Below, one piece after another: positions 1-64,000 of a stretch of 64,000 nucleotides of DNA. A model generated the notes under the pieces. The model saw nothing but the letters and a program-made list of their open reading frames with translations, made no database searches and was not told where the DNA came from. Origin of the DNA: an uncultured Prevotella sp. (GTDB lineage: Bacteria; Bacteroidota; Bacteroidia; Bacteroidales; Bacteroidaceae); NCBI GenBank assembly GCA_905234845.1, contig CAJOIW010000006.1, forward strand, positions 1 through 64,000, written 5' to 3'. Within the stretch, counting starts at the first letter, position 1. Every line of letters starts with the position of its first letter. The translations under genes were made by a program, and so were the position numbers.

Positions 1-31
1 AACCAATAGAGAAAAGCATGTTTGTATCCAT
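1..31 (-). CDS. possible start of a leftward gene (partial, runs off the window)
   Basis: On the minus strand an ATG at position 31 opens a short frame reading MDTNMLFSIG to the window edge. A TATATTTG box (minus strand, positions 44-37) lies just upstream and matches the Bacteroidota -7 element. The implied leader is only a few bases long. Ten codons are too few to assign a function, and chance occurrence cannot be excluded. Confidence 0.25.
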   Translation of the reverse strand, partial: MDTNMLFSIG

Positions 32-317
32 GACTGCAAATATACTACTTTTATCGAAAACATATTATTGATTACCCACTCAAATCAACATAGACCCTAT
101 TTTATTTCTAACCTGCAAATGTTTTTATGAAAAACCACTCACAGAATGACATGGGGGAGATTTTCTGACATAATGACGATATTGAGACACATTAACAAAA
201 TAACAATTTTTATGTTCAAAACGTTAACTTCAGGGAGGAGAGAATGTGGAAATTTTTGTTGGCTTTTTTGGCATTCTACGCGAATGAGACATATATCTTT
301 CGGACATTGAAAGTTGA

Positions 318-345
318 AACCCCTCCCGACCTCCCCGAAGGAGAG
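318..345. repeat. CTCCCC/GGGGAG palindromic repeat, intergenic copy
   Basis: The 28-base sequence read on the minus strand matches the GH31 gene sequence at 59508-59535 at all but about two positions. It centres on CTCCCCGAAGGAGAG. Related G-rich palindromes lie at 11131, 16231, 21241, 60947 and 62398. Confidence 0.7.
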
Positions 346-378
346 GAGAAAAGTTGAGTTGAAAGTATGGTCGGACTG

Positions 379-484
379 CGAAAGGTATATGTTTCGGGTG
401 GTAAAACACGGCGTTTGGGAGTGCGAAAGACGGTCTTTCGGATGACGAAAGCTTAGCTCTCGCAAGCGAAACATATACCTTTCG
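379..484. repeat. modular palindromic intergenic element, copy A
   Basis: The arms CGAAAGGTATATGTTTCG (379-396) and CGAAACATATACCTTTCG (467-484) form a perfect 18-bp inverted repeat. In the middle is the near-perfect palindrome CGAAAGACGGTCTTTCG (424-440), followed by an AAGCTT-containing module. The same order of modules is seen near 29.4 kb and 47.5 kb. Confidence 0.75.
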
Positions 485-704
485 TGATACGGCTCATAAG
501 TCTTATAAGTCCTATAAGACCTATTTGGTTTATTCCCAGCGAGTTAGCAAAAATCAGAAAAATTGCTCAAAATTGCGTTATTTCCGACCACAAGGGAAAA
601 ATTTTGCAACGATGGCATTCTCACACCACTTTGAATGTTAAATTTTAACAGTCGGAAATGTTAATTCATAGACATATTAACAAAATAACAAGTATTTCGG
701 GTGG

Positions 705-1895
705 TTAGGGTATCAACAGCGAGGAATCGCCGTAGCTGAGGAAGCGAAAGTCGTGGCTGAGGGCATAGCGGTAGATGGCGCGCCAGTCGTCACCGACAAA
801 GGCGCTGACGAGCAACAGCAGTGTGCTGCGGGGCTGGTGGAAGTTGGTGACGAGTGCACGTACATATTTGTAGGTATAGCCCGGGACGATGATGATCTGC
901 GTAGAGGCGTGCAAGGTATCGAGATCCTGCGCGTCGAGGTAACGGAGAATGGCCTCGAGACTCTGCGCGGGTGTGGCGGCATAGCCGGTCTGGTAGGGCT
1001 CCCACTGGTCGACATGGCTACTGAAGGGCTGCCCCGCGAAGAGTCTGGCTCCGATGTAGTAGAGGCTTTCGAGGGTGCGGACGGAGGTAGTGCCTACGGC
1101 TATGGCGCGGCACTGGTGGTCGAGCAGCTGTTCTATAGTCTGCCGTCGCACGCTGATGTGCTCAGTGTGCATGTCGTGAGCGGCGATGCCCGCGGTCTTC
1201 ACGGGCTTGAACGTTCCGGCACCGACATGCAGAGTAAGCTCCTCACGGTGGATGCCCTTGCGGTCAATCGAGGCAAGCACCTCGGGGGTGAAATGCAGGC
1301 CTGCGGTGGGTGCGGCCACGCTGCCGTCGATTTTCGAGTATACGGTCTGGTAGGTGGTCTTGTCGCTTTCCTCCGTCGCACGATGGAGATAGGGCGGAAT
1401 GGGCAACTGGCCGATCTGCTCGACAATATCGGAGAAGGTGAGTCCGCCGTCCCATGTGAAGGCTATGACGTAGCCGTCGGCGGTGGGGCTAACCTTGGCG
1501 GCACGCAAAAGGAACGAAGAATGCGGGAGGGAGACTTGGAGGGTTCCTTCTTTCCATTTCTTCAAGTTTCCCACGAGACAGTTCCACTGGCACGTCTGCG
1601 TCTGGCCAAAGGCTTGCTCATAGTCGGCAGGATCGACGGGCTCAAGCAGGAATATCTCGATGAGGGCACCGGTCTCTTTGCGGAAATGGAGCCGGGCCTG
1701 AATGACCTTCGTATTGTTGAACACCATCAACGCGTCGCCAGGCAGGTGATCGGCGATATTGGCAAAGCAATCCTCACTAATCTCGCCCTTGTTGTAGACA
1801 AGTAACTTGCTCTGGTCGCGCCTCGGTAGCGGGTATTTGGCTATGCGCCCGTCGGGCAGCTCGTAATCGTAATCGGCAATTTGTATATCGTTCAT
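705..1895 (-). CDS. queA: S-adenosylmethionine:tRNA ribosyltransferase-isomerase QueA
   Basis: QueA transfers and isomerises the ribosyl part of S-adenosylmethionine onto 7-aminomethyl-7-deazaguanine at the tRNA wobble position, giving epoxyqueuosine. The 396-residue protein has the N-terminal LPDGRIAKYPLPRRDQSKLL block, the NNTKVIQARL motif, the signature AAPTAGLHFT, LHVGAGTFKPV, GTTSVRTLES and the C-terminal TNFHQPRSTLLLLVSAF block. It is somewhat longer than enterobacterial QueA (about 356 residues). It is the last gene of a leftward run and is separated from the PAP2 gene by 119 bp made largely of a 17-bp tandem repeat that abuts its start codon. No Shine-Dalgarno is visible. The 350-codon ORF on the opposite strand is a shadow. 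Confidence 0.97.
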   Translation of the reverse strand: MNDIQIADYDYELPDGRIAKYPLPRRDQSKLLVYNKGEISEDCFANIADHLPGDALMVFNNTKVIQARLHFRKETGALIEIFLLEPVDPADYEQAFGQTQTCQWNCLVGNLKKWKEGTLQVSLPHSSFLLRAAKVSPTADGYVIAFTWDGGLTFSDIVEQIGQLPIPPYLHRATEESDKTTYQTVYSKIDGSVAAPTAGLHFTPEVLASIDRKGIHREELTLHVGAGTFKPVKTAGIAAHDMHTEHISVRRQTIEQLLDHQCRAIAVGTTSVRTLESLYYIGARLFAGQPFSSHVDQWEPYQTGYAATPAQSLEAILRYLDAQDLDTLHASTQIIIVPGYTYKYVRALVTNFHQPRSTLLLLVSAFVGDDWRAIYRYALSHDFRFLSYGDSSLLIP

Positions 1896-1980
1896 AGTTC
1901 AAGGAGTTCGGGAGTTCAAGGAGTTCGGGAGTTCAAGGAGTTCGGGAGTTCAAGGAGTTCGGGAGTTCAAGGAGTTCAGA
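1896..1980. repeat. 17-bp tandem repeat, five units, directly upstream of queA
   Basis: The unit AGTTCAAGGAGTTCGGG is repeated four times perfectly (1896-1963), with a fifth imperfect copy ending at 1980. The array touches the queA start codon, so it forms the whole proximal leader. Each unit holds two copies of a GGAGTTC/AAGGAGTTC submotif. Confidence 0.95.
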
Positions 1981-2014
1981 CGATAGACTGAGCATTCTCA
2001 CTCTTCATTCTTTA

Positions 2015-2713
2015 TTACAGGGGAATCACTACTGCCCTGATGACAGCATAGCCCAAGACAAGTGTGAATACGAGTACCACCACACTGATGTCGGAAAGCC
2101 CATAGCCGGTAGAGGTGTATTGTGAGGAAACGTAACGTATCTCAGGTGAGAACTTGCGAGAGAGGTGTCGGTAGAGCAGCCAACAGCCTGTTCCCACGAT
2201 TGCGCCCCAGCATAGTCCTACGAGGACATCACCCGGATAATGAACTCCGAGATAAAGACGTGTATAACAGTTGATGAGCGACCATGCCATCACTGTCAGC
2301 GTAAAGGTGCGGTTTCGCACTATCAGACACAGATACAGAGCTATAGAGAACGTGTTGGCGGCATGGGCTGAGAAGAAGCCGTAGCGCGTCTCGACAACAC
2401 CTGGCACGGCATCAATGGTGTCGCGCACGGCAGGGTCGTAGATCGGACGCCATCGCTTCACAAGTGGTTTTACGATACCATCGGTGACACCATCGGAAAG
2501 CAACAGACACAAGACGGCGATGCCGATAATGAGCATCATCTGCTGCGTTGTCTCGCTATTCTTGATGACAAGCCACAATAGTACAAGATAAAGCGGTATC
2601 CACGTCCATGGAGAGGTAAGACCACAGACCAGCTGGTCAAGAAACAGCGAGCTGCTACCATTAAACCACGCAAGTACCGTGCGGTCGATGTCGGTTATCA
2701 GTTCATAGCTCAT
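2015..2713 (-). CDS. PAP2-family membrane phosphatase
   Basis: A 232-residue polytopic membrane protein of the type 2 phosphatidic acid phosphatase superfamily. All three catalytic motifs are visible: KPLVKRWRP (KxxxxxxRP), FFSAHAANTFS (the PSGH motif, here SAH) and TRLYLGVHYPGD (RxxxxxHxxxD), each near a hydrophobic segment. Such enzymes remove phosphate from lipid substrates such as undecaprenyl diphosphate, phosphatidylglycerol phosphate or lipid A; the sequence alone does not say which. It lies 36 bp downstream of the batD-batE fusion gene on the same strand and is probably co-transcribed with the Bat operon. Confidence 0.9.
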   Translation of the reverse strand: MSYELITDIDRTVLAWFNGSSSLFLDQLVCGLTSPWTWIPLYLVLLWLVIKNSETTQQMMLIIGIAVLCLLLSDGVTDGIVKPLVKRWRPIYDPAVRDTIDAVPGVVETRYGFFSAHAANTFSIALYLCLIVRNRTFTLTVMAWSLINCYTRLYLGVHYPGDVLVGLCWGAIVGTGCWLLYRHLSRKFSPEIRYVSSQYTSTGYGLSDISVVVLVFTLVLGYAVIRAVVIPL

Positions 2714-2749
2714 TATTCACTCTTCATTATTCATTAGCAAAGCGCAAAA

Positions 2750-5299
2750 TCATATCTCTTCTATCTGCTTTGTCTTGACCCATGCCTCTCGGCCGTCGGA
2801 AAGACGTATCTGCCGCCAGTCGGCCATGGTGCGGTCGAGGATGCGGACCTTCGTGCCTTCATGGAGTGAGAAGGCGGTGGCGGCATCGGTCGCAGGGGTG
2901 CGCATCGCCTGTATGGTGGCCGGCATGACAATAGCCTCGTCGTTGCTCTCCACATATCGTTTCTGCTGCCAGGCGAAGAATAAGGCAAGCAGGAAAATGA
3001 CAATAGCGGCTATGGCTCCAAAGAATGCCACCCGACGAACACCCAACCGGGGGGAGAACAAATAGACGAGCTGAAGTAGCAAGGCTATGGCAAGAGCGCA
3101 AAGGGCACAGACAGCCCACGCATCGGAGGAAAGGCTACGCCGGACGGTCTTGTAGGCTGTGACAAAGAACATCTCGGAAGACTCAGGCAACTGGTCGATG
3201 GTCTTGCGACGGACGAATTGCAAGTTGAAACGCGTGTCGGCATCAGGGCTAAGCCGCAATGACCGCTCGTAAGCAAGAATGGCCTTGCCAATATTCCCAG
3301 AGCGGTAGTATGTATTGCCGAGATTATAGTAGATGTCGGCATTCTTCTCGTTCTGCAGCAATTTCTCATACGCGACGGCAGCCTGCTGATAGTTGCCCTT
3401 CAAGTAGGCGGAGTCGGCAATTTGCTTGTCGGCAGAGCTTGCGAACGCACCCAAGCAAGGTGAGAGAAGCAGCAGGAAGACCAAGATAGTCTCCTCTATC
3501 TTGAGAATGGCCGACCGTGCCGCCTCGAACGTCTTGCTCATATTGCCTGCCGGGTCGCCAGGGGCATAGCGCTCAAACTCGCACTCGTCCAAAGCACCGA
3601 TAAACTGCCTCGTGGTGGCCTCATCGACCTGATGAGCTGAGAGCTCGGCATTGATATTCTCAGTCGAAAGCTTCTCCACAGGTATGTTCAGCTTGTCGCT
3701 CATATATCCCCAAAGGGCACGCAACACCTCATCGTAAAAGGCGTCGTGCCGACCTTCTGACATCAACCGCGAAGCTTTCTTCAACCGCTTGGCAGCTACC
3801 TTGCGGGCCCGCCGTCCTTTCAGTTGAACAAGGTCGGCATTTCGTGCAGCCCGCTTGGAAAAGACGATAGGTACGGCAATGAACGCACACAACAGAATAC
3901 CCGTGAGCAACCAATAAAGGGGAGAGTGGAGAGTAGAGAGAGAAGAACTTCTGGTCTCATTAGTTTTAATAGGATAGATATCTTGCCTAATGGACTCGTC
4001 ACTATCCACTCCCACAGCACCTTTAGAGTCTCCCGGCCTAACTTTAAGAGTGATGGGACTGGTCTGAATGGTCTTGTAGGCATTGGCACCCGTGTCGTAG
4101 TAGACGAGCTGGACAGGGTCTATCGTATAACTTCCCTGATGGCGGGGAACGACGAGGAAGTCATAAGCCATGCTACCCTCAACACCATTGAGGGTAAGAC
4201 GGGTGTTGTCAGTCGTCTTCGGGTCGTATTTGTCGAAATCGCGAGGAAGGTTGAGAACAGGCTCTTTAAGCAGTTTTAAGTTACCTTCTCCCTCGATGAC
4301 AACGTGAATGGTTACAGGCTCGCCCGCCTTGACCTCCTGCCGATCAGACTTCGCAGAGATATTGAACCGCCCTACCCCACCGGAGAAATCCTTCGGACGT
4401 TGCGGAAGCGGGTCTACCTGAAGTGTTATGCCTGGAGCCTTAATCTCACGCTTCACCTCTGTATAGTCGGAACCACCGTTGAAAAAGGATTCGAAGGGGT
4501 CGACCGAACGATTGCGCTGGACAACAGTACCCGTAAACATGATACTGGGAACATCGAGTTTGCCTGTCATCTGCGGATACATCACATACTGCTTCCACGT
4601 AACACACTTGTAGTTTCTTCCATTGAGCGTCTCCATATGGAAACTCTTCTGCTGTGGAAGTTCCACCTCTTGCGTATGGAAGCCTGTCAGGTCGGGCATT
4701 TTCCCCTCAAGTTGTATGAGGTCGACAAGGGTAAAGACTTTATAGGTAAGTAAAACCGGCTCTTGCTCGTGAACACGCTGTTTGTTGGCACTAACCTTGA
4801 TGAACAGGTCGTTGCCTGATATGGGAGAACCCGATGGGCGCATTTCCTGTTCACCTGATCGGTCTTGGTGCATTTGCGGAGCGTTGTTGGGATGGGACGC
4901 AGAGCCGCTTATCGTAACTTTCACAGGCTTCGATGAAAGCGTCTTGCTCCCAACACGTGCATGAGCTGCAGGAAGCGTTACTGTACCGCCCTTCTGCGCA
5001 TAGAGAATATAGGTATAAGTAACAGAAGAGTTGTTGCTCATGTGTCCATTCACCATTTGAATGGAAGCCCTTTTCGATGTTGACGGTCCGGCAATAACCT
5101 CTACCCATTCATTATTCTGCAAGCCGGACTTGAAATCAGAAACGTCCTGTGTTTCGATGTGATATTCTACCCGGAAATTTTCTCCAGTCTGGACATGTGT
5201 AGGTGCACTGACACTGATACCCTGCGCTGGAGAAGTGATAAGTGATAGGTGATAGGTGATAAGTATCAATACCACTCGAAGAAATATCTTATAATTCAT
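2750..5299 (-). CDS. batD: BatD-BatE fusion protein (aerotolerance operon)
   Basis: Residues 1-26 form a signal peptide (ending SPAQ). Residues to about 450 are the repeated beta-sandwich region of BatD. A membrane segment (LTGILLCAFIAVPIVF) and a cytoplasmic helical part follow. At about residue 597 the chain enters a second signal-peptide-like stretch (TILVFLLLLSPCLGAFA) and a BatE-type module: TPR repeats (YYNLGNTYYRSGNIGKAIL), two membrane helices and a C-terminal SH3-like domain ending WVKTKQIEEI. BatD and BatE are usually described as separate proteins; here they form one 849-residue frame. The linker SSSLSTLHSPLYW and the signal peptide are encoded by heptamer repeats. Bat proteins are linked to oxygen tolerance and envelope integrity, but their biochemistry is unknown. 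Confidence 0.9.
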   Translation of the reverse strand: MNYKIFLRVVLILITYHLSLITSPAQGISVSAPTHVQTGENFRVEYHIETQDVSDFKSGLQNNEWVEVIAGPSTSKRASIQMVNGHMSNNSSVTYTYILYAQKGGTVTLPAAHARVGSKTLSSKPVKVTISGSASHPNNAPQMHQDRSGEQEMRPSGSPISGNDLFIKVSANKQRVHEQEPVLLTYKVFTLVDLIQLEGKMPDLTGFHTQEVELPQQKSFHMETLNGRNYKCVTWKQYVMYPQMTGKLDVPSIMFTGTVVQRNRSVDPFESFFNGGSDYTEVKREIKAPGITLQVDPLPQRPKDFSGGVGRFNISAKSDRQEVKAGEPVTIHVVIEGEGNLKLLKEPVLNLPRDFDKYDPKTTDNTRLTLNGVEGSMAYDFLVVPRHQGSYTIDPVQLVYYDTGANAYKTIQTSPITLKVRPGDSKGAVGVDSDESIRQDIYPIKTNETRSSSLSTLHSPLYWLLTGILLCAFIAVPIVFSKRAARNADLVQLKGRRARKVAAKRLKKASRLMSEGRHDAFYDEVLRALWGYMSDKLNIPVEKLSTENINAELSAHQVDEATTRQFIGALDECEFERYAPGDPAGNMSKTFEAARSAILKIEETILVFLLLLSPCLGAFASSADKQIADSAYLKGNYQQAAVAYEKLLQNEKNADIYYNLGNTYYRSGNIGKAILAYERSLRLSPDADTRFNLQFVRRKTIDQLPESSEMFFVTAYKTVRRSLSSDAWAVCALCALAIALLLQLVYLFSPRLGVRRVAFFGAIAAIVIFLLALFFAWQQKRYVESNDEAIVMPATIQAMRTPATDAATAFSLHEGTKVRILDRTMADWRQIRLSDGREAWVKTKQIEEI
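3920..3940. repeat. heptamer-period repeat inside batD-batE
   Basis: Three 7-nt units (GGGAGAG, TGGAGAG, TAGAGAG) run in tandem inside the coding region and encode the linker SSSLSTLHSP before a membrane helix. Confidence 0.6.
5234..5261. repeat. heptamer tandem repeat in the batD signal peptide
   Basis: Four 7-nt units (AGTGATA twice, GGTGATA twice) read on the minus strand encode the TYHLSLIT part of the BatD signal peptide. Confidence 0.85.
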
Positions 5300-5321
5300 T
5301 TTAGATAAGAGATGAGGTTAT

Positions 5322-6029
5322 TTACCAGTTTTTTTGCAAGTGCTTTGAGCGTGGCTGTTGCATGGCTTTCTTCAGTCGTTGCTGCGTCTGCTTTTCTTGC
5401 TGAGTCACGGCGTTGAGCAGTTGCTCGGCATTCTCCTTGCTCATTTCCTGAGGCTTATTTTCAGGAGGATTCTTGTCCTCTTGCTTATTCTGCTGTTTGT
5501 CCTTATTCTGTTGCTGATTGTCTTTCTTGTCTTTATTTTTGTCGTTTTTATCGTTCTGATTGTTATTCTGCTTGTTCTTTGGTTGTTTTTTCTCCAACTG
5601 CTGGCACAAAGCAAGATTATAACGTGTCTCATTATCGGCGGGATTGTTTCGCAGACTTTCCTTGTAGGCTTCAATGGCCTCGCTATACATCTGGTGGTTT
5701 TGGCAGACGACTCCAATATTATGGAAAGCCTGCGACCGTCTGAGCTTATTCGTCTCAATACGCCCAGCCTGCTGAAACTGCTCAACGGCAGCCGAGTCCT
5801 TCTGCTGCATAAGCAAGGCACAGCCAAGATTATAATGGGCTTGGGCATTCTGCCCATTTTGCGAGAGAGCCTTACGGTATTCCGCCTCCGCCTTTCCATA
5901 TTCCTGCCAACGATAAAGGCGGTTGCCCTTACGAATGCAGTCGCGGTCGCTCTGTGCCAAAGACGTAACCAGTGAGAAGTGATAAGTGACGAGAATCAAT
6001 ACCACTCGAAGTAATATCTTATAATCCAT
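5322..6029 (-). CDS. batC: BatC, TPR protein of the aerotolerance operon
   Basis: The 235-residue protein begins with a signal peptide (ending TSLAQ) and has three TPR-type helical repeats (RKGNRLYRWQEYGKAEAEYR, AQAHYNLGCALLMQQKDSAA, AFHNIGVVCQNHQMYSEAIE). A long low-complexity segment rich in Lys, Asn, Gln and Asp follows (about residues 150-200), then a helical tail. It sits between batB (3 bp upstream) and batD-batE (22 bp downstream). Its first 25 residues and the underlying DNA are nearly a duplicate of the batD 5' end. BatC-type proteins are thought to scaffold the Bat membrane complex from the periplasm. Confidence 0.88.
   Translation of the reverse strand: MDYKILLRVVLILVTYHFSLVTSLAQSDRDCIRKGNRLYRWQEYGKAEAEYRKALSQNGQNAQAHYNLGCALLMQQKDSAAVEQFQQAGRIETNKLRRSQAFHNIGVVCQNHQMYSEAIEAYKESLRNNPADNETRYNLALCQQLEKKQPKNKQNNNQNDKNDKNKDKKDNQQQNKDKQQNKQEDKNPPENKPQEMSKENAEQLLNAVTQQEKQTQQRLKKAMQQPRSKHLQKNW
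5971..5991. repeat. heptamer repeat in the batC signal peptide
   Basis: Three 7-nt units (AGTGAGA, AGTGATA, AGTGACG) lie within the coding sequence of the BatC signal peptide, a degenerate version of the batD array. Confidence 0.7.
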
Positions 6030-6032
6030 TTT

Positions 6033-7067
6033 TTACTTTTCTTTCTTCAGTCTTGAGAACAAGTCTGAGAGATTTATTTTATGATTTTTCGACTCCAATA
6101 CACAAATCTCTATAATGAGTAAGATGAGTACAAGAATGGCAAATGCAGGGAACTGCTCTTCATATTCGCTATATACTACTCGCTGAGTCTCACCTTTCTG
6201 CAACTTCGAAAGTTCTGCATTGAGTTTTTCCTGTGCGTCGCCAGTATTGTCTACATGAATGTAAACTCCACGGCCTGCCTCGGCTATTTCACGACACATG
6301 CTTTCGTTGAGGGCTGTCATAACGGTCTGCCCTGTCGCATCCTTTAAGTATTCGCCTTCACCGACAGGAATCGGTGCCCCGTTTGTGCTACCTATGCCTA
6401 AAATAAAGACATTCATGCCTTTCTTTCTTGCCTCTTTCGCTGCTTCTATCGCCCCACCCTCGTGGTCTTCGCCATCGGTAATGACGATAATAGCACGTCC
6501 TACCTTCTCCTGCTGTGTAAAGCTGCTTTGGCATAGATTAAGTGCTTCGGCAATGTCGGTTCCTTGCGTGGCGATGAGCGAAGGAGAAATGTTCTGAAGA
6601 AACATCTTCGCAGAGACATAATCGCTGGTAATGGGCAACTGCACAAAGGCATCACCGGCAAAGACAACGAGTCCTATCTTATCGTTTGTGAAATGATCGA
6701 TAAGGTTTTCCACAAGCATCTTGCTTTTTTCCAACCGCGACGGCGAGACATCCTTGGCCAACATGGAATTACTGATGTCGAGAGCGATGATGGTCTCTAT
6801 GCCATTTCGCTTTTCATTCGATATTTTTGCACCTGTCTGTGGCCGGGCAAGCATGATGATGATGAGCGACAATGCCGCCAGTAAAAGGGAAAACTTTATG
6901 ACAGGTCGCCATTTTGACACACCGGGCATGAGCGATCCGAGCAACGGACGCTGTCCAAGCTTCTGCAACTTTGCCAGTTGCTGCCGATGGCTGACATATC
7001 GCCAGCCGGCAATAAGTGGAATGGCAAGCAACAGCCAAAGATATTCGGGCGATTCAAATCTGAACAT
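6033..7067 (-). CDS. batB: BatB, VWA-domain membrane protein
   Basis: A 344-residue protein with an N-terminal BatA/BatB-type membrane segment (YLWLLLAIPLIAGWRYV), a second helix near residue 65 (LLLAALSLIIIMLARP), a von Willebrand factor A domain and a C-terminal membrane anchor (FAILVLILLIIEICVLE). The VWA domain keeps the metal-binding DISNS motif, the downstream threonine in ATQGTDIAEA and the aspartate in VITDGEDHEGG, so the MIDAS site looks intact. It follows batA after 59 bp holding a small hairpin and precedes batC by 3 bp. The family is tied to aerotolerance in Bacteroides. Confidence 0.92.
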   Translation of the reverse strand: MFRFESPEYLWLLLAIPLIAGWRYVSHRQQLAKLQKLGQRPLLGSLMPGVSKWRPVIKFSLLLAALSLIIIMLARPQTGAKISNEKRNGIETIIALDISNSMLAKDVSPSRLEKSKMLVENLIDHFTNDKIGLVVFAGDAFVQLPITSDYVSAKMFLQNISPSLIATQGTDIAEALNLCQSSFTQQEKVGRAIIVITDGEDHEGGAIEAAKEARKKGMNVFILGIGSTNGAPIPVGEGEYLKDATGQTVMTALNESMCREIAEAGRGVYIHVDNTGDAQEKLNAELSKLQKGETQRVVYSEYEEQFPAFAILVLILLIIEICVLESKNHKINLSDLFSRLKKEK

Positions 7068-7084
7068 TTCTCTATTATTAACTT

Positions 7085-7102
7085 AACGCGGCATACCGCG
7101 TT
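7085..7102. other. short hairpin between batA and batB
   Basis: AACGCGG-CATA-CCGCGTT is a perfect 7-bp stem with a 4-nt loop in the 59-bp batA-batB spacer. No T-run follows on the minus strand, so an mRNA processing or stability role is more likely than termination; this is inference. Confidence 0.55.
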
Positions 7103-7126
7103 CCTACATTCAACTTTTCAACTTCC

Positions 7127-8125
7127 CTATGGCAATCTCCTTAGCAGGGTGAAACGCAGCACTATCTCTGCAAGAAGTAACAACAGGGCGGCCACAGCAA
7201 ACGGTTGGTAAGCCTCGTAGCGCTTGGAGAATTTCTTGACATTCATCTTTGTTTTCTCCAACTTGTCGATATCCTTGTAAATCTGCTTCAGCTCACTATT
7301 GTTGGTTGCACGATAGAACTGTCCGTCAGTGGCGGCGGCAATATCGGTTAGGGTTTTCGTATCTATCTCACTTGGAATGTTGACATACTGCGTTGTTCCA
7401 CCTACGCTCATCGGAAAGCGTGCCACTCCGTTTGTGCCTACACCTATTGTATAGACCCTGATACCAAGGCTCTTGGCTATCTGAGCGCTGGTCATCGGCG
7501 AGATATCACCCATATTATTGCTGCCGTCGGTGAGCAGTATGACGACTTTGCTTTTTGCCTTCGACTCTTTCAACCTCGAAACAGCGTTAGCCAACCCCAT
7601 ACCAATGGCCGTTCCATTAGAGATCAGCCCTCGTGCGGCGATATCGGTTCTCACATTTTGCAATAAGCTGAGCAACGAGGCATGGTCATTGGTCATCGGA
7701 CATTGCGTAAAGGCTTCTCCTGCAAAAATGGTAAGACCGATATTGTCGTTCTCGCGATCGGAAATAAACTCACGAGCGACCGACTTGGCAGCATCAAGCC
7801 TGTTGGGTTTCAGGTCTTGCGTGAGCATGGAAGTCGAAACGTCCATAGCCATCATGATATCGATACCCTCCACCGTCTTGTTATCCCATGAATTGCGTGT
7901 CTGCGGACGTGCTAAAACAGCCAACACCATCAAGAACACAAGACACCGGAGTAGAAACGGCAGATTCATGATGCGCATCCTCCAGCTTTTTGGTGCTTTC
8001 TGATAGGCAAACGTGTCACTCATCCTAAGGGTAGGCTCACGACGTTTTCTATATCTGAAATACCACCAAATATAGGGTATCAGCAAAAGCGATAAGAGAA
8101 AATATTCTTTATTTGCAAATTCCAA
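7127..8125 (-). CDS. batA: BatA, VWA-domain membrane protein
   Basis: The 332-residue protein has the same architecture as its neighbour BatB: an N-terminal helix (YFLLSLLLIPYIWWYF), a second helix with LRCLVFLMVLAVLARPQT, a VWA domain and a C-terminal helix. The MIDAS is complete: DVSTS, the threonine region SNGTAIGMG and the LLTDGSNN aspartate. ARPQT followed by a VWA domain is characteristic of the BatA/BatB pair. It starts 12 bp after the BatD-like gene. It probably forms a membrane complex with BatB; metal-dependent ligand binding is expected from the fold but the ligand is unknown. Confidence 0.92.
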   Translation of the reverse strand: MEFANKEYFLLSLLLIPYIWWYFRYRKRREPTLRMSDTFAYQKAPKSWRMRIMNLPFLLRCLVFLMVLAVLARPQTRNSWDNKTVEGIDIMMAMDVSTSMLTQDLKPNRLDAAKSVAREFISDRENDNIGLTIFAGEAFTQCPMTNDHASLLSLLQNVRTDIAARGLISNGTAIGMGLANAVSRLKESKAKSKVVILLTDGSNNMGDISPMTSAQIAKSLGIRVYTIGVGTNGVARFPMSVGGTTQYVNIPSEIDTKTLTDIAAATDGQFYRATNNSELKQIYKDIDKLEKTKMNVKKFSKRYEAYQPFAVAALLLLLAEIVLRFTLLRRLP

Positions 8126-8137
8126 TTTCTAACCCTT

Positions 8138-9208
8138 TCAGAATAATAAATACCAAATGCGATAGACTATATAAATCAGAATGGCAAATACAACAAGAAG
8201 AAGACAGCCGATAATCAACTTTATAAACCGTCGGGTATCCTGTGCCTTCTTTTCTTCTTCGCTGACCTGTGGAACTATCTTCTCTTCTACCGGCAGTTTA
8301 TCCTGTTTTGTCTGATCGATGAAGTTAATTGCATTGACCAGATTCATGTCATTCTCATTGATGAGGGCCGAATGCTTGGCAAACTTAACGAGGTCAGCCG
8401 TCTGGAACAACTCGCGCAGTTCGTCAATCATTACCTTGTCACCAGCCTGCTGCAAATGCTCGATAATCTCATTGGTCGTCATCTCCATTGCACTGAATCC
8501 GAAACGCTCTTCTATATAGTGTCGCAACGTATCAGTCAGCCGTGTATAATAAGTCTTCTGATCCTCCGAAGAGACCATGTTCTCAGCTTTCAGCCGCTTA
8601 ATATCGTCCAGTGCCTTCTGATGGGCAGGCAATCGTTTGACAGTACGAATACGCTTGATAATCGGTTTGTTTTTCTTCACTCTCGTAAACAGATAGAAAA
8701 CCAACGCGCAAAGCACAAGCATCAACAGGCTCAACCAGATTAACGGTGTCCATTCGCTCCAGAGGAAGGGATTATCCTGCACGTCCTTAGGTGGGAAGAA
8801 CTGTTCTGGATGGAGGGTATCAACATCCAACGTTAACACCTTCAAAGCCAACTGATTACCCTTATACGGCTTTCCATTTACTTTGATGGTCATGCCAGGA
8901 ATAGCATAGAGTTGTTTGTCAAAACTTGTAACCGTAATCACCCTTGTGATTTTCTGTTTACCGTCGATTTCGGAAGTGTCGTTTTTCGACACTTCCACCA
9001 CCTCCACCCCTGGCACCAAGTATTGCCGGGCTGACAATTTGGGGAACTCCACTCGTGCACCCTTGTCTGCAGTAACGTCAATCGTCAGATGCGCCTGCTG
9101 GCCGATGAACATCTGCACCGAGTCGATACGCGCCTCCACTTGCACCTGAGCCAAAGAAGTGATAAGTGATAGGTGATAAGTGATAAGTGCTATTAACAGT
9201 TTCCTCAT
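8138..9208 (-). CDS. BatD/DUF4381-like membrane protein of the Bat operon
   Basis: A 356-residue protein with a signal peptide (MRKLLIALITYHLSLITSLAQ), an extracytoplasmic beta-rich region (residues about 22-150), a membrane helix (PLIWLSLLMLVLCALVFYLF), a cytoplasmic helical domain with a DTLRHYIEERFGFSAMEMTT motif, and a second helix near the C-terminus. The motif resembles the helical C-terminal part of BatD and DUF4381 proteins that accompany MoxR/VWA systems. It lies 8 bp after the DUF58 gene and 12 bp before batA. Its signal peptide is encoded by a heptamer tandem repeat shared with batC and batD. It may couple the MoxR/DUF58 part to BatA/B; that is inference. Confidence 0.75.
   Translation of the reverse strand: MRKLLIALITYHLSLITSLAQVQVEARIDSVQMFIGQQAHLTIDVTADKGARVEFPKLSARQYLVPGVEVVEVSKNDTSEIDGKQKITRVITVTSFDKQLYAIPGMTIKVNGKPYKGNQLALKVLTLDVDTLHPEQFFPPKDVQDNPFLWSEWTPLIWLSLLMLVLCALVFYLFTRVKKNKPIIKRIRTVKRLPAHQKALDDIKRLKAENMVSSEDQKTYYTRLTDTLRHYIEERFGFSAMEMTTNEIIEHLQQAGDKVMIDELRELFQTADLVKFAKHSALINENDMNLVNAINFIDQTKQDKLPVEEKIVPQVSEEEKKAQDTRRFIKLIIGCLLLVVFAILIYIVYRIWYLLF
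9158..9185. repeat. heptamer tandem repeat in a signal peptide
   Basis: Four 7-nt units (AGTGATA, AGTGATA, GGTGATA, AGTGATA) encode the ITYHLSLIT core of the signal peptide of the BatD-like protein. Confidence 0.85.
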
Positions 9209-9216
9209 TATCCTCG

Positions 9217-10095
9217 TTAACTCCTTCTCATCTTAAACAATCCAAGTAGCGATTTGACATAATCCTCATGAGTGGCCACCGATGTCCAATCGACGTCACA
9301 TTTGGCAAACAATGCTCTAAGGTCTTCCTGCCGTTCACGGAAATAATCTCCATGGGCTTTCCGCAATTTAGCCGAACTTGTGTCGATATACATCTCATGT
9401 CCGGTCTCAGCATCAACAACCTTCATCAGCCCCACATCGGGAAGACTCTTTGCCAATTCATCATAGACTTGTACGGCCACAACATCGTGCTTCCGGCTCG
9501 CTATCTGCAGTTCATGCTCAAAGCCTTTTCTTCCGTAGAAGTCACTCAGCACAAAAGCCATGCAGCGGCGTTTCATCATACGGGAGAAATATTCCATCGC
9601 CGCACCCACATCCGTCCGCCTGCTCTCTGCCTTGAAGTCGAGCATTTCGCGGATGATTCGAAGGATATGCTGGCGACCTTTCTTCGGAGGAATGAACTTT
9701 TCTATATGGTCGGAGAAGAAAATGACACCCACCTTGTCGTTGTTCTGCAAGGCTGAGAAAGCCAACGTAGCGGCTATCTCTGTCACCATCTCGCCTTTCA
9801 TCTGCCCACGTGTACCGAAGTCAAGCGATCCGCTGACGTCGATGAGCAACATCAGCGTCAACTCGCGCTCCTCCTCAAATACTTTCACGTACGGACGGTG
9901 AAAACGTGCCGTCACATTCCAGTCGATATCGCGCACATCGTCGCCCACCTGATATTCACGCACCTCAGAGAAAGCCATGCCGCGCCCCTTGAATGCCGAA
10001 TGGTATTCACCAGCAAACAAGTTACGGCTCAACCCACGAGTCTTTATCTCTATGCGCCGAACTTTCCTCAGTAGCTCTGTAGCCTCCATCGTCAA
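9217..10095 (-). CDS. DUF58 domain protein (VWA-like) of the MoxR-Bat operon
   Basis: A 292-residue cytoplasmic protein. It carries the DUF58 hallmark GDDVRDIDWNVTARF at about residues 51-65, followed by a VWA-like segment with DVSGS and a later VLSDFYGR block. DUF58 genes nearly always accompany MoxR ATPases and are thought to be their partners or substrates in assembling metal-binding complexes. The start chosen overlaps the moxR stop by 4 bp (ATGA), implying translational coupling. Confidence 0.92.
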   Translation of the reverse strand: MTMEATELLRKVRRIEIKTRGLSRNLFAGEYHSAFKGRGMAFSEVREYQVGDDVRDIDWNVTARFHRPYVKVFEEERELTLMLLIDVSGSLDFGTRGQMKGEMVTEIAATLAFSALQNNDKVGVIFFSDHIEKFIPPKKGRQHILRIIREMLDFKAESRRTDVGAAMEYFSRMMKRRCMAFVLSDFYGRKGFEHELQIASRKHDVVAVQVYDELAKSLPDVGLMKVVDAETGHEMYIDTSSAKLRKAHGDYFRERQEDLRALFAKCDVDWTSVATHEDYVKSLLGLFKMRRS

Positions 10096-11093
10096 GGCAC
10101 TTCGACCTTATTTATAATTTTCGATACGATTTCCTCGCCAGTCACATTATTCGCCTCTGCCTCGTAGGAGATGCCTATACGGTGGCGCATCACGTCGTGA
10201 GCCACAGCACGAACATCCTCGGGCACGACATAGCCACGATGCTTCACAAAGGCGTATGCACGCGCGGCCTTCGCCAGATTGATGCTTGCACGCGGTGAAC
10301 CGCCAAAGGAAATCAGCTCTTTCAACTCACGAAGACCATAGCGCTCGGGATAGCGCGAGGCAAACACGAGGTCGGCAATATACTGCTCTATCTTCTCATC
10401 CAAATAGACATCGCCCACAACCTCGCGGGCACGCAAAATTTCCTCTGCCGTCGTCACTGCCGACACCTTAGGCAGTCCGCCCTTGCCGATATTCTCACGG
10501 ATAATCGCTTTCTCCTCCTCCAGAGTCGGATAGCCCACTACCACCTTCATCATGAAGCGGTCTACCTGGGCCTCAGGTAACTCATACGTTCCTTCCTGCT
10601 CTATGGGGTTCTGCGTAGCCATTACCATAAACGGACGCGGCAGAGCAAATGACTCTTCACCAATAGTCACCTGATGTTCTTCCATTGCCTCCAACAATGC
10701 GCTCTGCACCTTTGCCGGTGCACGGTTAATCTCGTCGGCCAGCACAAAGTTGGCAAACACTGGTCCGCGCTTCACCGAGAATCGCTCGTCCTTCTGCGAA
10801 TAGATGAGCGTGCCCACCACGTCGGCAGGCAACAGGTCGGGCGTGAACTGTATACGAGAGAACTCGCCCGATATCAAGTCCGAGAGAGTCTTGATGGCTA
10901 AAGTCTTTGCTAATCCCGGCACACCCTCAAGCAGAATGTGGCCATCACTTAAAAGAGCTATCAGCAGCGAATCAATCAGATGTCGCTGTCCCACGATGAC
11001 GCGGTTCATGCCCGTCAACAAATCCGTCACAAAACCGCTTTGTTGTTCTATCCGCATATTCAGTTCACGGATGTCAATATTTCCACTGTTCAT
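10092..11093 (-). CDS. MoxR-family AAA+ ATPase
   Basis: A 333-residue AAA+ ATPase with Walker A GVPGLAKT, Walker B ADEINRAP, the MoxR-typical ALLEAMEEHQVTIGEESF insertion and sensor-1 region ATQNPIEQEGTYELPEAQVD. MoxR proteins act as chaperone-like ATPases that mature VWA-domain partners, matching the DUF58 and Bat genes that follow. The ORF can be extended nine codons to 11120, but that extension (MLKSSNIEI) is encoded by AT-rich spacer sequence, so I prefer the ATG at 11093 beginning MNSGNIDIREL. It lies 67 bp after galE, with a G-rich palindrome in the gap. Confidence 0.93.
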   Translation of the reverse strand: MNSGNIDIRELNMRIEQQSGFVTDLLTGMNRVIVGQRHLIDSLLIALLSDGHILLEGVPGLAKTLAIKTLSDLISGEFSRIQFTPDLLPADVVGTLIYSQKDERFSVKRGPVFANFVLADEINRAPAKVQSALLEAMEEHQVTIGEESFALPRPFMVMATQNPIEQEGTYELPEAQVDRFMMKVVVGYPTLEEEKAIIRENIGKGGLPKVSAVTTAEEILRAREVVGDVYLDEKIEQYIADLVFASRYPERYGLRELKELISFGGSPRASINLAKAARAYAFVKHRGYVVPEDVRAVAHDVMRHRIGISYEAEANNVTGEEIVSKIINKVEVP

Positions 11094-11130
11094 TATTTCA
11101 ATATTTGAACTTTTCAACATTTCAACTTCC

Positions 11131-11160
11131 CCCTCTCCTTGGGGAGGGATGGGGAGAGGT
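11131..11160. repeat. CTCCTTGGGGAG palindromic repeat between galE and moxR
   Basis: CCCTCTCCTTGGGGAGGGAT continuing into GGGGAGAGGT is a member of the CTCCCC/GGGGAG repeat family. Its last base is the first base of the galE stop codon. Confidence 0.7.
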
Positions 11161-12197
11161 TACATGATACCGTCTTCACGCAATTTCTTCTGCCATTTCC
11201 ATGCGCTGGCAAGCACCTCATCGACAGGTGTGTCGGCTTTCCAGCCTAACACTTTGTTAGCCTTGTCAACGTTACCCCACACTTTCTCGATGTCGCCCTC
11301 GCGACGCGGAGCATACTCCCAGTTGAGTTTCACGCCCGTCGCGCGCTCGAAGCCCTCCACCACTTCCAGTGTGGAGAGTCCACGTCCTGTTCCGATGTTG
11401 AAAATCTCCACACTGTCACTGTCCTCGTCGAGCACACGCGTCATGGCCTTTACATGCGCTTTTGCCAAGTCTACTACATAAATATAGTCGCGTATGCACG
11501 TACCGTCGGGCGTATTGTAGTCGTTGCCGAAAATCTTAAGCTGCTTGCGTACACCAATAGCGGTCTGTGTCACAAACGGAATAAGATTCATGGGCACACC
11601 GATGGGCAGTTCGCCGATGAGTGCCGAGGGATGCGCCCCGATGGGATTGAAGTAGCGAAGGATAATCGACTTCACGGGAGCACCCGAATGAATATAGTCC
11701 TGGATAATCTCCTCGTTAATCTGCTTCGTGTTGCCGTATGGCGAAAGCGCCTTTTGTATGGGTGCCTCCTCGGTCACAGGCAGATTCTCCTCCGATGGCT
11801 GTCCATAAACCGTGCACGACGATGAGAAGATGATGCCCTTCACACCATATTTTGGCATGAACTCAAGAAGATTGATGAGCGAGGTGATGTTGTTGCGGTA
11901 GTACATCAGCGGCTTCTCCACACTCTCGCCCACTGCCTTCGATGCGGCAAAGTGAATGATACCCGCAATGCCAGGATGCTTGCGGAACACCTCCTCGGTA
12001 GCCTCCTTGTCCTGCAGGTCCACCTGCTCAAACGCCGGGCGCACACCCGTAATCTGCTCAATACCATCGAGCACCTCAATCTTCGAATTCGACAGATTGT
12101 CTACAATCACCACGTCGTAGCCTGCCTGCTGCAGTTCTACCGTCGTGTGCGAGCCGATGAACCCCGTCCCGCCAGTTACCAAAATCGTCTGTTTCAT
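11160..12197 (-). CDS. galE: UDP-glucose 4-epimerase
   Basis: GalE interconverts UDP-glucose and UDP-galactose using tightly bound NAD, feeding the Leloir pathway and surface glycan synthesis. The 345-residue protein shows the Rossmann glycine motif GGTGFIGSHT at the N-terminus, the serine region SSSCTVYG and the catalytic YGNTK (YxxxK). Length is normal for the family. It is the first gene of the leftward run ending in queA; a TACTTTTG box on the minus strand (12281-12274) is a plausible -7 element upstream. Linkage to the Bat operon is probably coincidental. Confidence 0.96.
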   Translation of the reverse strand: MKQTILVTGGTGFIGSHTTVELQQAGYDVVIVDNLSNSKIEVLDGIEQITGVRPAFEQVDLQDKEATEEVFRKHPGIAGIIHFAASKAVGESVEKPLMYYRNNITSLINLLEFMPKYGVKGIIFSSSCTVYGQPSEENLPVTEEAPIQKALSPYGNTKQINEEIIQDYIHSGAPVKSIILRYFNPIGAHPSALIGELPIGVPMNLIPFVTQTAIGVRKQLKIFGNDYNTPDGTCIRDYIYVVDLAKAHVKAMTRVLDEDSDSVEIFNIGTGRGLSTLEVVEGFERATGVKLNWEYAPRREGDIEKVWGNVDKANKVLGWKADTPVDEVLASAWKWQKKLREDGIM

Positions 12198-12422
12198 TTC
12201 AATACGTTATTTTGTTATAATATTTGTTCCCTTGCTGTCCGTTTTTTCTGACACGCGGTCTTTCTTTGAACTGCAAAAGTACAAAAAAATCCCCAATCAC
12301 ATTCAAAATCATAGATTTTTTAACGGGAATAAACGATAATTACATTATTGTTTTACTCCATTGACCAACTTTCACATAACGACCGTTAAGTTCTCACAAC
12401 CCGAAAGACGGTCTTTCACAAA

Positions 12423-12510
12423 GTAATATATATACTTTTACCCGGTAATATATATACTTTTACTGAGTAATATATATACTTTTACTCGGTAATATATATA
12501 CTATTACTTT
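12423..12510. repeat. 22-bp tandem repeat, four units
   Basis: The unit GTAATATATATACTTTTACC plus CG is repeated four times head to tail; the last unit has CTATTAC instead of CTTTTAC. Each unit is itself an imperfect palindrome (GTAA ... TTAC around an AT core). The array adjoins a CGAAAGACGGTCTTTC palindrome and lies between divergent galE and the NagB-like gene. Confidence 0.92.
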
Positions 12511-12602
12511 GTAAAACCTTGTTGTCCGTGTTACGAAACCATATCTTTTGTATTATCAAACCCCGTTTTCGAGCGTCATAAGCAAAAAAAACGCCAGTAT
12601 TA

Positions 12603-12632
12603 TTTGTGTTTCACAATTATTTTCTATCTTTG
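12603..12632 (+). promoter_or_regulatory. Bacteroidota-type promoter of the NagB-like gene
   Basis: TTTG (12603-12606), 18 nt, TATCTTTG (12625-12632), about 30 bp before the start codon. This matches the TTTG / TAnnTTTG consensus. Confidence 0.8.
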
Positions 12633-12664
12633 CAGACAAATAGTCAAATGAAAATCTAAACATC

Positions 12665-14653
12665 ATGAAACTGAATTTAAGTTCGCAGATTGTACTGAAC
12701 AGTGTTCCCGAGACGTTCTATCAGCCACGCACGGCCGTCGACCGCTCTGAGGTCACGCGCATGGAGAAAATAAGAACCGATATCTTCCCGTCATCGCTCG
12801 AAGGTGCCCGCCACATTGCAGAGCAGATTGGGGCAGAGATCCGACTCGCAAGGATGGCAGAGCGACGGTGTGTGCTCGGACTAGGCACAGGACTCTCGCT
12901 CACGCCTGTCTACGACGAGCTCATCAGAATGCATCGTGAGGAGGGACTGAGCTTCGAGAACGTAGTGGTGTTTAATGCCTACGAATACTTCCCCTTATCG
13001 CCTGACAGCACCATTCGCAGTATCCGCCAACTGCATGAACGGCTGCTCAACCATGTCGACATTCCAGAAGAACAGGTGTTCTCACCCGACGGCAGCATCG
13101 CTCAGGAAGAGGTAAACCACCACTGCCGCCTCTATGAGCAGCGCATCAAGGCCGAGGGCGGTCTCGACATCATGCTCCTCGGTATCGGACGCATGGGGAA
13201 TATCGCGACCAATGAGCCAGGCTCGTCGCTCACCTCTACCACACGTATCATGCTTACTGGAGCCACCTCGCGCGAGGAGATGACTATGAGCTTCGGAAGA
13301 AAAGAGCCCGTACCACCCTGCTCACTGACAATGGGCATCGCCACCATTCTCTCTGCACGTAAGATTTTCCTTACCGCATGGGGAGAGGGAAAAGCGGAGA
13401 TAATCAGGCAAACGGTGGAAGGTACCGTGAGCGATGTCATTCCTGCGACATTTCTGCAAACACACAACGACGCCAATGTAGTCATCGACCTTGCGGCGGC
13501 TTCTCGGCTCACACGTATCGTACATCCCTGGCTTGTCGCCTCGTGCACGTGGGACGACAAGCTTGTTCGCTCAGCACTCGTATGGCTCTGCCAGCTGACA
13601 GGCAAACCCATTCTGAAACTGACCAACAAGGACTACAACGAGAACGGGCTGAGTGAACTGCTTGCCCTCTATGGCTCTGCCTACAATGCGAACATCAAGA
13701 TTTTCAACGACTTGCAGCATACCATTACCGGATGGCCAGGAGGCAAACCTAATGCCGACGACACCCACCGCCCCGAGCGGGCTAAGCCATATCCGAAACG
13801 CGTGTTAGTATTCTCGCCCCACCCTGACGACGACGTCATATCTATGGGCGGAACCATCCAGCGGCTCGTCAGTCAAGGCCACGAGGTGCACATCGCCTAC
13901 GAGACAAGTGGGAACATTGCCGTCGGCGACGAGGAGGTGACACGCTTCATGCACTTCATCAACGGCTTCAACCAACTGTTCGGCAACAGTGCCGACAAGG
14001 TCATCAAAGAAAAATACCAGGAAATCAAACGTTTCCTGCAGTCAAAGAAAGAAAGCGATCTTGACACACGCGACATTCTGACCATCAAAGGACTCATCCG
14101 GCGAGGAGAGGCGCGCACCGCCTGCAGCTATAACCACATCCCCCTTGAGCGCGTTTACTTCCTCGACCTGCCCTTCTACGAGAGTGGACGGATAGAAAAA
14201 TTGCCGATGGGCGAAAAAGACGTGAACATCGTGCGCGAGCTGTTGACACGCATACAACCCCACCAGATTTACGTGGCCGGCGATCTGGCCGACCCACACG
14301 GCACCCACCGCAAATGTACCGATGCCGTGCTGGCAGCCATCGATGAGGAGAAAAAAGCAGAAGCCGCATGGCTCCGCGATTGTCGCGTGTGGATGTACCG
14401 CGGCGCATGGGCAGAGTGGGAAATAGAAAATATCGAGATGTGTGTGCCCATGAGTCCGGAAGAACTTCGGCAGAAACGAAATGCCATCCTCAAACACCAG
14501 TCACAGATGGAAAGCGCACCCTTCCTCGGCAAGGACGAGCGCCTGTTCTGGCAACGCGCAGAAGACCGCAACCGCGCCACCGCCAAACTCTACGATGACC
14601 TGGGTCTCGCCTGCTACGAAGCCATGGAGGCATTCGTGGAATACAAATTCTAA
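12665..14653 (+). CDS. nagB: NagB-like/PIG-L (LmbE) fusion protein, putative glucosamine-6-phosphate deaminase
   Basis: A 662-residue two-domain protein. Residues about 25-290 have the NagB/RpiA sugar-isomerase fold (LGLGTGLSLTPVYDELI, FNAYEYFPL, GIGRMGNIATNEPGSS). Residues about 380-650 form a PIG-L/LmbE deacetylase domain with FSPHPDDDVISMGG and DPHGTHRKCTDAV metal/catalytic motifs. This fusion is common in Bacteroidales and annotated as glucosamine-6-phosphate deaminase. Compared with E. coli NagB, the general-base aspartate of MDEY is tyrosine (AYEY), and the GNDGH aspartate and histidine are GRMGN; only NEP is kept. The deaminase activity is therefore doubtful, and the PIG-L domain may carry the chemistry. 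It is a single gene with its own promoter. Confidence 0.88.
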   Translation: MKLNLSSQIVLNSVPETFYQPRTAVDRSEVTRMEKIRTDIFPSSLEGARHIAEQIGAEIRLARMAERRCVLGLGTGLSLTPVYDELIRMHREEGLSFENVVVFNAYEYFPLSPDSTIRSIRQLHERLLNHVDIPEEQVFSPDGSIAQEEVNHHCRLYEQRIKAEGGLDIMLLGIGRMGNIATNEPGSSLTSTTRIMLTGATSREEMTMSFGRKEPVPPCSLTMGIATILSARKIFLTAWGEGKAEIIRQTVEGTVSDVIPATFLQTHNDANVVIDLAAASRLTRIVHPWLVASCTWDDKLVRSALVWLCQLTGKPILKLTNKDYNENGLSELLALYGSAYNANIKIFNDLQHTITGWPGGKPNADDTHRPERAKPYPKRVLVFSPHPDDDVISMGGTIQRLVSQGHEVHIAYETSGNIAVGDEEVTRFMHFINGFNQLFGNSADKVIKEKYQEIKRFLQSKKESDLDTRDILTIKGLIRRGEARTACSYNHIPLERVYFLDLPFYESGRIEKLPMGEKDVNIVRELLTRIQPHQIYVAGDLADPHGTHRKCTDAVLAAIDEEKKAEAAWLRDCRVWMYRGAWAEWEIENIEMCVPMSPEELRQKRNAILKHQSQMESAPFLGKDERLFWQRAEDRNRATAKLYDDLGLACYEAMEAFVEYKF

Positions 14654-14704
14654 AAGAGAAATGAAAGGGTAAATATATGTTAAAAAAACAACATTTCTAT
14701 TCAT

Positions 14705-14732
14705 TTTTCACTTTTCACTTTTCACTTTTCAC
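14705..14732. repeat. heptamer tandem repeat TTTTCAC upstream of the tRNA genes
   Basis: Four perfect 7-nt units TTTTCAC stand immediately upstream of the -7 element of the tRNA promoter. Confidence 0.85.
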
Positions 14733-14741
14733 TTTTTTTCT

Positions 14742-14749
14742 TACCTTTG
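14742..14749 (+). promoter_or_regulatory. -7 element of the tRNA-Thr-tRNA-Gly promoter
   Basis: TACCTTTG matches TAnnTTTG and lies 23 bp before the first tRNA. No clear TTTG -33 element is visible, because that position is occupied by the heptamer array. Confidence 0.65.
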
Positions 14750-14771
14750 CACCCGCTTAGCAAGAAAGCAA

Positions 14772-14844
<73 letters not shown>

Positions 14845-14852
14845 CTTTTTTT

Positions 14853-14925
14853 GCGGTAGTAGCTCAGTTGGCAGAGCATCAGCTTCCCAAGCTGAGGGTC
14901 GCGGGTTCGAGCCCCGTTTACCGCT
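14853..14925 (+). tRNA. tRNA-Gly (anticodon CCC)
   Basis: Cloverleaf with acceptor GCGGTAG/TTACCGC, D-arm GCTC...GAGC, anticodon stem CAGCT/AGCTG with loop TCCCA, and T-arm CGGGTTCGAGCCCCG. CCC reads GGG glycine codons. CCA is not encoded. A strong hairpin terminator follows within 12 bp. Confidence 0.95.
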
Positions 14926-14936
14926 CAGAAAAATTA

Positions 14937-14976
14937 AAAAGTGAAGAATTTCAACATTCTTCACTTTTGTTTTTTC
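14937..14976 (+). terminator. intrinsic terminator after the tRNA pair
   Basis: AAAAGTGAAGAAT and ATTCTTCACTTTT form a perfect 13-bp stem around a 6-nt loop, followed by GTTTTTTCC. It can also act in the opposite direction because of its A-rich 5' side, serving the plug-like gene. Confidence 0.9.
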
Positions 14977-15005
14977 CTCTCTTTCACCCCTTATTCAGAA
15001 CTTCT

Positions 15006-16301
15006 TTAATTCTTTAATCTTCTTATTTCTCCATAGCCTACGAGCCGATCGGTGCGGCCTCCTGTCTCCTTATAATAAACAAGAGCCTGATATTGGTTTT
15101 CGGTCTGGAAGAAATTGCCCTCGGTGGGTGCGGGCATGGTTCTGCCGTCGGGCGTGACGAGCAGGTATTGATAGGAATAATAACCCTGCTTCAACTGGAG
15201 AGCTGTCTCATAACACTTCGTCTGCTCATTGTAGTCAAGCTCGTATTCAGGAGTTAGCCAGTCGTTTGTCCAATTACCGTTCACATAAACCTTCCCGTCC
15301 AATTGTGGCGACTTCATCGCAAAGTGCACACGCAGATATTCGGAGATACGGTTGTTCTCTATGTTATCGCTGTTACGGATATAGAAGGCTCCGTTGGCAT
15401 CCTCGTCATAGACATAACTGGGACGCGGCTCGTCGGTCCACACATAGGCATGATACTCATTCCCATCCCAGCGTATTCTCTCAAGCCCGAGCGTGGTATG
15501 GTTCACATCAAGTGTCTCGAACTTGCGGTATTCGTTGCCGCCATCGAAGATGTAGTCGCGGCAATGATCCCAGCGGAGACCGTCGTGCATCACGTATTGC
15601 GGTTTGGCATTCCACACGGCATTGTCCCAGCGCCCATTCTGCATGACAACGGTGGTTAGTTGGCGCATAGGATCGGTGACGGTGACATTGCCGTATCTGA
15701 CCTGCATAGCTATCTGCTGATGGCGCCCGTTGATATCTCCATCGGTATTTGTCGTCATAGCCAGCGAGACACCCATCAACGGCTCCACTACCATGAAGCA
15801 AGCCGAGAACATTTTTTCGTTATCGTTATTCTCATCGTAGACGGTCACACGATAGTTACCGCTGAGTTTAAAACGGCACTTCGGATTGGGTAATTGCAAT
15901 GAATAATGGGTATAGAGCTGGTTGGTATTGAGCGACTCTTCGAGGTCGTCAATGGTGTTCCCTTCGACAAATCCCTCGCAGAAGTCGCTGGTGAAGATTT
16001 CCTCCGAGGTCGTCCAGTCAGCCTCACAGTGTTCCAACGTATAGGTATAACGGTGGTACTCGTGAGTCTTGTCGTCAAAGTCGATGTAGATAGGATCGCC
16101 ACCAATCATGGTGACAGGCAGTGTGAGCCAATCATCACCCGCCATAACCTGCAATGAGGCGATGCGCGGGTTGAATATCTCATGCCGTTGTGCTAAGACG
16201 GTTAAACATGAGAAATACAGGAAAAGAAATAACCCGCCTCTAACCCCTTTCCAAGTGAGAAGGAACAAGTTAGCCCTTTTATGTATTTCTCTTTCTTTCA
16301 T
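15006..16301 (-). CDS. DUF5103 protein, type IX secretion plug-like
   Basis: A 431-residue exported protein with an N-terminal signal peptide ending TVLAQ and the DUF5103 pattern: an N-terminal beta-sandwich beginning FNPRIASLQV, the RYTYTLEHCEADW block, a middle domain and a C-terminal QALVYYKETGGRTDRLVGYG segment. DUF5103 includes the Plug protein that seals the type IX secretion translocon in Flavobacterium, so an outer-membrane T9SS-related role is likely. The residues LLTWKGVRGG before the hydrophobic core are encoded by an intergenic-type repeat (16231-16260). There is no other ATG before the mature region, so the repeat must be part of the gene. It follows the TonB receptor gene by 35 bp. 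Confidence 0.85.
   Translation of the reverse strand: MKEREIHKRANLFLLTWKGVRGGLFLFLYFSCLTVLAQRHEIFNPRIASLQVMAGDDWLTLPVTMIGGDPIYIDFDDKTHEYHRYTYTLEHCEADWTTSEEIFTSDFCEGFVEGNTIDDLEESLNTNQLYTHYSLQLPNPKCRFKLSGNYRVTVYDENNDNEKMFSACFMVVEPLMGVSLAMTTNTDGDINGRHQQIAMQVRYGNVTVTDPMRQLTTVVMQNGRWDNAVWNAKPQYVMHDGLRWDHCRDYIFDGGNEYRKFETLDVNHTTLGLERIRWDGNEYHAYVWTDEPRPSYVYDEDANGAFYIRNSDNIENNRISEYLRVHFAMKSPQLDGKVYVNGNWTNDWLTPEYELDYNEQTKCYETALQLKQGYYSYQYLLVTPDGRTMPAPTEGNFFQTENQYQALVYYKETGGRTDRLVGYGEIRRLKN
16231..16260. repeat. G-rich repeat at the 5' end of the DUF5103 gene
   Basis: AACCCGCCTCTAACCCCTTT plus CCAAGTGAGA resembles the CTCCCC/GGGGAG repeat family and lies within the signal-peptide coding region. Confidence 0.55.
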
Positions 16302-16336
16302 TGAAATTTAAGACACCCCTTTAGAAGGAGGAAAGT

Positions 16337-18775
16337 TTAGAATTCGAACTGCACTCGGAAATTGATTTGTCGGCCAGTAAGGTAGTTGGGCACTGCATAC
16401 TGGTGGTTGGTGACGTCGGTTATCCAATAATAGGAGTTGACATTGTTGATGCCGAGCAGGTTGAGTCCATCAAGACTGAGCCAGATGTTCTTGAACGGCA
16501 TTTTCTTGTCGCGTTGCTCGTTGTTGATGAGGCGATAGGCCATACCGATGTCGACGCGCTTGTATGCCGGTGCGCGGAACGAGTTGGTCTCGAGTTCCTT
16601 GTGTGGCGCGGCAAAGGGCAGACCGTCGGCATAGGCGAGCTTGAGCGACATCTTCCAACGTGTGGTGCCGGGGAAATAGTCGGTGAAGAAGAGGTTCACA
16701 GCGTATTTCTGGTCGGTGGGTAGCGGTATGCTCTTGCCGCCCAACTTCATACGGGTATTCATGAACGAGAAGCTAAGCCACGAATCGGTACCCGGCACAA
16801 ACTCACCAAAGAGCTTAAGGTCGATACCTGCGGCATGTCCCGAACTCTCATTATCGCCATAGTAGACCACCTTTACATTGTTCACGCTGTAGGGAATCAG
16901 GTTACCAAGCAACTTGTAATAAATTTCACCCGTGAACTTGAAGTTACGCTCACTCATCTTGAAGTGGTAATCGAGACCTCCGATGAAGTGAATAGACCGC
17001 TGACTGCGCGCTTTCTCATTGAGCTGCGCATAGGTGATGCCACTGACGGTGGTAGTGTCGCGAAGCTCTTTGTAGAACGGGGCTTGATAGTAGAGACCTG
17101 TCGCAAAGCGCATCATAAGGTTCTGGTTCCACGATGGGGTGATGGCGAGTGCCACTCGCGGACTGACGATGGTCTCGCGATTGAAATTCCAGTGGCTCAT
17201 GCGCACACCGTAGTTTAGCGTGTAACGCGTACGGCGCTCCTCGGTGGTGCCGAGTGAGTCGCCCAGGTTATATATCTTTGTGCGGCCGCTGAACCGCCAT
17301 GTGTCTTGCACGTAGGTCTCTATACGGTTGGCCTCGAGACGGTTTTTAGCGCGCATGGTATAGACCATCTGTAGGTCGCGTCCAGTGTGCGGAATGCTAT
17401 AGCCCGCCGAGTCGCGCATCTCATATTCCACCGAGTTTTCCTCTATACGCTCACGTTTCATCGTCACGGCAGCCTCCCAGTCGTGGTGGTCGTTGTGATG
17501 ACGGCCCATAAGCTTCAGGCTCTGGACATTGGCCTTCAGGTAATTGCGTGCATGCTGGAAATAGGTACCCACACCGAGATTCTCGCTTGTCTCGGTCTGC
17601 GTCAGCCAGTATTGTCCCTGAATATCGTACTTCTCCTGCTCGCGGGTGTGGAAAGCCGATGTTATAAGCGAAAGCGATGTCTTTTCGTTCAGGTTATGGG
17701 TGATGCCGAACATTCCGAAGAAAGTGCGGAAGAGGTCTTTCTCCTTTCCGTCGAAATAGACACGGAAAGCTTTCACGTTCTCCAGCGTTCCAAAAGTGGT
17801 CTCGCGGTCGTGAGGCTCAAAGTGATAGATGTTGTCGGAGATGTTTCCTATAAAGTCGATACGCCATTTCGTGTTCGGCTCATAGCTCAAATAAGTCTGG
17901 TAATCGAGGAACGACGGCTTGTACTCACCTTTTGTCTCGAGGGTTCCAAGTAGATAGCTATTAGTTTTGTAACGCAGCCCGTTAAGCCACGACAACTTCT
18001 TCGTGCCGAGCCCCACATAGCCGCTTGCACCGAGCAGACTGAGCGAAACGTTGCCCTCGGCCACGGTCTTCTGTCCTAAGCCTGGCCGTAGCTTCTTATA
18101 CGTGATATCGAGTGCCGATGACATTTTGTCGCCGTAACGGGCCTCGAAGCCACCCGTGGAGAAGCCGATGCGATCCACCATGTCGGGATTGATGACGGAA
18201 AGGCCCTCCTGCTGACCACTCCGAACAAGGAATGGACGGAACACCTCCACATTATTTATATATACGGAATTCTCATCGAATGCTCCGCCGCGCACGTTAT
18301 ACTGCGACGACAGCTCCGAGTGGGTAGATACGCCAGCCTGCATCTGCACCAACTCCTCCACACCGTTGCCCGTCACCGACGGAAGACCTTTCAACGCCTC
18401 GGCATCAATGTTCTGCGTCTGCGTGCCACCACGCTTCTGCCCCGTCACATTCACCTCCTGCAACATCTTGCTGTCCTCGTAGAGAATAACCTGCAACGTC
18501 TGCTTGCCACGGGGTTTCCGCAGCACACGCACTTTCGTGCGGTAGCCGAGCATGGAGAAGCGAACGACTACCGAGTCGGCACTCTGTAAATCCAGCTGAT
18601 ACTCGCCCTTGAGCGAGGTCAGCGTGGCCCTACCCTGCTCTACGCACGACACTGAAGCCAGCTCCACAGGATTCATTTTTTCGTCGGTCACGCGACCGAC
18701 AAGCGTAAACGATTGGGCAGACGCGCCAAGAGCGCACGCCAATCCTATCAGCGTACAAATAATTTTCTGTCTCAT
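16337..18775 (-). CDS. TonB-dependent outer membrane receptor with carboxypeptidase-like N-terminal domain
   Basis: The 812-residue protein has a signal peptide (MRQKIICTLIGLACALGASAQ), a CarboxypepD_reg-like domain (FTLVGRVTDEKMNPVELASV), a plug domain (LPSVTGNGVEELVQMQAGV, YNVRGGAFDENSVYINNVEV) and a long beta-barrel ending in the outer-membrane signature INFRVQFEF. The track start at 18820 adds 15 residues with no signal character, so the ATG at 18775 is chosen. There is no SusD partner next to it, so it is probably not a glycan SusC; an iron, cofactor or peptide ligand is possible. It is followed by the T9SS plug-like gene, and the two probably form one transcript. Confidence 0.92.
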   Translation of the reverse strand: MRQKIICTLIGLACALGASAQSFTLVGRVTDEKMNPVELASVSCVEQGRATLTSLKGEYQLDLQSADSVVVRFSMLGYRTKVRVLRKPRGKQTLQVILYEDSKMLQEVNVTGQKRGGTQTQNIDAEALKGLPSVTGNGVEELVQMQAGVSTHSELSSQYNVRGGAFDENSVYINNVEVFRPFLVRSGQQEGLSVINPDMVDRIGFSTGGFEARYGDKMSSALDITYKKLRPGLGQKTVAEGNVSLSLLGASGYVGLGTKKLSWLNGLRYKTNSYLLGTLETKGEYKPSFLDYQTYLSYEPNTKWRIDFIGNISDNIYHFEPHDRETTFGTLENVKAFRVYFDGKEKDLFRTFFGMFGITHNLNEKTSLSLITSAFHTREQEKYDIQGQYWLTQTETSENLGVGTYFQHARNYLKANVQSLKLMGRHHNDHHDWEAAVTMKRERIEENSVEYEMRDSAGYSIPHTGRDLQMVYTMRAKNRLEANRIETYVQDTWRFSGRTKIYNLGDSLGTTEERRTRYTLNYGVRMSHWNFNRETIVSPRVALAITPSWNQNLMMRFATGLYYQAPFYKELRDTTTVSGITYAQLNEKARSQRSIHFIGGLDYHFKMSERNFKFTGEIYYKLLGNLIPYSVNNVKVVYYGDNESSGHAAGIDLKLFGEFVPGTDSWLSFSFMNTRMKLGGKSIPLPTDQKYAVNLFFTDYFPGTTRWKMSLKLAYADGLPFAAPHKELETNSFRAPAYKRVDIGMAYRLINNEQRDKKMPFKNIWLSLDGLNLLGINNVNSYYWITDVTNHQYAVPNYLTGRQINFRVQFEF

Positions 18776-19012
18776 CGTTATAAATAACGATTTTTCCGTA
18801 CTTTTATTGTGTCGGCACAACCTTTTTCATGGTAGGTCGGGCCACACCCAATTATTTCATCTCCCCCGCCAACACCCTTTCATCGCCCGAACGACAAGCC
18901 CTCACGATACGAAAGCTAAGGTTTCACATGATAAAAGGCCATCCAGCTCCCATAAACCCCAAATAAAAAAACTACTCTCGTGCGCGTACAATGATAAAAA
19001 TAATTAAAAGAT

Positions 19013-19043
19013 TTTGTATTCTCTACGTTTTGTCTTACCTTTG
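19013..19043 (+). promoter_or_regulatory. consensus promoter of the tubulin/actin-like operon
   Basis: TTTG (19013-19016), exactly 19 nt, TACCTTTG (19036-19043). It is followed by GCAGAAAATTT, identical to the start of the lpxD leader. Confidence 0.88.
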
Positions 19044-19050
19044 CAGAAAA

Positions 19051-19112
19051 TTTAACTGCACTCGGCAAAATTGGAGCAAGTTCCTTTTGCGCTCGTTTGT
19101 AAAATCTTTGCA
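19051..19112 (+). repeat. 62-bp leader repeat, copy 1
   Basis: This segment (core ACTGCACTCGGCAAAATTGG) differs from 59831-59892 at only about three positions. It ends 29 bp before the start codon and includes an internal GTTTGTAAAATCTTTGCA string resembling a second promoter. Confidence 0.92.
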
Positions 19113-19141
19113 ACCAAATTCGCAAAATCTGCGTCTTACTG

Positions 19142-20647
19142 ATGATGAAAAGTAAAACAAGTATCGTTTTTAGCCTGCTGGTATGCTTGCTGGCTATGAT
19201 GTTGTGGAGTTGTACTAACGGCAAGCAGCGCGAGCTGAATCGGCTGTTGGTGGAGCTGGCCGACGAGGATGCCACTATTGACCGCAGCGACTGGCAACAG
19301 ATTGTGGAGTTCCTGGATGCGAACAAAGCGCATTTCAAACAGTTTTTCGATGATGGTAACGTAGAGACAGATGAATTGAAGGAATATATCAGCGACCTAT
19401 TCGCTCATCGCCGACCACCAAAAGAAATCACATTTGTGGGCATTGGCGGCAAGGAGACGCTCGACGTAAAGTTCTATCTGGAACGCTCGGGCTCGATGTT
19501 ACCTTACGATGCACCCGGTGGTGACGGCTCGCTGAAAGCCGCTATAGTGCAGCTGCTCAACAATCTGCCTGGCAAAGATAACCGTCTGTTCGTGGTGAAC
19601 GACGGTGTGCATCCTTATCCGAAGGGCATCGACGAGTTTGTCAGGAGTGTAAACATTTTCGAGTCGACAAAGGGCATCGGCGACGCCAGCTATACCGACT
19701 TTGGCAGAATTTTTCGTGAGCTTTTGGAGAATACCAGTGACGATGAGCTATCAGTGCTGGTGACCGACATGATATATTCCACGCGGGAGATGGCCGGTGT
19801 GAACCCGATGAAGATATTTGCCGACGCCCAAGGCATGACACAGGCCGTATTTAAAGACGAGACCCGCCGACGCGCCATGCTCGTAGTGAAACTGTCGGGC
19901 TCATACAACGGTCCCTACTATCCCTACGACCAGCCAAAGGGCGGAACAGCCTATAACGGCCAGCGCCCCTATTACATCGTCGTGGTAGGCTCGAATGCGA
20001 ACATCCACCGGCTGACCACCGACGCCAACTATGCCCCGTTCAGCCGTTTCACCAGCCTGCGAGGCTTTGAGCACATGACGCTCTTCGGAGGCGACGATAT
20101 TTACAACCCCTACTATTCGCTCCTGCTTTCGGGCAAGGATATTCGCGGGCGTTTCTCGCCCGAGCGAGGACAGGCCGACCGCATCACCGCCATTGAAGGT
20201 GTGAAGCCCGACAAAGACAGCGGTGACATCCGTCTGGCATTGGCCGTAGACCTGAGCGGACTACTGGTGGAAGACGACTATCTGACCGACATTTCGAACT
20301 ACAAGGTAGAAAGCGCCGACGGATTCACCATCAAGGAGATACGCAAGGTGGGACGCGACGATGCCACACCGGCAGAGAAAAAATATTTGAAAAATGCCAC
20401 CCACATCTTCGTGCTCGAAGGCAGTGAGGTGCGCACCAACGAAGAGATGGAGATCAAACTGCTGAACCGACTGCCCGCATGGGTGGCGCAATCGTCGACC
20501 GACGACGACCGCAATACGGCAGCCTCCGGCTTCGCACAGACAACATTCGGACTGAAATATCTGATGCAAGGCATCTACGACGCCTATGCCCGCCATGCTA
20601 AGGACGAGCCTTGCTATTTTGAAATAGAACTGAAATTGAAAAGATGA
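19142..20647 (+). CDS. VWA-like lipoprotein, first gene of the tubulin/actin-like operon
   Basis: A 501-residue protein with a lipoprotein signal peptide (lipobox LWSC, Cys24). A VWA-like fold is suggested by a beta-strand ending LERSGSM at residues 113-119, a threonine loop (ASYTDFGRIF) and LVTDMIYS at about residue 209. The first MIDAS residue is Glu instead of Asp (ExSxS). The rest has no family I recognise. It should be anchored in the cell envelope by a lipid. Downstream genes are a membrane protein, a tubulin-like GTPase and an actin-like ATPase protein on the same strand, so a joint function at the envelope is likely. A promoter and a leader repeat shared with lpxD precede it. Confidence 0.75.
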   Translation: MMKSKTSIVFSLLVCLLAMMLWSCTNGKQRELNRLLVELADEDATIDRSDWQQIVEFLDANKAHFKQFFDDGNVETDELKEYISDLFAHRRPPKEITFVGIGGKETLDVKFYLERSGSMLPYDAPGGDGSLKAAIVQLLNNLPGKDNRLFVVNDGVHPYPKGIDEFVRSVNIFESTKGIGDASYTDFGRIFRELLENTSDDELSVLVTDMIYSTREMAGVNPMKIFADAQGMTQAVFKDETRRRAMLVVKLSGSYNGPYYPYDQPKGGTAYNGQRPYYIVVVGSNANIHRLTTDANYAPFSRFTSLRGFEHMTLFGGDDIYNPYYSLLLSGKDIRGRFSPERGQADRITAIEGVKPDKDSGDIRLALAVDLSGLLVEDDYLTDISNYKVESADGFTIKEIRKVGRDDATPAEKKYLKNATHIFVLEGSEVRTNEEMEIKLLNRLPAWVAQSSTDDDRNTAASGFAQTTFGLKYLMQGIYDAYARHAKDEPCYFEIELKLKR

Positions 20648-20704
20648 AAGATTGATGGTTGAAAGGTTGAATGCTCAACTCTCAACGCAAAATAATTGAA
20701 AAGA

Positions 20705-21151
20705 ATGAAAAGCAAGTTTATATTATTAATATCAGGAGCAGTGGTGTCACTGCTGCTGCTGATTTTCTCGGCACAAGTGTTCGAACTGCTCTATTACGAG
20801 CGTGAGTTTTCCAACGAGATGTTCAATCAAGGGCTCTATACCATAGTGGCTCTACTCATCGTAGCCACTGCTTGGGTGATGGGCGGTATCTACTATTATG
20901 TGGTGAACTCCGTGAGTTTCTCCCGATGGTATCACTGGCTGGTCGTGCTGGGCATCTGTGCCGTGCTGGTACCTGTGGTCACATACGTATGGCTCGACGG
21001 ACAATTTGCCACCGACGGCCTCGACTTCGCAAGTCAGCAACTCACCTTCGCTCTCTACGCCATGCTTGTCGAGGTTGTCATGTTCATCATCGCCTCGTTC
21101 TCTATGCGCTGGTGGAGCAGCAACTGCCGACACACACCAATACCCGAATAA
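20705..21151 (+). CDS. small four-helix membrane protein
   Basis: The 148-residue protein has four predicted membrane helices: FILLISGAVVSLLLLIF, LYTIVALLIVATAWVMGGIY, WLVVLGICAVLVPVVTYVWL and ALYAMLVEVVMFIIASF. I recognise no family. The track begins at a TTG (20696); the in-frame ATG at 20705 (MKSKFILLI) is the better start. It lies 57 bp after the lipoprotein gene and 137 bp before the tubulin-like gene. It may be the inner-membrane anchor of the system; that is inference from position. Confidence 0.7.
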   Translation: MKSKFILLISGAVVSLLLLIFSAQVFELLYYEREFSNEMFNQGLYTIVALLIVATAWVMGGIYYYVVNSVSFSRWYHWLVVLGICAVLVPVVTYVWLDGQFATDGLDFASQQLTFALYAMLVEVVMFIIASFSMRWWSSNCRHTPIPE

Positions 21152-21240
21152 AAAAAACTCTCTACTCCTCTCTATAGAATGAGGAGTAAATAGTTCATAA
21201 AAATGAAATTATTTATCAATAACTAACAAGAAGATACAAC

Positions 21241-21273
21241 TCCCCACCTCATTGGGAGGAGCTGGGGGAATCC
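21241..21273. repeat. CTCC/GGAG palindromic repeat inside the operon
   Basis: TCCCCACCTCATTGGGAGGA continuing into GCTGGGGGA is a G-rich palindrome of the same style as at 11131 and 60947, in the 137-bp gap before the tubulin-like gene. Confidence 0.55.
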
Positions 21274-21288
21274 TCAATTTTTAAATAA

Positions 21289-22833
21289 ATGCGACTATTT
21301 CTTTTTCTTGTAGGCGGTACAGGCTCACGCGTGATGAGACCGCTGATTATGCAATTTGCTGCTGGCGTTCATCCTTTAGATGAAAGCGGGCAACCCCTTC
21401 CGCTGGAAGTGGTGCCTATCGTGATTGACCCACATCAGGCAAATGAAGACCTAAAGCGCACGGAAAACCTGATGCGCTGGTATAAGCAGACACGGAAAAC
21501 GCTCTACGGCGACGACGTGGATGTGAGAAAGGGATTCTTCTCGGTGAAAATCTCCACTCTCAGCGACATTCTGCCCAACGGCTCGAACCTCAGTGACACG
21601 TTCCTGTTTAACATGAACGCCATAGAGTCGAAAAAATTCAAAGATTTCATCTCCTTCTCGACACTCGACACGGCAAACCAGGCCCTGTGCTCGATGATGT
21701 TCTCCAACGACCAGCTTGAGACAAAAATGGACATTGGATTCGTGGGCAGTCCTAACATCGGCAGCGTGGCTCTCAACCAGTTCAAGGAGAGTGAGGAGTT
21801 TCGGCAGTTCTCCAACGTGTTCCAGAAAAACGACCGCATCTTCGTCGTATCAAGCATCTTTGGCGGAACTGGCGCTGCAGGTTATCCCATCATCGTGAAG
21901 AATATCCGTAACGCAGGCAAGAATGCCCAGATAAACAACCGCGGTGATCTGCGCGACGCAAGAATAGGAGCCCTCACCGTGCTACCCTACTTCAACATCC
22001 AGCAAGACGAGAAAAGCCCTATCTCACGGGCAGACTTCATCTCGAAGACTAAGTCGGCACTCTACTATTATCACGACAACCTGACGGGATTGCGTCAAAA
22101 CGGTGTCGACCTACCCATGTCGAAAGTCAATGCCTGCTATTACCTCGGCGATGAGGTTCCCAGCAATCCATACTTCAACGACCCAGGCGGGAACGGACAG
22201 CGCAACGACGCACATGTAGTGGAATATGTAGGAGCACTGGCCGTGCTCGACTTCATGCAGATTCCCGACGAGATGCTCGTTACTGTCGACGGCAACGCGC
22301 AAAACCCCATCTTCAAAGAATATGGACTCAGCAACGACAAACGCACTCTCACACTGAAGGATTTCGGCATCGAGACACGCACCATCGTCAACAAACAAAT
22401 GGCGAAATTCTATCTGGCATACCAGTATCTCACCCATCAGTTCCGCAGCGATATCGGACGAGGATATACACAGGACAAACCAGAAATTGGGAGCGGTTTC
22501 ACTACCACCTCGTTCTTTACCACATTGACTAACAGTTTCTTCGTGGGCTACCGTCAGTGGCTCAAGGAACTTAAGGGCAATCAACGTAGCTTTGCACCGT
22601 TTAACCTAGACACCACCAAATTGAGTGAGGGACTGAACGATATTGCGCCAAAAACAGGACTCTTCAAGTCGACCATCGACTATAAAACGCTACTCTCTGC
22701 ATTAAACAAAGAGTCGCAAACAGCTACCCGCACACAGAAATACGCATCGAACAACGTTGCCTATAAACTGATGAACCTGCTTGATGAGGTGTTAGACAAA
22801 CTAATAGATGAAAAGTTCAATAGTGTGATTTGA
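21289..22833 (+). CDS. tubulin/FtsZ-like GTPase
   Basis: A 514-residue protein. It opens with a Rossmann-type strand and phosphate loop, LFLVGGTGSRVMRPL (residues 4-18). At residues 191-198 it carries FGGTGAAG, which fits the tubulin/FtsZ GTP-binding signature GGGTGSG, set as in FtsZ after a hydrophobic strand (RIFVVSSIFGGTGAAGYPII). It is longer than FtsZ and lacks obvious similarity to it elsewhere. It is probably a member of the Tubulin_2/FtsZ-like families of unknown role. The next gene, with an actin-type ATPase, begins one base after the stop, so the two are surely co-translated. GTP binding is predicted from the motif; polymerisation is inference. Confidence 0.78.
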   Translation: MRLFLFLVGGTGSRVMRPLIMQFAAGVHPLDESGQPLPLEVVPIVIDPHQANEDLKRTENLMRWYKQTRKTLYGDDVDVRKGFFSVKISTLSDILPNGSNLSDTFLFNMNAIESKKFKDFISFSTLDTANQALCSMMFSNDQLETKMDIGFVGSPNIGSVALNQFKESEEFRQFSNVFQKNDRIFVVSSIFGGTGAAGYPIIVKNIRNAGKNAQINNRGDLRDARIGALTVLPYFNIQQDEKSPISRADFISKTKSALYYYHDNLTGLRQNGVDLPMSKVNACYYLGDEVPSNPYFNDPGGNGQRNDAHVVEYVGALAVLDFMQIPDEMLVTVDGNAQNPIFKEYGLSNDKRTLTLKDFGIETRTIVNKQMAKFYLAYQYLTHQFRSDIGRGYTQDKPEIGSGFTTTSFFTTLTNSFFVGYRQWLKELKGNQRSFAPFNLDTTKLSEGLNDIAPKTGLFKSTIDYKTLLSALNKESQTATRTQKYASNNVAYKLMNLLDEVLDKLIDEKFNSVI

Positions 22834-22834
22834 A

Positions 22835-25800
22835 ATGAGCAAGATACTTTCATACAACAACAAGACAACAGGTGAGGGCTGGATAGTTTTAAATAGCCAG
22901 TACAATGCCGATGACATAGAAATGATTTCCGATCCCAACGGCGGACTCTCACAACAGCCCCGTACGGCCATCCCCTCTCCGTTGGCTCAGATGGACCTTG
23001 TTAAAAACGCTTTCAAACGACTTGCCGCCCACGCATCTCTTCGCGGAGAGGCGATGGACGAGAAGTTAGTTGCCAACGCCCTTGACATTGCACAACTCTT
23101 CTTCAACTTCGGAGAACTGCGCGGTCAAATGAAAATTGTACAGTGGGACCGCACAACCAGCCTTGAGCAGCTGAAGTCGTCTTCAGCCCACCGACTTCTG
23201 AGCGAGACCATAGAGATGTATCTCGATCAAGACAAGGAAGCATTCAACTTCGACAAACTCGACCGACTTTATTTCCTCATCTATGGCAATCAGGTCATCG
23301 GTTGCACCTCGCCCGTAACCCTGTTCATGGCCTCACCAAATGCAAAGGAAGGTATGTTCGACATTCCCGTTGAGCAGAACGTGAAACTCTTTGACCTTTG
23401 GCGACCACTATATCAGCGCGACGCCAAATTCGTGAAATACATCTATTCACTTTTTACGGCCTATCCGGAACTGAAAAAATACTGTGGCGAGGTAAACTCC
23501 TATCTCATTACCTGTTTCCCATTGCTCGACAAGGCTCTGCAAGCCGCCATCTTATCGGAAATAGGTAACCCCTCGGCATTTGATACAGAAAACGCAGAAC
23601 GCGCAAAAACATATCTGCAAACCACATTCACACAAATGGATGAGGGTGTGCAAGCTTTGGGTGTGCCCTTCTTTGAAGCCCGTCTGGCTGACATCCAAGC
23701 CGCCATTCAGAAGAGCGATTTCATGTTGGTTCCCTCACGTCAGGTAGACGAACAGATTCCCCTGGTGCTGCAAAACCAACTCAATGCCATGCCGTCAGAC
23801 CCGTTCACCTATATTACCGGAGCATGGAACAACGCTACCGTCATTACACCCGATGACTATCAGTTGCCACCAGAGAAACGCATCTTACCAGCAACCAACC
23901 ATCAGTATCCTTGGTTGACCGATGACGATTTCCTGCAACCTAATATCATCAAACTCGACTATGCCGTAGACAGCGACTGTTTCTTCAACGGTAACCTCGT
24001 AAAGACTTCACGTGAGGCCGACGATTGCGACTTCTTGTTGCCGATTAAACCGTTGTTCTTCAAATATTTCGACGTGAAAGACCTATGGGGAACTATTAAC
24101 GGCAAGCCTCGATTTGAACTTCAACATGCCAAGAACGGTGCAGTTGAGACCGTTACAGCCATTCTTCGTCTGCCCGTACAGAAACGCGGTGCCTGCATTA
24201 CCCTGCAACGCACCTATGTCGCAGCAGTAAATCTCGATTTGTCCTACGATCGCAAGAATAATCTCGGCCATTTTATCAGTGTACCTTTTGCCATCGGACT
24301 GTTCCCCTTCGTGCGCACTTCGACTGTCCCCCATTACAATGTCCAGCTCGTGGACCGTGCACTTGGCAATTTGGAAAACTATCGGCTTTCGTTGGCATTC
24401 TACCAAAACGGTTACCAAAATCATGTAGCCGATGATGATGTGATAGCCCGTGAACGAAGCCTGAAAGCCGAGAAGCGTGTCGGCTCGACCTATTATCGGC
24501 TGACATCCAATTTCGATTATATGAGTGTTGTGCTGACCGATGACCGCAACTCACTGGCTGCAGAAGGCATCGTCTGTCCGAGATGGAACGACTTCTATGA
24601 TGGTCACGAGCAGTTCACCTTCGCCGTTGACTTCGGAACGACGAACACCCATATTGAATATATGACCTCTACAGAGTTGCCCAAGCCACTCCATATTGAC
24701 TCGTTGTCGCGCGACCGCTTGCTGGCTACACTTTACAACGGTTCGAAGATTCTCTACGATGTCATCTTGAAGCAAGAGTTTCTGCCGAAGGAGATAGGCG
24801 GCGAGTATGGATTCCCCCAACGGACAGTACTCTCCGAAAGTGAGCGTCTTGACGCTGAGCATGTCGACCAGATTGTCTCGCTGGGCGACGCAAATATTCC
24901 GTTCATCTATGAGAAAGAGAGCATCGGCTATGGCAACCGCATTGTTCCGAACTTGAAATGGATGGTTGAACAGAGTCAAGACAAGCGCATTGCCGCCTAC
25001 TTGACCGAGTTAGCCCTACTCATGCGAACAAAGGTACTACTTGAGAATGGCGATTTATCGAAGACGCGCCTTATCTGGTTCTATCCATTGGCCATGAAGG
25101 TAGGCAAGATTGCCAAACTTGGAGAGATGTGGGAACGTATTGTCAGCCGGGTCTTTGGGATAATCCCAGACCACCAAAATCTCATCCAGATGCCTGAATC
25201 AGTTGCACCTTATTATTTCTATAAGTGTAGCAGCCAGTTCCGGGGCTCCGCCTCTACAGTGGCCAGTATCGACATTGGTGGCGGATCGAGTGATGTCGTG
25301 GTGTTTGAAGCCAACGAGAAGCAGCCTACCATGCTCACTTCGTTCCGTTTCGCAGCCAACGTACTCTTTGGCGACGGTTTCTCCGAAGTACCACATGGCG
25401 ACACCAACCCCATGCTGGTAAAGTATGTCGATTATTTCCATCATCTTTTCAATGCTGATGATGAGAAATACGGCGAACTGAGCGGTATCCTTGAAAACAT
25501 CACCTCGCGCCGTAAAAGCGAAGACATCAATGCTTTCCTCTTCTCGATCATCAACAACCGCGTAGTGGGAGGCAACGACGTATTCTCCTATAACCTGCGA
25601 CTGAACGAAGACGGACAATTTAAGATTGTGTTCATCTATTTCTATGTTGCTCTTGTCTACTATGTGGCTCACATGATGAAGCATCGTGGTTTACAGAAGC
25701 CCCGAAGCCTCATGTTTAGCGGTACAGGAAGCAAGGTGCTCGACATTGTAGGAGCCCAACGTGAGATCAATCTGCTGACCCAGGCCGTCTTCGAACGTGT

Positions 25801-26302
25801 CTACGGTGAAGCCTACAATGAGGATGGTTTCTCTGTCATCATGGAACGCAATGAGCCGAAGCAAATTACTTGTCGCGGCGCACTGATGCAGATGAGAGAT
25901 GAAAAAGGCAGCGAAAGCGTGAAAACATTGAACAACATGCTTGATGCCTACGACCAGACCATCAAGGGTAACTATTCTATGACCAGCAAAGAGCAACTCA
26001 TCTATAGCGACATGGACAACCCAGATATTCGCCACGAGATTGTGTTAAGTGTCAGACGGTTCAACGATTTCTTCTCAGAACTATGCGATGCCATTCGCGT
26101 GACCGATCGTTTCTTAGTTGACTACAATGCTTTGCAACATCTTCGCGAGGTTATCAACAAAGATCTTGAGCATCATCTCATCAACGGATGGAACTTCAAT
26201 AACAAGAATGAGGGTGACCACAATGCCTCCGACTCGATAGAAGACACTGTGTTTTTCTATCCGATTATCGGAAGTATCCGCGACAATTTGATAGGAGGAT
26301 AG
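22835..26302 (+). CDS. large protein with C-terminal actin/Hsp70-type ATPase domain
   Basis: 1155 residues. The first 590 or so match no family I know. From about residue 596 the actin/Hsp70/sugar-kinase ATPase fold is clear: phosphate-1 loop VDFGTTNTHIEY (residues 598-609), phosphate-2 loop SIDIGGGSSDVVVFE (about 811-825) and adenosine motif MFSGTGSKVLDIVG (about 960-973). A possible relative is the SrfB family of bacterial virulence-linked proteins; only a profile search can tell. The gene starts one base after the tubulin-like gene and ends 3 bp before the coiled-coil gene. Pairing a tubulin-type GTPase with an actin-type ATPase suggests a dynamic, nucleotide-driven envelope or cytoskeletal machine. 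Confidence 0.8.
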   Translation: MSKILSYNNKTTGEGWIVLNSQYNADDIEMISDPNGGLSQQPRTAIPSPLAQMDLVKNAFKRLAAHASLRGEAMDEKLVANALDIAQLFFNFGELRGQMKIVQWDRTTSLEQLKSSSAHRLLSETIEMYLDQDKEAFNFDKLDRLYFLIYGNQVIGCTSPVTLFMASPNAKEGMFDIPVEQNVKLFDLWRPLYQRDAKFVKYIYSLFTAYPELKKYCGEVNSYLITCFPLLDKALQAAILSEIGNPSAFDTENAERAKTYLQTTFTQMDEGVQALGVPFFEARLADIQAAIQKSDFMLVPSRQVDEQIPLVLQNQLNAMPSDPFTYITGAWNNATVITPDDYQLPPEKRILPATNHQYPWLTDDDFLQPNIIKLDYAVDSDCFFNGNLVKTSREADDCDFLLPIKPLFFKYFDVKDLWGTINGKPRFELQHAKNGAVETVTAILRLPVQKRGACITLQRTYVAAVNLDLSYDRKNNLGHFISVPFAIGLFPFVRTSTVPHYNVQLVDRALGNLENYRLSLAFYQNGYQNHVADDDVIARERSLKAEKRVGSTYYRLTSNFDYMSVVLTDDRNSLAAEGIVCPRWNDFYDGHEQFTFAVDFGTTNTHIEYMTSTELPKPLHIDSLSRDRLLATLYNGSKILYDVILKQEFLPKEIGGEYGFPQRTVLSESERLDAEHVDQIVSLGDANIPFIYEKESIGYGNRIVPNLKWMVEQSQDKRIAAYLTELALLMRTKVLLENGDLSKTRLIWFYPLAMKVGKIAKLGEMWERIVSRVFGIIPDHQNLIQMPESVAPYYFYKCSSQFRGSASTVASIDIGGGSSDVVVFEANEKQPTMLTSFRFAANVLFGDGFSEVPHGDTNPMLVKYVDYFHHLFNADDEKYGELSGILENITSRRKSEDINAFLFSIINNRVVGGNDVFSYNLRLNEDGQFKIVFIYFYVALVYYVAHMMKHRGLQKPRSLMFSGTGSKVLDIVGAQREINLLTQAVFERVYGEAYNEDGFSVIMERNEPKQITCRGALMQMRDEKGSESVKTLNNMLDAYDQTIKGNYSMTSKEQLIYSDMDNPDIRHEIVLSVRRFNDFFSELCDAIRVTDRFLVDYNALQHLREVINKDLEHHLINGWNFNNKNEGDHNASDSIEDTVFFYPIIGSIRDNLIGG

Positions 26303-26305
26303 CCT

Positions 26306-26881
26306 ATGTTTTCAAAGTTTCTAAGCAAGACTTCCGACTCCAATCCCGATGCGACTGAAGTCATCGAGACACCTGAGTGGCGACAACTTTCACAACTCGA
26401 AGCCCGTGTAAAGCAGTTAGAAAAGCGCGTAACCCTGCTTGAAGCAGAGTTGAATAAAAAGAAGGAGGAGATGGCGAAAGAAAAGGAAGAGAAAGAAGAA
26501 AAGAAAAATGGCTTGATTGAGAGCGAAGTCGTCTGCAATGATGTTACGCCCCATGTTTCAAGCACAACTACACTCTTCCTTTCCGCTCCCGATGCTGAAG
26601 GTATCTTCACTGACTGCGACACATCTGAACAGATTGGAAAGAGCATGTATCGCCTGACCACAAAAGATGGTATCACAGGAACCTTTGAGGTGCTTGACAC
26701 TCCCGATGCTCTTGCTACAGCTCTCATCAGCGTGTCACAATTTGTGAAACCTGCCTGCCGTGTTGTCGGCGGCGTGCCTCCATTTCCTCGTCAGATTCTT
26801 ACTCAGGAGGTTGGAACAGCTAAATGCGAAGAAAAGGTGTGGCGTGTTGTAAGTAAAGCTATCGTATCATTCAGTGCATAG
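26306..26881 (+). CDS. coiled-coil protein of the tubulin/actin-like operon
   Basis: A 191-residue protein with no signal peptide. Residues about 26-70 are a strongly charged heptad coiled coil (QLSQLEARVKQLEKRVTLLE), with a Lys/Glu tail. The remaining about 110 residues look like a small globular domain (STTTLFLSAPDAEGIF, TTKDGITGTFEVLD). No family is recognised. It starts 3 bp after the actin-like gene, so it is likely a partner or adaptor of that ATPase, perhaps linking it to the membrane proteins of the operon. Confidence 0.75.
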   Translation: MFSKFLSKTSDSNPDATEVIETPEWRQLSQLEARVKQLEKRVTLLEAELNKKKEEMAKEKEEKEEKKNGLIESEVVCNDVTPHVSSTTTLFLSAPDAEGIFTDCDTSEQIGKSMYRLTTKDGITGTFEVLDTPDALATALISVSQFVKPACRVVGGVPPFPRQILTQEVGTAKCEEKVWRVVSKAIVSFSA

Positions 26882-26919
26882 TTCATAGTAGGCGAATACT
26901 TCAGATGACTATGGATTAT

Positions 26920-26947
26920 GAACTATAAGTTATGAACTATAAGTTAT
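26920..26947. repeat. heptamer-period repeat at a start codon
   Basis: GAACTAT-AAGTTAT occurs twice in tandem. The second AAGTTAT contains the first two bases of the ATG of the zinc-ribbon gene, so the initiation region itself is repeat DNA. Confidence 0.8.
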
Positions 26948-27722
26948 GATTTTAAAATGTCCCCATTGCAGGTTTAAATACGAAGACGAAGTCAAGCCCG
27001 GTATCGAGGAGTTGTCTTGTGTCTGTCCACGTTGTGCCTATCCGTTCACGGTAACCCTTGAAAGTGGCAATGTTTCCCAAAGCTCCGACCAGTCCTCAAT
27101 CGAAAAGGAAGATTCCCCAACGCATTCATCTTCTTCTCTTGAAAGAGATGGAAAAGTGGGTTCCCTGAATACGGGTGCGGAAACAAGTGAGCCTGCGTGG
27201 ATTACCCAGCCTGCACAAAACCAGCCTACTATCCCTCCACAAGGATGGGGAGTGGAAAGAAGGCCCCCTCAGCAGGGAGGCTCTGGAGGACTTCGGGGCT
27301 CTTGTTGTCTGAAGTCGCTCATCATATTTGTCATCGTAACTGTGGGCGTCGTCTTGTTGACCAGAAGCTGTTACGAGTCGTTCACTGCCGATGACCTGGG
27401 CAACGACAACTACGCCCCTGCCACCGAAACCTCGCGCGACGACGCCTACGCCAACGATCCGCATCCCAGCAAGCTGCCCAAATGGGTACAAGGTAACTGG
27501 GTCTATAATGATGAAAACGGCTTTCAAGTTAGTGTCAACATTCGCGGGCGTAAGATTTCCGAGACCTCAGGCGGACAGACTTCTTACGGAACAATAACCT
27601 TCGACGGCGACAATATCACAGCCGACTTTGGTGACAGCCACACCATGCGCTACAAAGTCTATAAAGAAGAGAAAGTCATCGACTGCGGAGGATCTAATAT
27701 GAAAATGAAAAAAATAGAATAA
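26946..27722 (+). CDS. zinc-ribbon, single-pass membrane protein of the operon
   Basis: The 258-residue protein starts with a zinc ribbon (CPHC at residues 5-8 and CPRC at 27-30) of the type found at the N-terminus of many membrane-tethered adaptors. A Ser/Pro/Gln-rich linker follows, then one membrane helix (LKSLIIFVIVTVGVVLLT, about residues 122-139) and a C-terminal extracytoplasmic domain of beta character (WVQGNWVYNDENGFQVSVNI ... MRYKVYKEEKVIDCGG). The ribbon should face the cytoplasm, so the protein could carry signals between the cytoplasmic filament-like proteins and the envelope. It is the last gene before dnaB, which begins 30 bp later. Confidence 0.75.
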   Translation: MILKCPHCRFKYEDEVKPGIEELSCVCPRCAYPFTVTLESGNVSQSSDQSSIEKEDSPTHSSSSLERDGKVGSLNTGAETSEPAWITQPAQNQPTIPPQGWGVERRPPQQGGSGGLRGSCCLKSLIIFVIVTVGVVLLTRSCYESFTADDLGNDNYAPATETSRDDAYANDPHPSKLPKWVQGNWVYNDENGFQVSVNIRGRKISETSGGQTSYGTITFDGDNITADFGDSHTMRYKVYKEEKVIDCGGSNMKMKKIE

Positions 27723-27752
27723 CTTTACCTTTTATCCATTAGCAAAGCGACT

Positions 27753-29240
27753 ATGCCAGATAATAAGAAACGAAACAATACACCTGTCGATACCACCTAT
27801 GGCCATCTTCAGCCACAAGCCCTCGACGTAGAGAAAATAGTTCTTGGCGCGCTCATGATAGATAGTGAGGCCTTCTCTGTTGTGTCAGAGATACTTGTGC
27901 CCGAGACTTTCTATGACCCCAAGCATCAGAAGATCTATCTCGCCATACAGACACTCAACATGGCGGAGCACCCTGCCGACCTCATCACCGTCACCGAGCA
28001 GCTACGCACACAAGGCGACCTTGAAACCATTGGCGGTGCCCCTTACATCGTAGACCTCACATCCCACGTCGCATCATCGGCCAACATCGAGTACTACGCC
28101 AGCATTCTGCGCAAGAAATTCCTTGCCCGACAACTCATCCGCTACGCCGGAATGATTGAACAAGGAGCCTTTGACGAGACTGCCGACGTTGACGTGCTCA
28201 TGCAGGAAGCTGAGGGAAAACTCTTCGAGCTCAGCCAGAAAAACATGAAAAAAGACTACACCCAGATTGACCCCGTAGTCGAAAAAGCCGTCAAGGCTAT
28301 CGAAACCGCATACGAAAATACCGGCGGCCTCACTGGCACTCCCTCTGGCTTCGAGAAACTCGATGACATCACCAGCGGCTGGCAGAACTCCGACCTTGTC
28401 ATCATCGCAGGCCGACCTGCCATGGGAAAAACCTCGTTCGCACTCTCTATTGCCAAGAATATCGCCGTCGATCATCAGCTGCCTGTAGCCTTCTTCTCGC
28501 TTGAAATGAGCAACCTCCAACTCGTGCAGCGACTGATGTCAAACGTCTGCTCCATTGACAGCAAGAAAATCCTCAACGGACAATTTTCGAAAGACGACTG
28601 GGAACGGCTCGACATCAATCTTCGCAAGCTCACGGGTGCACCACTATACGTTGATGATACACCCAACATGTCGGTCTTCGAACTGCGCTCTAAGGCACGC
28701 CGCCTAGTTCGGGAAAAAGACGTGAAGCTCATCATGATCGACTACCTCCAGCTTATGAACGCCAGCGGTATGCGTTTCGGTAATAGACAGGAAGAAGTTT
28801 CCACGATTTCGCGCTCACTGAAAGGTTTGGCCAAAGAACTCGACATCCCTGTGCTTGCCCTTTCACAACTCAACCGTCAGGTTGACTCTCGTGACAACGG
28901 TGACAAGGGCGAAGGCAAACGCCCGCAGCTCAGTGACCTGCGCGAGTCGGGAGCCATCGAGCAGGATGCCGACATGGTGCTCTTCGTACACCGGCCCGAA
29001 TACTACCGCATCTACGAAGACGAACATGGAAAGGATATGCGCGGCAAAGCGCTCATCATCATTGCCAAGCACCGTAAAGGAGCCACTGGCGACGTGACAC
29101 TCGACTTCAAAGGACAGTTCACCCGCTTCGAAAACGAACCTGTACATAACAAGAAACCCGTCAGCGAAGGAGGCGAGGTAATCGGAAGCCGCATGAACGA
29201 CGATACCCCTTTCCCACCGCCAGAAGGAGAAATGTCGTGA
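27753..29240 (+). CDS. dnaB: replicative DNA helicase DnaB
   Basis: DnaB is the hexameric 5'-3' helicase of the replication fork. The 495-residue protein has an N-terminal DnaB domain (LQPQALDVEKIVLGALMIDS) and a RecA-like core with Walker A AGRPAMGKTSFA, the H2 segment FFSLEMSNLQLVQRL, Walker B MIDYLQLM and the ALSQLNRQVDSR and ESGAIEQDADMVLFVHR motifs. There is no intein. It sits 30 bp downstream of the zinc-ribbon gene; it may be read from the operon promoter, although a functional link is not implied. A clear terminator follows. Confidence 0.98.
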   Translation: MPDNKKRNNTPVDTTYGHLQPQALDVEKIVLGALMIDSEAFSVVSEILVPETFYDPKHQKIYLAIQTLNMAEHPADLITVTEQLRTQGDLETIGGAPYIVDLTSHVASSANIEYYASILRKKFLARQLIRYAGMIEQGAFDETADVDVLMQEAEGKLFELSQKNMKKDYTQIDPVVEKAVKAIETAYENTGGLTGTPSGFEKLDDITSGWQNSDLVIIAGRPAMGKTSFALSIAKNIAVDHQLPVAFFSLEMSNLQLVQRLMSNVCSIDSKKILNGQFSKDDWERLDINLRKLTGAPLYVDDTPNMSVFELRSKARRLVREKDVKLIMIDYLQLMNASGMRFGNRQEEVSTISRSLKGLAKELDIPVLALSQLNRQVDSRDNGDKGEGKRPQLSDLRESGAIEQDADMVLFVHRPEYYRIYEDEHGKDMRGKALIIIAKHRKGATGDVTLDFKGQFTRFENEPVHNKKPVSEGGEVIGSRMNDDTPFPPPEGEMS

Positions 29241-29295
29241 CACCACAACGTGACATCTCTACAAACAAAATTTGATTTTATGTTTTTTAACAAAC

Positions 29296-29331
29296 GGCCG
29301 TGTTCATTTAACATGAATACGGCGTTTTTTT
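29296..29331 (+). terminator. intrinsic terminator of dnaB
   Basis: GCCGTGTTCAT and ATGAATACGGC form an 11-bp stem (one G-T pair) with a 5-nt loop, followed by GTTTTTTT. Confidence 0.88.
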
Positions 29332-29425
29332 GAACAAGAAATATTGTAGACACAAATTTTTCACGTATGAGTGTGCAGCGCGGGAGGCAAGTTAATAAAT
29401 GGGGAATGAAAGATGATGAGAGAGC

Positions 29426-29551
29426 GTGTGCAATTTTTATTTTGCGAAAGATATATGTCTCGCGTCTGAAAGATAAGCTTTCACCTTCCGAAAGGCCATC
29501 TTTTAGACAACGAAAGACGGCCTTTCGGGAGGTGAAACATATATGTTTGAC
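29426..29551 (-). repeat. modular palindromic intergenic element, copy B
   Basis: Read on the minus strand the modules match copy C at 47534-47657 in order: AAACATATATGTTTCACC, a GGCCGTCTTT palindrome, GGTGAAAGCTTATCTTTC, CATATATCTTTCGCAAAATA and TGCACAC. It lies between convergent genes. Confidence 0.8.
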
Positions 29552-29690
29552 AATAAACTATCACTAATTTTATCAATTAGACAAAATGAAAGAGCTGGAA
29601 AATGGTATTTCCCGCTCCTAGAATTAAGAAAAATGTCGACAGAACCTGTTAACATTTCAATGCCCCGAAATTATTAAATTCTGTAAAATC

Positions 29691-30125
29691 TTATTGTCTT
29701 TCGCTCCTCACTAATAGGACAACATTGTATGCGGCAATAACAAACAGGGTGAGGAAGGCAATATAGGCTTGCAGAACAAGGGAAAGCCCCCCACCTTCTC
29801 CCCCGACAAGAGATATCTTTCTACCAATAGGTAATAAAAGATGAGAAAAGACTGTCTTCATCACGTTGAAACCGTCGGCATAGATGAATAATAGGATACA
29901 ACCCACGCCACAAAGTACCTTGAGAACACGCTCTATGGTTATTCCAGAAAGGACATGGCCCGTCTCAACCATTTTTGCCTCCGGCATACTCTTAATCTGG
30001 CTGATGACACAATCGGAGAAACCATTATCGGGAATTTCCGCTTCCTTAAACTGTGCGAAGAACTGGTTGACGAGCTGCTCGTCCTCCATGTTCAACATTT
30101 CGTCTTTAATCACATTATCTTTCAT
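29691..30125 (-). CDS. membrane protein encoded with an ECF sigma factor, possible anti-sigma or partner
   Basis: A 144-residue protein with an acidic N-terminal cytoplasmic part (MLNMEDEQLVNQFFAQFKEA, IPDNGFSDCVISQI) and two membrane helices (VLKVLCGVGCILLFIYADGF and AYIAFLTLFVIAAYNVVLLV). It overlaps the sigma-factor gene by 11 bp, so translation is coupled. Position and topology fit a membrane-bound regulator of the sigma factor, and similar genes follow ECF sigma genes in Bacteroides, but no zinc-binding anti-sigma motif (HxxxCxxC) is present, so the role is inference. Confidence 0.65.
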   Translation of the reverse strand: MKDNVIKDEMLNMEDEQLVNQFFAQFKEAEIPDNGFSDCVISQIKSMPEAKMVETGHVLSGITIERVLKVLCGVGCILLFIYADGFNVMKTVFSHLLLPIGRKISLVGGEGGGLSLVLQAYIAFLTLFVIAAYNVVLLVRSERQ

Positions 30126-30672
30126 AACCGTTTTCCTTTAGATAAGTTGCAAGTTTGTGTTTTCCTCGCGAGAGGTGCGATTTAACAGTTCCCGCATTCA
30201 TGCCGGTGATGGCGGCGATGCGGTCGATGGGCTGACCTTCGACAAGCTGTAATGTGACACATGTGCGCTCATCATCGGAAAGTTGGCCGAGGGCTGTATG
30301 GAAGTCGAAGGACAGGAGGGGGGATGAATGTTGGGTGACGGGTGATGAAGAATAGTTCTCCTTTCCGTCATCCCCCATCACCCGACACCCAACATCTTTA
30401 TTGCGACGGTGATGGTCGTAGAACACATTGTAGGCTATCCGGTAGAGCCAAGTGGAAAACGACGACTGCCCACGAAACTGCTTAATATTGACATAGGCTT
30501 TGACAAAAGTGTCTTGGGCAAGGTCATCGCTCAACTGCTCATCACCATGTGTCTGGCTGAGGAAGAAGCGACGGATAGGCGACTGATATTTCACAACCAG
30601 ACGGTCGAAAGCCCGCTGGTTGTGAAACATTACCACTTGAGTGACAAGTGCCAGGTCGCTCAATCCTTTCAT
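30115..30672 (-). CDS. ECF-type RNA polymerase sigma factor
   Basis: The 185-residue protein has sigma region 2 (AFDRLVVKYQSPIRRFF, DLAQDTFVKAYVNIKQFRG, FSTWLYRIAYNVFYDHHRR) and region 4 (LSDDERTCVTLQLVEGQPID, MNAGTVKSHLSRGKHKLA). The linker between them (VMGDDGKENYSSSPVTQHSS) is encoded by heptamer-style repeat DNA. It overlaps the downstream membrane-protein gene and starts 9 bp after the DUF6249-like gene. The regulon and signal cannot be read from the sequence. Confidence 0.92.
   Translation of the reverse strand: MKGLSDLALVTQVVMFHNQRAFDRLVVKYQSPIRRFFLSQTHGDEQLSDDLAQDTFVKAYVNIKQFRGQSSFSTWLYRIAYNVFYDHHRRNKDVGCRVMGDDGKENYSSSPVTQHSSPLLSFDFHTALGQLSDDERTCVTLQLVEGQPIDRIAAITGMNAGTVKSHLSRGKHKLATYLKENGYER
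30333..30395. repeat. heptamer-style repeats in the sigma-factor linker
   Basis: GGGTGAC-GGGTGAT (30333-30346) and CCATCAC-CCGACAC-CCAACAT (30375-30395) flank each other in opposite sense within the region 2 to region 4 linker. Confidence 0.55.
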
Positions 30673-30681
30673 CTTCTCTGA

Positions 30682-31368
30682 CTAATCTTTCTTCCGCGAT
30701 GTACGGGCAATAATCATCTGACCGACTCCGAGACAGGCGACAAGAATACCTATGCCAACGAGTCCATGGGCTCCCATAATCCAGAAGAGTGCCATAAGTC
30801 CTACGCCGATAGATGTATTTCTGACACCGCGCTGCCACATATCGTTCTCAGCATTGCGGGCAGCCACCTCATTCGTTTCCATCCCAGGAGCAGGGGGTGG
30901 CCCGGAAGCATTTCCCATATCGGCCATACGTTGCTCGCGGAAGTCAACATTGCGGTTATGGCGCTTAATGAGGTAGCGCAGAAGCATGATGACAATGATG
31001 ACAGGCAGCAGCAGGAACAGGAAGGCGAAGATGAGGCAGACAACTATAATGACGACAATGGCCCAGATATTCTCCCTGTTTTGTTTGGAAACAGCAGAGA
31101 GCCATGAGAACGGGTCGTCATAGTCATCGGGGTTAATACTGATGTCATCATCCGAGGCATCGGTTTCGTCGAAATCAGACGGAGCGACAACCGTAGTGTC
31201 GGAGTAGGCAACAACTTCGTCATTAACCGTTGCACTATCACTTACTACAGGTGTCTGCGGTTTGCTGACAACGGTTGTCGGCTGATGATGACGGTGCTTA
31301 GGTCTTGCGTCTACGTTAACAAGCCCGAGCGTGAGCAATAGGCTCAATACTATCAGATACTGTTTCAT
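30682..31368 (-). CDS. DUF6249-like membrane protein upstream of the sigma factor
   Basis: A 228-residue protein with a signal peptide (MKQYLIVLSLLLTLGLVNVDA), a His/Thr/Asp-rich extracytoplasmic segment, a membrane helix (IWAIVVIIVVCLIFAFLFLL continuing into a second hydrophobic stretch), a short cytoplasmic helical region and a C-terminal two-helix hairpin (SIGVGLMALFWIMGAHGLVG). The track start is eight codons upstream; MKQYLIV at 31368 gives a proper signal peptide. It is the first gene of a three-gene unit with the sigma factor and its membrane partner. Function is unknown. Confidence 0.75.
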   Translation of the reverse strand: MKQYLIVLSLLLTLGLVNVDARPKHRHHQPTTVVSKPQTPVVSDSATVNDEVVAYSDTTVVAPSDFDETDASDDDISINPDDYDDPFSWLSAVSKQNRENIWAIVVIIVVCLIFAFLFLLLPVIIVIMLLRYLIKRHNRNVDFREQRMADMGNASGPPPAPGMETNEVAARNAENDMWQRGVRNTSIGVGLMALFWIMGAHGLVGIGILVACLGVGQMIIARTSRKKD

Positions 31369-31497
31369 TTTCTTTGATTTTTTAAGTTTCACAAATTCAA
31401 ATTATCTGCATTTTCTATCCGTTAGACGAAAGAGTTGCCGATTTTGTTGCAAAAGTGCGAATATTTTTTTAATTTTGCAAGGCAAAAGCGGAAAATC

Positions 31498-32745
31498 ATG
31501 AATCTGCCAGACGATTTTTTGCATGAGACCAGAAGCGCGATGGGCGAGTGCCTCTTCGGGCTACTGATGGATGGAATGAAAGCGGAGCCGCCTGTAAGCA
31601 TACGGGTGAATCCCCTGAAGGGCACTGCCCCAGCCGATGGCGAGCAAGTGCCATGGTGCAGGTGGGGTTATTATCTGCTATCACGTCCGACTTTCACTTT
31701 CGATCCTCTGCTTCACGCAGGCTGCTACTATGTGCAGGAAGCCTCATCGATGTTTGTAGATCACGTTGTCCATCATCTCCTGTCCTCTCCATTATCACCC
31801 ATCACCCACCCATCATCACCTATATTGGCCCTCGACCTTTGTGCAGCCCCAGGTGGAAAATCCACCGCATTATCGTCAGCCCTGCCCGAAGGAAGTATGC
31901 TGATTAGCAATGAAACGGTGCCAAAGCGCGCTCGGATATTGAGTGAGAACATGCAGAAGTGGATGATGCCAGAGGGGAATCCCTATATCACAAACAATGC
32001 GGCACACGATTTCCAAAAGACGAAGCTCCTGTTCGACCTGATTCTCTGCGATGTACCCTGCTCAGGCGAGGGAATGTTTCGCAAAAATGAGAGAGCTATT
32101 GAGGAATGGTCGCTTGCCAGCGTGAAGAGATGCCAACAACTGCAGCGGCAGATTGTCTCCGACATCTGGCCCTGTCTGCGTCCAGGAGGAGTAATGATTT
32201 ACTCAACCTGCACGTTCAACATTCATGAGAACGAGGAGAACGTGGCTTGGATAGCCAAGGAGCTTGATGCCGAAACCATAGAAATTCCTGTGGAAAGCGA
32301 GTGGAACATTACAGGCCCACTAACAGGGAGTCATCCTGTCTGCCGATTTATTCCCGGCATTACACGAGGCGAAGGATTGTTCATGGCAGTATTGAAGAAG
32401 AAAGGGCTCAACACCGACGACAATTTCCAGTTCAAGCGTGAGATAACAGGTAAGGTAAAATGCTCCCGTCTAAAGATTGTCCCCAATGATTTTCTTAATG
32501 CATACAGAGAGGTCGCCAAGACACCTGCCCATTGCGCAGACCTTTCCTACGAACAGGCTATTGCCTATCTGCGGGGCGAGGCCATCGTCTTACCACCCGA
32601 CACCCCGCGCGGTATGATAGTCGTCAGTTATCAGGGGCATCCACTTGGTCTGGCGAAGAACATTGGGAACCGCGCCAACAATCTCTACCCCAAAGAGTGG
32701 CGCATCAAGAGTACGCACATTCCTACCCAGGAGTTCAGAAATTAA
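31498..32745 (+). CDS. RsmF/NOL1-NOP2-Sun-type RNA cytosine-C5 methyltransferase
   Basis: A 415-residue SAM-dependent RNA m5C methyltransferase. Motifs: SAM-binding [17 protein letters not shown], then [18 protein letters not shown] with the catalytic-site cysteine of the DxPCSG motif, and the nucleophile-containing [18 protein letters not shown]-terminal PUA-like region ([30 protein letters not shown]) supports RsmF, the 16S rRNA C1407 enzyme. The segment [14 protein letters not shown] just before the SAM motif is encoded by heptamer repeats. The ATG at 31498 ([10 protein letters not shown]) is preferred to the track start; a TAATTTTGC box lies about 20 bp upstream. thyA follows. Confidence 0.88.
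31790..31824. repeat. heptamer-style repeat inside the RsmF-like gene
   Basis: Five degenerate 7-nt units (CATTATC, ACCCATC, ACCCACC, CATCATC, ACCTATA) encode [10 protein letters not shown]. Confidence 0.6.
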
Positions 32746-32770
32746 AACGTTAAGGAGTTTACAACAAAAT

Positions 32771-33565
32771 ATGAAACAATATCTCAATCTGCTCGACCGC
32801 ATCCTGACGGAGGGCACAAAGAAAGAAGACCGAACGGGAACGGGAACGCTCTCAGTGTTTGGCAATCAGATGCGTTTCAATCTCGAAGAGGGCTTTCCGC
32901 TGCTGACGACAAAAAAACTACATCTGAAGAGTATTATCTATGAACTGCTTTGGTTCTTGCGCGGTGACACAAACGTGCACTGGTTGCAAGAGCGCGGCGT
33001 GCGCATCTGGAACGAATGGGCCGATGAGAACGGTGAGTTGGGACCTGTCTATGGTCACCAGTGGCGTTCGTGGCCCGACTATGAAGGCGGGACTATCGAT
33101 CAGATTCAGCTAGTGCTAGACCAGATTAAACATTCCCCAGACTCGCGCCGTATGATAGTTTCGGCCTGGAATGTGGCTGAGGTAAACAAGATGGCCTTGC
33201 CCCCATGTCACACGATGTTCCAATTCTACGTGGCTGACGGCAAATTATCACTCCAGTTATACCAGCGCTCGGCTGATACGTTTCTCGGTGTGCCGTTCAA
33301 CATCGCATCATACGCACTCCTACTGCTGATGATGGCACAGGTGACAGGACTACGTCCAGGAGAGTTCATCCATACCACCGGCGACACCCATCTTTACCTG
33401 AACCATCTTGAGCAAGCCCGCCTGCAGCTCACACGCACACCACGGCAACTACCCGTGATGCGACTGAACCCTGACGTGAAGGATTTGTTTGCCTTCAACT
33501 ATGAGGATTTCTCATTGGAGAACTACGACCCCTGGCCGCATATCAAGGCAGAAGTGAGTGTGTAA
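32771..33565 (+). CDS. thyA: thymidylate synthase
   Basis: ThyA converts dUMP to dTMP with methylenetetrahydrofolate. From the ATG at 32771 the protein is 264 residues, exactly the E. coli length. The track start lies inside the previous gene and is wrong. It shows [20 protein letters not shown], the [12 protein letters not shown] block, the active site cysteine in [12 protein letters not shown], the [11 protein letters not shown] motif and the [20 protein letters not shown] signature. It is followed 19 bp later by folA, whose product regenerates the folate that ThyA oxidises. Confidence 0.98.
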
Positions 33566-33584
33566 AAGTATTTAGTGTTTCAAC

Positions 33585-34073
33585 ATGATTAGCATTATCG
33601 CGGCCGTAGCCCGCAACAGAGCTATCGGCTATCAGAACAAACTTATTTACTGGCTGCCCAACGACCTAAAGCGTTTCCGGCTACTGACAACGGGGCACAC
33701 CATTATCATGGGGCGCCGCACCTTTGAGTCGTTACCCAAAGGCGCACTTCCTAATAGAAGAAATATCGTACTGAGCCGAAGCAAAAAGGAATTCCCCGGT
33801 TGTGAGAGTTTCCCGTCGCTTGAGGTGGCATTGCAACATTGCAAGAGCGATGAGGATGTCTATATCATAGGCGGCGCGGCGGTCTATGCGCAGGCAATGA
33901 AAGTGGCTGATCGTCTGTATCTGACAGAGATAGATGATACACCCGACAATGCCGATACCTTCTTTCCGCCTTACGGGAGTTGGAAAGAAATTAAGCGTGA
34001 CTGCCATCGGAAAGATGACCGCCACGCTTACGACTATGCCTTTGTCGACTATATGAGAGACGACAACTGTTAG
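33585..34073 (+). CDS. folA: dihydrofolate reductase
   Basis: The 162-residue enzyme reduces dihydrofolate with NADPH. It has MISIIAAVARNRAIGYQNKL at the N-terminus, the catalytic aspartate in WLPNDLKRFR, the NADPH motif TTGHTIIMGRRTFESLP and the DVYIIGGAAVYAQAM block. It forms a two-gene unit with thyA. The next gene converges with a gap of only 4 bp and no obvious terminator. Confidence 0.97.
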   Translation: MISIIAAVARNRAIGYQNKLIYWLPNDLKRFRLLTTGHTIIMGRRTFESLPKGALPNRRNIVLSRSKKEFPGCESFPSLEVALQHCKSDEDVYIIGGAAVYAQAMKVADRLYLTEIDDTPDNADTFFPPYGSWKEIKRDCHRKDDRHAYDYAFVDYMRDDNC

Positions 34074-34077
34074 CCCG

Positions 34078-34557
34078 TTATTTTGTTTTTACCTCTTCGA
34101 GTGCCGATACCCAGTTCGTGTCGATAGAAAATTGTGTGATATAGCCTGGGTTATCTATGTAGGCATAGACCATCTCTTTGTCCATATCATTGAACAGCGC
34201 GTTACCCGTCGTGGCACCCTTGAATCGCGCCATCACCAACTCACGCTCCTTCTTGTTCTTTGCCTCGGCCAGTTTCTTTACGTAAAGATTCACAAACTCA
34301 ATCAGCGCATTTGCCTGCGTGCCAAGCTCAATTACAGTGAAGCCTTCTGTCTGTCCGCCCTTTTCCAAAAGATAGTAGAGTGCATCATACTTGAAACAAG
34401 CCACCTTCCGCTCTTCCAGACCAAGCGACTTGTCGGCAGCTTGTTTTTCGGAATATGTCATCAGCCGTTTCACCTCATTGTAGATTTCTTCCTCCTGTGC
34501 ACTTGCACCCATCAAAAAGCTGCATAGCAAGGTGCAAACCATCAATATTTTCTTCAT
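34078..34557 (-). CDS. small secreted protein of unknown function
   Basis: A 159-residue exported protein: signal peptide MKKILMVCTLLCSFLMGASA, then a predominantly helical mature part (EEEIYNEVKRLMTYSEKQAA, FKYDALYYLLEKGGQTEGF, LIEFVNLYVKKLAEAKNKKE). I recognise no named family; similar short helical exported proteins are common in Bacteroidales. A TAAATTTG box on the minus strand (34617-34610) is a plausible promoter. It converges on folA. Confidence 0.75.
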   Translation of the reverse strand: MKKILMVCTLLCSFLMGASAQEEEIYNEVKRLMTYSEKQAADKSLGLEERKVACFKYDALYYLLEKGGQTEGFTVIELGTQANALIEFVNLYVKKLAEAKNKKERELVMARFKGATTGNALFNDMDKEMVYAYIDNPGYITQFSIDTNWVSALEEVKTK

Positions 34558-34871
34558 GCTTTTATTGTTATTTATTTGTTTTCTTTTTTCCTGCTTATCT
34601 GAAAGCGTGCAAATTTAGTGATAAAAAGCCGAACAGCCCCTAATCACTGTCATCCTTTTTTTCTTTTTTAATACTTTTTATCTACTCAAAACACTTCCAT
34701 CCCATGCCACGGCATTCATCACCCAAGAAACTAGCCTTCACGGCACGAAAGTTTATCTTTCGTTATCGGAAGACAAGAAAACGAACGTTTCTTTTGCGGT
34801 CTCATTTATTTTTCGTACCTTTGCAACCCGAAAAGTGAACATATAATTTAATAAGGTAAAACTACAAAATA
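34558..34871. other. divergent intergenic region before ileS
   Basis: It holds the ileS promoter and a diverged palindromic motif (CGAAAGTTTATCTTTCG near 34746) like the arms of the modular elements. No gene is seen. Confidence 0.65.
34793..34823 (+). promoter_or_regulatory. consensus promoter of ileS
   Basis: TTTG (34793-34796), 19 nt, TACCTTTG (34816-34823), 48 bp before the start codon. Confidence 0.85.
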
Positions 34872-37800
34872 ATGGCAAAGCGATTTGCAGAGCACAGCGG
34901 TCTTGACTTGACCGCGACGAACAACAGGATATTGGCACGATGGGAGCAGCTCGACGTATTCCATCGGAGTATTAACGAGCGCGAGGGACAGCCGCAGTTT
35001 GTATTCTTCGAAGGACCTCCGTCGGCCAATGGTCATCCTGGTATCCACCATGTATTGGCTCGCAGTATCAAAGACACTTTCAATCGTTATAAGACCATGC
35101 GCGGCTATCAGGTACACCGCAAGGCCGGATGGGACACACACGGACTGCCCGTAGAACTGGGTGTAGAGAAAGAGCTGGGCATTACCAAAGCCGACATCGA
35201 CAACCGCGAGAGTGACAAATACATCTCTACGGAAGAGTATAACCAAAAGTGTCGTGAGAACGTGATGAAGTTCACCGCCGAATGGCGTGAGCTGACCGAG
35301 CGAATGGGCTACTTCGTTGACCTCGACCATCCCTACATCACCTACGACAACAAATACATTGAGACGCTTTGGTGGCTACTGCGCCAGCTCTACGACCAAG
35401 GACTGCTCTACAAAGGCTACACCATACAGCCCTATTCTCCCGCTGCAGGAACCGGACTCTCAAGCCATGAGCTGAATCAGCCGGGCTGCTACCGCGACGT
35501 GAAGGACACCACCTGCACAGCTATGTTCAAGATTAAAGATAAGGCCGATTGGTACTTCCTCGCATGGACGACGACCCCCTGGACTCTGGCTGCCAACTCC
35601 GCACTCTGCGTGGGACCAAAGATTGACTACGTGGCCGTTAAGACCTTCAACCCCTACTCGGCAAAACCCGTGACCATCGTCATGGCCGAGGCACGACTCA
35701 ATGCCTATTTCAAGGAAGAAGGACGCGACGCCAACTTCGCAGCCTACAAGCAAGGCGACAAGGTGATTCCCTGGAAGGTGATTGCAAGATATAAAGGAAC
35801 CGATCTCACAGGCATGCGGTACGAACAGCTCATGCCGATGATACGTCCCATAGGTGATGCCTTCCGCGTCATCGAAGGCGACTATGTAACAACGGAAGAT
35901 GGTACAGGCATCGTACACATCGCCCCAAATTTTGGAGCCGACGATGCGTTCGTGGCAAAGAAGGCAGGTATCTGCCCTATTGTGCTCATCGACAAAAAAG
36001 GCAATGAGCGTCCTGTTGTCGACCTCGAAGGAAAATACTTCAACGTGGAAGACCTCGATGCTGACTTCGTTGAGAAATACGTGAACCTTGACGAGTGGCT
36101 GAAGTTTGCAGGCCGCTACGTGAAGAATGCCTATGACGACACGCTCACCGAGAAAGACGAGACGCTCGACATCTCCATTTGCATGGATCTGAAAGCACTT
36201 GGCAAAGTATTTAAGATAGAGAAACACACGCACAACTATCCGCACTGCTGGCGCACCGACAAACCTGTGCTCTACTATCCACTCGACTCGTGGTTTATTA
36301 AGTCTACAGCCAAGAAAGAGCGCATGGCCGAACTGAACAAGACCATCAACTGGCAACCTGAATCGACAGGAACAGGCCGTTTCGGAAACTGGCTTGAGAA
36401 CCTTAACGACTGGAACCTCTCGCGCTCGCGCTTCTGGGGCACACCACTACCTATCTGGCGATCAGAAGACGGAGAGGAAATCTGTATCGGTTCGGTGGAA
36501 GAACTTTACGACGAGATAGAGAAAGCCGTCGCAGTAGGTGTAATGACAACAAACCCACTGAAAGAAAAAGGCTTTGTACCTGGCAATATGAGCCAAGAGA
36601 ACTACGACCGCATCGACCTGCACCGCCCATACGTAGACCACATCGTACTGGTTTCGCCTACTGGCAAGCCCATGAAACGCGAAGCTGACCTCATCGACGT
36701 ATGGTTCGACTCTGGCTCTATGCCCTATGCACAAGTACACTACCCCTTCGAAAACCGCGATGCGATAGACAAACGGCTGGCCTTCCCCGCCGACTTCATC
36801 AATGAAGGTGTAGACCAGACACGTGGCTGGTTTTTCACTCTCCATGCTATCGCAACGATGGTATTCGACAGCGTAGCCTTCAAAAACGTTATCTCGACTG
36901 GCCTTGTACTCGACTCGAAGGGCAACAAAATGTCGAAGCACGTTGGCAATGTGATTAATCCGTTTGAGATGATAGAAAAATACGGTAGCGATGCTGTGCG
37001 ATTCTACATGATGACTAACTCGGAACCTTGGGACAACCTGAAATTCGATCCAGAAGGCGTGGACGAGGTTCGTCGTAAACTCTTTGGCACACTCTACAAC
37101 ACCTACTCATTCTTTGCCCTATACGCCAATGTTGACGGCTATGACCCGTCGGCCACGATTGGGTCGCAACGAGCTGAGCGTCCTGAAATCGACCGATGGA
37201 TTCTCTCATGTCTGAACACTTTGGTGAAACGTGTCATAGAAGATATGGACGGCTACGACCCCACACGTGCCGGACGACTGATTGACCAGTTCGTAAACGA
37301 TGACCTGTCAAACTGGTACGTGCGACTGAACCGCAAACGCTTCTGGGGTAAGGAGATGAGTGACGACAAACGCTCAGCCTACGACACACTCTACACCTGC
37401 CTGATGACCATTGCAAAACTACTTGCCCCATTTGCACCATTCTATACGGACGAACTCTATAAAGACCTCGGAGGTGAAATGGATAGTGTACATCTCGACA
37501 TGTTCCCTACCGCTAATGAGGAACTCATCGACAAGGAACTTGAAGCCCGAATGGAAATGGCTCAAAAGATTACCTCCATGACGCTTGCTCTACGTCGCAA
37601 AGTCAACATAAAAGTACGTCAACCACTACAGCAAATTATGATTCCCGCGGTGAACGATGAGCAACGACAGCACATTGAGGCCGTAAAGGAACTCATAAAG
37701 AATGAGGTCAACGTGAAAGAACTGAACTTTGTTGAAGGTCAGAGTATACTCGTTAAAAAAGTAAAGTGTAACTTCCGTACTATGGGTAAGAAATTCGGTA

Positions 37801-38267
37801 AACTCATGAAAGGTATCGCCACCCAGATGAACACACTTGACCAAGAGCAAATAGCATCACTTGAAAATACAGGGCAAATAGCTCTAATGGTTGAGGGACA
37901 AGAAGTTATTGTAGACAAAGAAGATGTGGAAATCATCAGCGAGGACATTCCAGGATGGTTAGTTTCAAACGAAGGCAACCTTACCGTAGCCCTTGAAGTT
38001 GAGCTTAATGATGAGCTACGCAAAGAGGGCATGGCTCGCGAACTCATTAACCGTATACAAAACTTGAGAAAAGAAAGTGGCTTTGAGATTACTGACCGCA
38101 TCAGCGTTGTCATTGGGTCAAACGAACAGACCGATGACGCCATTGAAGCTTATGGAGATTATATTAAAACGCAAGTGCTGGCTATCGATATTACCATTGC
38201 CGAAAATGATGGCACCAGAGTGGATTTCGACGATTTTTCAATCAATATTACAATCAATAAGAATTAA
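34872..38267 (+). CDS. ileS: isoleucyl-tRNA synthetase
   Basis: IleS charges tRNA-Ile. At 1131 residues it is the long form seen in Bacteroidota and eukaryotes rather than the about 940-residue E. coli form. It shows the class I HIGH motif as HPGIHH (PPSANGHPGIHHVLARSIKD, about residue 50), the editing domain threonine-rich block (YFLAWTTTPWTLAANSALC), WFDSGSMPYAQVHYP, and KMSKS as DSKGNKMSKHVGN (about residue 680). The anticodon-binding helices and a C-terminal extension follow. It lacks the zinc-binding C-terminus of the short form. A dksA-like gene follows after 22 bp, starting a long rightward cluster. Confidence 0.98.
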   Translation: MAKRFAEHSGLDLTATNNRILARWEQLDVFHRSINEREGQPQFVFFEGPPSANGHPGIHHVLARSIKDTFNRYKTMRGYQVHRKAGWDTHGLPVELGVEKELGITKADIDNRESDKYISTEEYNQKCRENVMKFTAEWRELTERMGYFVDLDHPYITYDNKYIETLWWLLRQLYDQGLLYKGYTIQPYSPAAGTGLSSHELNQPGCYRDVKDTTCTAMFKIKDKADWYFLAWTTTPWTLAANSALCVGPKIDYVAVKTFNPYSAKPVTIVMAEARLNAYFKEEGRDANFAAYKQGDKVIPWKVIARYKGTDLTGMRYEQLMPMIRPIGDAFRVIEGDYVTTEDGTGIVHIAPNFGADDAFVAKKAGICPIVLIDKKGNERPVVDLEGKYFNVEDLDADFVEKYVNLDEWLKFAGRYVKNAYDDTLTEKDETLDISICMDLKALGKVFKIEKHTHNYPHCWRTDKPVLYYPLDSWFIKSTAKKERMAELNKTINWQPESTGTGRFGNWLENLNDWNLSRSRFWGTPLPIWRSEDGEEICIGSVEELYDEIEKAVAVGVMTTNPLKEKGFVPGNMSQENYDRIDLHRPYVDHIVLVSPTGKPMKREADLIDVWFDSGSMPYAQVHYPFENRDAIDKRLAFPADFINEGVDQTRGWFFTLHAIATMVFDSVAFKNVISTGLVLDSKGNKMSKHVGNVINPFEMIEKYGSDAVRFYMMTNSEPWDNLKFDPEGVDEVRRKLFGTLYNTYSFFALYANVDGYDPSATIGSQRAERPEIDRWILSCLNTLVKRVIEDMDGYDPTRAGRLIDQFVNDDLSNWYVRLNRKRFWGKEMSDDKRSAYDTLYTCLMTIAKLLAPFAPFYTDELYKDLGGEMDSVHLDMFPTANEELIDKELEARMEMAQKITSMTLALRRKVNIKVRQPLQQIMIPAVNDEQRQHIEAVKELIKNEVNVKELNFVEGQSILVKKVKCNFRTMGKKFGKLMKGIATQMNTLDQEQIASLENTGQIALMVEGQEVIVDKEDVEIISEDIPGWLVSNEGNLTVALEVELNDELRKEGMARELINRIQNLRKESGFEITDRISVVIGSNEQTDDAIEAYGDYIKTQVLAIDITIAENDGTRVDFDDFSINITINKN

Positions 38268-38289
38268 CAAATAAATAAGAATACAGATT

Positions 38290-38670
38290 ATGGCAGAAAA
38301 AACACGTTATTCGGATCAGGAACTCGAGGAGTTCCGCTCCATCATCAATGACAAACTATCACTGGCCCGCCGCGACTACAACACGATGATGCGCCAGATA
38401 AGAAATGTAGACGGCAACGATGTTGACGATACATCGCCAACATACAAGGCACTTGAAGAGGGAAGCCTAACCCAGTCGAAAGAAGAACTTATCCGTATGG
38501 CCAGCCGCCAACAGAAATTCATTCAAGGACTGGAAGCCGCACTCGTACGCATCGAGAACAAGACCTACGGCATCGATCGTATGACAGGCGAGCTGATACC
38601 GAAGGAACGTCTCCGCGCTGTGCCTCATGCTACCCTTAGCGTAGAGTCGAAGATTAAAAGCAAGCGATGA
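38290..38670 (+). CDS. DksA/TraR-family protein lacking zinc-finger cysteines
   Basis: A 126-residue protein with the DksA helical hairpin (RYSDQELEEFRSIINDKL, QQKFIQGLEAALVRIENKTY) and the C-terminal GELIPKERLRAVPHATLSVE block of the family. DksA-type proteins bind in the RNA polymerase secondary channel and modulate transcription with ppGpp. The usual CxxC in YGICRxTG is replaced here (YGIDRMTG), and the protein has no cysteine at all, so the C-terminal fold must be zinc-independent. The lspA start overlaps its stop by 4 bp. Confidence 0.9.
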   Translation: MAEKTRYSDQELEEFRSIINDKLSLARRDYNTMMRQIRNVDGNDVDDTSPTYKALEEGSLTQSKEELIRMASRQQKFIQGLEAALVRIENKTYGIDRMTGELIPKERLRAVPHATLSVESKIKSKR

Positions 38671-39347
38671 CGAAGAGGAAACTGTTCACGGAAGGACGGA
38701 TAGCCATACTGCTCATCATAGCTGTCTTACTGATAGACCAGGTTATCAAGATTGCAGTAAAAACCAATATGTGCATTGGTATGGGAAACCATATCCATAT
38801 CACCGATTGGTTCTACATTGAGTTCATAGAGAACAGCGGCATGGCCTACGGCATGACCTTCATTAACAAATTGGCTCTCAGTCTGTTTCGTATCGTAGCC
38901 ATAGCCATCATGGGATGGTATGTCTACAAATTGTTGGGACGTAAGCACAGGAAGAGCTATGTCTTTTGTCTTTCGTTCATTCTTGCCGGCGCAGCAGGCA
39001 ACCTCTTCGATTCCATGTTCTACGGACTTATTTTCAGTCCTTCCACCCCATTTGAGCCCGCTCATTTTGTTCCTTTTGGCGAAGGCTATGCACCATTCCT
39101 TTATGGCAAAGTGGTCGACATGTTCTACTTCCCTATCATCGAAACCACATGGCCACAATGGATGCCGTTTGTAGGCGGTGAAGAGTTTATCTTTTTCTCA
39201 CCGGTGTTCAACTTTGCCGATGCCTGCATCAGCGTGGGAGTGGTGGTACTGTTGATTTTTTTCCGTAAAGACTTGGAAAGTATCAACGAAGTTTTTTCGT
39301 TTAGGAAAAACAAGTATGACAATCATGAGGAACCGTCCGAGACATAA
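38667..39347 (+). CDS. lspA: lipoprotein signal peptidase (signal peptidase II)
   Basis: LspA cleaves lipoprotein signal peptides after diacylglyceryl modification of cysteine. The 226-residue protein has four membrane helices and the conserved motifs ENSGMAYG, AAGNLFDSMFYG and FNFADACISVG holding the two catalytic aspartates. It is longer than E. coli LspA (164 residues) due to a periplasmic insertion, as usual in Bacteroidota. It overlaps the upstream gene by 4 bp and the next (a lipoprotein gene) by 32 bp, giving a tightly packed operon. Confidence 0.96.
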   Translation: MTKRKLFTEGRIAILLIIAVLLIDQVIKIAVKTNMCIGMGNHIHITDWFYIEFIENSGMAYGMTFINKLALSLFRIVAIAIMGWYVYKLLGRKHRKSYVFCLSFILAGAAGNLFDSMFYGLIFSPSTPFEPAHFVPFGEGYAPFLYGKVVDMFYFPIIETTWPQWMPFVGGEEFIFFSPVFNFADACISVGVVVLLIFFRKDLESINEVFSFRKNKYDNHEEPSET

Positions 39348-40320
39348 GCTACTGCTTACCGCACTGGCAATTGTCTTGTTTATGTGCATGGCAGCATGCC
39401 GGTCAAAAGAGAAAGAGCACGTTATCTCCACCCATAAGATGGAGGCCATACTCTATGACTACCATCTCGCACAAGGTCTGGCACAGATGCGCCCAAGCGA
39501 TGCGCTCATCATGTTGAAATTTCAAACCGCCATCCTCGACAAGCATGGTGTTTCTCAGGAAGACTTTGATTCTTCAATGGCCTACTATATGCGTCACACC
39601 GAGCAGATGCATGACATCTATGAACGGCTTTCCAACCGACTGAGCGATGAGGCTGTTGCACAAGGATCGTCATTGAGCGAGATAGGAAATGGAGGGATGG
39701 CAATTAATGGTGACACCACTAGCATCTGGAAGGGACAGACTGCCGCCGTGCTCAATCCCTATCCTCCTTTCAACCGCATGGACTTCAATATCAAAGCCGA
39801 TACAACCTTCCATGCCGGCGACCGTGTAACTCTCGATTTTAACACGCAGTTTATCTATCAAGACGGCATTCGCGATGCCATCGCCATGCTCGCGATTACC
39901 TTTAAAAACGACAGCACGGACACACAAATCATCCACGCCAATTCGACCTCACATTATTCGCTCAGCCTCACCGACAACGAACGGCTCGGCATTAAAGCTG
40001 TGAGAGGATTTTTCCTTCTCCCTTCAAGCAACGATTTGACAGACTCTAAGACCACTCTCCGCATGGCTCTCCTCACTGATATCCGCCTAGTGAGAATGCA
40101 CATCATAGAGCCGAAGACACCTGTAAGTATTCCCGAGAGAACAGACTCTACCATACAGAAAAGTATTCCCTCGCCCACCCCACATTCTTCCACACAGGAA
40201 ATGTCTCCATCACCCACCTCAAAATACCCCATTCACAAGAAAGAAATACCCCCCCTCAAGAAAACTCCAATCAAGCGACTAGCTCCCGACAGACGAATCA
40301 TTAACCCTCAAAAACCATAA
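39316..40320 (+). CDS. DUF4296 lipoprotein
   Basis: A 334-residue predicted lipoprotein: signal sequence ending in lipobox MAAC (RHKLLLTALAIVLFMCMAAC). The N-terminal domain (HKMEAILYDYHLAQGLAQ, FDSSMAYYMRHTEQMHDIYE) matches DUF4296. The middle is beta-rich and the C-terminus is Pro/Ser/Thr/Lys-rich (SIPSPTPHSSTQEMSPSPTS), probably an unstructured linker. It overlaps lspA by 32 bp, so its own start codon lies inside lspA. An ATG three codons later (39325) is an alternative start. Function is unknown. Confidence 0.82.
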   Translation: MTIMRNRPRHKLLLTALAIVLFMCMAACRSKEKEHVISTHKMEAILYDYHLAQGLAQMRPSDALIMLKFQTAILDKHGVSQEDFDSSMAYYMRHTEQMHDIYERLSNRLSDEAVAQGSSLSEIGNGGMAINGDTTSIWKGQTAAVLNPYPPFNRMDFNIKADTTFHAGDRVTLDFNTQFIYQDGIRDAIAMLAITFKNDSTDTQIIHANSTSHYSLSLTDNERLGIKAVRGFFLLPSSNDLTDSKTTLRMALLTDIRLVRMHIIEPKTPVSIPERTDSTIQKSIPSPTPHSSTQEMSPSPTSKYPIHKKEIPPLKKTPIKRLAPDRRIINPQKP

Positions 40321-40326
40321 AAAAAT

Positions 40327-41175
40327 ATGCTTAGCGTAGAAGAATTAGTCGACAAACTTATAGATTTAGCCTTTGCAGAGGACATCGGTGACGGCGACCA
40401 CACCACCCTTTGCTGTATTCCCGAAAACGCGATGGGACGCTCGCACCTGCTTATCAAAGAAGACGGCATCCTTGCAGGAATCGAGGTGGCTAAAGAGGTA
40501 TTCCGCCGCTTCGACTCGGAGATGCAAGTTGATGTGCTCATCGAAGATGGGACTCCCGTAAAAGTGGGCGATATCGCCATGGTTGTAAGTGGCCGCATCC
40601 GTTCACTCCTACAGACCGAGCGACTCATGCTCAACATTATGCAACGAATGAGTGGTATTGCCACTACCACTAATAAATATGTGAAACGGCTCGAAGGTAC
40701 CGGCACTCGTGTTTTAGACACTCGCAAGACAACCCCTGGCTTGCGGATGCTTGAGAAGCAGGCCGTGAAGATTGGTGGCGGGTGTAACCACCGCATAGGA
40801 CTCTTCGACATGATACTACTCAAAGACAATCACGTCGATTTTGCTGGTGGCATAGAAAATGCCATCGACCGTTGCCACGCCTATCTTAAGGAAAAAGGAC
40901 TCGACCTAAAAATAGAAATAGAAGTGCGCAACTTCGATGAATTAAATCAGGTACTCCGCCATGGTGGCGTTGACCGCATCATGCTCGATAACTTTAGCGT
41001 TACCGACACGAAGAAAGCCGTCGACCTCATTGCCCACCGCTACGAAACGGAATCCTCTGGTGGTATCACCATTGACACCATTCGCGATTATGCCCTACAA
41101 GGAGTCGACTACGTTTCTGTCGGTGCGCTTACCCATAGCGTGAAAGGTCTCGACATGAGCTTCAAAGCATGCTGA
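40327..41175 (+). CDS. nadC: nicotinate-nucleotide pyrophosphorylase (carboxylating)
   Basis: NadC makes nicotinate mononucleotide from quinolinate and PRPP in de novo NAD synthesis. The 282-residue protein carries FAEDIGDGDHTT at the N-terminus, LMLNIMQRMSGIAT, the active-site RKTTPGLRMLEKQAVKIGGG and HRIGLFDMILLKDNH, IEIEVRNFDE, and GGVDRIMLDNFS. It starts 6 bp after the DUF4296 gene and overlaps the M23 peptidase gene by 7 bp. Confidence 0.97.
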   Translation: MLSVEELVDKLIDLAFAEDIGDGDHTTLCCIPENAMGRSHLLIKEDGILAGIEVAKEVFRRFDSEMQVDVLIEDGTPVKVGDIAMVVSGRIRSLLQTERLMLNIMQRMSGIATTTNKYVKRLEGTGTRVLDTRKTTPGLRMLEKQAVKIGGGCNHRIGLFDMILLKDNHVDFAGGIENAIDRCHAYLKEKGLDLKIEIEVRNFDELNQVLRHGGVDRIMLDNFSVTDTKKAVDLIAHRYETESSGGITIDTIRDYALQGVDYVSVGALTHSVKGLDMSFKAC

Positions 41176-42320
41176 AAAGACTGAGATATCTCGCTATTAT
41201 TGTCCTAACGATTGTCTCCGTTAAAGCATTGCCGGAGCCACTCTTTTCTTCACCCCTTCATTTTCGTGCATTGTTAGCTGGAAATTTTGGTGAAACACGA
41301 ACCAAGCATTTTCACTCAGGCATCGACATCAAGACCAAAGGCAAAGAAGGAAAAGGCATCTTCGCTGTTGGCGATGGTTATATCTCAAAGGTAGTGGAAA
41401 ATGACCCAAATATCGGCAATGCCCTCTTCATTCAACATCCTGAAGGCTACGTCAGCATTTATTGCCATCTACAACGCTTCATTGGCAATCTCCATGAAAA
41501 CATGAAAAAAAAACCGGTTGCTAAAGGTCAGCTCATTGCTGTCAGCGGTAACACGGGAGCATCTGAGGGGCCACATCTACATTTAGAACTACGCGATGCC
41601 CGAACAGATGAATGTCTTGACCCTCTCGACTATATAGTACTTGACTATCTCGACAAACAACCCCCTGTGCTCCATTTCATAAAAGTCTATCCTCAAGATA
41701 CACTCTCGCATTTCGACGGACACACCTCACCACATATTTTCAGCTCGGTCAATGAAGAGAATACCCGACAAAAAGCGGTTACCTCAACGAAGGAGGACTG
41801 GGGAACCCACATGGCATGGGGAAAACTGGCCTTTTCTATCAATGCATACGATTACATGGAAGGCTCTAACAACAAACTGGGACTGCATAGTATCAAATGC
41901 TACGTAGACAACCAGCTCGTTTTCAGCCGTAATATGGAACGTTTCTCCATCACCGACCACACCCTTGCCGACCTTACATGTGATCAAGAAGAGCTCCTCT
42001 CAAACAACAAGATTTTCATCTATACCTGGTTTCCCTCAACGCTTCCACTTCAACACAACTCCCTTTATACCATCAACCGTGAACGTGGAATTATCAATAT
42101 CGATCATGAGAAAGACTACCACCTGCTCTATGTATTAACTGACCAACAAGGCAACGAGAGCCATTACACTTTCACCATAAAGGGACAAAAAGAATATAAA
42201 GAAACCAAGCAACAAGAGAACGAGGAAAAAGTAGAGAAACGCCACCACGAACCGATAAAGAAAATCCACAAACGCAAACCCTATAAACGTAAACATAAAC
42301 ATAAACGCAAAAACCGGTAA
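41169..42320 (+). CDS. M23-family (LytM) peptidase
   Basis: The 383-residue exported protein has a signal sequence (MLKRLRYLAIIVLTIVSVKA) and a LytM zinc-peptidase domain near the N-terminus: FHSGIDIKTK supplies His and Asp ligands, and GPHLHLELRD the HxH motif, so the site looks complete. It should cut peptidoglycan peptide cross-links. A beta-rich region follows (about residues 170-340). The last 50 residues are extremely basic (KIHKRKPYKRKHKHKRKNR), encoded by an AAACGTAAACATAAACATAA repeat; such a tail could bind anionic surfaces. The gene overlaps nadC by 7 bp. Confidence 0.9.
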   Translation: MLKRLRYLAIIVLTIVSVKALPEPLFSSPLHFRALLAGNFGETRTKHFHSGIDIKTKGKEGKGIFAVGDGYISKVVENDPNIGNALFIQHPEGYVSIYCHLQRFIGNLHENMKKKPVAKGQLIAVSGNTGASEGPHLHLELRDARTDECLDPLDYIVLDYLDKQPPVLHFIKVYPQDTLSHFDGHTSPHIFSSVNEENTRQKAVTSTKEDWGTHMAWGKLAFSINAYDYMEGSNNKLGLHSIKCYVDNQLVFSRNMERFSITDHTLADLTCDQEELLSNNKIFIYTWFPSTLPLQHNSLYTINRERGIINIDHEKDYHLLYVLTDQQGNESHYTFTIKGQKEYKETKQQENEEKVEKRHHEPIKKIHKRKPYKRKHKHKRKNR

Positions 42321-42324
42321 GAAT

Positions 42325-42993
42325 ATGAAAACATTAAAAACATTGCGCACCCTAATTATTGCGACCACAAGTGCGCTAATGGTGGGATGCACCACCATGG
42401 GAACTCCTTTTGGAACGGGCGTCGGCACAAGTAACCAAACAACAGATGTGCTTTCGGGTGTGCTCGGAGCCATCACCAATGGCGAGGCCATAACGGGTGT
42501 GCTGAGCAGCGTCATCGGCCTTGACAAAATGACTCAACGCCAACTCATCGGCACATGGGTATATGAAGGACCAGGATGTGCCTTCACCTCACAGAGCGCA
42601 CTGGCACGTGCTGGAGGCGAGATTGCCGCCACACAGGTAGAGGAGAAACTGGCCGACCAATATGCCAAGCTTGGTCTGAATGCCAAGAACACCATTGTGC
42701 AATTCAACCAAGACGGCACTTATGCAGCAGTCATTGGTGGCCGCAAAATGAGTGGCAAATACACCTATGATGAGAAAAACTGTGCTGTTAAAATGTCAGG
42801 ATTGTTACTCTCGCTCAACGGTTATGTGAAGCGAAATAGTTTAGGAGGCATGAGCTTGCTCTTTGAGTCAAAGAAAATACTCCCCGTGTTACAAGCCATC
42901 GCATCGATGAGTGGAAACACCTCCCTTGAAACCATCGGCGAAATCAGTAAAAACTACGATGGTGTGCGCATCGGCTTCGACATGAAGAAATAA
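42325..42993 (+). CDS. DUF4923 lipoprotein
   Basis: A 222-residue lipoprotein with lipobox MVGC (Cys22). The mature part has a Gly/Thr-rich start, the pattern QLIGTWVYEGPGCAFTS and a lipocalin-like second half (GTYAAVIGGRKMSGKYTY), matching DUF4923. Function is unknown. It is the last gene of the cluster begun by ileS and ends 6 bp before the convergent murB. Confidence 0.85.
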   Translation: MKTLKTLRTLIIATTSALMVGCTTMGTPFGTGVGTSNQTTDVLSGVLGAITNGEAITGVLSSVIGLDKMTQRQLIGTWVYEGPGCAFTSQSALARAGGEIAATQVEEKLADQYAKLGLNAKNTIVQFNQDGTYAAVIGGRKMSGKYTYDEKNCAVKMSGLLLSLNGYVKRNSLGGMSLLFESKKILPVLQAIASMSGNTSLETIGEISKNYDGVRIGFDMKK

Positions 42994-42999
42994 CGAGAA

Positions 43000-44004
43000 T
43001 TAAACAATATTGACCTCGGGCTGGAGGCGGATATGGAAATGCTCCTCCACATCGGAGATAATTGCATCTGACAATTTTACTATCTCATTCCCTGTAGCAC
43101 CTCCACGATTCACAAGCACGAGAGCCTGTCGGCTATGCACACCGGCACGCCCAAGCGAACGGCCTTTCCAGCCGCACTGCTCTATGAGCCAGCCAGCGGG
43201 TATTTTCACTTGCCCACCGTCTACAGGCCAGCATGGTATCTGCGGATAAGCGCTTTGCAACTCGCTGAACTGACTCTCTGGAACTACGGGGTTCATGAAG
43301 AAACTGCCTGCATTACCTTCTACGGATGGGTCGGGCAGTTTTTCCTTACGTATATCTATAATATACTGCCGCAAACGCATCGGGCTTAATCCGTCTCCTG
43401 CAGCATCGACAACAGTCCTCAGATTTCCATATTCAAGTCGCGGTGTGAAAATCCTTGACAGACGATAGGTGACATATGTGATGACATAGCGGTTTTTCCA
43501 TTCGTGCTTGAAACGACTGCTCCGATAGCGATAGTCGCAATCGCTGTTAGAAAAGACAACCTCCTCGCCCGTCTGCACATCAACAGCCTCTATCCTGTGT
43601 ATAATATCCTTGATCTCTACACCGTATGCTCCGATGTTTTGTACGGCAGAGGCTCCTACCTCACCTGGTATGAGTGAGAGGTTTTCAGCTCCGTACCACC
43701 CATTTTCCACAGATAAGGCTACAATATCATCCCATATCTCACCCGACCCACAGCGTATAAAGATGTCATTCCCCATCTGCATCACGCTAAACCCTATGAT
43801 GGCCGAGTGCAATACGATGCCTTCATAGTCGCGGGTAAGAAGCAGATTACTCCCCCCCCCAAGAATAAGGTACCGCTTTTCTTCCAGCTGCGGAATGACA
43901 GTCTTCAGTTCATCAACGCTATTAAACTCTATGAAGCGGTTGCACCGTGCGTCGATACCAAAGGTGTTGTGACGAAGGAGGCTGTAGTTTCGGAGGTCTT
44001 TCAT
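43000..44004 (-). CDS. murB: UDP-N-acetylenolpyruvoylglucosamine reductase
   Basis: MurB reduces the enolpyruvyl group to make UDP-N-acetylmuramate, using FAD and NADPH. The protein of 334 residues shows HNTFGIDARC, FAD-binding ILGGGSNLLL, GEVGASAVQNIGAYGVEI, YRYRSSRFKHEW and the catalytic GNAGSFFMNPV, with the C-terminal ISDVEEHFHIRLQPEVNIV. It is the type I MurB form. The start at 44004 overlaps the stop of the upstream DUF4348 gene by 1 bp (TGATG), which favours it over the track start 27 bp upstream. Confidence 0.96.
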   Translation of the reverse strand: MKDLRNYSLLRHNTFGIDARCNRFIEFNSVDELKTVIPQLEEKRYLILGGGSNLLLTRDYEGIVLHSAIIGFSVMQMGNDIFIRCGSGEIWDDIVALSVENGWYGAENLSLIPGEVGASAVQNIGAYGVEIKDIIHRIEAVDVQTGEEVVFSNSDCDYRYRSSRFKHEWKNRYVITYVTYRLSRIFTPRLEYGNLRTVVDAAGDGLSPMRLRQYIIDIRKEKLPDPSVEGNAGSFFMNPVVPESQFSELQSAYPQIPCWPVDGGQVKIPAGWLIEQCGWKGRSLGRAGVHSRQALVLVNRGGATGNEIVKLSDAIISDVEEHFHIRLQPEVNIV

Positions 44005-44855
44005 CAGATAATCAGTTTGACAAGTTTCCACTTTCCGTCCACACGCTTGAAGGTAAGTTGTGTCTCAAGTCCATTGGCAATACCGCGGATGACAAAGATT
44101 TTCTGGTCAGTCTTGGTGTATTTCTGTCCGTAGATGATGTTATAGATCTCGCCTGTAGGCAGTTCAGGACCGAAGGTGGCAAACTGCTCAGGGGCGAGAA
44201 TCCCGTCAACATTACCCTGATCGGTCTCCGGATCAGGTCCGACGAACTTCAATGGGTCATTAATGCTCTCGGTCTGGAAAGTAGAGTCGGTGACAAACTT
44301 CTGGTAAAAGTTGAGGAACGAGGCATTCTGGTTCTGGTAAACACCACCATTGTTGATAGAGGTCATCCTCCACTGTCCGTTGATACGGTCGAAGACATAT
44401 TGCTTCACACTCTTCCTGCCCAAGTTAATTTTCTCTACAACAACATGCCCTACGGTGGTGTCTTTCACAATTTCCATCTGCTTCTGACTGTCGAAGATAA
44501 GGGTATAAAAGTCTTGGTTCATGAAGAAGTGGTCGGTCTGCCACTGGCCAGGCTGCATGAGTGTGGTCTTCCCTCCTGAGACCACTTGCAGGGGGAACTG
44601 TATACGCTCACGCTGAAGTTTCCTGTTGGCTGCAAAGTTAAAGAAGAAATCGTCAAAAAGTTCGTCGGCTGCCTTTGGCATCGGAGTCTCTTCTATCACA
44701 TTTTCGGCGGAGTCCACTTCTGTAGTATCCACCTTTGTGGTATCTACTTGAGGGGTCTCATCTACTGGTGGTTTCTTGTCTCTACACGCAGTAATCCCCA
44801 TTGCCATAAACAAGAATACCAGTCCGACAACAACCAGATAACGACTTTTCTTCAT
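44004..44855 (-). CDS. DUF4348 lipoprotein
   Basis: A 283-residue lipoprotein: MKKSRYLVVVGLVFLFMAMG then lipobox ITAC. A Thr/Val/Asp-rich linker (VDTTKVDTTEVDS) follows, then a globular alpha/beta domain (DELFDDFFFNFAANRKLQRE, MTSINNGGVYQNQNASFLNF), matching DUF4348. The start at 44855 rather than 44879 gives a clean signal peptide. A TAATTTTG box (minus strand, 44884-44877) lies 22 bp upstream. It is translationally coupled to murB. Function is unknown. Confidence 0.82.
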   Translation of the reverse strand: MKKSRYLVVVGLVFLFMAMGITACRDKKPPVDETPQVDTTKVDTTEVDSAENVIEETPMPKAADELFDDFFFNFAANRKLQRERIQFPLQVVSGGKTTLMQPGQWQTDHFFMNQDFYTLIFDSQKQMEIVKDTTVGHVVVEKINLGRKSVKQYVFDRINGQWRMTSINNGGVYQNQNASFLNFYQKFVTDSTFQTESINDPLKFVGPDPETDQGNVDGILAPEQFATFGPELPTGEIYNIIYGQKYTKTDQKIFVIRGIANGLETQLTFKRVDGKWKLVKLII

Positions 44856-44876
44856 ACCTTGCTTCGTAATTTCCTG

Positions 44877-44907
44877 CAAAATTACAACATTATTTTCATT
44901 TTACAAC
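44877..44907 (-). promoter_or_regulatory. promoter of the DUF4348-murB operon
   Basis: On the minus strand GTTG (44907-44904) is followed after 19 nt by TAATTTTG (44884-44877). The -33 differs from TTTG by one base. Confidence 0.65.
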
Positions 44908-44978
44908 ATTTTTCCTAAAAATTCATCCATCTCTTTCATTTTAACTTTTCATCCTTTCAGCTTTTCAACATTTTTTCG

Positions 44979-44986
44979 TACCTTTG
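44979..44986 (+). promoter_or_regulatory. -7 element of pheS
   Basis: TACCTTTG followed by CAAC lies 30 bp before the pheS ATG at 45017. The track start at 44984 falls inside it, so that start is excluded. Confidence 0.75.
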
Positions 44987-45016
44987 CAACGTTTTTTGAA
45001 CCAAAACATCCAGATT

Positions 45017-46054
45017 ATGCTCTTACAGAAAATAGAAACGCTGCTCAGCGAAGTGAAAGCGATGAAGGCCTCCAATGCTGAAGAGGTGGAAAACCTTCGA
45101 TTGAAGTACCTCAGCAAGAAAGGTGAGATCAGTCAGTTGATGAACGACTTCCGTAACGTGGCAGCCGACCAGAAGAAGGCCATCGGCATGAGAATCAACG
45201 AACTCAAGCAGACGGCCATGCAACGGCTAAATGAGCTGAAGGAACAGATAGACACCCAGGAGACATCGGGCGATGAGATCGATCTCACCCGCTCGGCTTA
45301 TCCCATTAGTCTTGGCACACGCCATCCACTCACTATCGTCAGAAACCAGATTGTGGATATTTTCCACCGCATGGGCTTCACGCTTGCCGAGGGTAGTGAG
45401 ATTGACGACGACCTGCACGTGTTCACCAAACTCAACTTCGCAGCCGATCACCCCGCCCGCGATATGCAGGACACCTTCTTCATAGAGACCAACCCCGACG
45501 ACGTGGCCAAAAATGTCATCCTCCGCTCACACACGTCAAACGACCAGAGCCACTACATGGAGACCCACCAGCCCCCGATCCGTGTTATCTGTCCAGGACG
45601 TGTCTACCGCAATGAGGCCATCTCCGCACGGGCACACTGTTTCTTCCATCAGATAGAGGGTCTATACGTCGACAAGAATGTATCGTTCACCGACCTGAAG
45701 CAAGTGCTCCTCACCTTCGCCCGCGAACTCTTCGGCGCCGACACTAAAATACGCCTGCGCCCAAGCTATTTCCCCTTCACTGAACCCAGCGCCGAGATGG
45801 ACATCTCCTGCCATATCTGCGGTGGTAAGGGTTGCGGTTTCTGCAAGCACACAGGATGGGTTGAAATTCTTGGATGCGGCATGGTCGATCCCAACGTGCT
45901 CGAGGCATGTGGCATCGACAGCAGCATCTATACCGGCTATGCCTTCGGCCTGGGTGTAGAGCGCATCACTAATCTGAAATACCACGTCGCCGACCTGCGC
46001 ATGTTCTCGGAAAACGACGTTCAGTTCCTGCGCCAGTTCGAGGCTGCGAACTGA
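45017..46054 (+). CDS. pheS: phenylalanyl-tRNA synthetase alpha subunit
   Basis: The catalytic alpha subunit of the PheST heterotetramer. The 345-residue protein has the N-terminal coiled-coil (MLLQKIETLLSEVKAMKASN, LRLKYLSKKGEISQLMNDF), the class II motif 2 region (IRVICPGRVYRNEAISARAH), FTEPSAEMDISC and a C-terminal motif 3 (YAFGLGVERITNLKYHVAD). A zinc-like cysteine cluster HICGGKGCGFCKHTGW is present. The pheT gene is not adjacent; the acyloxyacyl hydrolase gene follows after 28 bp. Confidence 0.97.
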   Translation: MLLQKIETLLSEVKAMKASNAEEVENLRLKYLSKKGEISQLMNDFRNVAADQKKAIGMRINELKQTAMQRLNELKEQIDTQETSGDEIDLTRSAYPISLGTRHPLTIVRNQIVDIFHRMGFTLAEGSEIDDDLHVFTKLNFAADHPARDMQDTFFIETNPDDVAKNVILRSHTSNDQSHYMETHQPPIRVICPGRVYRNEAISARAHCFFHQIEGLYVDKNVSFTDLKQVLLTFARELFGADTKIRLRPSYFPFTEPSAEMDISCHICGGKGCGFCKHTGWVEILGCGMVDPNVLEACGIDSSIYTGYAFGLGVERITNLKYHVADLRMFSENDVQFLRQFEAAN

Positions 46055-46062
46055 TTACTGAA

Positions 46063-46090
46063 GGAGAGAGGAGAGATGAGAGATGAAGGA
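46063..46090. repeat. heptamer repeat covering the initiation region of the acyloxyacyl hydrolase gene
   Basis: GGAGAGA-GGAGAGA-TGAGAGA-TGAAGGA runs in 7-nt steps across the ribosome-binding region and start codon (ATG at 46083). The GGAGAGAGG stretch could also serve as a Shine-Dalgarno. Confidence 0.75.
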
Positions 46091-47393
46091 AAGCCTTACC
46101 CTTATAATCGCTTTGTCAGTATCCCTGCTGGCGGGCGCAAAAGAGGGCGAAGGGAGTAAAGATTCCCTCCGACACATTGGCTATACCTTCACCTTTCAAC
46201 CCGCGCAGGTGGCCAGCTGGGACAAGTATACCAGTAAATTCATTCAGAAAAAAAACGTCATCTCCTTTGCCGCAGAGCTTAACCATACCGCCCTGCCCTC
46301 CGACAGTAATGCTTTCGACGCCGATTTCGGCTATCCGTCGCTAAGCGTCGGTTTCCGATACTCCGTCAACGATGTCACTCTCCACCGTAGTCCAGACCCC
46401 GCATGGGGACTTGCCCAGGAGGTTGACTACGACTCCCGTTTGGGCGACATCGCCACACTCTACTCCACGTTCACCCGACCCTTTTTCCGCCATCGCCATT
46501 GGAGTGCCGACTATACCCTCGGTGCGGGCATCGGCTACACCCGTCGCATCTACAACAACATCGATAACATTGACAACGAGCTCATTGGTTCCCGATGGCT
46601 CATCTATTTTACCGCTGGTCTTCATGCCACGTGGCACTTTGCCCCGAAATGGGGGGTGCGCATGGGGCTCGATTTCTACCACCATAGCAATGGTGCACTC
46701 TATCGGCCCAACAAGGGAGCAAACGTCCTTGGGCCGTCTATAGGAATAAGCTACGAACCCAGCTACGAATATCTCATTCAGAAGCCATCCACTACCCCCT
46801 TCCGTCCTTACTTTTTTACTAAAATCACTGCTGGCATAGGCGGCAAGACCCTTCATGAAGACTGGCAGCTCACCCAATTTAATACTCCACCAGGCGAGAA
46901 AGACTATCGCACAAGCGACTTTCACCGCTACGTGACCTATTCCACGCAGCTCGACTTCATGTACCGTTATGCGCGCCGATGGGCATCAGGGCTCGGCTTC
47001 GACTTGTTCCATGTCAGCTACACCGGCCGTGTACGGGAGATAGACGAGAAATATAGCCGTCAATGCGCTCATAAGCCATGGTCAATCGGTATCGCTCTCA
47101 AACACGAGGTCTACTATCGCCGGTTTATCATGAACGTGTCCATCGGCACCTACCTCTACCGCAAACTTGGACAGAACGCCTCCATCATGGAGCGCCCCGT
47201 CTATGAGCGCATCGGTGTGCAGTATGCCATACCTGGAATGGGCGGCCTCTCCGCAGGCTTCGCCATTAAAGCCCACGACACTAAGGCCGACCTCACTGAG
47301 CTGGTCCTCGCCATGCCCATCCGCCTGAAAAGCCGTAAGCCCAAAACACCTCCCAGCCTCATCACCCGCCGTAGCTCATCACGCTACCTATAA
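46083..47393 (+). CDS. PagL-type acyloxyacyl hydrolase (lipid A deacylase)
   Basis: A 436-residue outer-membrane beta-barrel with a short signal peptide (MKESLTLIIALSVSLLAGAK). The segment GVRMGLDFYHHSNGALYRPN contains the His-Ser pair of PagL, which removes the 3-O acyl chain of lipid A; KGANVLGPSIGISY is also typical. The protein is much longer than PagL (about 170 residues): a second half with further barrel strands (TAGIGGKTLHEDW, YRRFIMNVSIGTYLY) is present, as in Bacteroidota members. lpxD and lpxC-fabZ lie about 12 kb downstream; lipid A is the likely shared theme, though not one operon. Confidence 0.82.
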   Translation: MKESLTLIIALSVSLLAGAKEGEGSKDSLRHIGYTFTFQPAQVASWDKYTSKFIQKKNVISFAAELNHTALPSDSNAFDADFGYPSLSVGFRYSVNDVTLHRSPDPAWGLAQEVDYDSRLGDIATLYSTFTRPFFRHRHWSADYTLGAGIGYTRRIYNNIDNIDNELIGSRWLIYFTAGLHATWHFAPKWGVRMGLDFYHHSNGALYRPNKGANVLGPSIGISYEPSYEYLIQKPSTTPFRPYFFTKITAGIGGKTLHEDWQLTQFNTPPGEKDYRTSDFHRYVTYSTQLDFMYRYARRWASGLGFDLFHVSYTGRVREIDEKYSRQCAHKPWSIGIALKHEVYYRRFIMNVSIGTYLYRKLGQNASIMERPVYERIGVQYAIPGMGGLSAGFAIKAHDTKADLTELVLAMPIRLKSRKPKTPPSLITRRSSSRYL

Positions 47394-47533
47394 TAATTTG
47401 CAGCATTTAACATTTTCGGCGCATCGAAATGTTAAATCTTTCTGTCAGATTTTTTGTCGTTTTAGAAACGGAAAACGCTATTTCTCCACCCTTTCATTCC
47501 CCATCCATCCCCCATTCATTCCTCTTCCATTCC

Positions 47534-47657
47534 CAAACATATATGTTTCACCCTGCAAAAGGCCGTCTTTTACCCTGCGAAAGACGGTCTTTCGGAAGGT
47601 GAAAGCTTACCTTTCAGACACGAAACATATATCTTTCACAAAATAAAAACTGCACAC
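47534..47657 (+). repeat. modular palindromic intergenic element, copy C
   Basis: Modules in order: AAACATATATGTTTCACC, AAAAGGCCGTCTTTT, CGAAAGACGGTCTTTCGG, GGTGAAAGCTTACCTTTC, CATATATCTTTCACAAAATA and TGCACAC. It is homologous in inverted orientation to copy B at 29426-29551, and in architecture to copy A. Confidence 0.85.
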
Positions 47658-47875
47658 TCCCACCTCTCCTCACTCTACCCTCCCTTCTCCACAGGGCTTG
47701 CCAATTGCACACGCATACGTGCGCTGTATGCATCCAAGACACCTCTTACTCGAAAATTCTTCAAAATCAGCGTTAAAATAAAATGTCGGATTGTTAAAAA
47801 ACATTACATTACATTCGTTACAATAAGAAAAGTATCCACTTTACAACATATTATATGAGATAACTATAAGCAATC

Positions 47876-47914
47876 AAAAAACGGTTGCCTGTGTCTATTA
47901 GGCAACCGTCTTTT
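47876..47914 (-). terminator. terminator of the rpmB-rpmG-DUF4295 operon
   Basis: ACGGTTGCCT and AGGCAACCGT form a perfect 10-bp stem with a 9-nt loop and poly-T on the minus-strand 3' side; the plus-strand side ends CTTTTTATT, so it may work both ways. Confidence 0.88.
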
Positions 47915-47952
47915 TATTCTTAATCTGCTAATGCAGAGTTCTTTCAAGGGAT

Positions 47953-48108
47953 TTATTTGAAGAATTCCTTAACTTCGTCATTGGGAACCATGCGCTCATC
48001 GAAGATGTAAGCTCCGGTCTTGGGGCTTTTCACCATTTTGATAACTTTTGTATATGAGCGACCCTCAGATGAGCCTTCGTGGAGGGTAGCAACCGCTTTC
48101 TTTGCCAT
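47953..48108 (-). CDS. DUF4295 family protein
   Basis: A 51-residue basic protein, too short for the ORF track, beginning MAKKAVATLHEGSSEG and ending NDEVKEFFK. It follows rpmG by 24 bp and matches the small DUF4295 proteins that regularly accompany L28 and L33 genes in Bacteroidota, so a ribosome-associated role is likely. A terminator lies about 40 bp downstream. Confidence 0.88.
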   Translation of the reverse strand: MAKKAVATLHEGSSEGRSYTKVIKMVKSPKTGAYIFDERMVPNDEVKEFFK

Positions 48109-48132
48109 ATTCTATTGTTCTGATTATTGTTA

Positions 48133-48324
48133 TTACTTAATCTCCTTGTGAAGCGTCATCTTCTTGAGGATGGGATTGTACTTCATAAGCTCCAGACGCT
48201 CAGGAGTGTTCTTGCGATTCTTAGTGGTGATGTAGCGGCTTGTTCCGGGGAGTCCGCTGTTTTTGATTTCTGTGCATTCGAGTATCACTTGTACTCGGTT
48301 GCCTTTTGCTTTTTTGTTTGCCAT
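48133..48324 (-). CDS. rpmG: 50S ribosomal protein L33
   Basis: 63 residues with the L33 pattern [35 protein letters not shown] and [14 protein letters not shown]. The paired cysteines of the zinc-binding form are missing (one Cys only), so this is the zinc-free type. It lies 5 bp after rpmB. Confidence 0.97.
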
Positions 48325-48329
48325 AATGC

Positions 48330-48593
48330 TTACTCTCCTATTACTTTAATGTCTTTCCAATCTACATGACCTTTCTCAACAGCCTGCTTAAGAGCTGCGT
48401 CAAGACCGATGCGGTTGATGATGCGGAGACCGGCTGCACTAACCTTCAGGCTGATCCAGCAGTCTTCCTCTACATAATAAAACTTCTTGTTGAAGAGGTT
48501 GACGTCAAAGCGTCTTTTGGTGCGGCGCTTTGAGTGAGACACATTGTTTCCGACAAGTGACTTCTTTCCTGTAATTTGACAAATTTTCGACAT
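48330..48593 (-). CDS. rpmB: 50S ribosomal protein L28
   Basis: 87 residues: [20 protein letters not shown] followed by [15 protein letters not shown] and the C-terminal [20 protein letters not shown]. First gene of the L28-L33-DUF4295 operon, with a consensus promoter upstream. Confidence 0.97.
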
Positions 48594-48644
48594 TGGTATC
48601 TTAATTTTTATTTTCGTTTTTTGATACTATTTCCAAACAGGGTG

Positions 48645-48675
48645 CAAAATTACGAATATTTCCCGAATGTGCAAA
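48645..48675 (-). promoter_or_regulatory. consensus promoter of the rpmB operon
   Basis: On the minus strand TTTG (48675-48672), exactly 19 nt, TAATTTTG (48652-48645), about 52 bp before the rpmB start. Confidence 0.85.
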
Positions 48676-48718
48676 ATTATTTTATCACAAATCATTGAAA
48701 TTAAGTTTTTTTTTGTTT

Positions 48719-50065
48719 TTACCCGTGATTTTCAGTGAAATCGAGCTGCAGGATGCGAGTTGTCTGGTCGGTAACGCGACACTGCTCGCCCGTGCGCAAC
48801 CCTACCACCCAAACAATCTCGCCATGTGCATCTTCGACAACGAGTTGCCGTTGCTTTTGAAAACGGTCAATCTTCTTATTGGTGAGGAAATCGCTGAGCA
48901 GTGTGCTGCCCTTCATGCCAAAGGGCCGGAAGCGGTCGCCTTGCCTGACGGTACGAATGGTAAGAGGGAAACATACCTGATCAGCGTCCAGCGTGGCGCA
49001 ATAAGGCTGGTGCGAGGGAGCGAATGCCTCTATTCGCGGTTGGAGAGTAAGCGTCAGGGCGCTATTGTCAGGAAGGCGATAGTTCCCAACAATTGGAAGT
49101 GAAAGGCTGAAGGATCGCGAGGAGCCTTCCTGAGATGACATAGGCTCTACTACCAGAAAACCTCTGTCAAGAAGAAGCCGGTATGTGGATGATTGCCAAG
49201 TTCGCCCTGGCTCACCATTTAGCTGCTGATTTATCTGTGCAATTTGCGAAGCATTAAAGCCCATGGGGTGAAGCAGATGAAAAAGCAGGAGCTCGGGCGC
49301 AGGTGTGGCTTCGATGGCGGTAAGATTAATGCGCTTACCGTCAAAGACACGCGAGACCATTTTGCCCAACGCCGTATCGCAGAAATCGGCCGACTGAGAA
49401 AGATGTCTGGCTGTTTGGTTAAGGGTGTCTGTGATAGAGGGATTAAACGTTTCGAGCAGTGGGATAAGCTGATGGCGTATACGGTTGCGAGTGGCTACGT
49501 CTTCAAGATTCGTCGTGTCGGTCATGAATATCTCATCTTGTTCCGCCAACCAATCAACTATTTCGCTACGACGAAGACAAAGCAACGGCCGTGTGATATG
49601 CCCGTTACGTGGACGCATACCACTCAACCCACGAATTCCCGTGCCACGAATAAGATTAAGCAAGAGAGTCTCGGCATTATCGTCGGCATGATGTGCCACA
49701 CATACGGTTTCCGCGTCCAAGTCCTCGCGCAGTTTTTCAAAATAGCGATAGCGTAGGGCACGGGCAGCCATCTCGATGCTAACTTTATGCGTCTGGGCAT
49801 AGAGTCTGGTGTCAAAATGAACGACATGGAACGGTATCTGCTTACGCTGACATAACTCCTGGCAGAAGGCTTCGTCGCGATTACTTTCCTTGCCGCGCAG
49901 CTTAAAATTGCAGTGGACAGCCTCAAGACGATAACCGAGTTCTCCAAGCAAGAGCAGAAGACACACGCTATCAGCGCCACCGCTGAGGGCGACGAGCTGC
50001 ACACGGCTCTTGTCGAGCAGACAATAGTCGGCAATATAAGCTTCTACTCGCTTGGTCAGTGTCAT
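48719..50065 (-). CDS. tilS: tRNA(Ile)-lysidine synthase
   Basis: TilS adds lysine to C34 of the AUA-reading tRNA-Ile. The 448-residue protein has the ATP-binding PP-loop ALSGGADSVCLL, then HCNFKLRGKESNRDEAFCQ, VCVAHHADDNAETLLLNLIR, TRPLLCLRRSEI and the C-terminal TilS domain (RFRPFGMKGSTLLSDFLTNK). Its start overlaps the stop of the upstream methyltransferase gene by 4 bp. The plus-strand ORFs here are shadows. Confidence 0.96.
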   Translation of the reverse strand: MTLTKRVEAYIADYCLLDKSRVQLVALSGGADSVCLLLLLGELGYRLEAVHCNFKLRGKESNRDEAFCQELCQRKQIPFHVVHFDTRLYAQTHKVSIEMAARALRYRYFEKLREDLDAETVCVAHHADDNAETLLLNLIRGTGIRGLSGMRPRNGHITRPLLCLRRSEIVDWLAEQDEIFMTDTTNLEDVATRNRIRHQLIPLLETFNPSITDTLNQTARHLSQSADFCDTALGKMVSRVFDGKRINLTAIEATPAPELLLFHLLHPMGFNASQIAQINQQLNGEPGRTWQSSTYRLLLDRGFLVVEPMSSQEGSSRSFSLSLPIVGNYRLPDNSALTLTLQPRIEAFAPSHQPYCATLDADQVCFPLTIRTVRQGDRFRPFGMKGSTLLSDFLTNKKIDRFQKQRQLVVEDAHGEIVWVVGLRTGEQCRVTDQTTRILQLDFTENHG

Positions 50066-51243
50066 TCTACATATAAGACTAATCCTTTCAGGTATTCGCC
50101 TTCGGGATGATAGATGCTGATGGGATGATCGGCTGGCTGATGGAGCTGATGAAGGATGCCCACATTGCGGTGTGCACGCAGTGCCGCAGTAAAGACTGCA
50201 GCCTGGAATTGCTCCTTGCTGACTGCCTGTGAGCAGCTGAATGTGAAGATGATGCCACCTGGTTTTACCTTCTCTATGCCCTTTGCGTTGAGACGGGTAT
50301 AGCCTTTCAAGGCGTTATGAAGGGCATGTCGGTGCTTGGCAAAAGCGGGTGGGTCGAGCACGATGAGATCATATTCGCCCGTTGTCTTTTCAAGGAAGCG
50401 GAAGGCATCTTCGCAATAAGCCTGATGCCGCTCATCGTTTGGGAAATTGAGTTCCACATTCTGTCGCGTCAAATCGACAGCCTTCTCCGAGCTGTCCACC
50501 GAATGTACAAGCTCTGCCCCACCCCGCAGGGCATATACCGAGAAACCGCCAGTATAACAAAACATGTTAAGCACACGCTTTCCTTTAGAATACTTTTCGA
50601 GCAGCAAACGGTTGTCACGCTGGTCGACAAAAAAACCTGTCTTCTGTCCTCGCAGCCAGTCGATATGGAATTTCAAATTGTTTTCCACCGCGACATCATC
50701 GGCATGTCCCCCAACAAGAAAACCATTCTCCGACTCTACGCCAGCCTTGTAGGGCAGCGTGGTTTCACTCTTGTAGAAGATGTTCTCAATATGCAAGTCT
50801 TCAAGTCTCAACAAAGCATTACAAATAGCCATGCGTGCCTCGTGCATACCGACGCTATGTGCCTGTATAACTGCTGTCACACCATAACAATCAACTACCA
50901 ATCCAGGTAATTGGTCGCCTTCACCATGAACAAGCCGGAAGGTGTTCCCGTCATCATTCATGGCGATACCTGCCGCCTTTCGCATGGCCAAAGCCTTCTT
51001 CAAGCGGTCGAACCAGAATTCGTCGTTAATCTCCGTGTCCTCAAAAGCAAGCATACGAACGGCAATGGTCCCTAACTGGAAATGCCCGACGCCAAGCAAC
51101 TCCCCTTCAGCGGAAATCACACGAACCGTGTCGCCTTCCTTTATGCCCTCATCCATATATGCGAGAGCACCCGAGAAAACCCAGGAATGATGACGCTTGA
51201 GACTTTCATCTTTCCCTTTTTTTAAGTAAACAGCTTGTATCAT
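50062..51243 (-). CDS. RlmI-like class I SAM-dependent rRNA methyltransferase
   Basis: 393 residues: an N-terminal PUA domain (HHSWVFSGALAYMDEGIKEG, VISAEGELLGVGHFQL), a middle EEHEE-like region, and a Rossmann SAM domain with KGKRVLNMFCYTGGFSVYAL, HSVDSSEKAVDLTRQNVELN and LIVLDPPAFAKHRHA. The layout is that of RlmI, which makes m5C1962 in 23S rRNA, and its relatives. It is coupled to tilS. The exact target base is inferred from the family. Confidence 0.9.
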   Translation of the reverse strand: MIQAVYLKKGKDESLKRHHSWVFSGALAYMDEGIKEGDTVRVISAEGELLGVGHFQLGTIAVRMLAFEDTEINDEFWFDRLKKALAMRKAAGIAMNDDGNTFRLVHGEGDQLPGLVVDCYGVTAVIQAHSVGMHEARMAICNALLRLEDLHIENIFYKSETTLPYKAGVESENGFLVGGHADDVAVENNLKFHIDWLRGQKTGFFVDQRDNRLLLEKYSKGKRVLNMFCYTGGFSVYALRGGAELVHSVDSSEKAVDLTRQNVELNFPNDERHQAYCEDAFRFLEKTTGEYDLIVLDPPAFAKHRHALHNALKGYTRLNAKGIEKVKPGGIIFTFSCSQAVSKEQFQAAVFTAALRAHRNVGILHQLHQPADHPISIYHPEGEYLKGLVLYVE

Positions 51244-51291
51244 TATTTCAACCCTTCTAGTGACAAAATGACATAAAGAAATTTCAAATTC

Positions 51292-51942
51292 TCAAGTTTC
51301 CTCTTCTGGTGAGGAACTGGGAACAGGATCAACTATTATCAATTGGAAATTACCTGTATTTTCCAACTGTTTAAGCTCTGTGTATATTCTCAGACACGCC
51401 CATGCGTCTAATGCGGCATATTGTCTCTGGCGCTCATTGAGTTCAGGTGCATCCCAATTAGACAACTGCTGACGCTTGTTGATTTTCTTATGGAAAAGAT
51501 TGGCATAGATTTTCTGTAATGCAAGGTCTTCAATACCTATGTTACGGACAATATTCTGCAGGTCGATGAAATTGCCGGGAGTGAATTCCTCCCGACGGCG
51601 AAGCGAGAGCAAATCATCATGCCACGACAAGCCTATCATAGGTACATTCACATTCTCAAGCAGTTTTTTCACAGACGGTGTCATCCCCATTTTATTCAGT
51701 CGGAAAAGAAAACATTCTTTCTGTGTAGCCACCTGAAGAAGGGATACCTTATATTGTTTTCCCGGATGAAACGATGGTCTTGTCTCCGTATCCACTCCCA
51801 GCATATCGCAAGAAAGCAGGTAGCGGACAGCCCTTCGCGCGTCTGGCTCATTTGTTATTACCACAATATTCCCGTCGAATGTTTCAACGGGAAGTGATGA
51901 GAGTTTCTGCTTATCGTACTTATTGTATATGAGCCTCGACAT
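51292..51942 (-). CDS. 3'-5' exonuclease, RNase D-like
   Basis: The 216-residue DEDD-type exonuclease shows the three motifs GVDTETRPSF (DxE), IGLSWHDDLLSL (Asp of ExoII) and YAALDAWACLRIY (YxxxD of ExoIII). There is no HRDC domain, so it is a stand-alone catalytic domain of the kind often annotated as RNase D-like in Bacteroidota. A TAATTTTG box (minus strand, 51974-51967) lies upstream, divergent from ftsK. Confidence 0.88.
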   Translation of the reverse strand: MSRLIYNKYDKQKLSSLPVETFDGNIVVITNEPDARRAVRYLLSCDMLGVDTETRPSFHPGKQYKVSLLQVATQKECFLFRLNKMGMTPSVKKLLENVNVPMIGLSWHDDLLSLRRREEFTPGNFIDLQNIVRNIGIEDLALQKIYANLFHKKINKRQQLSNWDAPELNERQRQYAALDAWACLRIYTELKQLENTGNFQLIIVDPVPSSSPEEET

Positions 51943-52017
51943 GAGTATTTTTTATCTAACAAAGTGCAAAATTAGAAAAAAGTTGCGAAAATATGGCAGT
52001 TTCTTATTTTTTTCCAT

Positions 52018-52025
52018 TATTTTTG
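52018..52025 (+). promoter_or_regulatory. -7 element upstream of ftsK
   Basis: TATTTTTG followed by CA lies 28 bp before the ATG at 52053. The track start at 51993 is upstream of it and therefore unlikely. Confidence 0.6.
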
Positions 52026-52052
52026 CATGGAATTTTCAGCATATCAGAAAAA

Positions 52053-54455
52053 ATGGTAAAGAAAAAGACAAATAAGAAGTCCAAGAACATCAAAGAAGCC
52101 ATTGGGTTACAGAATATTCTCAGCAACGAAAAAACCGATTTCCTGTTAGGAATCATCTTGTTCGCCCTATCCATATATGTCATCATCGCAATGATTTCTT
52201 ATTTCAGTACTGGTCAAGCCGATCAAAGCGCATTAGAAGGCATGAGACCAGGCCAGTGGCTGAACACGAATCATGAGTTTACAAACTACTGCGGCAGCTT
52301 TGGAGCTATCATTGCCTATGCGCTGATTACACTGAACTTCGGTCTGCCGGCTTTTTTCATTCCGGCTTTCACGGTATTGGTAGCTCTGCAATTGATGGGG
52401 GCATATAGGATAAATCTGCTCAAATGGTTTTTCGGCATGGCCGTTGTGATGATATGGAGTTCTGTGACATTTGCTAAGTTTCTCACCCCCATCATGGGCA
52501 ATCAAGTATTCAACCCTGGAGGAAATCATGGAGCCTACTGCGTGCAACATCTCGAAAACCTTGTCGGATCGCCAGGACTGACTGCTATCTTGGCTTTGGT
52601 TGCCATCGTATTCCTGACCTTCCTAAGCGCAGAAACCATCACCGTCATCAGGAAAACCCTTAATCCAGGACTTTTGATGAACAAGATAAAATTCTCGGTC
52701 ACCAATAATAAAGAGCCTGAAAACATCTATGAGACTCCGCGCGACCCCGAGCCTGCCACCGTCATTGACACTACTGTGTTTGACAATCCCGAAGAAGAGA
52801 AAGGCAAAAGTGACAATACGACAACCAAACCCTCCAGCAATGAACCCTCCGTCACAGTAGGACGCGGAAAAGAAGAGGAAAAGGCCGATGGCAAGCGAGT
52901 CGCGGCAGAAACCGACCTCAGCAAGCCTATCAATCCTCGGGAGCCTTTTACCAGATATAAGTTCCCCACTCTCAGCCTGCTGAAGAAATATGATAACGAC
53001 GGTAAGCCTGAGGTCGACATGGAGGAAATCAAGGCCAATAACAACCGCATCGTAGAGGTGCTCAGCTCGTTTGGTGTTTCTATCCGCGAAATCAAATGTA
53101 CCGTAGGTCCTACGATTACACTCTACGAGATTACTCCTGCCGAGGGTGTGCGTATTGCGAGAATACGAAACCTCGAAGACGATATCGCCCTCAGCCTCGC
53201 CGCACTGGGCATACGTATCATTGCGCCCATGCCTGGCAAGGGCACCATCGGAATAGAAGTGCCCAACAAGAAACCGAACATTGTGTCGATGGAGAGCATT
53301 CTCAACTCACGCAAGTTCCAGGAGTCAACCATGGAACTGCCTATCGCACTCGGAAAGACCATCACCAACGAGGTCTATATGGCTGATCTCGCAAAGATTC
53401 CCCACTTGCTCGTCGCCGGTGCTACCGGACAAGGTAAGTCAGTAGGTCTGAACGCCATCATCACCTCACTGCTCTACAAGAAGCATCCTAACGAGCTCAA
53501 GTTCGTGCTTGTCGACCCGAAGAAGGTGGAGTTCAGCGTCTATGCCAGTATTGCCGACCATTTCATGGCTTGCCTGCCCGAAAACGATGAAGAGCCGATT
53601 ATCACCGATGTGACAAAAGTGGTGCGCACCCTGAACGCGCTTTGCGCTCTGATGGATAAGCGCTACAATTTACTGAAGATGGTGCATGCGAAGAATATCA
53701 AGGAATACAACCAGAAATACGTCAACCATCAACTTAATCTGACCGACGGCCACGACTACATGCCCTACATTGTTGTCATCATCGATGAGTTCGGCGACCT
53801 CATCATGACCGCAGGTAAAGAAATCGAACGGCCCATCTGCCGCATCGCGCAGCTGGCACGTGCCGTGGGTATTCACATGGTCATCGCCACCCAGCGCCCC
53901 ACTACCAACATCATCACAGGTACCATCAAGGCCAACTTCCCTGGCCGCATGGCCTTCCGCGTGATGTCGCAAATCGATTCAAGAACCATTCTCGACCAAA
54001 AGGGAGCCGACCAACTGGTGGGACGCGGCGACATGCTCATCAAGCAAGGCGGCGACCCCGTGCGCGTACAATGTGCCTTCGTCGACACACCGGAGGTGGA
54101 ACGCATCAACGAATACATTGAAGACCAGCCAGGCCCACAAGAGCCGATGGAACTGCCCGAACCCGTCAGCGAGGAAAGCGGAAGCGGACCTATCGCCGGT
54201 GGAGGCGGAGGAAGCGTTGGAAAACTCGACTCTCTCTTCGAACAAGCCGCACGCTTTATTGTCAACACCCAGCAAGGCTCCACGAGCATGATTCAGCGTA
54301 ACTTCGAAATCGGCTACAACCGCGCCGGACGACTGATGGATTCGCTCCACAAGGCCGGCATCGTAGGTCCTGCCCAAGGAAGCAAGCCGCGCGATGTGCT
54401 CATCGCCGACGAGAGTCAGCTAAATGCCATTTTTGAACAATTGAGAAACGCATAG
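52053..54455 (+). CDS. ftsK: DNA translocase FtsK
   Basis: 800 residues. Four membrane helices at the N-terminus (FLLGIILFALSIYVIIAMIS and three more), then a charged linker (residues about 215-300). The FtsK translocase core has GATGQGKSVGLNAIITSLL (Walker A), PYIVVIIDEFGDLIMTAGKE (Walker B) and MVIATQRPTTNIITG. A C-terminal gamma winged-helix domain (SMIQRNFEIGYNRAGRLMDS) recognises KOPS-like sites. It pumps DNA at the division septum and activates dimer resolution. It is followed by a lolA-like gene after 52 bp. Confidence 0.97.
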   Translation: MVKKKTNKKSKNIKEAIGLQNILSNEKTDFLLGIILFALSIYVIIAMISYFSTGQADQSALEGMRPGQWLNTNHEFTNYCGSFGAIIAYALITLNFGLPAFFIPAFTVLVALQLMGAYRINLLKWFFGMAVVMIWSSVTFAKFLTPIMGNQVFNPGGNHGAYCVQHLENLVGSPGLTAILALVAIVFLTFLSAETITVIRKTLNPGLLMNKIKFSVTNNKEPENIYETPRDPEPATVIDTTVFDNPEEEKGKSDNTTTKPSSNEPSVTVGRGKEEEKADGKRVAAETDLSKPINPREPFTRYKFPTLSLLKKYDNDGKPEVDMEEIKANNNRIVEVLSSFGVSIREIKCTVGPTITLYEITPAEGVRIARIRNLEDDIALSLAALGIRIIAPMPGKGTIGIEVPNKKPNIVSMESILNSRKFQESTMELPIALGKTITNEVYMADLAKIPHLLVAGATGQGKSVGLNAIITSLLYKKHPNELKFVLVDPKKVEFSVYASIADHFMACLPENDEEPIITDVTKVVRTLNALCALMDKRYNLLKMVHAKNIKEYNQKYVNHQLNLTDGHDYMPYIVVIIDEFGDLIMTAGKEIERPICRIAQLARAVGIHMVIATQRPTTNIITGTIKANFPGRMAFRVMSQIDSRTILDQKGADQLVGRGDMLIKQGGDPVRVQCAFVDTPEVERINEYIEDQPGPQEPMELPEPVSEESGSGPIAGGGGGSVGKLDSLFEQAARFIVNTQQGSTSMIQRNFEIGYNRAGRLMDSLHKAGIVGPAQGSKPRDVLIADESQLNAIFEQLRNA

Positions 54456-54507
54456 ATTCAATTCCAAGAACGATAGCTTTATCAATCATAAAACGTACAT
54501 TCTCAAC

Positions 54508-55116
54508 ATGAAAAAGATAGCTTTATTATTCATAACATGTGCTCTTTGCGTCACGACCTTTGCGCAAAGCAGTACACAGGCCCGCGCCATTCTCGACAAG
54601 ACGGCAAAGACCATCGGACGGGCAGACGGTGCGCAGGCCGATTTCACCATGTCAAGCCCAAAAGCGGGAAGCGTGTCGGGAACTGTCTACATCAAGGGCA
54701 ACAAGTTTCATGCCCGCACACCACAAGCAATTGTATGGTTCAATGGCAAAACGCAATGGAGCTATATGAAAAATACTGACGAAGTAAGCCTCTCCACTCC
54801 CACTCAAGCACAGCAGATGGCCATGAACCCCTATACCTTTATAAATATGTATAAAAGTGGCTTCGCACTAAGTGTGAAGAACGAGGGAAGCAACTATGTC
54901 GTAAAACTCGCCGCTCAAAACAAACAACGCAGCGTTCAGGAGATGTATGTCACGATAAACAAAAAGACCTACGTTCCATCGTTGATAAGAATGCGTCAAG
55001 GACAGACATGGTCAACCATCAACATTCGCAATTTCAAGGCCAAAAACCAACCGAACAGCCTTTTCACCTTTAACGCCAAAGACTATCCAACTGCTGAGAT
55101 TATCGACCTTAGGTAA
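54508..55116 (+). CDS. LolA-like periplasmic lipoprotein carrier
   Basis: A 202-residue exported protein with signal peptide MKKIALLFITCALCVTTFA. The mature part follows the LolA fold pattern: an N-terminal helix (ARAILDKTAKTIGRADGAQA), DFTM, then beta-strands of the open barrel (GTVYIKGNKFHARTPQAIVW, NGKTQWSYMKNTDEVSLSTP) and a C-terminal FTFNAKDYPTAEIIDLR. Bacteroidota commonly have such genes next to ftsK. It likely carries lipoproteins across the periplasm; the sequence is divergent, so the role is a family-based inference. Confidence 0.85.
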   Translation: MKKIALLFITCALCVTTFAQSSTQARAILDKTAKTIGRADGAQADFTMSSPKAGSVSGTVYIKGNKFHARTPQAIVWFNGKTQWSYMKNTDEVSLSTPTQAQQMAMNPYTFINMYKSGFALSVKNEGSNYVVKLAAQNKQRSVQEMYVTINKKTYVPSLIRMRQGQTWSTINIRNFKAKNQPNSLFTFNAKDYPTAEIIDLR

Positions 55117-55127
55117 ACAGATTCAGA

Positions 55128-56636
55128 ATGACACTATTCGAGATTTTCAAGACGCTTCGACGGCATCGTAAACTGGCCGAAAAGCGCAGCATGAATTTTG
55201 AGCAGAACAAAGCCGCAAAATATCTTATTTGGTTTCTCGGCGCTTTTATCATCATCTACCTTATATTTTTTGCGGTGATGTTCGCCTTGATAGCCAACGA
55301 CAGTGACACCACCACTTCCGTTGAATTTATCTTCGGCCTCTTCCCTTTCATTCTTACGCTCGACTTCCTATTCCGTTTTACGGCCCAGCAGACCCCGTCA
55401 CAGATTATCAAGCCGTACGTGCTATTGCCCTTGCCGCGCTATGCCTGCATCGACTCGTTCATTGCGTCATCGCTTTTCACCTCAAGCAATTTCATTTGGT
55501 TTGCCATGCTTGTTCCCTACCTGCTTATGGCCGTTGTGTTTAGTCATGGCTTTTGGTTGTCGGTAGCCATCCTTGTCTTCTTCTGGTTATTGATTTTGCT
55601 CAATAGCCAATGGTATATTGTTGTCCGTACACTCATCAACGACACAATAGCTTGGTGGCTTCTGCCATTAGGTGTATATGCCCTTGTCTTTGCCCCAGCC
55701 TACATCGGTAAACATGCGGGAATGAGCACACTCTTCAAAGACTATGCGAGCATTGGAAAACTATTCGCAGATGGTAGCCCGTGGCCATGGCTTGTCGTCA
55801 TTGCATTGCTGACGATAATCATTCTCGTCAATCGGCGGATGCAGTATACCCACATCTGGAAAGAGCTCTCACGTACCGAGACCACCCATTTGCATCATGT
55901 CAGCCGATTCAACTTCCTTTCAGGATATGGCGAGATCGGACAGTACATCGCTCTGGAGATAAAAACCATTCTCCGCAATAAGAATCCACGCAAAGGTTTC
56001 ATTTTCGGCACCGTTATCGTATTAGGTTTTAGTTCTATCATCTCACTGACCGACATCTACGACTCTCCATTTATGACGAATTTCTGGTGCCTATACAACT
56101 ATGTCATCTATGGCGCGATGATGCTCGTGCGTGTCATGTGCAACGAAGGCAACTATATCGATTGTCTAATGGTGCGCAAAGAGAACATCCTCAGCTTGCT
56201 CCGCGCCAAATATGCTTTCTATTCTATTATGTTGCTCTTTCCCTTCCTGCTTATGCTTCCTACCGTGTTTAGCGGTAAGTGGACACTGCTCATGCTTATT
56301 TCTTATGCCGTCTTCACAGCAGGATTTCAGTATTTTGTACTCTTTCAGCTGGCTGTCTATAACAAGCAAACTATTCCACTGAACACAAAGTTCATCAGCA
56401 AGGGAGGAATGGAGAACAACTATTTCCAGTTTGCCGCAGAAATGGTGAACTTCATCATACCCATGATATTTGTCTCCGTCCTGCAAGCCTTCCTCAGCAA
56501 CACGGTTTCCTATATCATCCTACTTATCATCGGGCTATTCTTCATTGCCACCCATCGATTGTGGCTACGCAACATCTATAACCGACTCATGACCCGAAGA
56601 TACCGTAATATGGAAGGCTTCCGCGCGTCAAGATAA
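55128..56636 (+). CDS. DUF5687 membrane protein, ABC-permease-like
   Basis: A 502-residue protein with about 10 to 12 hydrophobic helices (YLIWFLGAFIIIYLIFFAVM, FLSVAILVFFWLLILL-like and others), matching DUF5687. Members usually pair with an ABC ATPase as permease subunits; none is present here in the flanking genes, so the partner would lie elsewhere. It starts 12 bp after the lolA-like gene and precedes the DUF4491 gene by 11 bp. Confidence 0.78.
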   Translation: MTLFEIFKTLRRHRKLAEKRSMNFEQNKAAKYLIWFLGAFIIIYLIFFAVMFALIANDSDTTTSVEFIFGLFPFILTLDFLFRFTAQQTPSQIIKPYVLLPLPRYACIDSFIASSLFTSSNFIWFAMLVPYLLMAVVFSHGFWLSVAILVFFWLLILLNSQWYIVVRTLINDTIAWWLLPLGVYALVFAPAYIGKHAGMSTLFKDYASIGKLFADGSPWPWLVVIALLTIIILVNRRMQYTHIWKELSRTETTHLHHVSRFNFLSGYGEIGQYIALEIKTILRNKNPRKGFIFGTVIVLGFSSIISLTDIYDSPFMTNFWCLYNYVIYGAMMLVRVMCNEGNYIDCLMVRKENILSLLRAKYAFYSIMLLFPFLLMLPTVFSGKWTLLMLISYAVFTAGFQYFVLFQLAVYNKQTIPLNTKFISKGGMENNYFQFAAEMVNFIIPMIFVSVLQAFLSNTVSYIILLIIGLFFIATHRLWLRNIYNRLMTRRYRNMEGFRASR

Positions 56637-56647
56637 ACACTTTTTCA

Positions 56648-56959
56648 ATGCATTTCACTGGTATCATCATCGCTGTTTCAACCTTTCTGATTATCGGTCT
56701 TTGCCATCCGCTCGTCATCAAGACAGAATATTACTGGGGCACACGCTACTGGTGGCTATGGCTTGTAGCAGGCATCGGCTGCATTTGTACGGCACTCTTC
56801 ATCGAAAATGTCGTCTTTTCCTCCTTGCTTGGTGTGACGGGAGCGTCATTTCTCTGGGGCATAGGCGAGTTGTTTGCACAAAAGAAACGGGTAGAAAAAG
56901 GATGGTTTCCCATGAATCCTAAACGCCGTAACGAATACCTACAATCCGATGAAGACTGA
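56648..56959 (+). CDS. DUF4491 small membrane protein
   Basis: 103 residues with three short hydrophobic segments (FTGIIIAVSTFLIIGLC, YWWLWLVAGIGCICTALFIE, SSLLGVTGASFLWGIGELF) and a basic C-terminus, matching DUF4491. It overlaps rlmH by 11 bp, so the two are coupled. Function is unknown. Confidence 0.82.
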   Translation: MHFTGIIIAVSTFLIIGLCHPLVIKTEYYWGTRYWWLWLVAGIGCICTALFIENVVFSSLLGVTGASFLWGIGELFAQKKRVEKGWFPMNPKRRNEYLQSDED

Positions 56960-57419
56960 ACTGCTACTTGTAGGAAAGACTACAAATAAACACATTACGG
57001 CATTGCTCGACGACTATGCCCAGCGAATAACGCACTACATGCCTTTCGCCATTACCGTAATCCCCGAGCTGAAGAATACAAAGAATCTCAGTGAGGAGCA
57101 GCAGAAGCAACGCGAAGGACAACTTATCCTCGGACACTTACAATCCTCCGATTACCTCGTTCTCCTCGACGAGCACGGAAAAGAACTGCGTAGCATCGAA
57201 CTGGCTGAATGGCTCACGACAAAGCAAATCACCGCCCGACGACTGGTATTTGTCATTGGTGGTCCTTACGGATTCTCACAAGACGTCTATCAACGAGCCA
57301 ACGAACAGTTGTCGCTCTCTCGCCTCACCTTTTCTCATCAGATGGTTCGCGCCATCCTCACTGAGCAAATCTATCGCGCCTGTACCATCATCAAAGGCGA
57401 ACCCTATCACCATGAATAG
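56949..57419 (+). CDS. rlmH: 23S rRNA (pseudouridine1915-N3)-methyltransferase
   Basis: A 156-residue SPOUT methyltransferase that modifies pseudouridine 1915 in helix 69 of 23S rRNA. It shows LLDEHGKELRSIELAEWL, the SAM-knot FVIGGPYGFSQDVYQRANEQ and the C-terminal LTFSHQMVRAILTEQIYRAC with GEPYHHE. Length and motifs are standard. It overlaps the DUF4491 gene upstream. Confidence 0.97.
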   Translation: MKTELLLVGKTTNKHITALLDDYAQRITHYMPFAITVIPELKNTKNLSEEQQKQREGQLILGHLQSSDYLVLLDEHGKELRSIELAEWLTTKQITARRLVFVIGGPYGFSQDVYQRANEQLSLSRLTFSHQMVRAILTEQIYRACTIIKGEPYHHE

Positions 57420-57459
57420 AATAAAAAATGATAAATTAAATCATAAAACAACAAAGACT

Positions 57460-59685
57460 ATGAACGTTTTAAAAGCATTTTTCATTACCTCAATGCTCCT
57501 TGTTGGTCCTTCAGCTAAGGCGCAACAGTCCTATACCACTACCGACGGAGTAGCCGTGTTTATTCCTGAGGGCTTCGATGCCTCGCAACATTTACCCTCA
57601 CCTATCTTTGTGCGCGAGCTGGTTCCACAAGGCAACCTACCACAAGACTGGCAGCTACGTCCGCAGTTCACCACTGAGAATGGTAAGAGTATAGCTGCTA
57701 TCCATGTGGGCGACGATGTCGACCTCTACGGAACGGGCGAGGTGTTCGGGCATCTGCGTCGCAACGGCGAGACCGAAGGCTTCTGGAACAAGGACAACGG
57801 AGCCTATGCTGCCGAGGGTGGCCGGCGACTCTATCAGACCCATCCCTGGGTCCTCGGTGTGCGTAAGGATGGTACTGCTTTTGGTATCATTGGCGACAAC
57901 ACATGGAAGTCGCGCCTGACCACCGATAGCACCATACGTTTTGAGAGCGATGGTCCCGCTTTCCGCGTGGTCATTATTGAGAAAGAGTCGCCCCAAGAGG
58001 TATTGAAAACCCTTGCCCAACTCAGCGGCACGATGCAGTTGCCACCGCTCTGGTCACTCGGCTATCAGCAGTGCCGTTTCAGCTATCATCCCGACACGCG
58101 TGTCAAGGAGATTGCCGACACCCTGCGGCTGAAGCAGATTCCCTGCGACGTCATCTGGATGGACATCCACTACATGGATGAGTATCGCATTTTCACATTC
58201 AACAAGCGGGAGTTTCCTAATCCTAAAGACGTAAACAACTATCTGCACAGCAAGAACCTGAAGTCAGTCTACATGATTGACCCTGGTGTGAAAGCCGATC
58301 CCAACTATTTCGTCGACAAGGTGGGAACCGAGCGCGACTATTGGGTAAAAGACAAGGACGGCAATGTGTTTGAAGGCAACGTTTGGCCAGGCAAATGCCA
58401 CTTCCCCGATTTCACGCGTCCCGAGGTACGCCAGTGGTGGGGCACGCTCTACAAAGATTTTATGGCACAAGGTGTCGATGGTGTGTGGAACGACATGAAC
58501 GAGCCCAGCGTGTTCGATGGTCCCGACGGCTCCATGCCTGAGGACAACGTTCATCACGGTGGCGACGGTCTTGCTCCCGGCCCGCATCTGCGCTACCACA
58601 ATCAATACGGTTTCAACATGGTTCGTGCCTCGCGCGACGGCATCCTGCAAGCCAATCCCGATAAGCGGCCCTTCGTGCTCTCACGCTCCAATTTCCTCGG
58701 CGGCCAGCGCTATGCTGCCACGTGGACGGGCGACAACTGGTCATCGTATGAGCACATGCGCCTCAGCATCCCCATGACTCTCAACATGAGCCTCACCGGA
58801 CAGTGCTTCAATGGCCCCGACATCGGCGGATTCCTTAACAACTGTACCCCCGACCTTTTGGCTCACTGGACAGCCACAGGAGTCTACTTCCCATTCGTGC
58901 GCAACCACTCCTGCGACGGCACCGTCAACCAGGAGCCTTGGGCTATGGGAAAAGAGACTGAGGATGCTTGCCGCACCGCCATCAACCGCCGCTATCGCCT
59001 GTTGCCTTATATCTACACGCTCTTTCGCGAAGCCTCTGAGAGCGGAATGCCCATCATGCGGCCCGTCTTCTTTGCCGACACTCGCGATGCTTCTCTGCGC
59101 GGTGAAGACCAAGCCTTCATGCTCGGACAAGACCTGCTCATCATTCCCCGCTGGGCGAAGAACCCACAGCTGCCAAAGGGCGACTGGGACCTCATCAGCT
59201 TTGAGAACGAACAAGCCGATAACTATCAAGCCTACGTTGCCTTGCGCCCAGGAGCCATCGTGCCTATGGCCAACCTCTGCCAAAGCACCGAAGAGTTAAG
59301 CACCGACTCGCTGACCCTGCTTGTCAACCCTGCTGCCGACGGTACCGCCATCGGCTGGCTCTATGAAGACAGCGGCAACGGCTTCGACTATCAGAAGGGC
59401 GACTATGCCATGTACCGTCTGAAAGCCGAGACCACAGGAAAGAAAATTACCGTCAGCATGACTAAGGAAGAAGGTGCAAGGGCAGCCACACCTTCTCCAA
59501 ACCATCCCTCTCCTTCGGGGAGGTTAGGAGGGGTTGGGGCTACCCTGCGCATCGGTATCGTCAGCGATGGCCGTGTCATCTATTCTCCGTGGACAAAGGG
59601 CGACAGCGTGACCATGAAAGCCATCATCGACCGCTCCCCCACCCTTGACATTTCCAAACTCAATTTCACCGATCTGAAAGAATAA
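57460..59685 (+). CDS. GH31 alpha-glucosidase, secreted
   Basis: Glycoside hydrolase family 31, predicted to release glucose (or xylose) from alpha-glycosides. From the ATG at 57460 it is 741 residues with a signal peptide (MNVLKAFFITSMLLVGPSAKAQ); the long track start runs through rlmH. The catalytic site is visible: nucleophile aspartate in GVWNDMNEPS, acid/base region FVLSRSNFLGGQRYAATWTG, and DIGGF. A DUF5110-like beta domain is at the C-terminus. Near residues 677-697 the segment TPSPNHPSPSGRLGGVGAT is encoded by a G-rich intergenic-type repeat inserted in frame. lpxD follows after 222 bp. Confidence 0.93.
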   Translation: MNVLKAFFITSMLLVGPSAKAQQSYTTTDGVAVFIPEGFDASQHLPSPIFVRELVPQGNLPQDWQLRPQFTTENGKSIAAIHVGDDVDLYGTGEVFGHLRRNGETEGFWNKDNGAYAAEGGRRLYQTHPWVLGVRKDGTAFGIIGDNTWKSRLTTDSTIRFESDGPAFRVVIIEKESPQEVLKTLAQLSGTMQLPPLWSLGYQQCRFSYHPDTRVKEIADTLRLKQIPCDVIWMDIHYMDEYRIFTFNKREFPNPKDVNNYLHSKNLKSVYMIDPGVKADPNYFVDKVGTERDYWVKDKDGNVFEGNVWPGKCHFPDFTRPEVRQWWGTLYKDFMAQGVDGVWNDMNEPSVFDGPDGSMPEDNVHHGGDGLAPGPHLRYHNQYGFNMVRASRDGILQANPDKRPFVLSRSNFLGGQRYAATWTGDNWSSYEHMRLSIPMTLNMSLTGQCFNGPDIGGFLNNCTPDLLAHWTATGVYFPFVRNHSCDGTVNQEPWAMGKETEDACRTAINRRYRLLPYIYTLFREASESGMPIMRPVFFADTRDASLRGEDQAFMLGQDLLIIPRWAKNPQLPKGDWDLISFENEQADNYQAYVALRPGAIVPMANLCQSTEELSTDSLTLLVNPAADGTAIGWLYEDSGNGFDYQKGDYAMYRLKAETTGKKITVSMTKEEGARAATPSPNHPSPSGRLGGVGATLRIGIVSDGRVIYSPWTKGDSVTMKAIIDRSPTLDISKLNFTDLKE
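59508..59535. repeat. intergenic-type G-rich repeat in frame inside the GH31 gene
   Basis: The 28-base sequence beginning CTCTCCTTCGGGGAGG matches the reverse complement of 318-345 at all but about two positions, and sits inside the GH31 coding region without disrupting the frame. Confidence 0.75.
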
Positions 59686-59727
59686 CCACCCACTTTACTG
59701 GCAAAAATCAGAAAAAGCACATTTCAC

Positions 59728-59758
59728 TTTGCCATATGAAATAATTATTGTACCTTTG
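59728..59758 (+). promoter_or_regulatory. consensus promoter of lpxD
   Basis: TTTG (59728-59731), 19 nt, TACCTTTG (59751-59758), then GCAGAAAATTT as at 19044. The start codon is 150 bp downstream, giving a long leader. Confidence 0.85.
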
Positions 59759-59830
59759 CAGAAAATTTGCATAAGGCAGGCTGCACCTCAGCAATCCGAG
59801 CGAGCTCGATTGCATTTGGCTTGCACTGCC

Positions 59831-59892
59831 TTTAACTGCACTCGGCAAAATTGGAGCAAGCTCCTTTTTCGCTCGTTTGTAAAATTTTTGCA
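59831..59892 (+). repeat. 62-bp leader repeat, copy 2
   Basis: Near-identical to 19051-19112. Compared with that leader, the lpxD leader carries about 62 bp of additional sequence (59769-59830, with GCGAGCTCG and GGCAGGCTGCACC motifs) between the promoter and this repeat. It ends 15 bp before the lpxD ATG. Confidence 0.92.
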
Positions 59893-59907
59893 GAAAATTA
59901 GAATACT

Positions 59908-60936
59908 ATGGAATTTACAGCAAAGCAAATAGCAGAGTTTGTTGGCGGGCGCGTTGAAGGCAACGAGCTGGCTACGGTCAACAGCTTCGCCAAGATTGAA
60001 GAGGGAAAAGAGGGAGCGATAACGTTCCTCTCTAATCCGAAATACATGCACTACGTCTACGACACGGAGGCTTCGGTGGTGCTCATCAATGAAGATGTGG
60101 AGCTGGAGCGCGAGGCAAAGCCTACGCTCATCCGCGTGAAGAACGCCTACGAGTGTGTGGCACGTCTGCTGCAGCTCTATGAATCGATGAAGCCCCGCAA
60201 GCAGGGTGTCGACCCTAAAGCATCCATTGCCGCTACCGCACAGGTGGGCGAAGGCTGCTACATCGGGCCGTTTGCCGTTGTGGGCGAAGGGGCTGTCATC
60301 GGTAACGGCTGCCAGATAGAGGCTCATGCCGTTGTAGGCGATAGAGTGAAGATGGGCGACGACTGCCACATCTATTCCCACGTGACCATCTATCACGACT
60401 GTGTGCTGGGCCATCGCGTGACGATTCATGCGGGCACGGTCATCGGTGCCGATGGCTTCGGCTTTGCCCCCACGCCCAATGGCTTCGAGAAGATTCCGCA
60501 AATCGGTATTGTCACCATCGAGGACGATGTGGAAATTGGCGCCAACACCTGTGTAGACCGCTCTACGATGGGCAGCACCTACATTAGAAAAGGCGTGAAG
60601 CTCGACAACCTCATACAGGTGGCTCACAATGTGGAGGTGGGCGAGAACACTGTCATCGCCGCACAAACGGGTATCGCCGGATCAGCGAAGATTGGCCAGT
60701 GGTGCATGATGGGCGGACAGGTTGGCGTAGCCGGACACATCACCGTCGCCGACCAGACACATGTGGGCGCACAGGCAGGCATCACCAACACGGTGAAGAA
60801 GCCTGGTCAAACCATCATCGGCTCACCCGCATGGGACGCAAAGGGCTTCATGAAGTCGGCTGCCGTATTCCGTCATCTGCCGGAAATGTACCAGCAGATA
60901 GCAGAGCTGAAGAGGCGCTCCGCTAATGAAGAATGA
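59908..60936 (+). CDS. lpxD: UDP-3-O-acylglucosamine N-acyltransferase
   Basis: LpxD adds the N-linked acyl chain in lipid A synthesis. The 342-residue protein has an N-terminal uridine-binding domain ([36 protein letters not shown]) and a left-handed beta-helix of hexapeptide repeats ([33 protein letters not shown]). The catalytic histidine lies in [14 protein letters not shown]. It is followed 61 bp later by lpxC-fabZ. Confidence 0.97.
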
Positions 60937-60946
60937 AAATATTGAA

Positions 60947-60977
60947 CCCACCCCTTCCCCTCCCCAAGGGAGAGGAG
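60947..60977. repeat. CTCCCC/GGGGAG repeat between lpxD and lpxC-fabZ
   Basis: CCCACCCCTTCCCCTCCCCA followed by AGGGAGAGGAG is a palindromic member of the G-rich family in the 61-bp gap. Confidence 0.6.
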
Positions 60978-60997
60978 TTTATAAACCGTAAACCAAT

Positions 60998-62389
60998 ATG
61001 GAAACCATAAAGCAAAAAACGCTCAAAAGCAGCTTTTCTCTTTCAGGAAAAGGCTTGCACACTGGCTTGAACCTTACCGTGACGTTCAACCCCGCACCTG
61101 AGAATACTGGTTACAAAATCCAGCGCATCGACCTTGAAGGTCAGCCCGTCATCGACGCGGTAGCCGAAAAGGTGGTCGATACCCAGCGCGGCACTGTTAT
61201 TGCTCAGGGTGATGTGCGCGTGTCAACCATTGAGCACGGCATGGCGGCGCTCTATGCCCTCGGCATCGACAACTGCCTCATCCAGGTCAACGGTCCCGAA
61301 TTCCCTATCCTCGACGGCTCGGCTGCCATGTATGTGGAGAAAATCAGAGAGGTGGGCATCGAGATACAGAACGCTCCGAAAGATTTTTATATCATCCGCA
61401 AGAAGATAGAGATAAAAGACGAGAAGAGTGGCTCGTGCATCACACTGCTGCCCGACGACGAGTTCTCGCTGACAGCCATGTGCTCGTTCCAGTCGAAGTT
61501 CATCAACAGTCAGTTCGCCACGCTCGAGAAGATGGAAGACTTTGAGACCGAGATTGCCGCTGCCCGCACGTTTGTCTTCGTGCGCGACATTGAGCCGCTG
61601 CTTCAGGCAGGTCTCATCAAGGGTGGCGACATGGACAATGCCATCGTCATCTACGAGCGCCAGACCACCCAAGAACGTCTCGACATGCTGGCCGACATGC
61701 TCAACGTTGAGCATCGCGATGCCAACGAGCTCGGCTATATACAGCACAAGCCGCTCGTATGGGAGAACGAGTGCACCCGCCACAAGCTGCTCGACATCGT
61801 TGGCGACCTGGCACTCATTGGCAAGCCCATCAAAGGTCGCATCGTGGCCACACGTCCGGGTCACACCATCAACAACAAGTTTGCTCGGCTTATGCGCAAG
61901 GAAATCAAGAAGCACGAGATTCAAGCACCCATCTACGACCCCAACGAAGAGCCCGTGATGGACAATATCCGCATCCGTGAGCTGCTGCCCCACCGCTATC
62001 CCATGCAACTGGTCGACAAGGTGATCTCCATCGGTCCGACCACCATCATCGGTGTGAAAAACGTCACCGCCAACGAGCCGTTCTTTACGGGTCACTTCCC
62101 CGAGGAGCCCGTCATGCCCGGTGTGCTTCAAGTTGAGGCCATGGCACAATGTGGCGGTCTGCTCGTCTTGAGTCAGGTGGAAGAGCCCGAGCGCTGGTCA
62201 ACCTATTTCATGCGCATCGAGGAAGTGAAATTCCGTCAGAAAGTAGTGCCCGGCGACACGCTGCTCTTCCGTGTAGAGCTGCTCCATCCCGTGCGCCATG
62301 GCGTATCATCGATGAAGGGCTACGTCTTCGTAGGCGATCATGTAGTATCAGAAGCGTCCTTCACCGCACAAATTGTGAAGAACAAATAA
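60998..62389 (+). CDS. lpxC/fabZ: LpxC-FabZ fusion: UDP-3-O-acyl-GlcNAc deacetylase / 3-hydroxyacyl-ACP dehydratase
   Basis: A 463-residue bifunctional enzyme, usual in Bacteroidota. Residues 1-310 are LpxC, the zinc deacetylase of lipid A synthesis, with GKGLHTGLNLTVTF, STIEHGMAALYALGIDNC, and HKLLDIVGDLALIGKPIKGR for the metal-site HxxxD; the last part holds RPGHTINNKFA. Residues about 320-463 are FabZ with LLPHRYPMQLVDKVI, the catalytic His of TGHFPEEPVMPG and Glu in VLQVEAMAQCGG. The coupling links lipid A deacetylation to supply of acyl chains. In many Bacteroidales lpxA follows; here it does not. Confidence 0.97.
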   Translation: METIKQKTLKSSFSLSGKGLHTGLNLTVTFNPAPENTGYKIQRIDLEGQPVIDAVAEKVVDTQRGTVIAQGDVRVSTIEHGMAALYALGIDNCLIQVNGPEFPILDGSAAMYVEKIREVGIEIQNAPKDFYIIRKKIEIKDEKSGSCITLLPDDEFSLTAMCSFQSKFINSQFATLEKMEDFETEIAAARTFVFVRDIEPLLQAGLIKGGDMDNAIVIYERQTTQERLDMLADMLNVEHRDANELGYIQHKPLVWENECTRHKLLDIVGDLALIGKPIKGRIVATRPGHTINNKFARLMRKEIKKHEIQAPIYDPNEEPVMDNIRIRELLPHRYPMQLVDKVISIGPTTIIGVKNVTANEPFFTGHFPEEPVMPGVLQVEAMAQCGGLLVLSQVEEPERWSTYFMRIEEVKFRQKVVPGDTLLFRVELLHPVRHGVSSMKGYVFVGDHVVSEASFTAQIVKNK

Positions 62390-62397
62390 GGATATAA

Positions 62398-62430
62398 AAC
62401 CCATCCCCTCCCCAAGGGAGGGGCGTTTTA
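62398..62430 (+). terminator. G-rich terminator after lpxC-fabZ
   Basis: CCCCTCCCC-AA-GGGAGGGGCG forms a strong stem followed by TTTTAT. It is also a member of the CTCCCC/GGGGAG family. Confidence 0.75.
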
Positions 62431-62442
62431 TATGTTTTTATT

Positions 62443-62731
62443 GGTGTCCGGTAAAAAATCGGCCTGCAAGGCCAACAACCCATAGCCCAGGGCGTTGCCC
62501 TGGGTGAGTGTGGTACACAAATTGCGCCCTGCTAAGGGCAAAAGCATTTACTCTCAACGCTTTTGCCCTTTCAGGGCGAATGTCATCCGTTCCCCTTACC
62601 CAGAGCGGTGCTCTGGGCTGGGTGAGGCTGGCCTTGCTGGCCGCCTCTACAAGCCTCGTTTTTCTGAGTCAGAGATAATTCCTTTGTCTATAGGACATCC
62701 GGGCTAACATGTTTAAATTTTAGCGGACACC
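62443..62731. mobile_element. MITE-like element with terminal inverted repeats and internal hairpins
   Basis: The ends are GGTGTCCGGTAAAA and the inverted TTTTAGCGGACACC, 13 of 14 bases complementary. The 289-bp interior has no ORF of its own but four nested hairpins: GGCCTGCAAGGCC, CCCAGGGC-GTT-GCCCTGGG, a long one centred on GGGCAAAAGC/GCTTTTGCCC, and CCAGAGC-GGT-GCTCTGG. No target-site duplication is evident. The structure fits a non-autonomous transposable element or a REP-like composite. Confidence 0.72.
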
Positions 62732-62766
62732 ATAATATGTTTTCCAAGAAAAGAACTAACATAGCG

Positions 62767-62794
62767 CCCCCATCTCTTGCGGAGATGGGGGCGG
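62767..62794. terminator. G-rich hairpin downstream of the ATP-grasp gene
   Basis: GCCCCCATCTC and GAGATGGGGGC form a perfect 11-bp stem a few bases past the stop codon of the leftward gene. T-runs are weak on both sides, so a terminator role is plausible but not clear-cut. Confidence 0.6.
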
Positions 62795-62798
62795 TTCT

Positions 62799-63872
62799 TT
62801 ATATTTCTATGTTCAACAAATTCTCTCCCGTCTGTAAAATACGCAGATGATAGTGGTTACCGTCGTAGTATATCTGCATGAGCCGTTGTGGCTCGGTAGG
62901 CTTCGGCGTAAGGGCAAGTGCCACATGTCCCATCGTACGCCTCAGGTTTAGCTCCACGCAGGGGTGTACCATGTAGCGGTTGTCCTGACGTACAACCATC
63001 ATGTCGACCCCGAAAAGCCCTGTATATTTTCTTTTTAGCGCCATACGCATGACGGTGCTGATTTTTCTGATGAGCGCGTCAATCAAATCGGAAGCGACAT
63101 ATCGGGTCAGCACCTCGCGTTTCGCCTCTTCCGTTGCCAACACATTCCCGAGGTAAGCTCCGTTGCGCGTAGCGAAAAGCGACAAGCCAAGATAGTTCAC
63201 CACACCGTCTTCGTCGACACTGAACTCCATTCCAAAATCCTTTACCTTATTATAATAAGGCTCCACCATGATGCCTCCCTGCTGGTCGATAACGTTGCGT
63301 ATCCAGTTGCGCCCAGCCTCTGTCAGCTCTCCGTCAATATATCTGACCCCTCGCCCCGACGAGCTCCAGGGAGCCTTCAAGACCATCGGAAGACCATGCT
63401 CTTCTACGGAAGCCAGATCGGTGACGTACTCCGCCTTCCCGACCAGCCGCCCGTCCGTCTTCACGATGCGCGGCAGCAGATGTGTCGCCGCCCACTTCCG
63501 ACAGCTCACCTGACGGATGAACGACAACTGCCCATCACTGGGGACAAGCATATTCCGATTGTCTGTCGACCTCAGCTGATGGCGCAAGGTGCGGTTCCAT
63601 CCCCAGGGCGACACGCTCAAGGGCACCTCCACCGTTGTCAGGTCGCGAAGCGTCACAAACTCCACATCCCGCGCATAGTGCCCTACCCGACGCGCCTGCT
63701 CCCTGGCACCCTCGACATTCTCCACGAGCACCCTGTCGCCTGCCGATGCCCACAAGGCAGGAATCCACCCCAAGTCGGCACGAAGCTGCCGACCGGCATG
63801 GGGAGCCGTGTATTGCGTCTGGTTAGCCGCCAGTGCAAGATCGTGATCGGGATTAAAGATGTGAAGTGTCAT
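62799..63872 (-). CDS. ATP-grasp-like protein of unknown function
   Basis: 357 residues. N-terminal IFNPDHDLALAANQTQYTAP; an ATP-grasp-like central region (GLPMVLKAPWSSSGRGVRYI with Lys and a Gly/Ser-rich loop; IMVEPYYNKVKDFGMEFSVD); and a metal-binding-like GLFGVDMMVVR and HPCVELNLRRTMG with Glu/Asn spaced as in ATP-grasp (ExN). No substrate can be named. The -7 box TATCTTTG (minus strand, 63888-63881) lies only 9 bp upstream of the ATG, so the mRNA would be nearly leaderless. Confidence 0.78.
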   Translation of the reverse strand: MTLHIFNPDHDLALAANQTQYTAPHAGRQLRADLGWIPALWASAGDRVLVENVEGAREQARRVGHYARDVEFVTLRDLTTVEVPLSVSPWGWNRTLRHQLRSTDNRNMLVPSDGQLSFIRQVSCRKWAATHLLPRIVKTDGRLVGKAEYVTDLASVEEHGLPMVLKAPWSSSGRGVRYIDGELTEAGRNWIRNVIDQQGGIMVEPYYNKVKDFGMEFSVDEDGVVNYLGLSLFATRNGAYLGNVLATEEAKREVLTRYVASDLIDALIRKISTVMRMALKRKYTGLFGVDMMVVRQDNRYMVHPCVELNLRRTMGHVALALTPKPTEPQRLMQIYYDGNHYHLRILQTGENLLNIEI

Positions 63873-63880
63873 ATCGATGG

Positions 63881-63888
63881 CAAAGATA
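63881..63888 (-). promoter_or_regulatory. -7 element of the ATP-grasp-like gene
   Basis: TATCTTTG on the minus strand, ending 8 bp before the start codon. The upstream heptamer array occupies the -33 position (ATTG instead of TTTG). Confidence 0.6.
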
Positions 63889-63896
63889 CAAAAAAT

Positions 63897-63924
63897 AATT
63901 GATAATTGACAATTGATAATTGAT
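63897..63924. repeat. heptamer tandem repeat between divergent promoters
   Basis: Four 7-nt units AATTGAT, AATTGAC, AATTGAT, AATTGAT lie between the two facing -7 elements, so a change in unit number would change both spacings. Confidence 0.85.
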
Positions 63925-63934
63925 AATTATTTCG

Positions 63935-63942
63935 TATTTTTG
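63935..63942 (+). promoter_or_regulatory. -7 element of the right-edge gene
   Basis: TATTTTTG followed by CAACC, 25 bp before the ATG at 63968. Confidence 0.65.
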
Positions 63943-63967
63943 CAACCAGATAGAACGTTGTAATGAT

Positions 63968-64000
63968 ATGGAAGCATTCTACCGCACACACGCCTACCTC
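63968..64000 (+). CDS. start of a rightward gene (partial, runs off the window)
   Basis: An ATG with a good upstream promoter opens MEAFYRTHAYL and continues past the edge. This start recalls the FYRTHxYL opening of some Bacteroidales P-loop ATPases, but eleven residues are too few for assignment. An ATG at 63963 in another frame is an alternative. Confidence 0.5.
   Translation, partial: MEAFYRTHAYL

Follow-up and report, generated by a model that had tools for sequence, protein, structure and literature searches.

A divergent tubulin/FtsZ-superfamily protein encoded beside a giant actin/Hsp70-fold ATPase and a vWA-like lipoprotein in an uncultured Prevotella

Gene content of the locus

The window, a 64,000-nucleotide stretch of contig CAJOIW010000006.1 from an uncultured Prevotella sp., encodes a core of four genes followed by variable 3' genes (Table 1). 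The tubulin-like open reading frame is intact from ATG to stop, and the ATPase gene begins one base past that stop codon. The operon does not stand out in GC content, and the intergenic stretch 5' of the tubulin-like gene shows neither conservation nor an Rfam match.

Table 1. Genes and sequence features of the locus (positions in the window)
Feature	Position	Strand	Basis
Core gene 1, lipoprotein with vWA-like domain, 501 aa	19142..20647	+	Lipobox, motif, AF2/Foldseek
Lipobox Cys24	19211-19213	+	Invariant in 24 relatives
MIDAS-like E114-R-S-G-S-M	19481-19498	+	S116 invariant in 24 homologues
Conserved D209 of lipoprotein	19766-19768	+	Invariant in 24 homologues
Core gene 2, integral membrane protein, 148 aa, four predicted TM helices	20705..21151	+	Hydropathy
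Core gene 3, tubulin/FtsZ-superfamily protein, 514 aa	21289..22833	+	Pfam/phmmer/tblastn/hhalign homology and AF2 model
T1-like loop GGTGSR, residues 9-14	21313..21330	+	Conservation across 29 orthologues
T4-like loop SIFGGTGAAG, residues 189-198	21853..21882	+	S189, F191-G195 invariant, 29/29
H7-like helix region Q304-F322	22198..22254	+	Alignment of 29; helix 310-324 in AF2 model
Core gene 4, actin/Hsp70-fold ATPase, 1155 aa	22835..26302	+	Family profile against MreB, Hsp70/DnaK; motifs
ATPase phosphate-1 DFGTTNT	24629-24649	+	
ATPase phosphate-2 DIGGGSSD	25271-25294	+	
ATPase adenosine-like motif SGTGSK	about 25715-25735	+	
Variable 3' gene, coiled-coil protein, 191 aa, cluster 4	26306..26881	+	Coiled-coil-type Pfam matches, sub-threshold
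Variable 3' gene, 258 aa, cluster 7; N-terminal CxxC zinc-ribbon-like part, TM helix 120-138, C-terminal part	26946..27722	+	

Sequence and predicted fold of the tubulin-like protein

The original prediction placed an LFLVGGTGSR loop near the N-terminus and an FGGTGAAG motif after a hydrophobic strand. Both are present, at residues 5-14 and 191-198, the latter preceded by the strand IFVVSSI. In an alignment of 29 proteins that are 20-78% identical to the window protein, residues G9, G10, G12, S189 and F191-G195 are invariant, T11 is kept in 27/29 and R14 in 28/29. Because they are invariant across orthologues as little as ~20% identical, these glycine motifs are conserved beyond chance.

Scans of the single protein with Pfam, NCBIfam and PADLOC gave sub-threshold matches only, and family-wide scans settled its identity. 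By itself the window protein matches Tubulin_2 (E=0.00099; 18.9 bits for PF13809, cut-off 27) and Tubulin (E=0.0017) below the curated cut-offs. Among the orthologues, PF00091 (Tubulin) is matched by 27/29 and PF13809 (Tubulin_2) by 24/29, the best of these matches having E=3e-9. A phmmer search found FtsZ over residues 121-210 (E=0.0011), and tblastn found a protein from a Gloeothece plasmid with a tubulin-like annotation (E=7e-15). With hhalign, a profile of tubulin-like proteins from cyanobacterial plasmids and long fused forms aligned at E=5e-32; the genome's own two FtsZs alone, a profile too shallow to be informative, gave probability 1.2 and E=0.043. The predicted superfamily membership was thus borne out by the orthologue Pfam matches, FtsZ and the cyanobacterial protein. 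The accompanying statement that the protein is not FtsZ or TubZ also holds: it scores 14.4 bits against the curated NCBIfam ftsZ model (cut-off 295.2), and no partition adaptor was recognised. Judged from these homologies, the 514-aa protein is a true but very divergent member of the FtsZ/tubulin superfamily, and it represents a Bacteroidota branch of FtsZl1/Tubulin_2, an assignment that refers to homology to the branch and not to a strict motif match.

The source genome also carries two full FtsZ genes (L087, G000:C4:18769-19761; L088, G000:C22:35792-36730) that are 45% identical and both exceed the ftsZ cut-off. L087 adjoins ftsA, and L088 may be a paralogue or lie on a contaminant contig.

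The T4 signature of tubulin and FtsZ (PROSITE pattern) is [SAG]GGTG[SA]G. In the 29 relatives the GGTG core is invariant, and the FGGTGA[AS] form deviates at the first and last positions, a deviation that the cyanobacterial relatives share. Within the H7-like helix, Q304 and E312 are invariant and N306 is kept in 27/29; by analogy with FtsZ, N306 may contact guanine. The 29-orthologue alignment has no conserved acidic residue after H7 that would correspond to the T7 catalytic acid. Since the H7-like residues are kept and the T7 acid was not found, GTP binding is plausible and FtsZ-type assembly-coupled hydrolysis doubtful. An FtsZ-type filament is unproven, given the deviating T4 signature and the same T7 gap.

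An AF2 model built from 19 sequences (pLDDT 75.5, pTM 0.83) has the order S1-T1-H1, S4-T4-H4, S5, H5, S6, H7 and a helical C-terminal domain, which fits the superfamily. Its best PDB fold matches include FtsZ, Odin tubulin, eukaryotic tubulin and CetZ, with probabilities mostly of 0.8-1.00, E-values of 0.003-0.05 and low TM-scores. The predicted fold agrees with the superfamily and is no strong proof by itself.

Partner proteins, variable genes and distribution

The main point that the original prediction missed is the constant partner, a giant actin/Hsp70-fold ATPase. In 53/53 loci its gene comes immediately 3' of the tubulin-like one and shares its strand, with a median gap of 11 bp. This count covers loci where neither gene is damaged and the two are not fused, a few of them running off a contig end; it leaves out near-duplicates, the damaged L066 with no ATPase gene and the fused L076 and L077. 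Among 22 members of the ATPase family, D599, G601, N604, D813, G815, G816 and D820 are invariant. The family profile matches MreB (E=1e-6) and Hsp70/DnaK (E=6e-5 to 4e-4), and Pfam matches to FtsA, Ppx-GppA, EutA and SrfB are weak. Run on 297 phylum genomes, the profile also detects short segments of ORFs of FtsA- or MreB-like length. Full-length matches (E<1e-50) in this sample occur solely in genomes with the tubulin-like gene, which is present in all seven (G000, G016, G072, G091, G166, G184 and G250).

In two loci the partners are fused. L076:548-5395 and L077:9397-14442 each combine in one ORF (1615 and 1681 aa) an N-terminal tubulin-like and a C-terminal actin/Hsp70-like domain (A5 profile, E about 1e-10/1e-11; A6 profile, E=1e-6/3e-9), and a ZorA-like gene lies downstream. 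This fusion strongly suggests that the tubulin-like protein and the ATPase act in concert. L066:6925-12414, from a genome with 13% contamination, has a tubulin-like gene interrupted by a stop, lacks the large ATPase gene and keeps ZorAB-like genes.

The first core gene, present in 48/53 loci, was correctly read as encoding a lipoprotein, as its signal peptide and the invariance of Cys24 in 24 aligned relatives attest, but its vWA-like domain had been overlooked. The protein has no Pfam match in the window protein scan, and its family profile found nothing relevant among PDB sequences. Its AF2 model (pLDDT 86.9, pTM 0.82) gave Foldseek results in which many top matches are vWA/I domains (E 0.004-0.1), and the Gloeothece homologue reads HVDGSGSM, the textbook DGSGSM. 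The motif and the weak fold matches point to a vWA-like domain. The position of the TM gene is kept in 45/53 loci.

The genes 3' of the ATPase vary. The coiled-coil cluster occurs in 25/53 loci and the zinc-ribbon cluster, whose zinc-ribbon Pfam matches in the 258-aa protein are weak, in 17/53. A ZorA/ZorB-like pair (MotA/ZorA-like and MotB/ZorB-OmpA-like) is found in 19/53, with weak to clear scores (ZorB E=3e-14, ZorA about 1e-4, OmpA E=1e-4). Relatives also encode an aspartyl (retropepsin-like) protease, a trypsin-like protein, SNase, TerD and TPR proteins; the SNase gene of L067 is on the opposite strand and thus more weakly linked to the system. The window locus has no ZorAB-like pair in PADLOC and no recognisable effector enzyme. 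A subclade (L059, L060, L061, L073, L074 and L085) has tubulin-like proteins of 528-548 aa and no ZorAB-like genes. It carries TerD (L073) or similar-looking 192-aa genes without a Pfam match, and L059-L061 and L085 encode a TPR protein of about 880 aa.

The four-gene core (vWA-like lipoprotein, TM protein, tubulin-like protein and ~1,150-aa ATPase) recurs in Bacteroidota and on cyanobacterial plasmids, where the large ATPase matches at E=2e-75 and 9e-53 and the vWA lipoprotein at E=1.5e-18. Its distribution is patchy, with the system present in 15/395 phylum genomes, 31/199 family genomes and 9/23 of a genus sample. In the protein tree, in which some branches are long and details unsure, the copies from one bacterial family are spread over several clades that lie well apart. 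Some copies are mobile: the L082 copy adjoins phage tail genes and the L085 copy an integrase. On L082:815-11439, an IMG/VR contig, the four core genes and a fifth gene have phage tail and DNA methylase genes next to them on the other strand, as for cargo of a phage-like element. None of 50,697 phage records gave a tubulin-like match.

The core is not covered by any PADLOC model, and PADLOC hits showed no excess of defence genes in a small sample of 103 flanking against 103 control proteins from random regions of related genomes. A phage-integrase family matches 2/103 flanking proteins and does not appear in the 25 families listed for the controls, in which a transposase family has two matches; these counts are not a difference. 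In the genus members examined, the TonB-type and dnaB genes that neighbour the system do not adjoin each other, and in G610, a genome without the system, other genes fill the ~13 kb between them.

Possible function and comparison with known systems

We propose, with about even confidence for and against, that the locus encodes a membrane-tethered dual-NTPase switch that passes a signal from the envelope on to an output that can be exchanged. The tubulin-like protein would be the subunit that presumably binds guanine nucleotide in an accessory complex tethered to the membrane. Outside the inner membrane, the vWA-like lipoprotein would sense or bind a ligand, and the four-TM protein would carry the signal across the membrane. 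In the cytoplasm, the tubulin-like protein and the giant ATPase may form an NTP-driven switch or assembly. The swappable 3' module would deliver the output, through the coiled-coil and zinc-ribbon/TM proteins in the window locus and through a ZorA/ZorB-like motor, protease, nuclease or TerD proteins elsewhere. The likeliest role would be a response to envelope attack or stress, plausibly by phage. More speculatively, the system could be a machine of envelope immunity. A GTPase of the tubulin superfamily and an ATPase of the actin superfamily, in some bacteria fused into one chain, would drive it as a coupled engine that takes its input from a vWA lipoprotein sensor and, in many relatives, is linked to a ZorAB-like ion-driven motor. 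Such a machine, if real, would be previously undescribed.

The main rival of the switch reading is a true cytomotive filament that remodels membranes or forms vesicles, the role that Makarova and Koonin suggested for FtsZl1 (PMC2875224). The tubulin-like protein would polymerise on the membrane via its lipoprotein and TM partners, and the ATPase would form or regulate a second filament. Superfamily membership, the retained T1 and T4 loops, the actin-fold partner encoded alongside, the membrane proteins of the operon and the published proposal all speak for it. We nevertheless consider it rather unlikely: no conserved T7 catalytic acid was found in the alignment, the distribution is patchy, and both NTPases in one chain of 1615-1681 aa are hard to square with two simple filaments. 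A dedicated Zorya-style anti-phage system, in which the tubulin/actin/vWA core would act both as sensor of infection and as amplifier, is a narrower form of the switch reading, so that our confidence in the two overlaps; we judge it possible, though on the unlikely side. It would account for the ZorA/ZorB-like pair in 19/53 loci, the nuclease and protease cargo and the patchy, mobile copies that have phage tail genes (L082) or an integrase (L085) next to them, and related tubulin/HSP70/vWA sets have been proposed as conflict systems (PMC7159879). The flanks, however, show no defence-gene enrichment, MotAB-like proteins also work in secretion, gliding and import, and the window copy has no obvious killer enzyme.

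The lipoprotein, TM, OmpA/MotB-like and lipoprotein-type protease partners, and the presence of the system in many commensals, would also suit a non-defence accessory envelope function, for instance export linked to a motor, assembly of surface structures or upkeep of the envelope in particular conditions. This seems unlikely to us, as the system is very patchy inside one genus and the loci show no conserved secreted substrate or structural gene. Positioning of DNA or virions in the manner of TubZ, RepX or PhuZ might be suspected from the tubulin superfamily and from copies on plasmids or a phage-like contig. It is highly improbable, and we rejected TubZ-like partition: no centromere-binding partner or adaptor was recognised, most copies are chromosomal, the partners are a lipoprotein and membrane proteins, and the 50,697 phage records hold no match.

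The tubulin and actin superfamilies are the two great cytoskeletal NTPase classes, and here they are always co-encoded and sometimes joined in one polypeptide. The searchable literature, outside which lie subscription papers and preprints, holds no account of the tubulin/actin-fold/vWA-lipoprotein core or of the fusion. The locus suggests that a partner of FtsZl1 proteins has been overlooked and makes the question of what these proteins do directly testable. If the output of the switch is defence, a cytoskeletal-type core would be added to Zorya-like motor systems.

With bacterial FtsZ the window protein shares the superfamily and the T1/T4 loops; it differs in that no T7 match was found and in having another C-terminal half, and separate FtsZ genes are present in the same genome. 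Unlike TubZ/PhuZ, it is encoded in a chromosomal operon with a lipoprotein and an ATPase and no recognised DNA-binding adaptor. The ATPase belongs by its phosphate-1 and phosphate-2 sequence motifs to the actin/Hsp70 superfamily; its resemblance to SrfB of SrfABC is weak (PF07520, best E=0.04, 3/22 members).

FtsZl1 was described in 2010 with vWA partners and read as a membrane-remodelling protein; it has the T4 signature GGGTG(S/T)G, its T6-H7-T7 elements are not confidently identifiable, so that it too has the T7 gap, and most but not all members carry an extended coiled coil between the FtsZ domain and a helical C-terminal domain (PMC2875224). FtsZl1, which overlaps PF13809, resembles the window protein in keeping the T1 and T4 loops with no identifiable T6-T7. 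Both systems have vWA and membrane proteins in the operon, are patchy across phyla and coexist with a standard FtsZ; the OmpA-type partner of FtsZl1 has its counterpart in relatives of the window locus. The window protein departs from the FtsZl1 signature with FGGTGA[AS] at T4. It is also ~500 aa long, and its AF2 model has a helical C-terminal domain but not the long coiled coil of most FtsZl1 proteins. Its gene precedes the giant actin/Hsp70-fold ATPase, which is absent from the text of PMC2875224, and no P-loop GTPase or protein kinase gene was recognised in the window operon.

The 19/53 related loci with a MotA/ZorA-like and MotB/ZorB-OmpA-like pair recall Zorya, which combines ZorA/ZorB with effectors (PMC11890865), whereas the window locus has no ZorAB and a tubulin/actin-fold/vWA core. 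Kaur et al. (2020, PMC7159879) placed tubulin, HSP70 and vWA components in predicted GTPase-centric conflict systems built around GAP1-N2. No GAP1-N2 GTPase or FNIII-repeat protein was recognised here, and general Pfam/NCBIfam profiles recognised no GTPase gene in the window operon; both kinds of system nonetheless bring together tubulin-superfamily, HSP70-superfamily and vWA proteins with a variable output.
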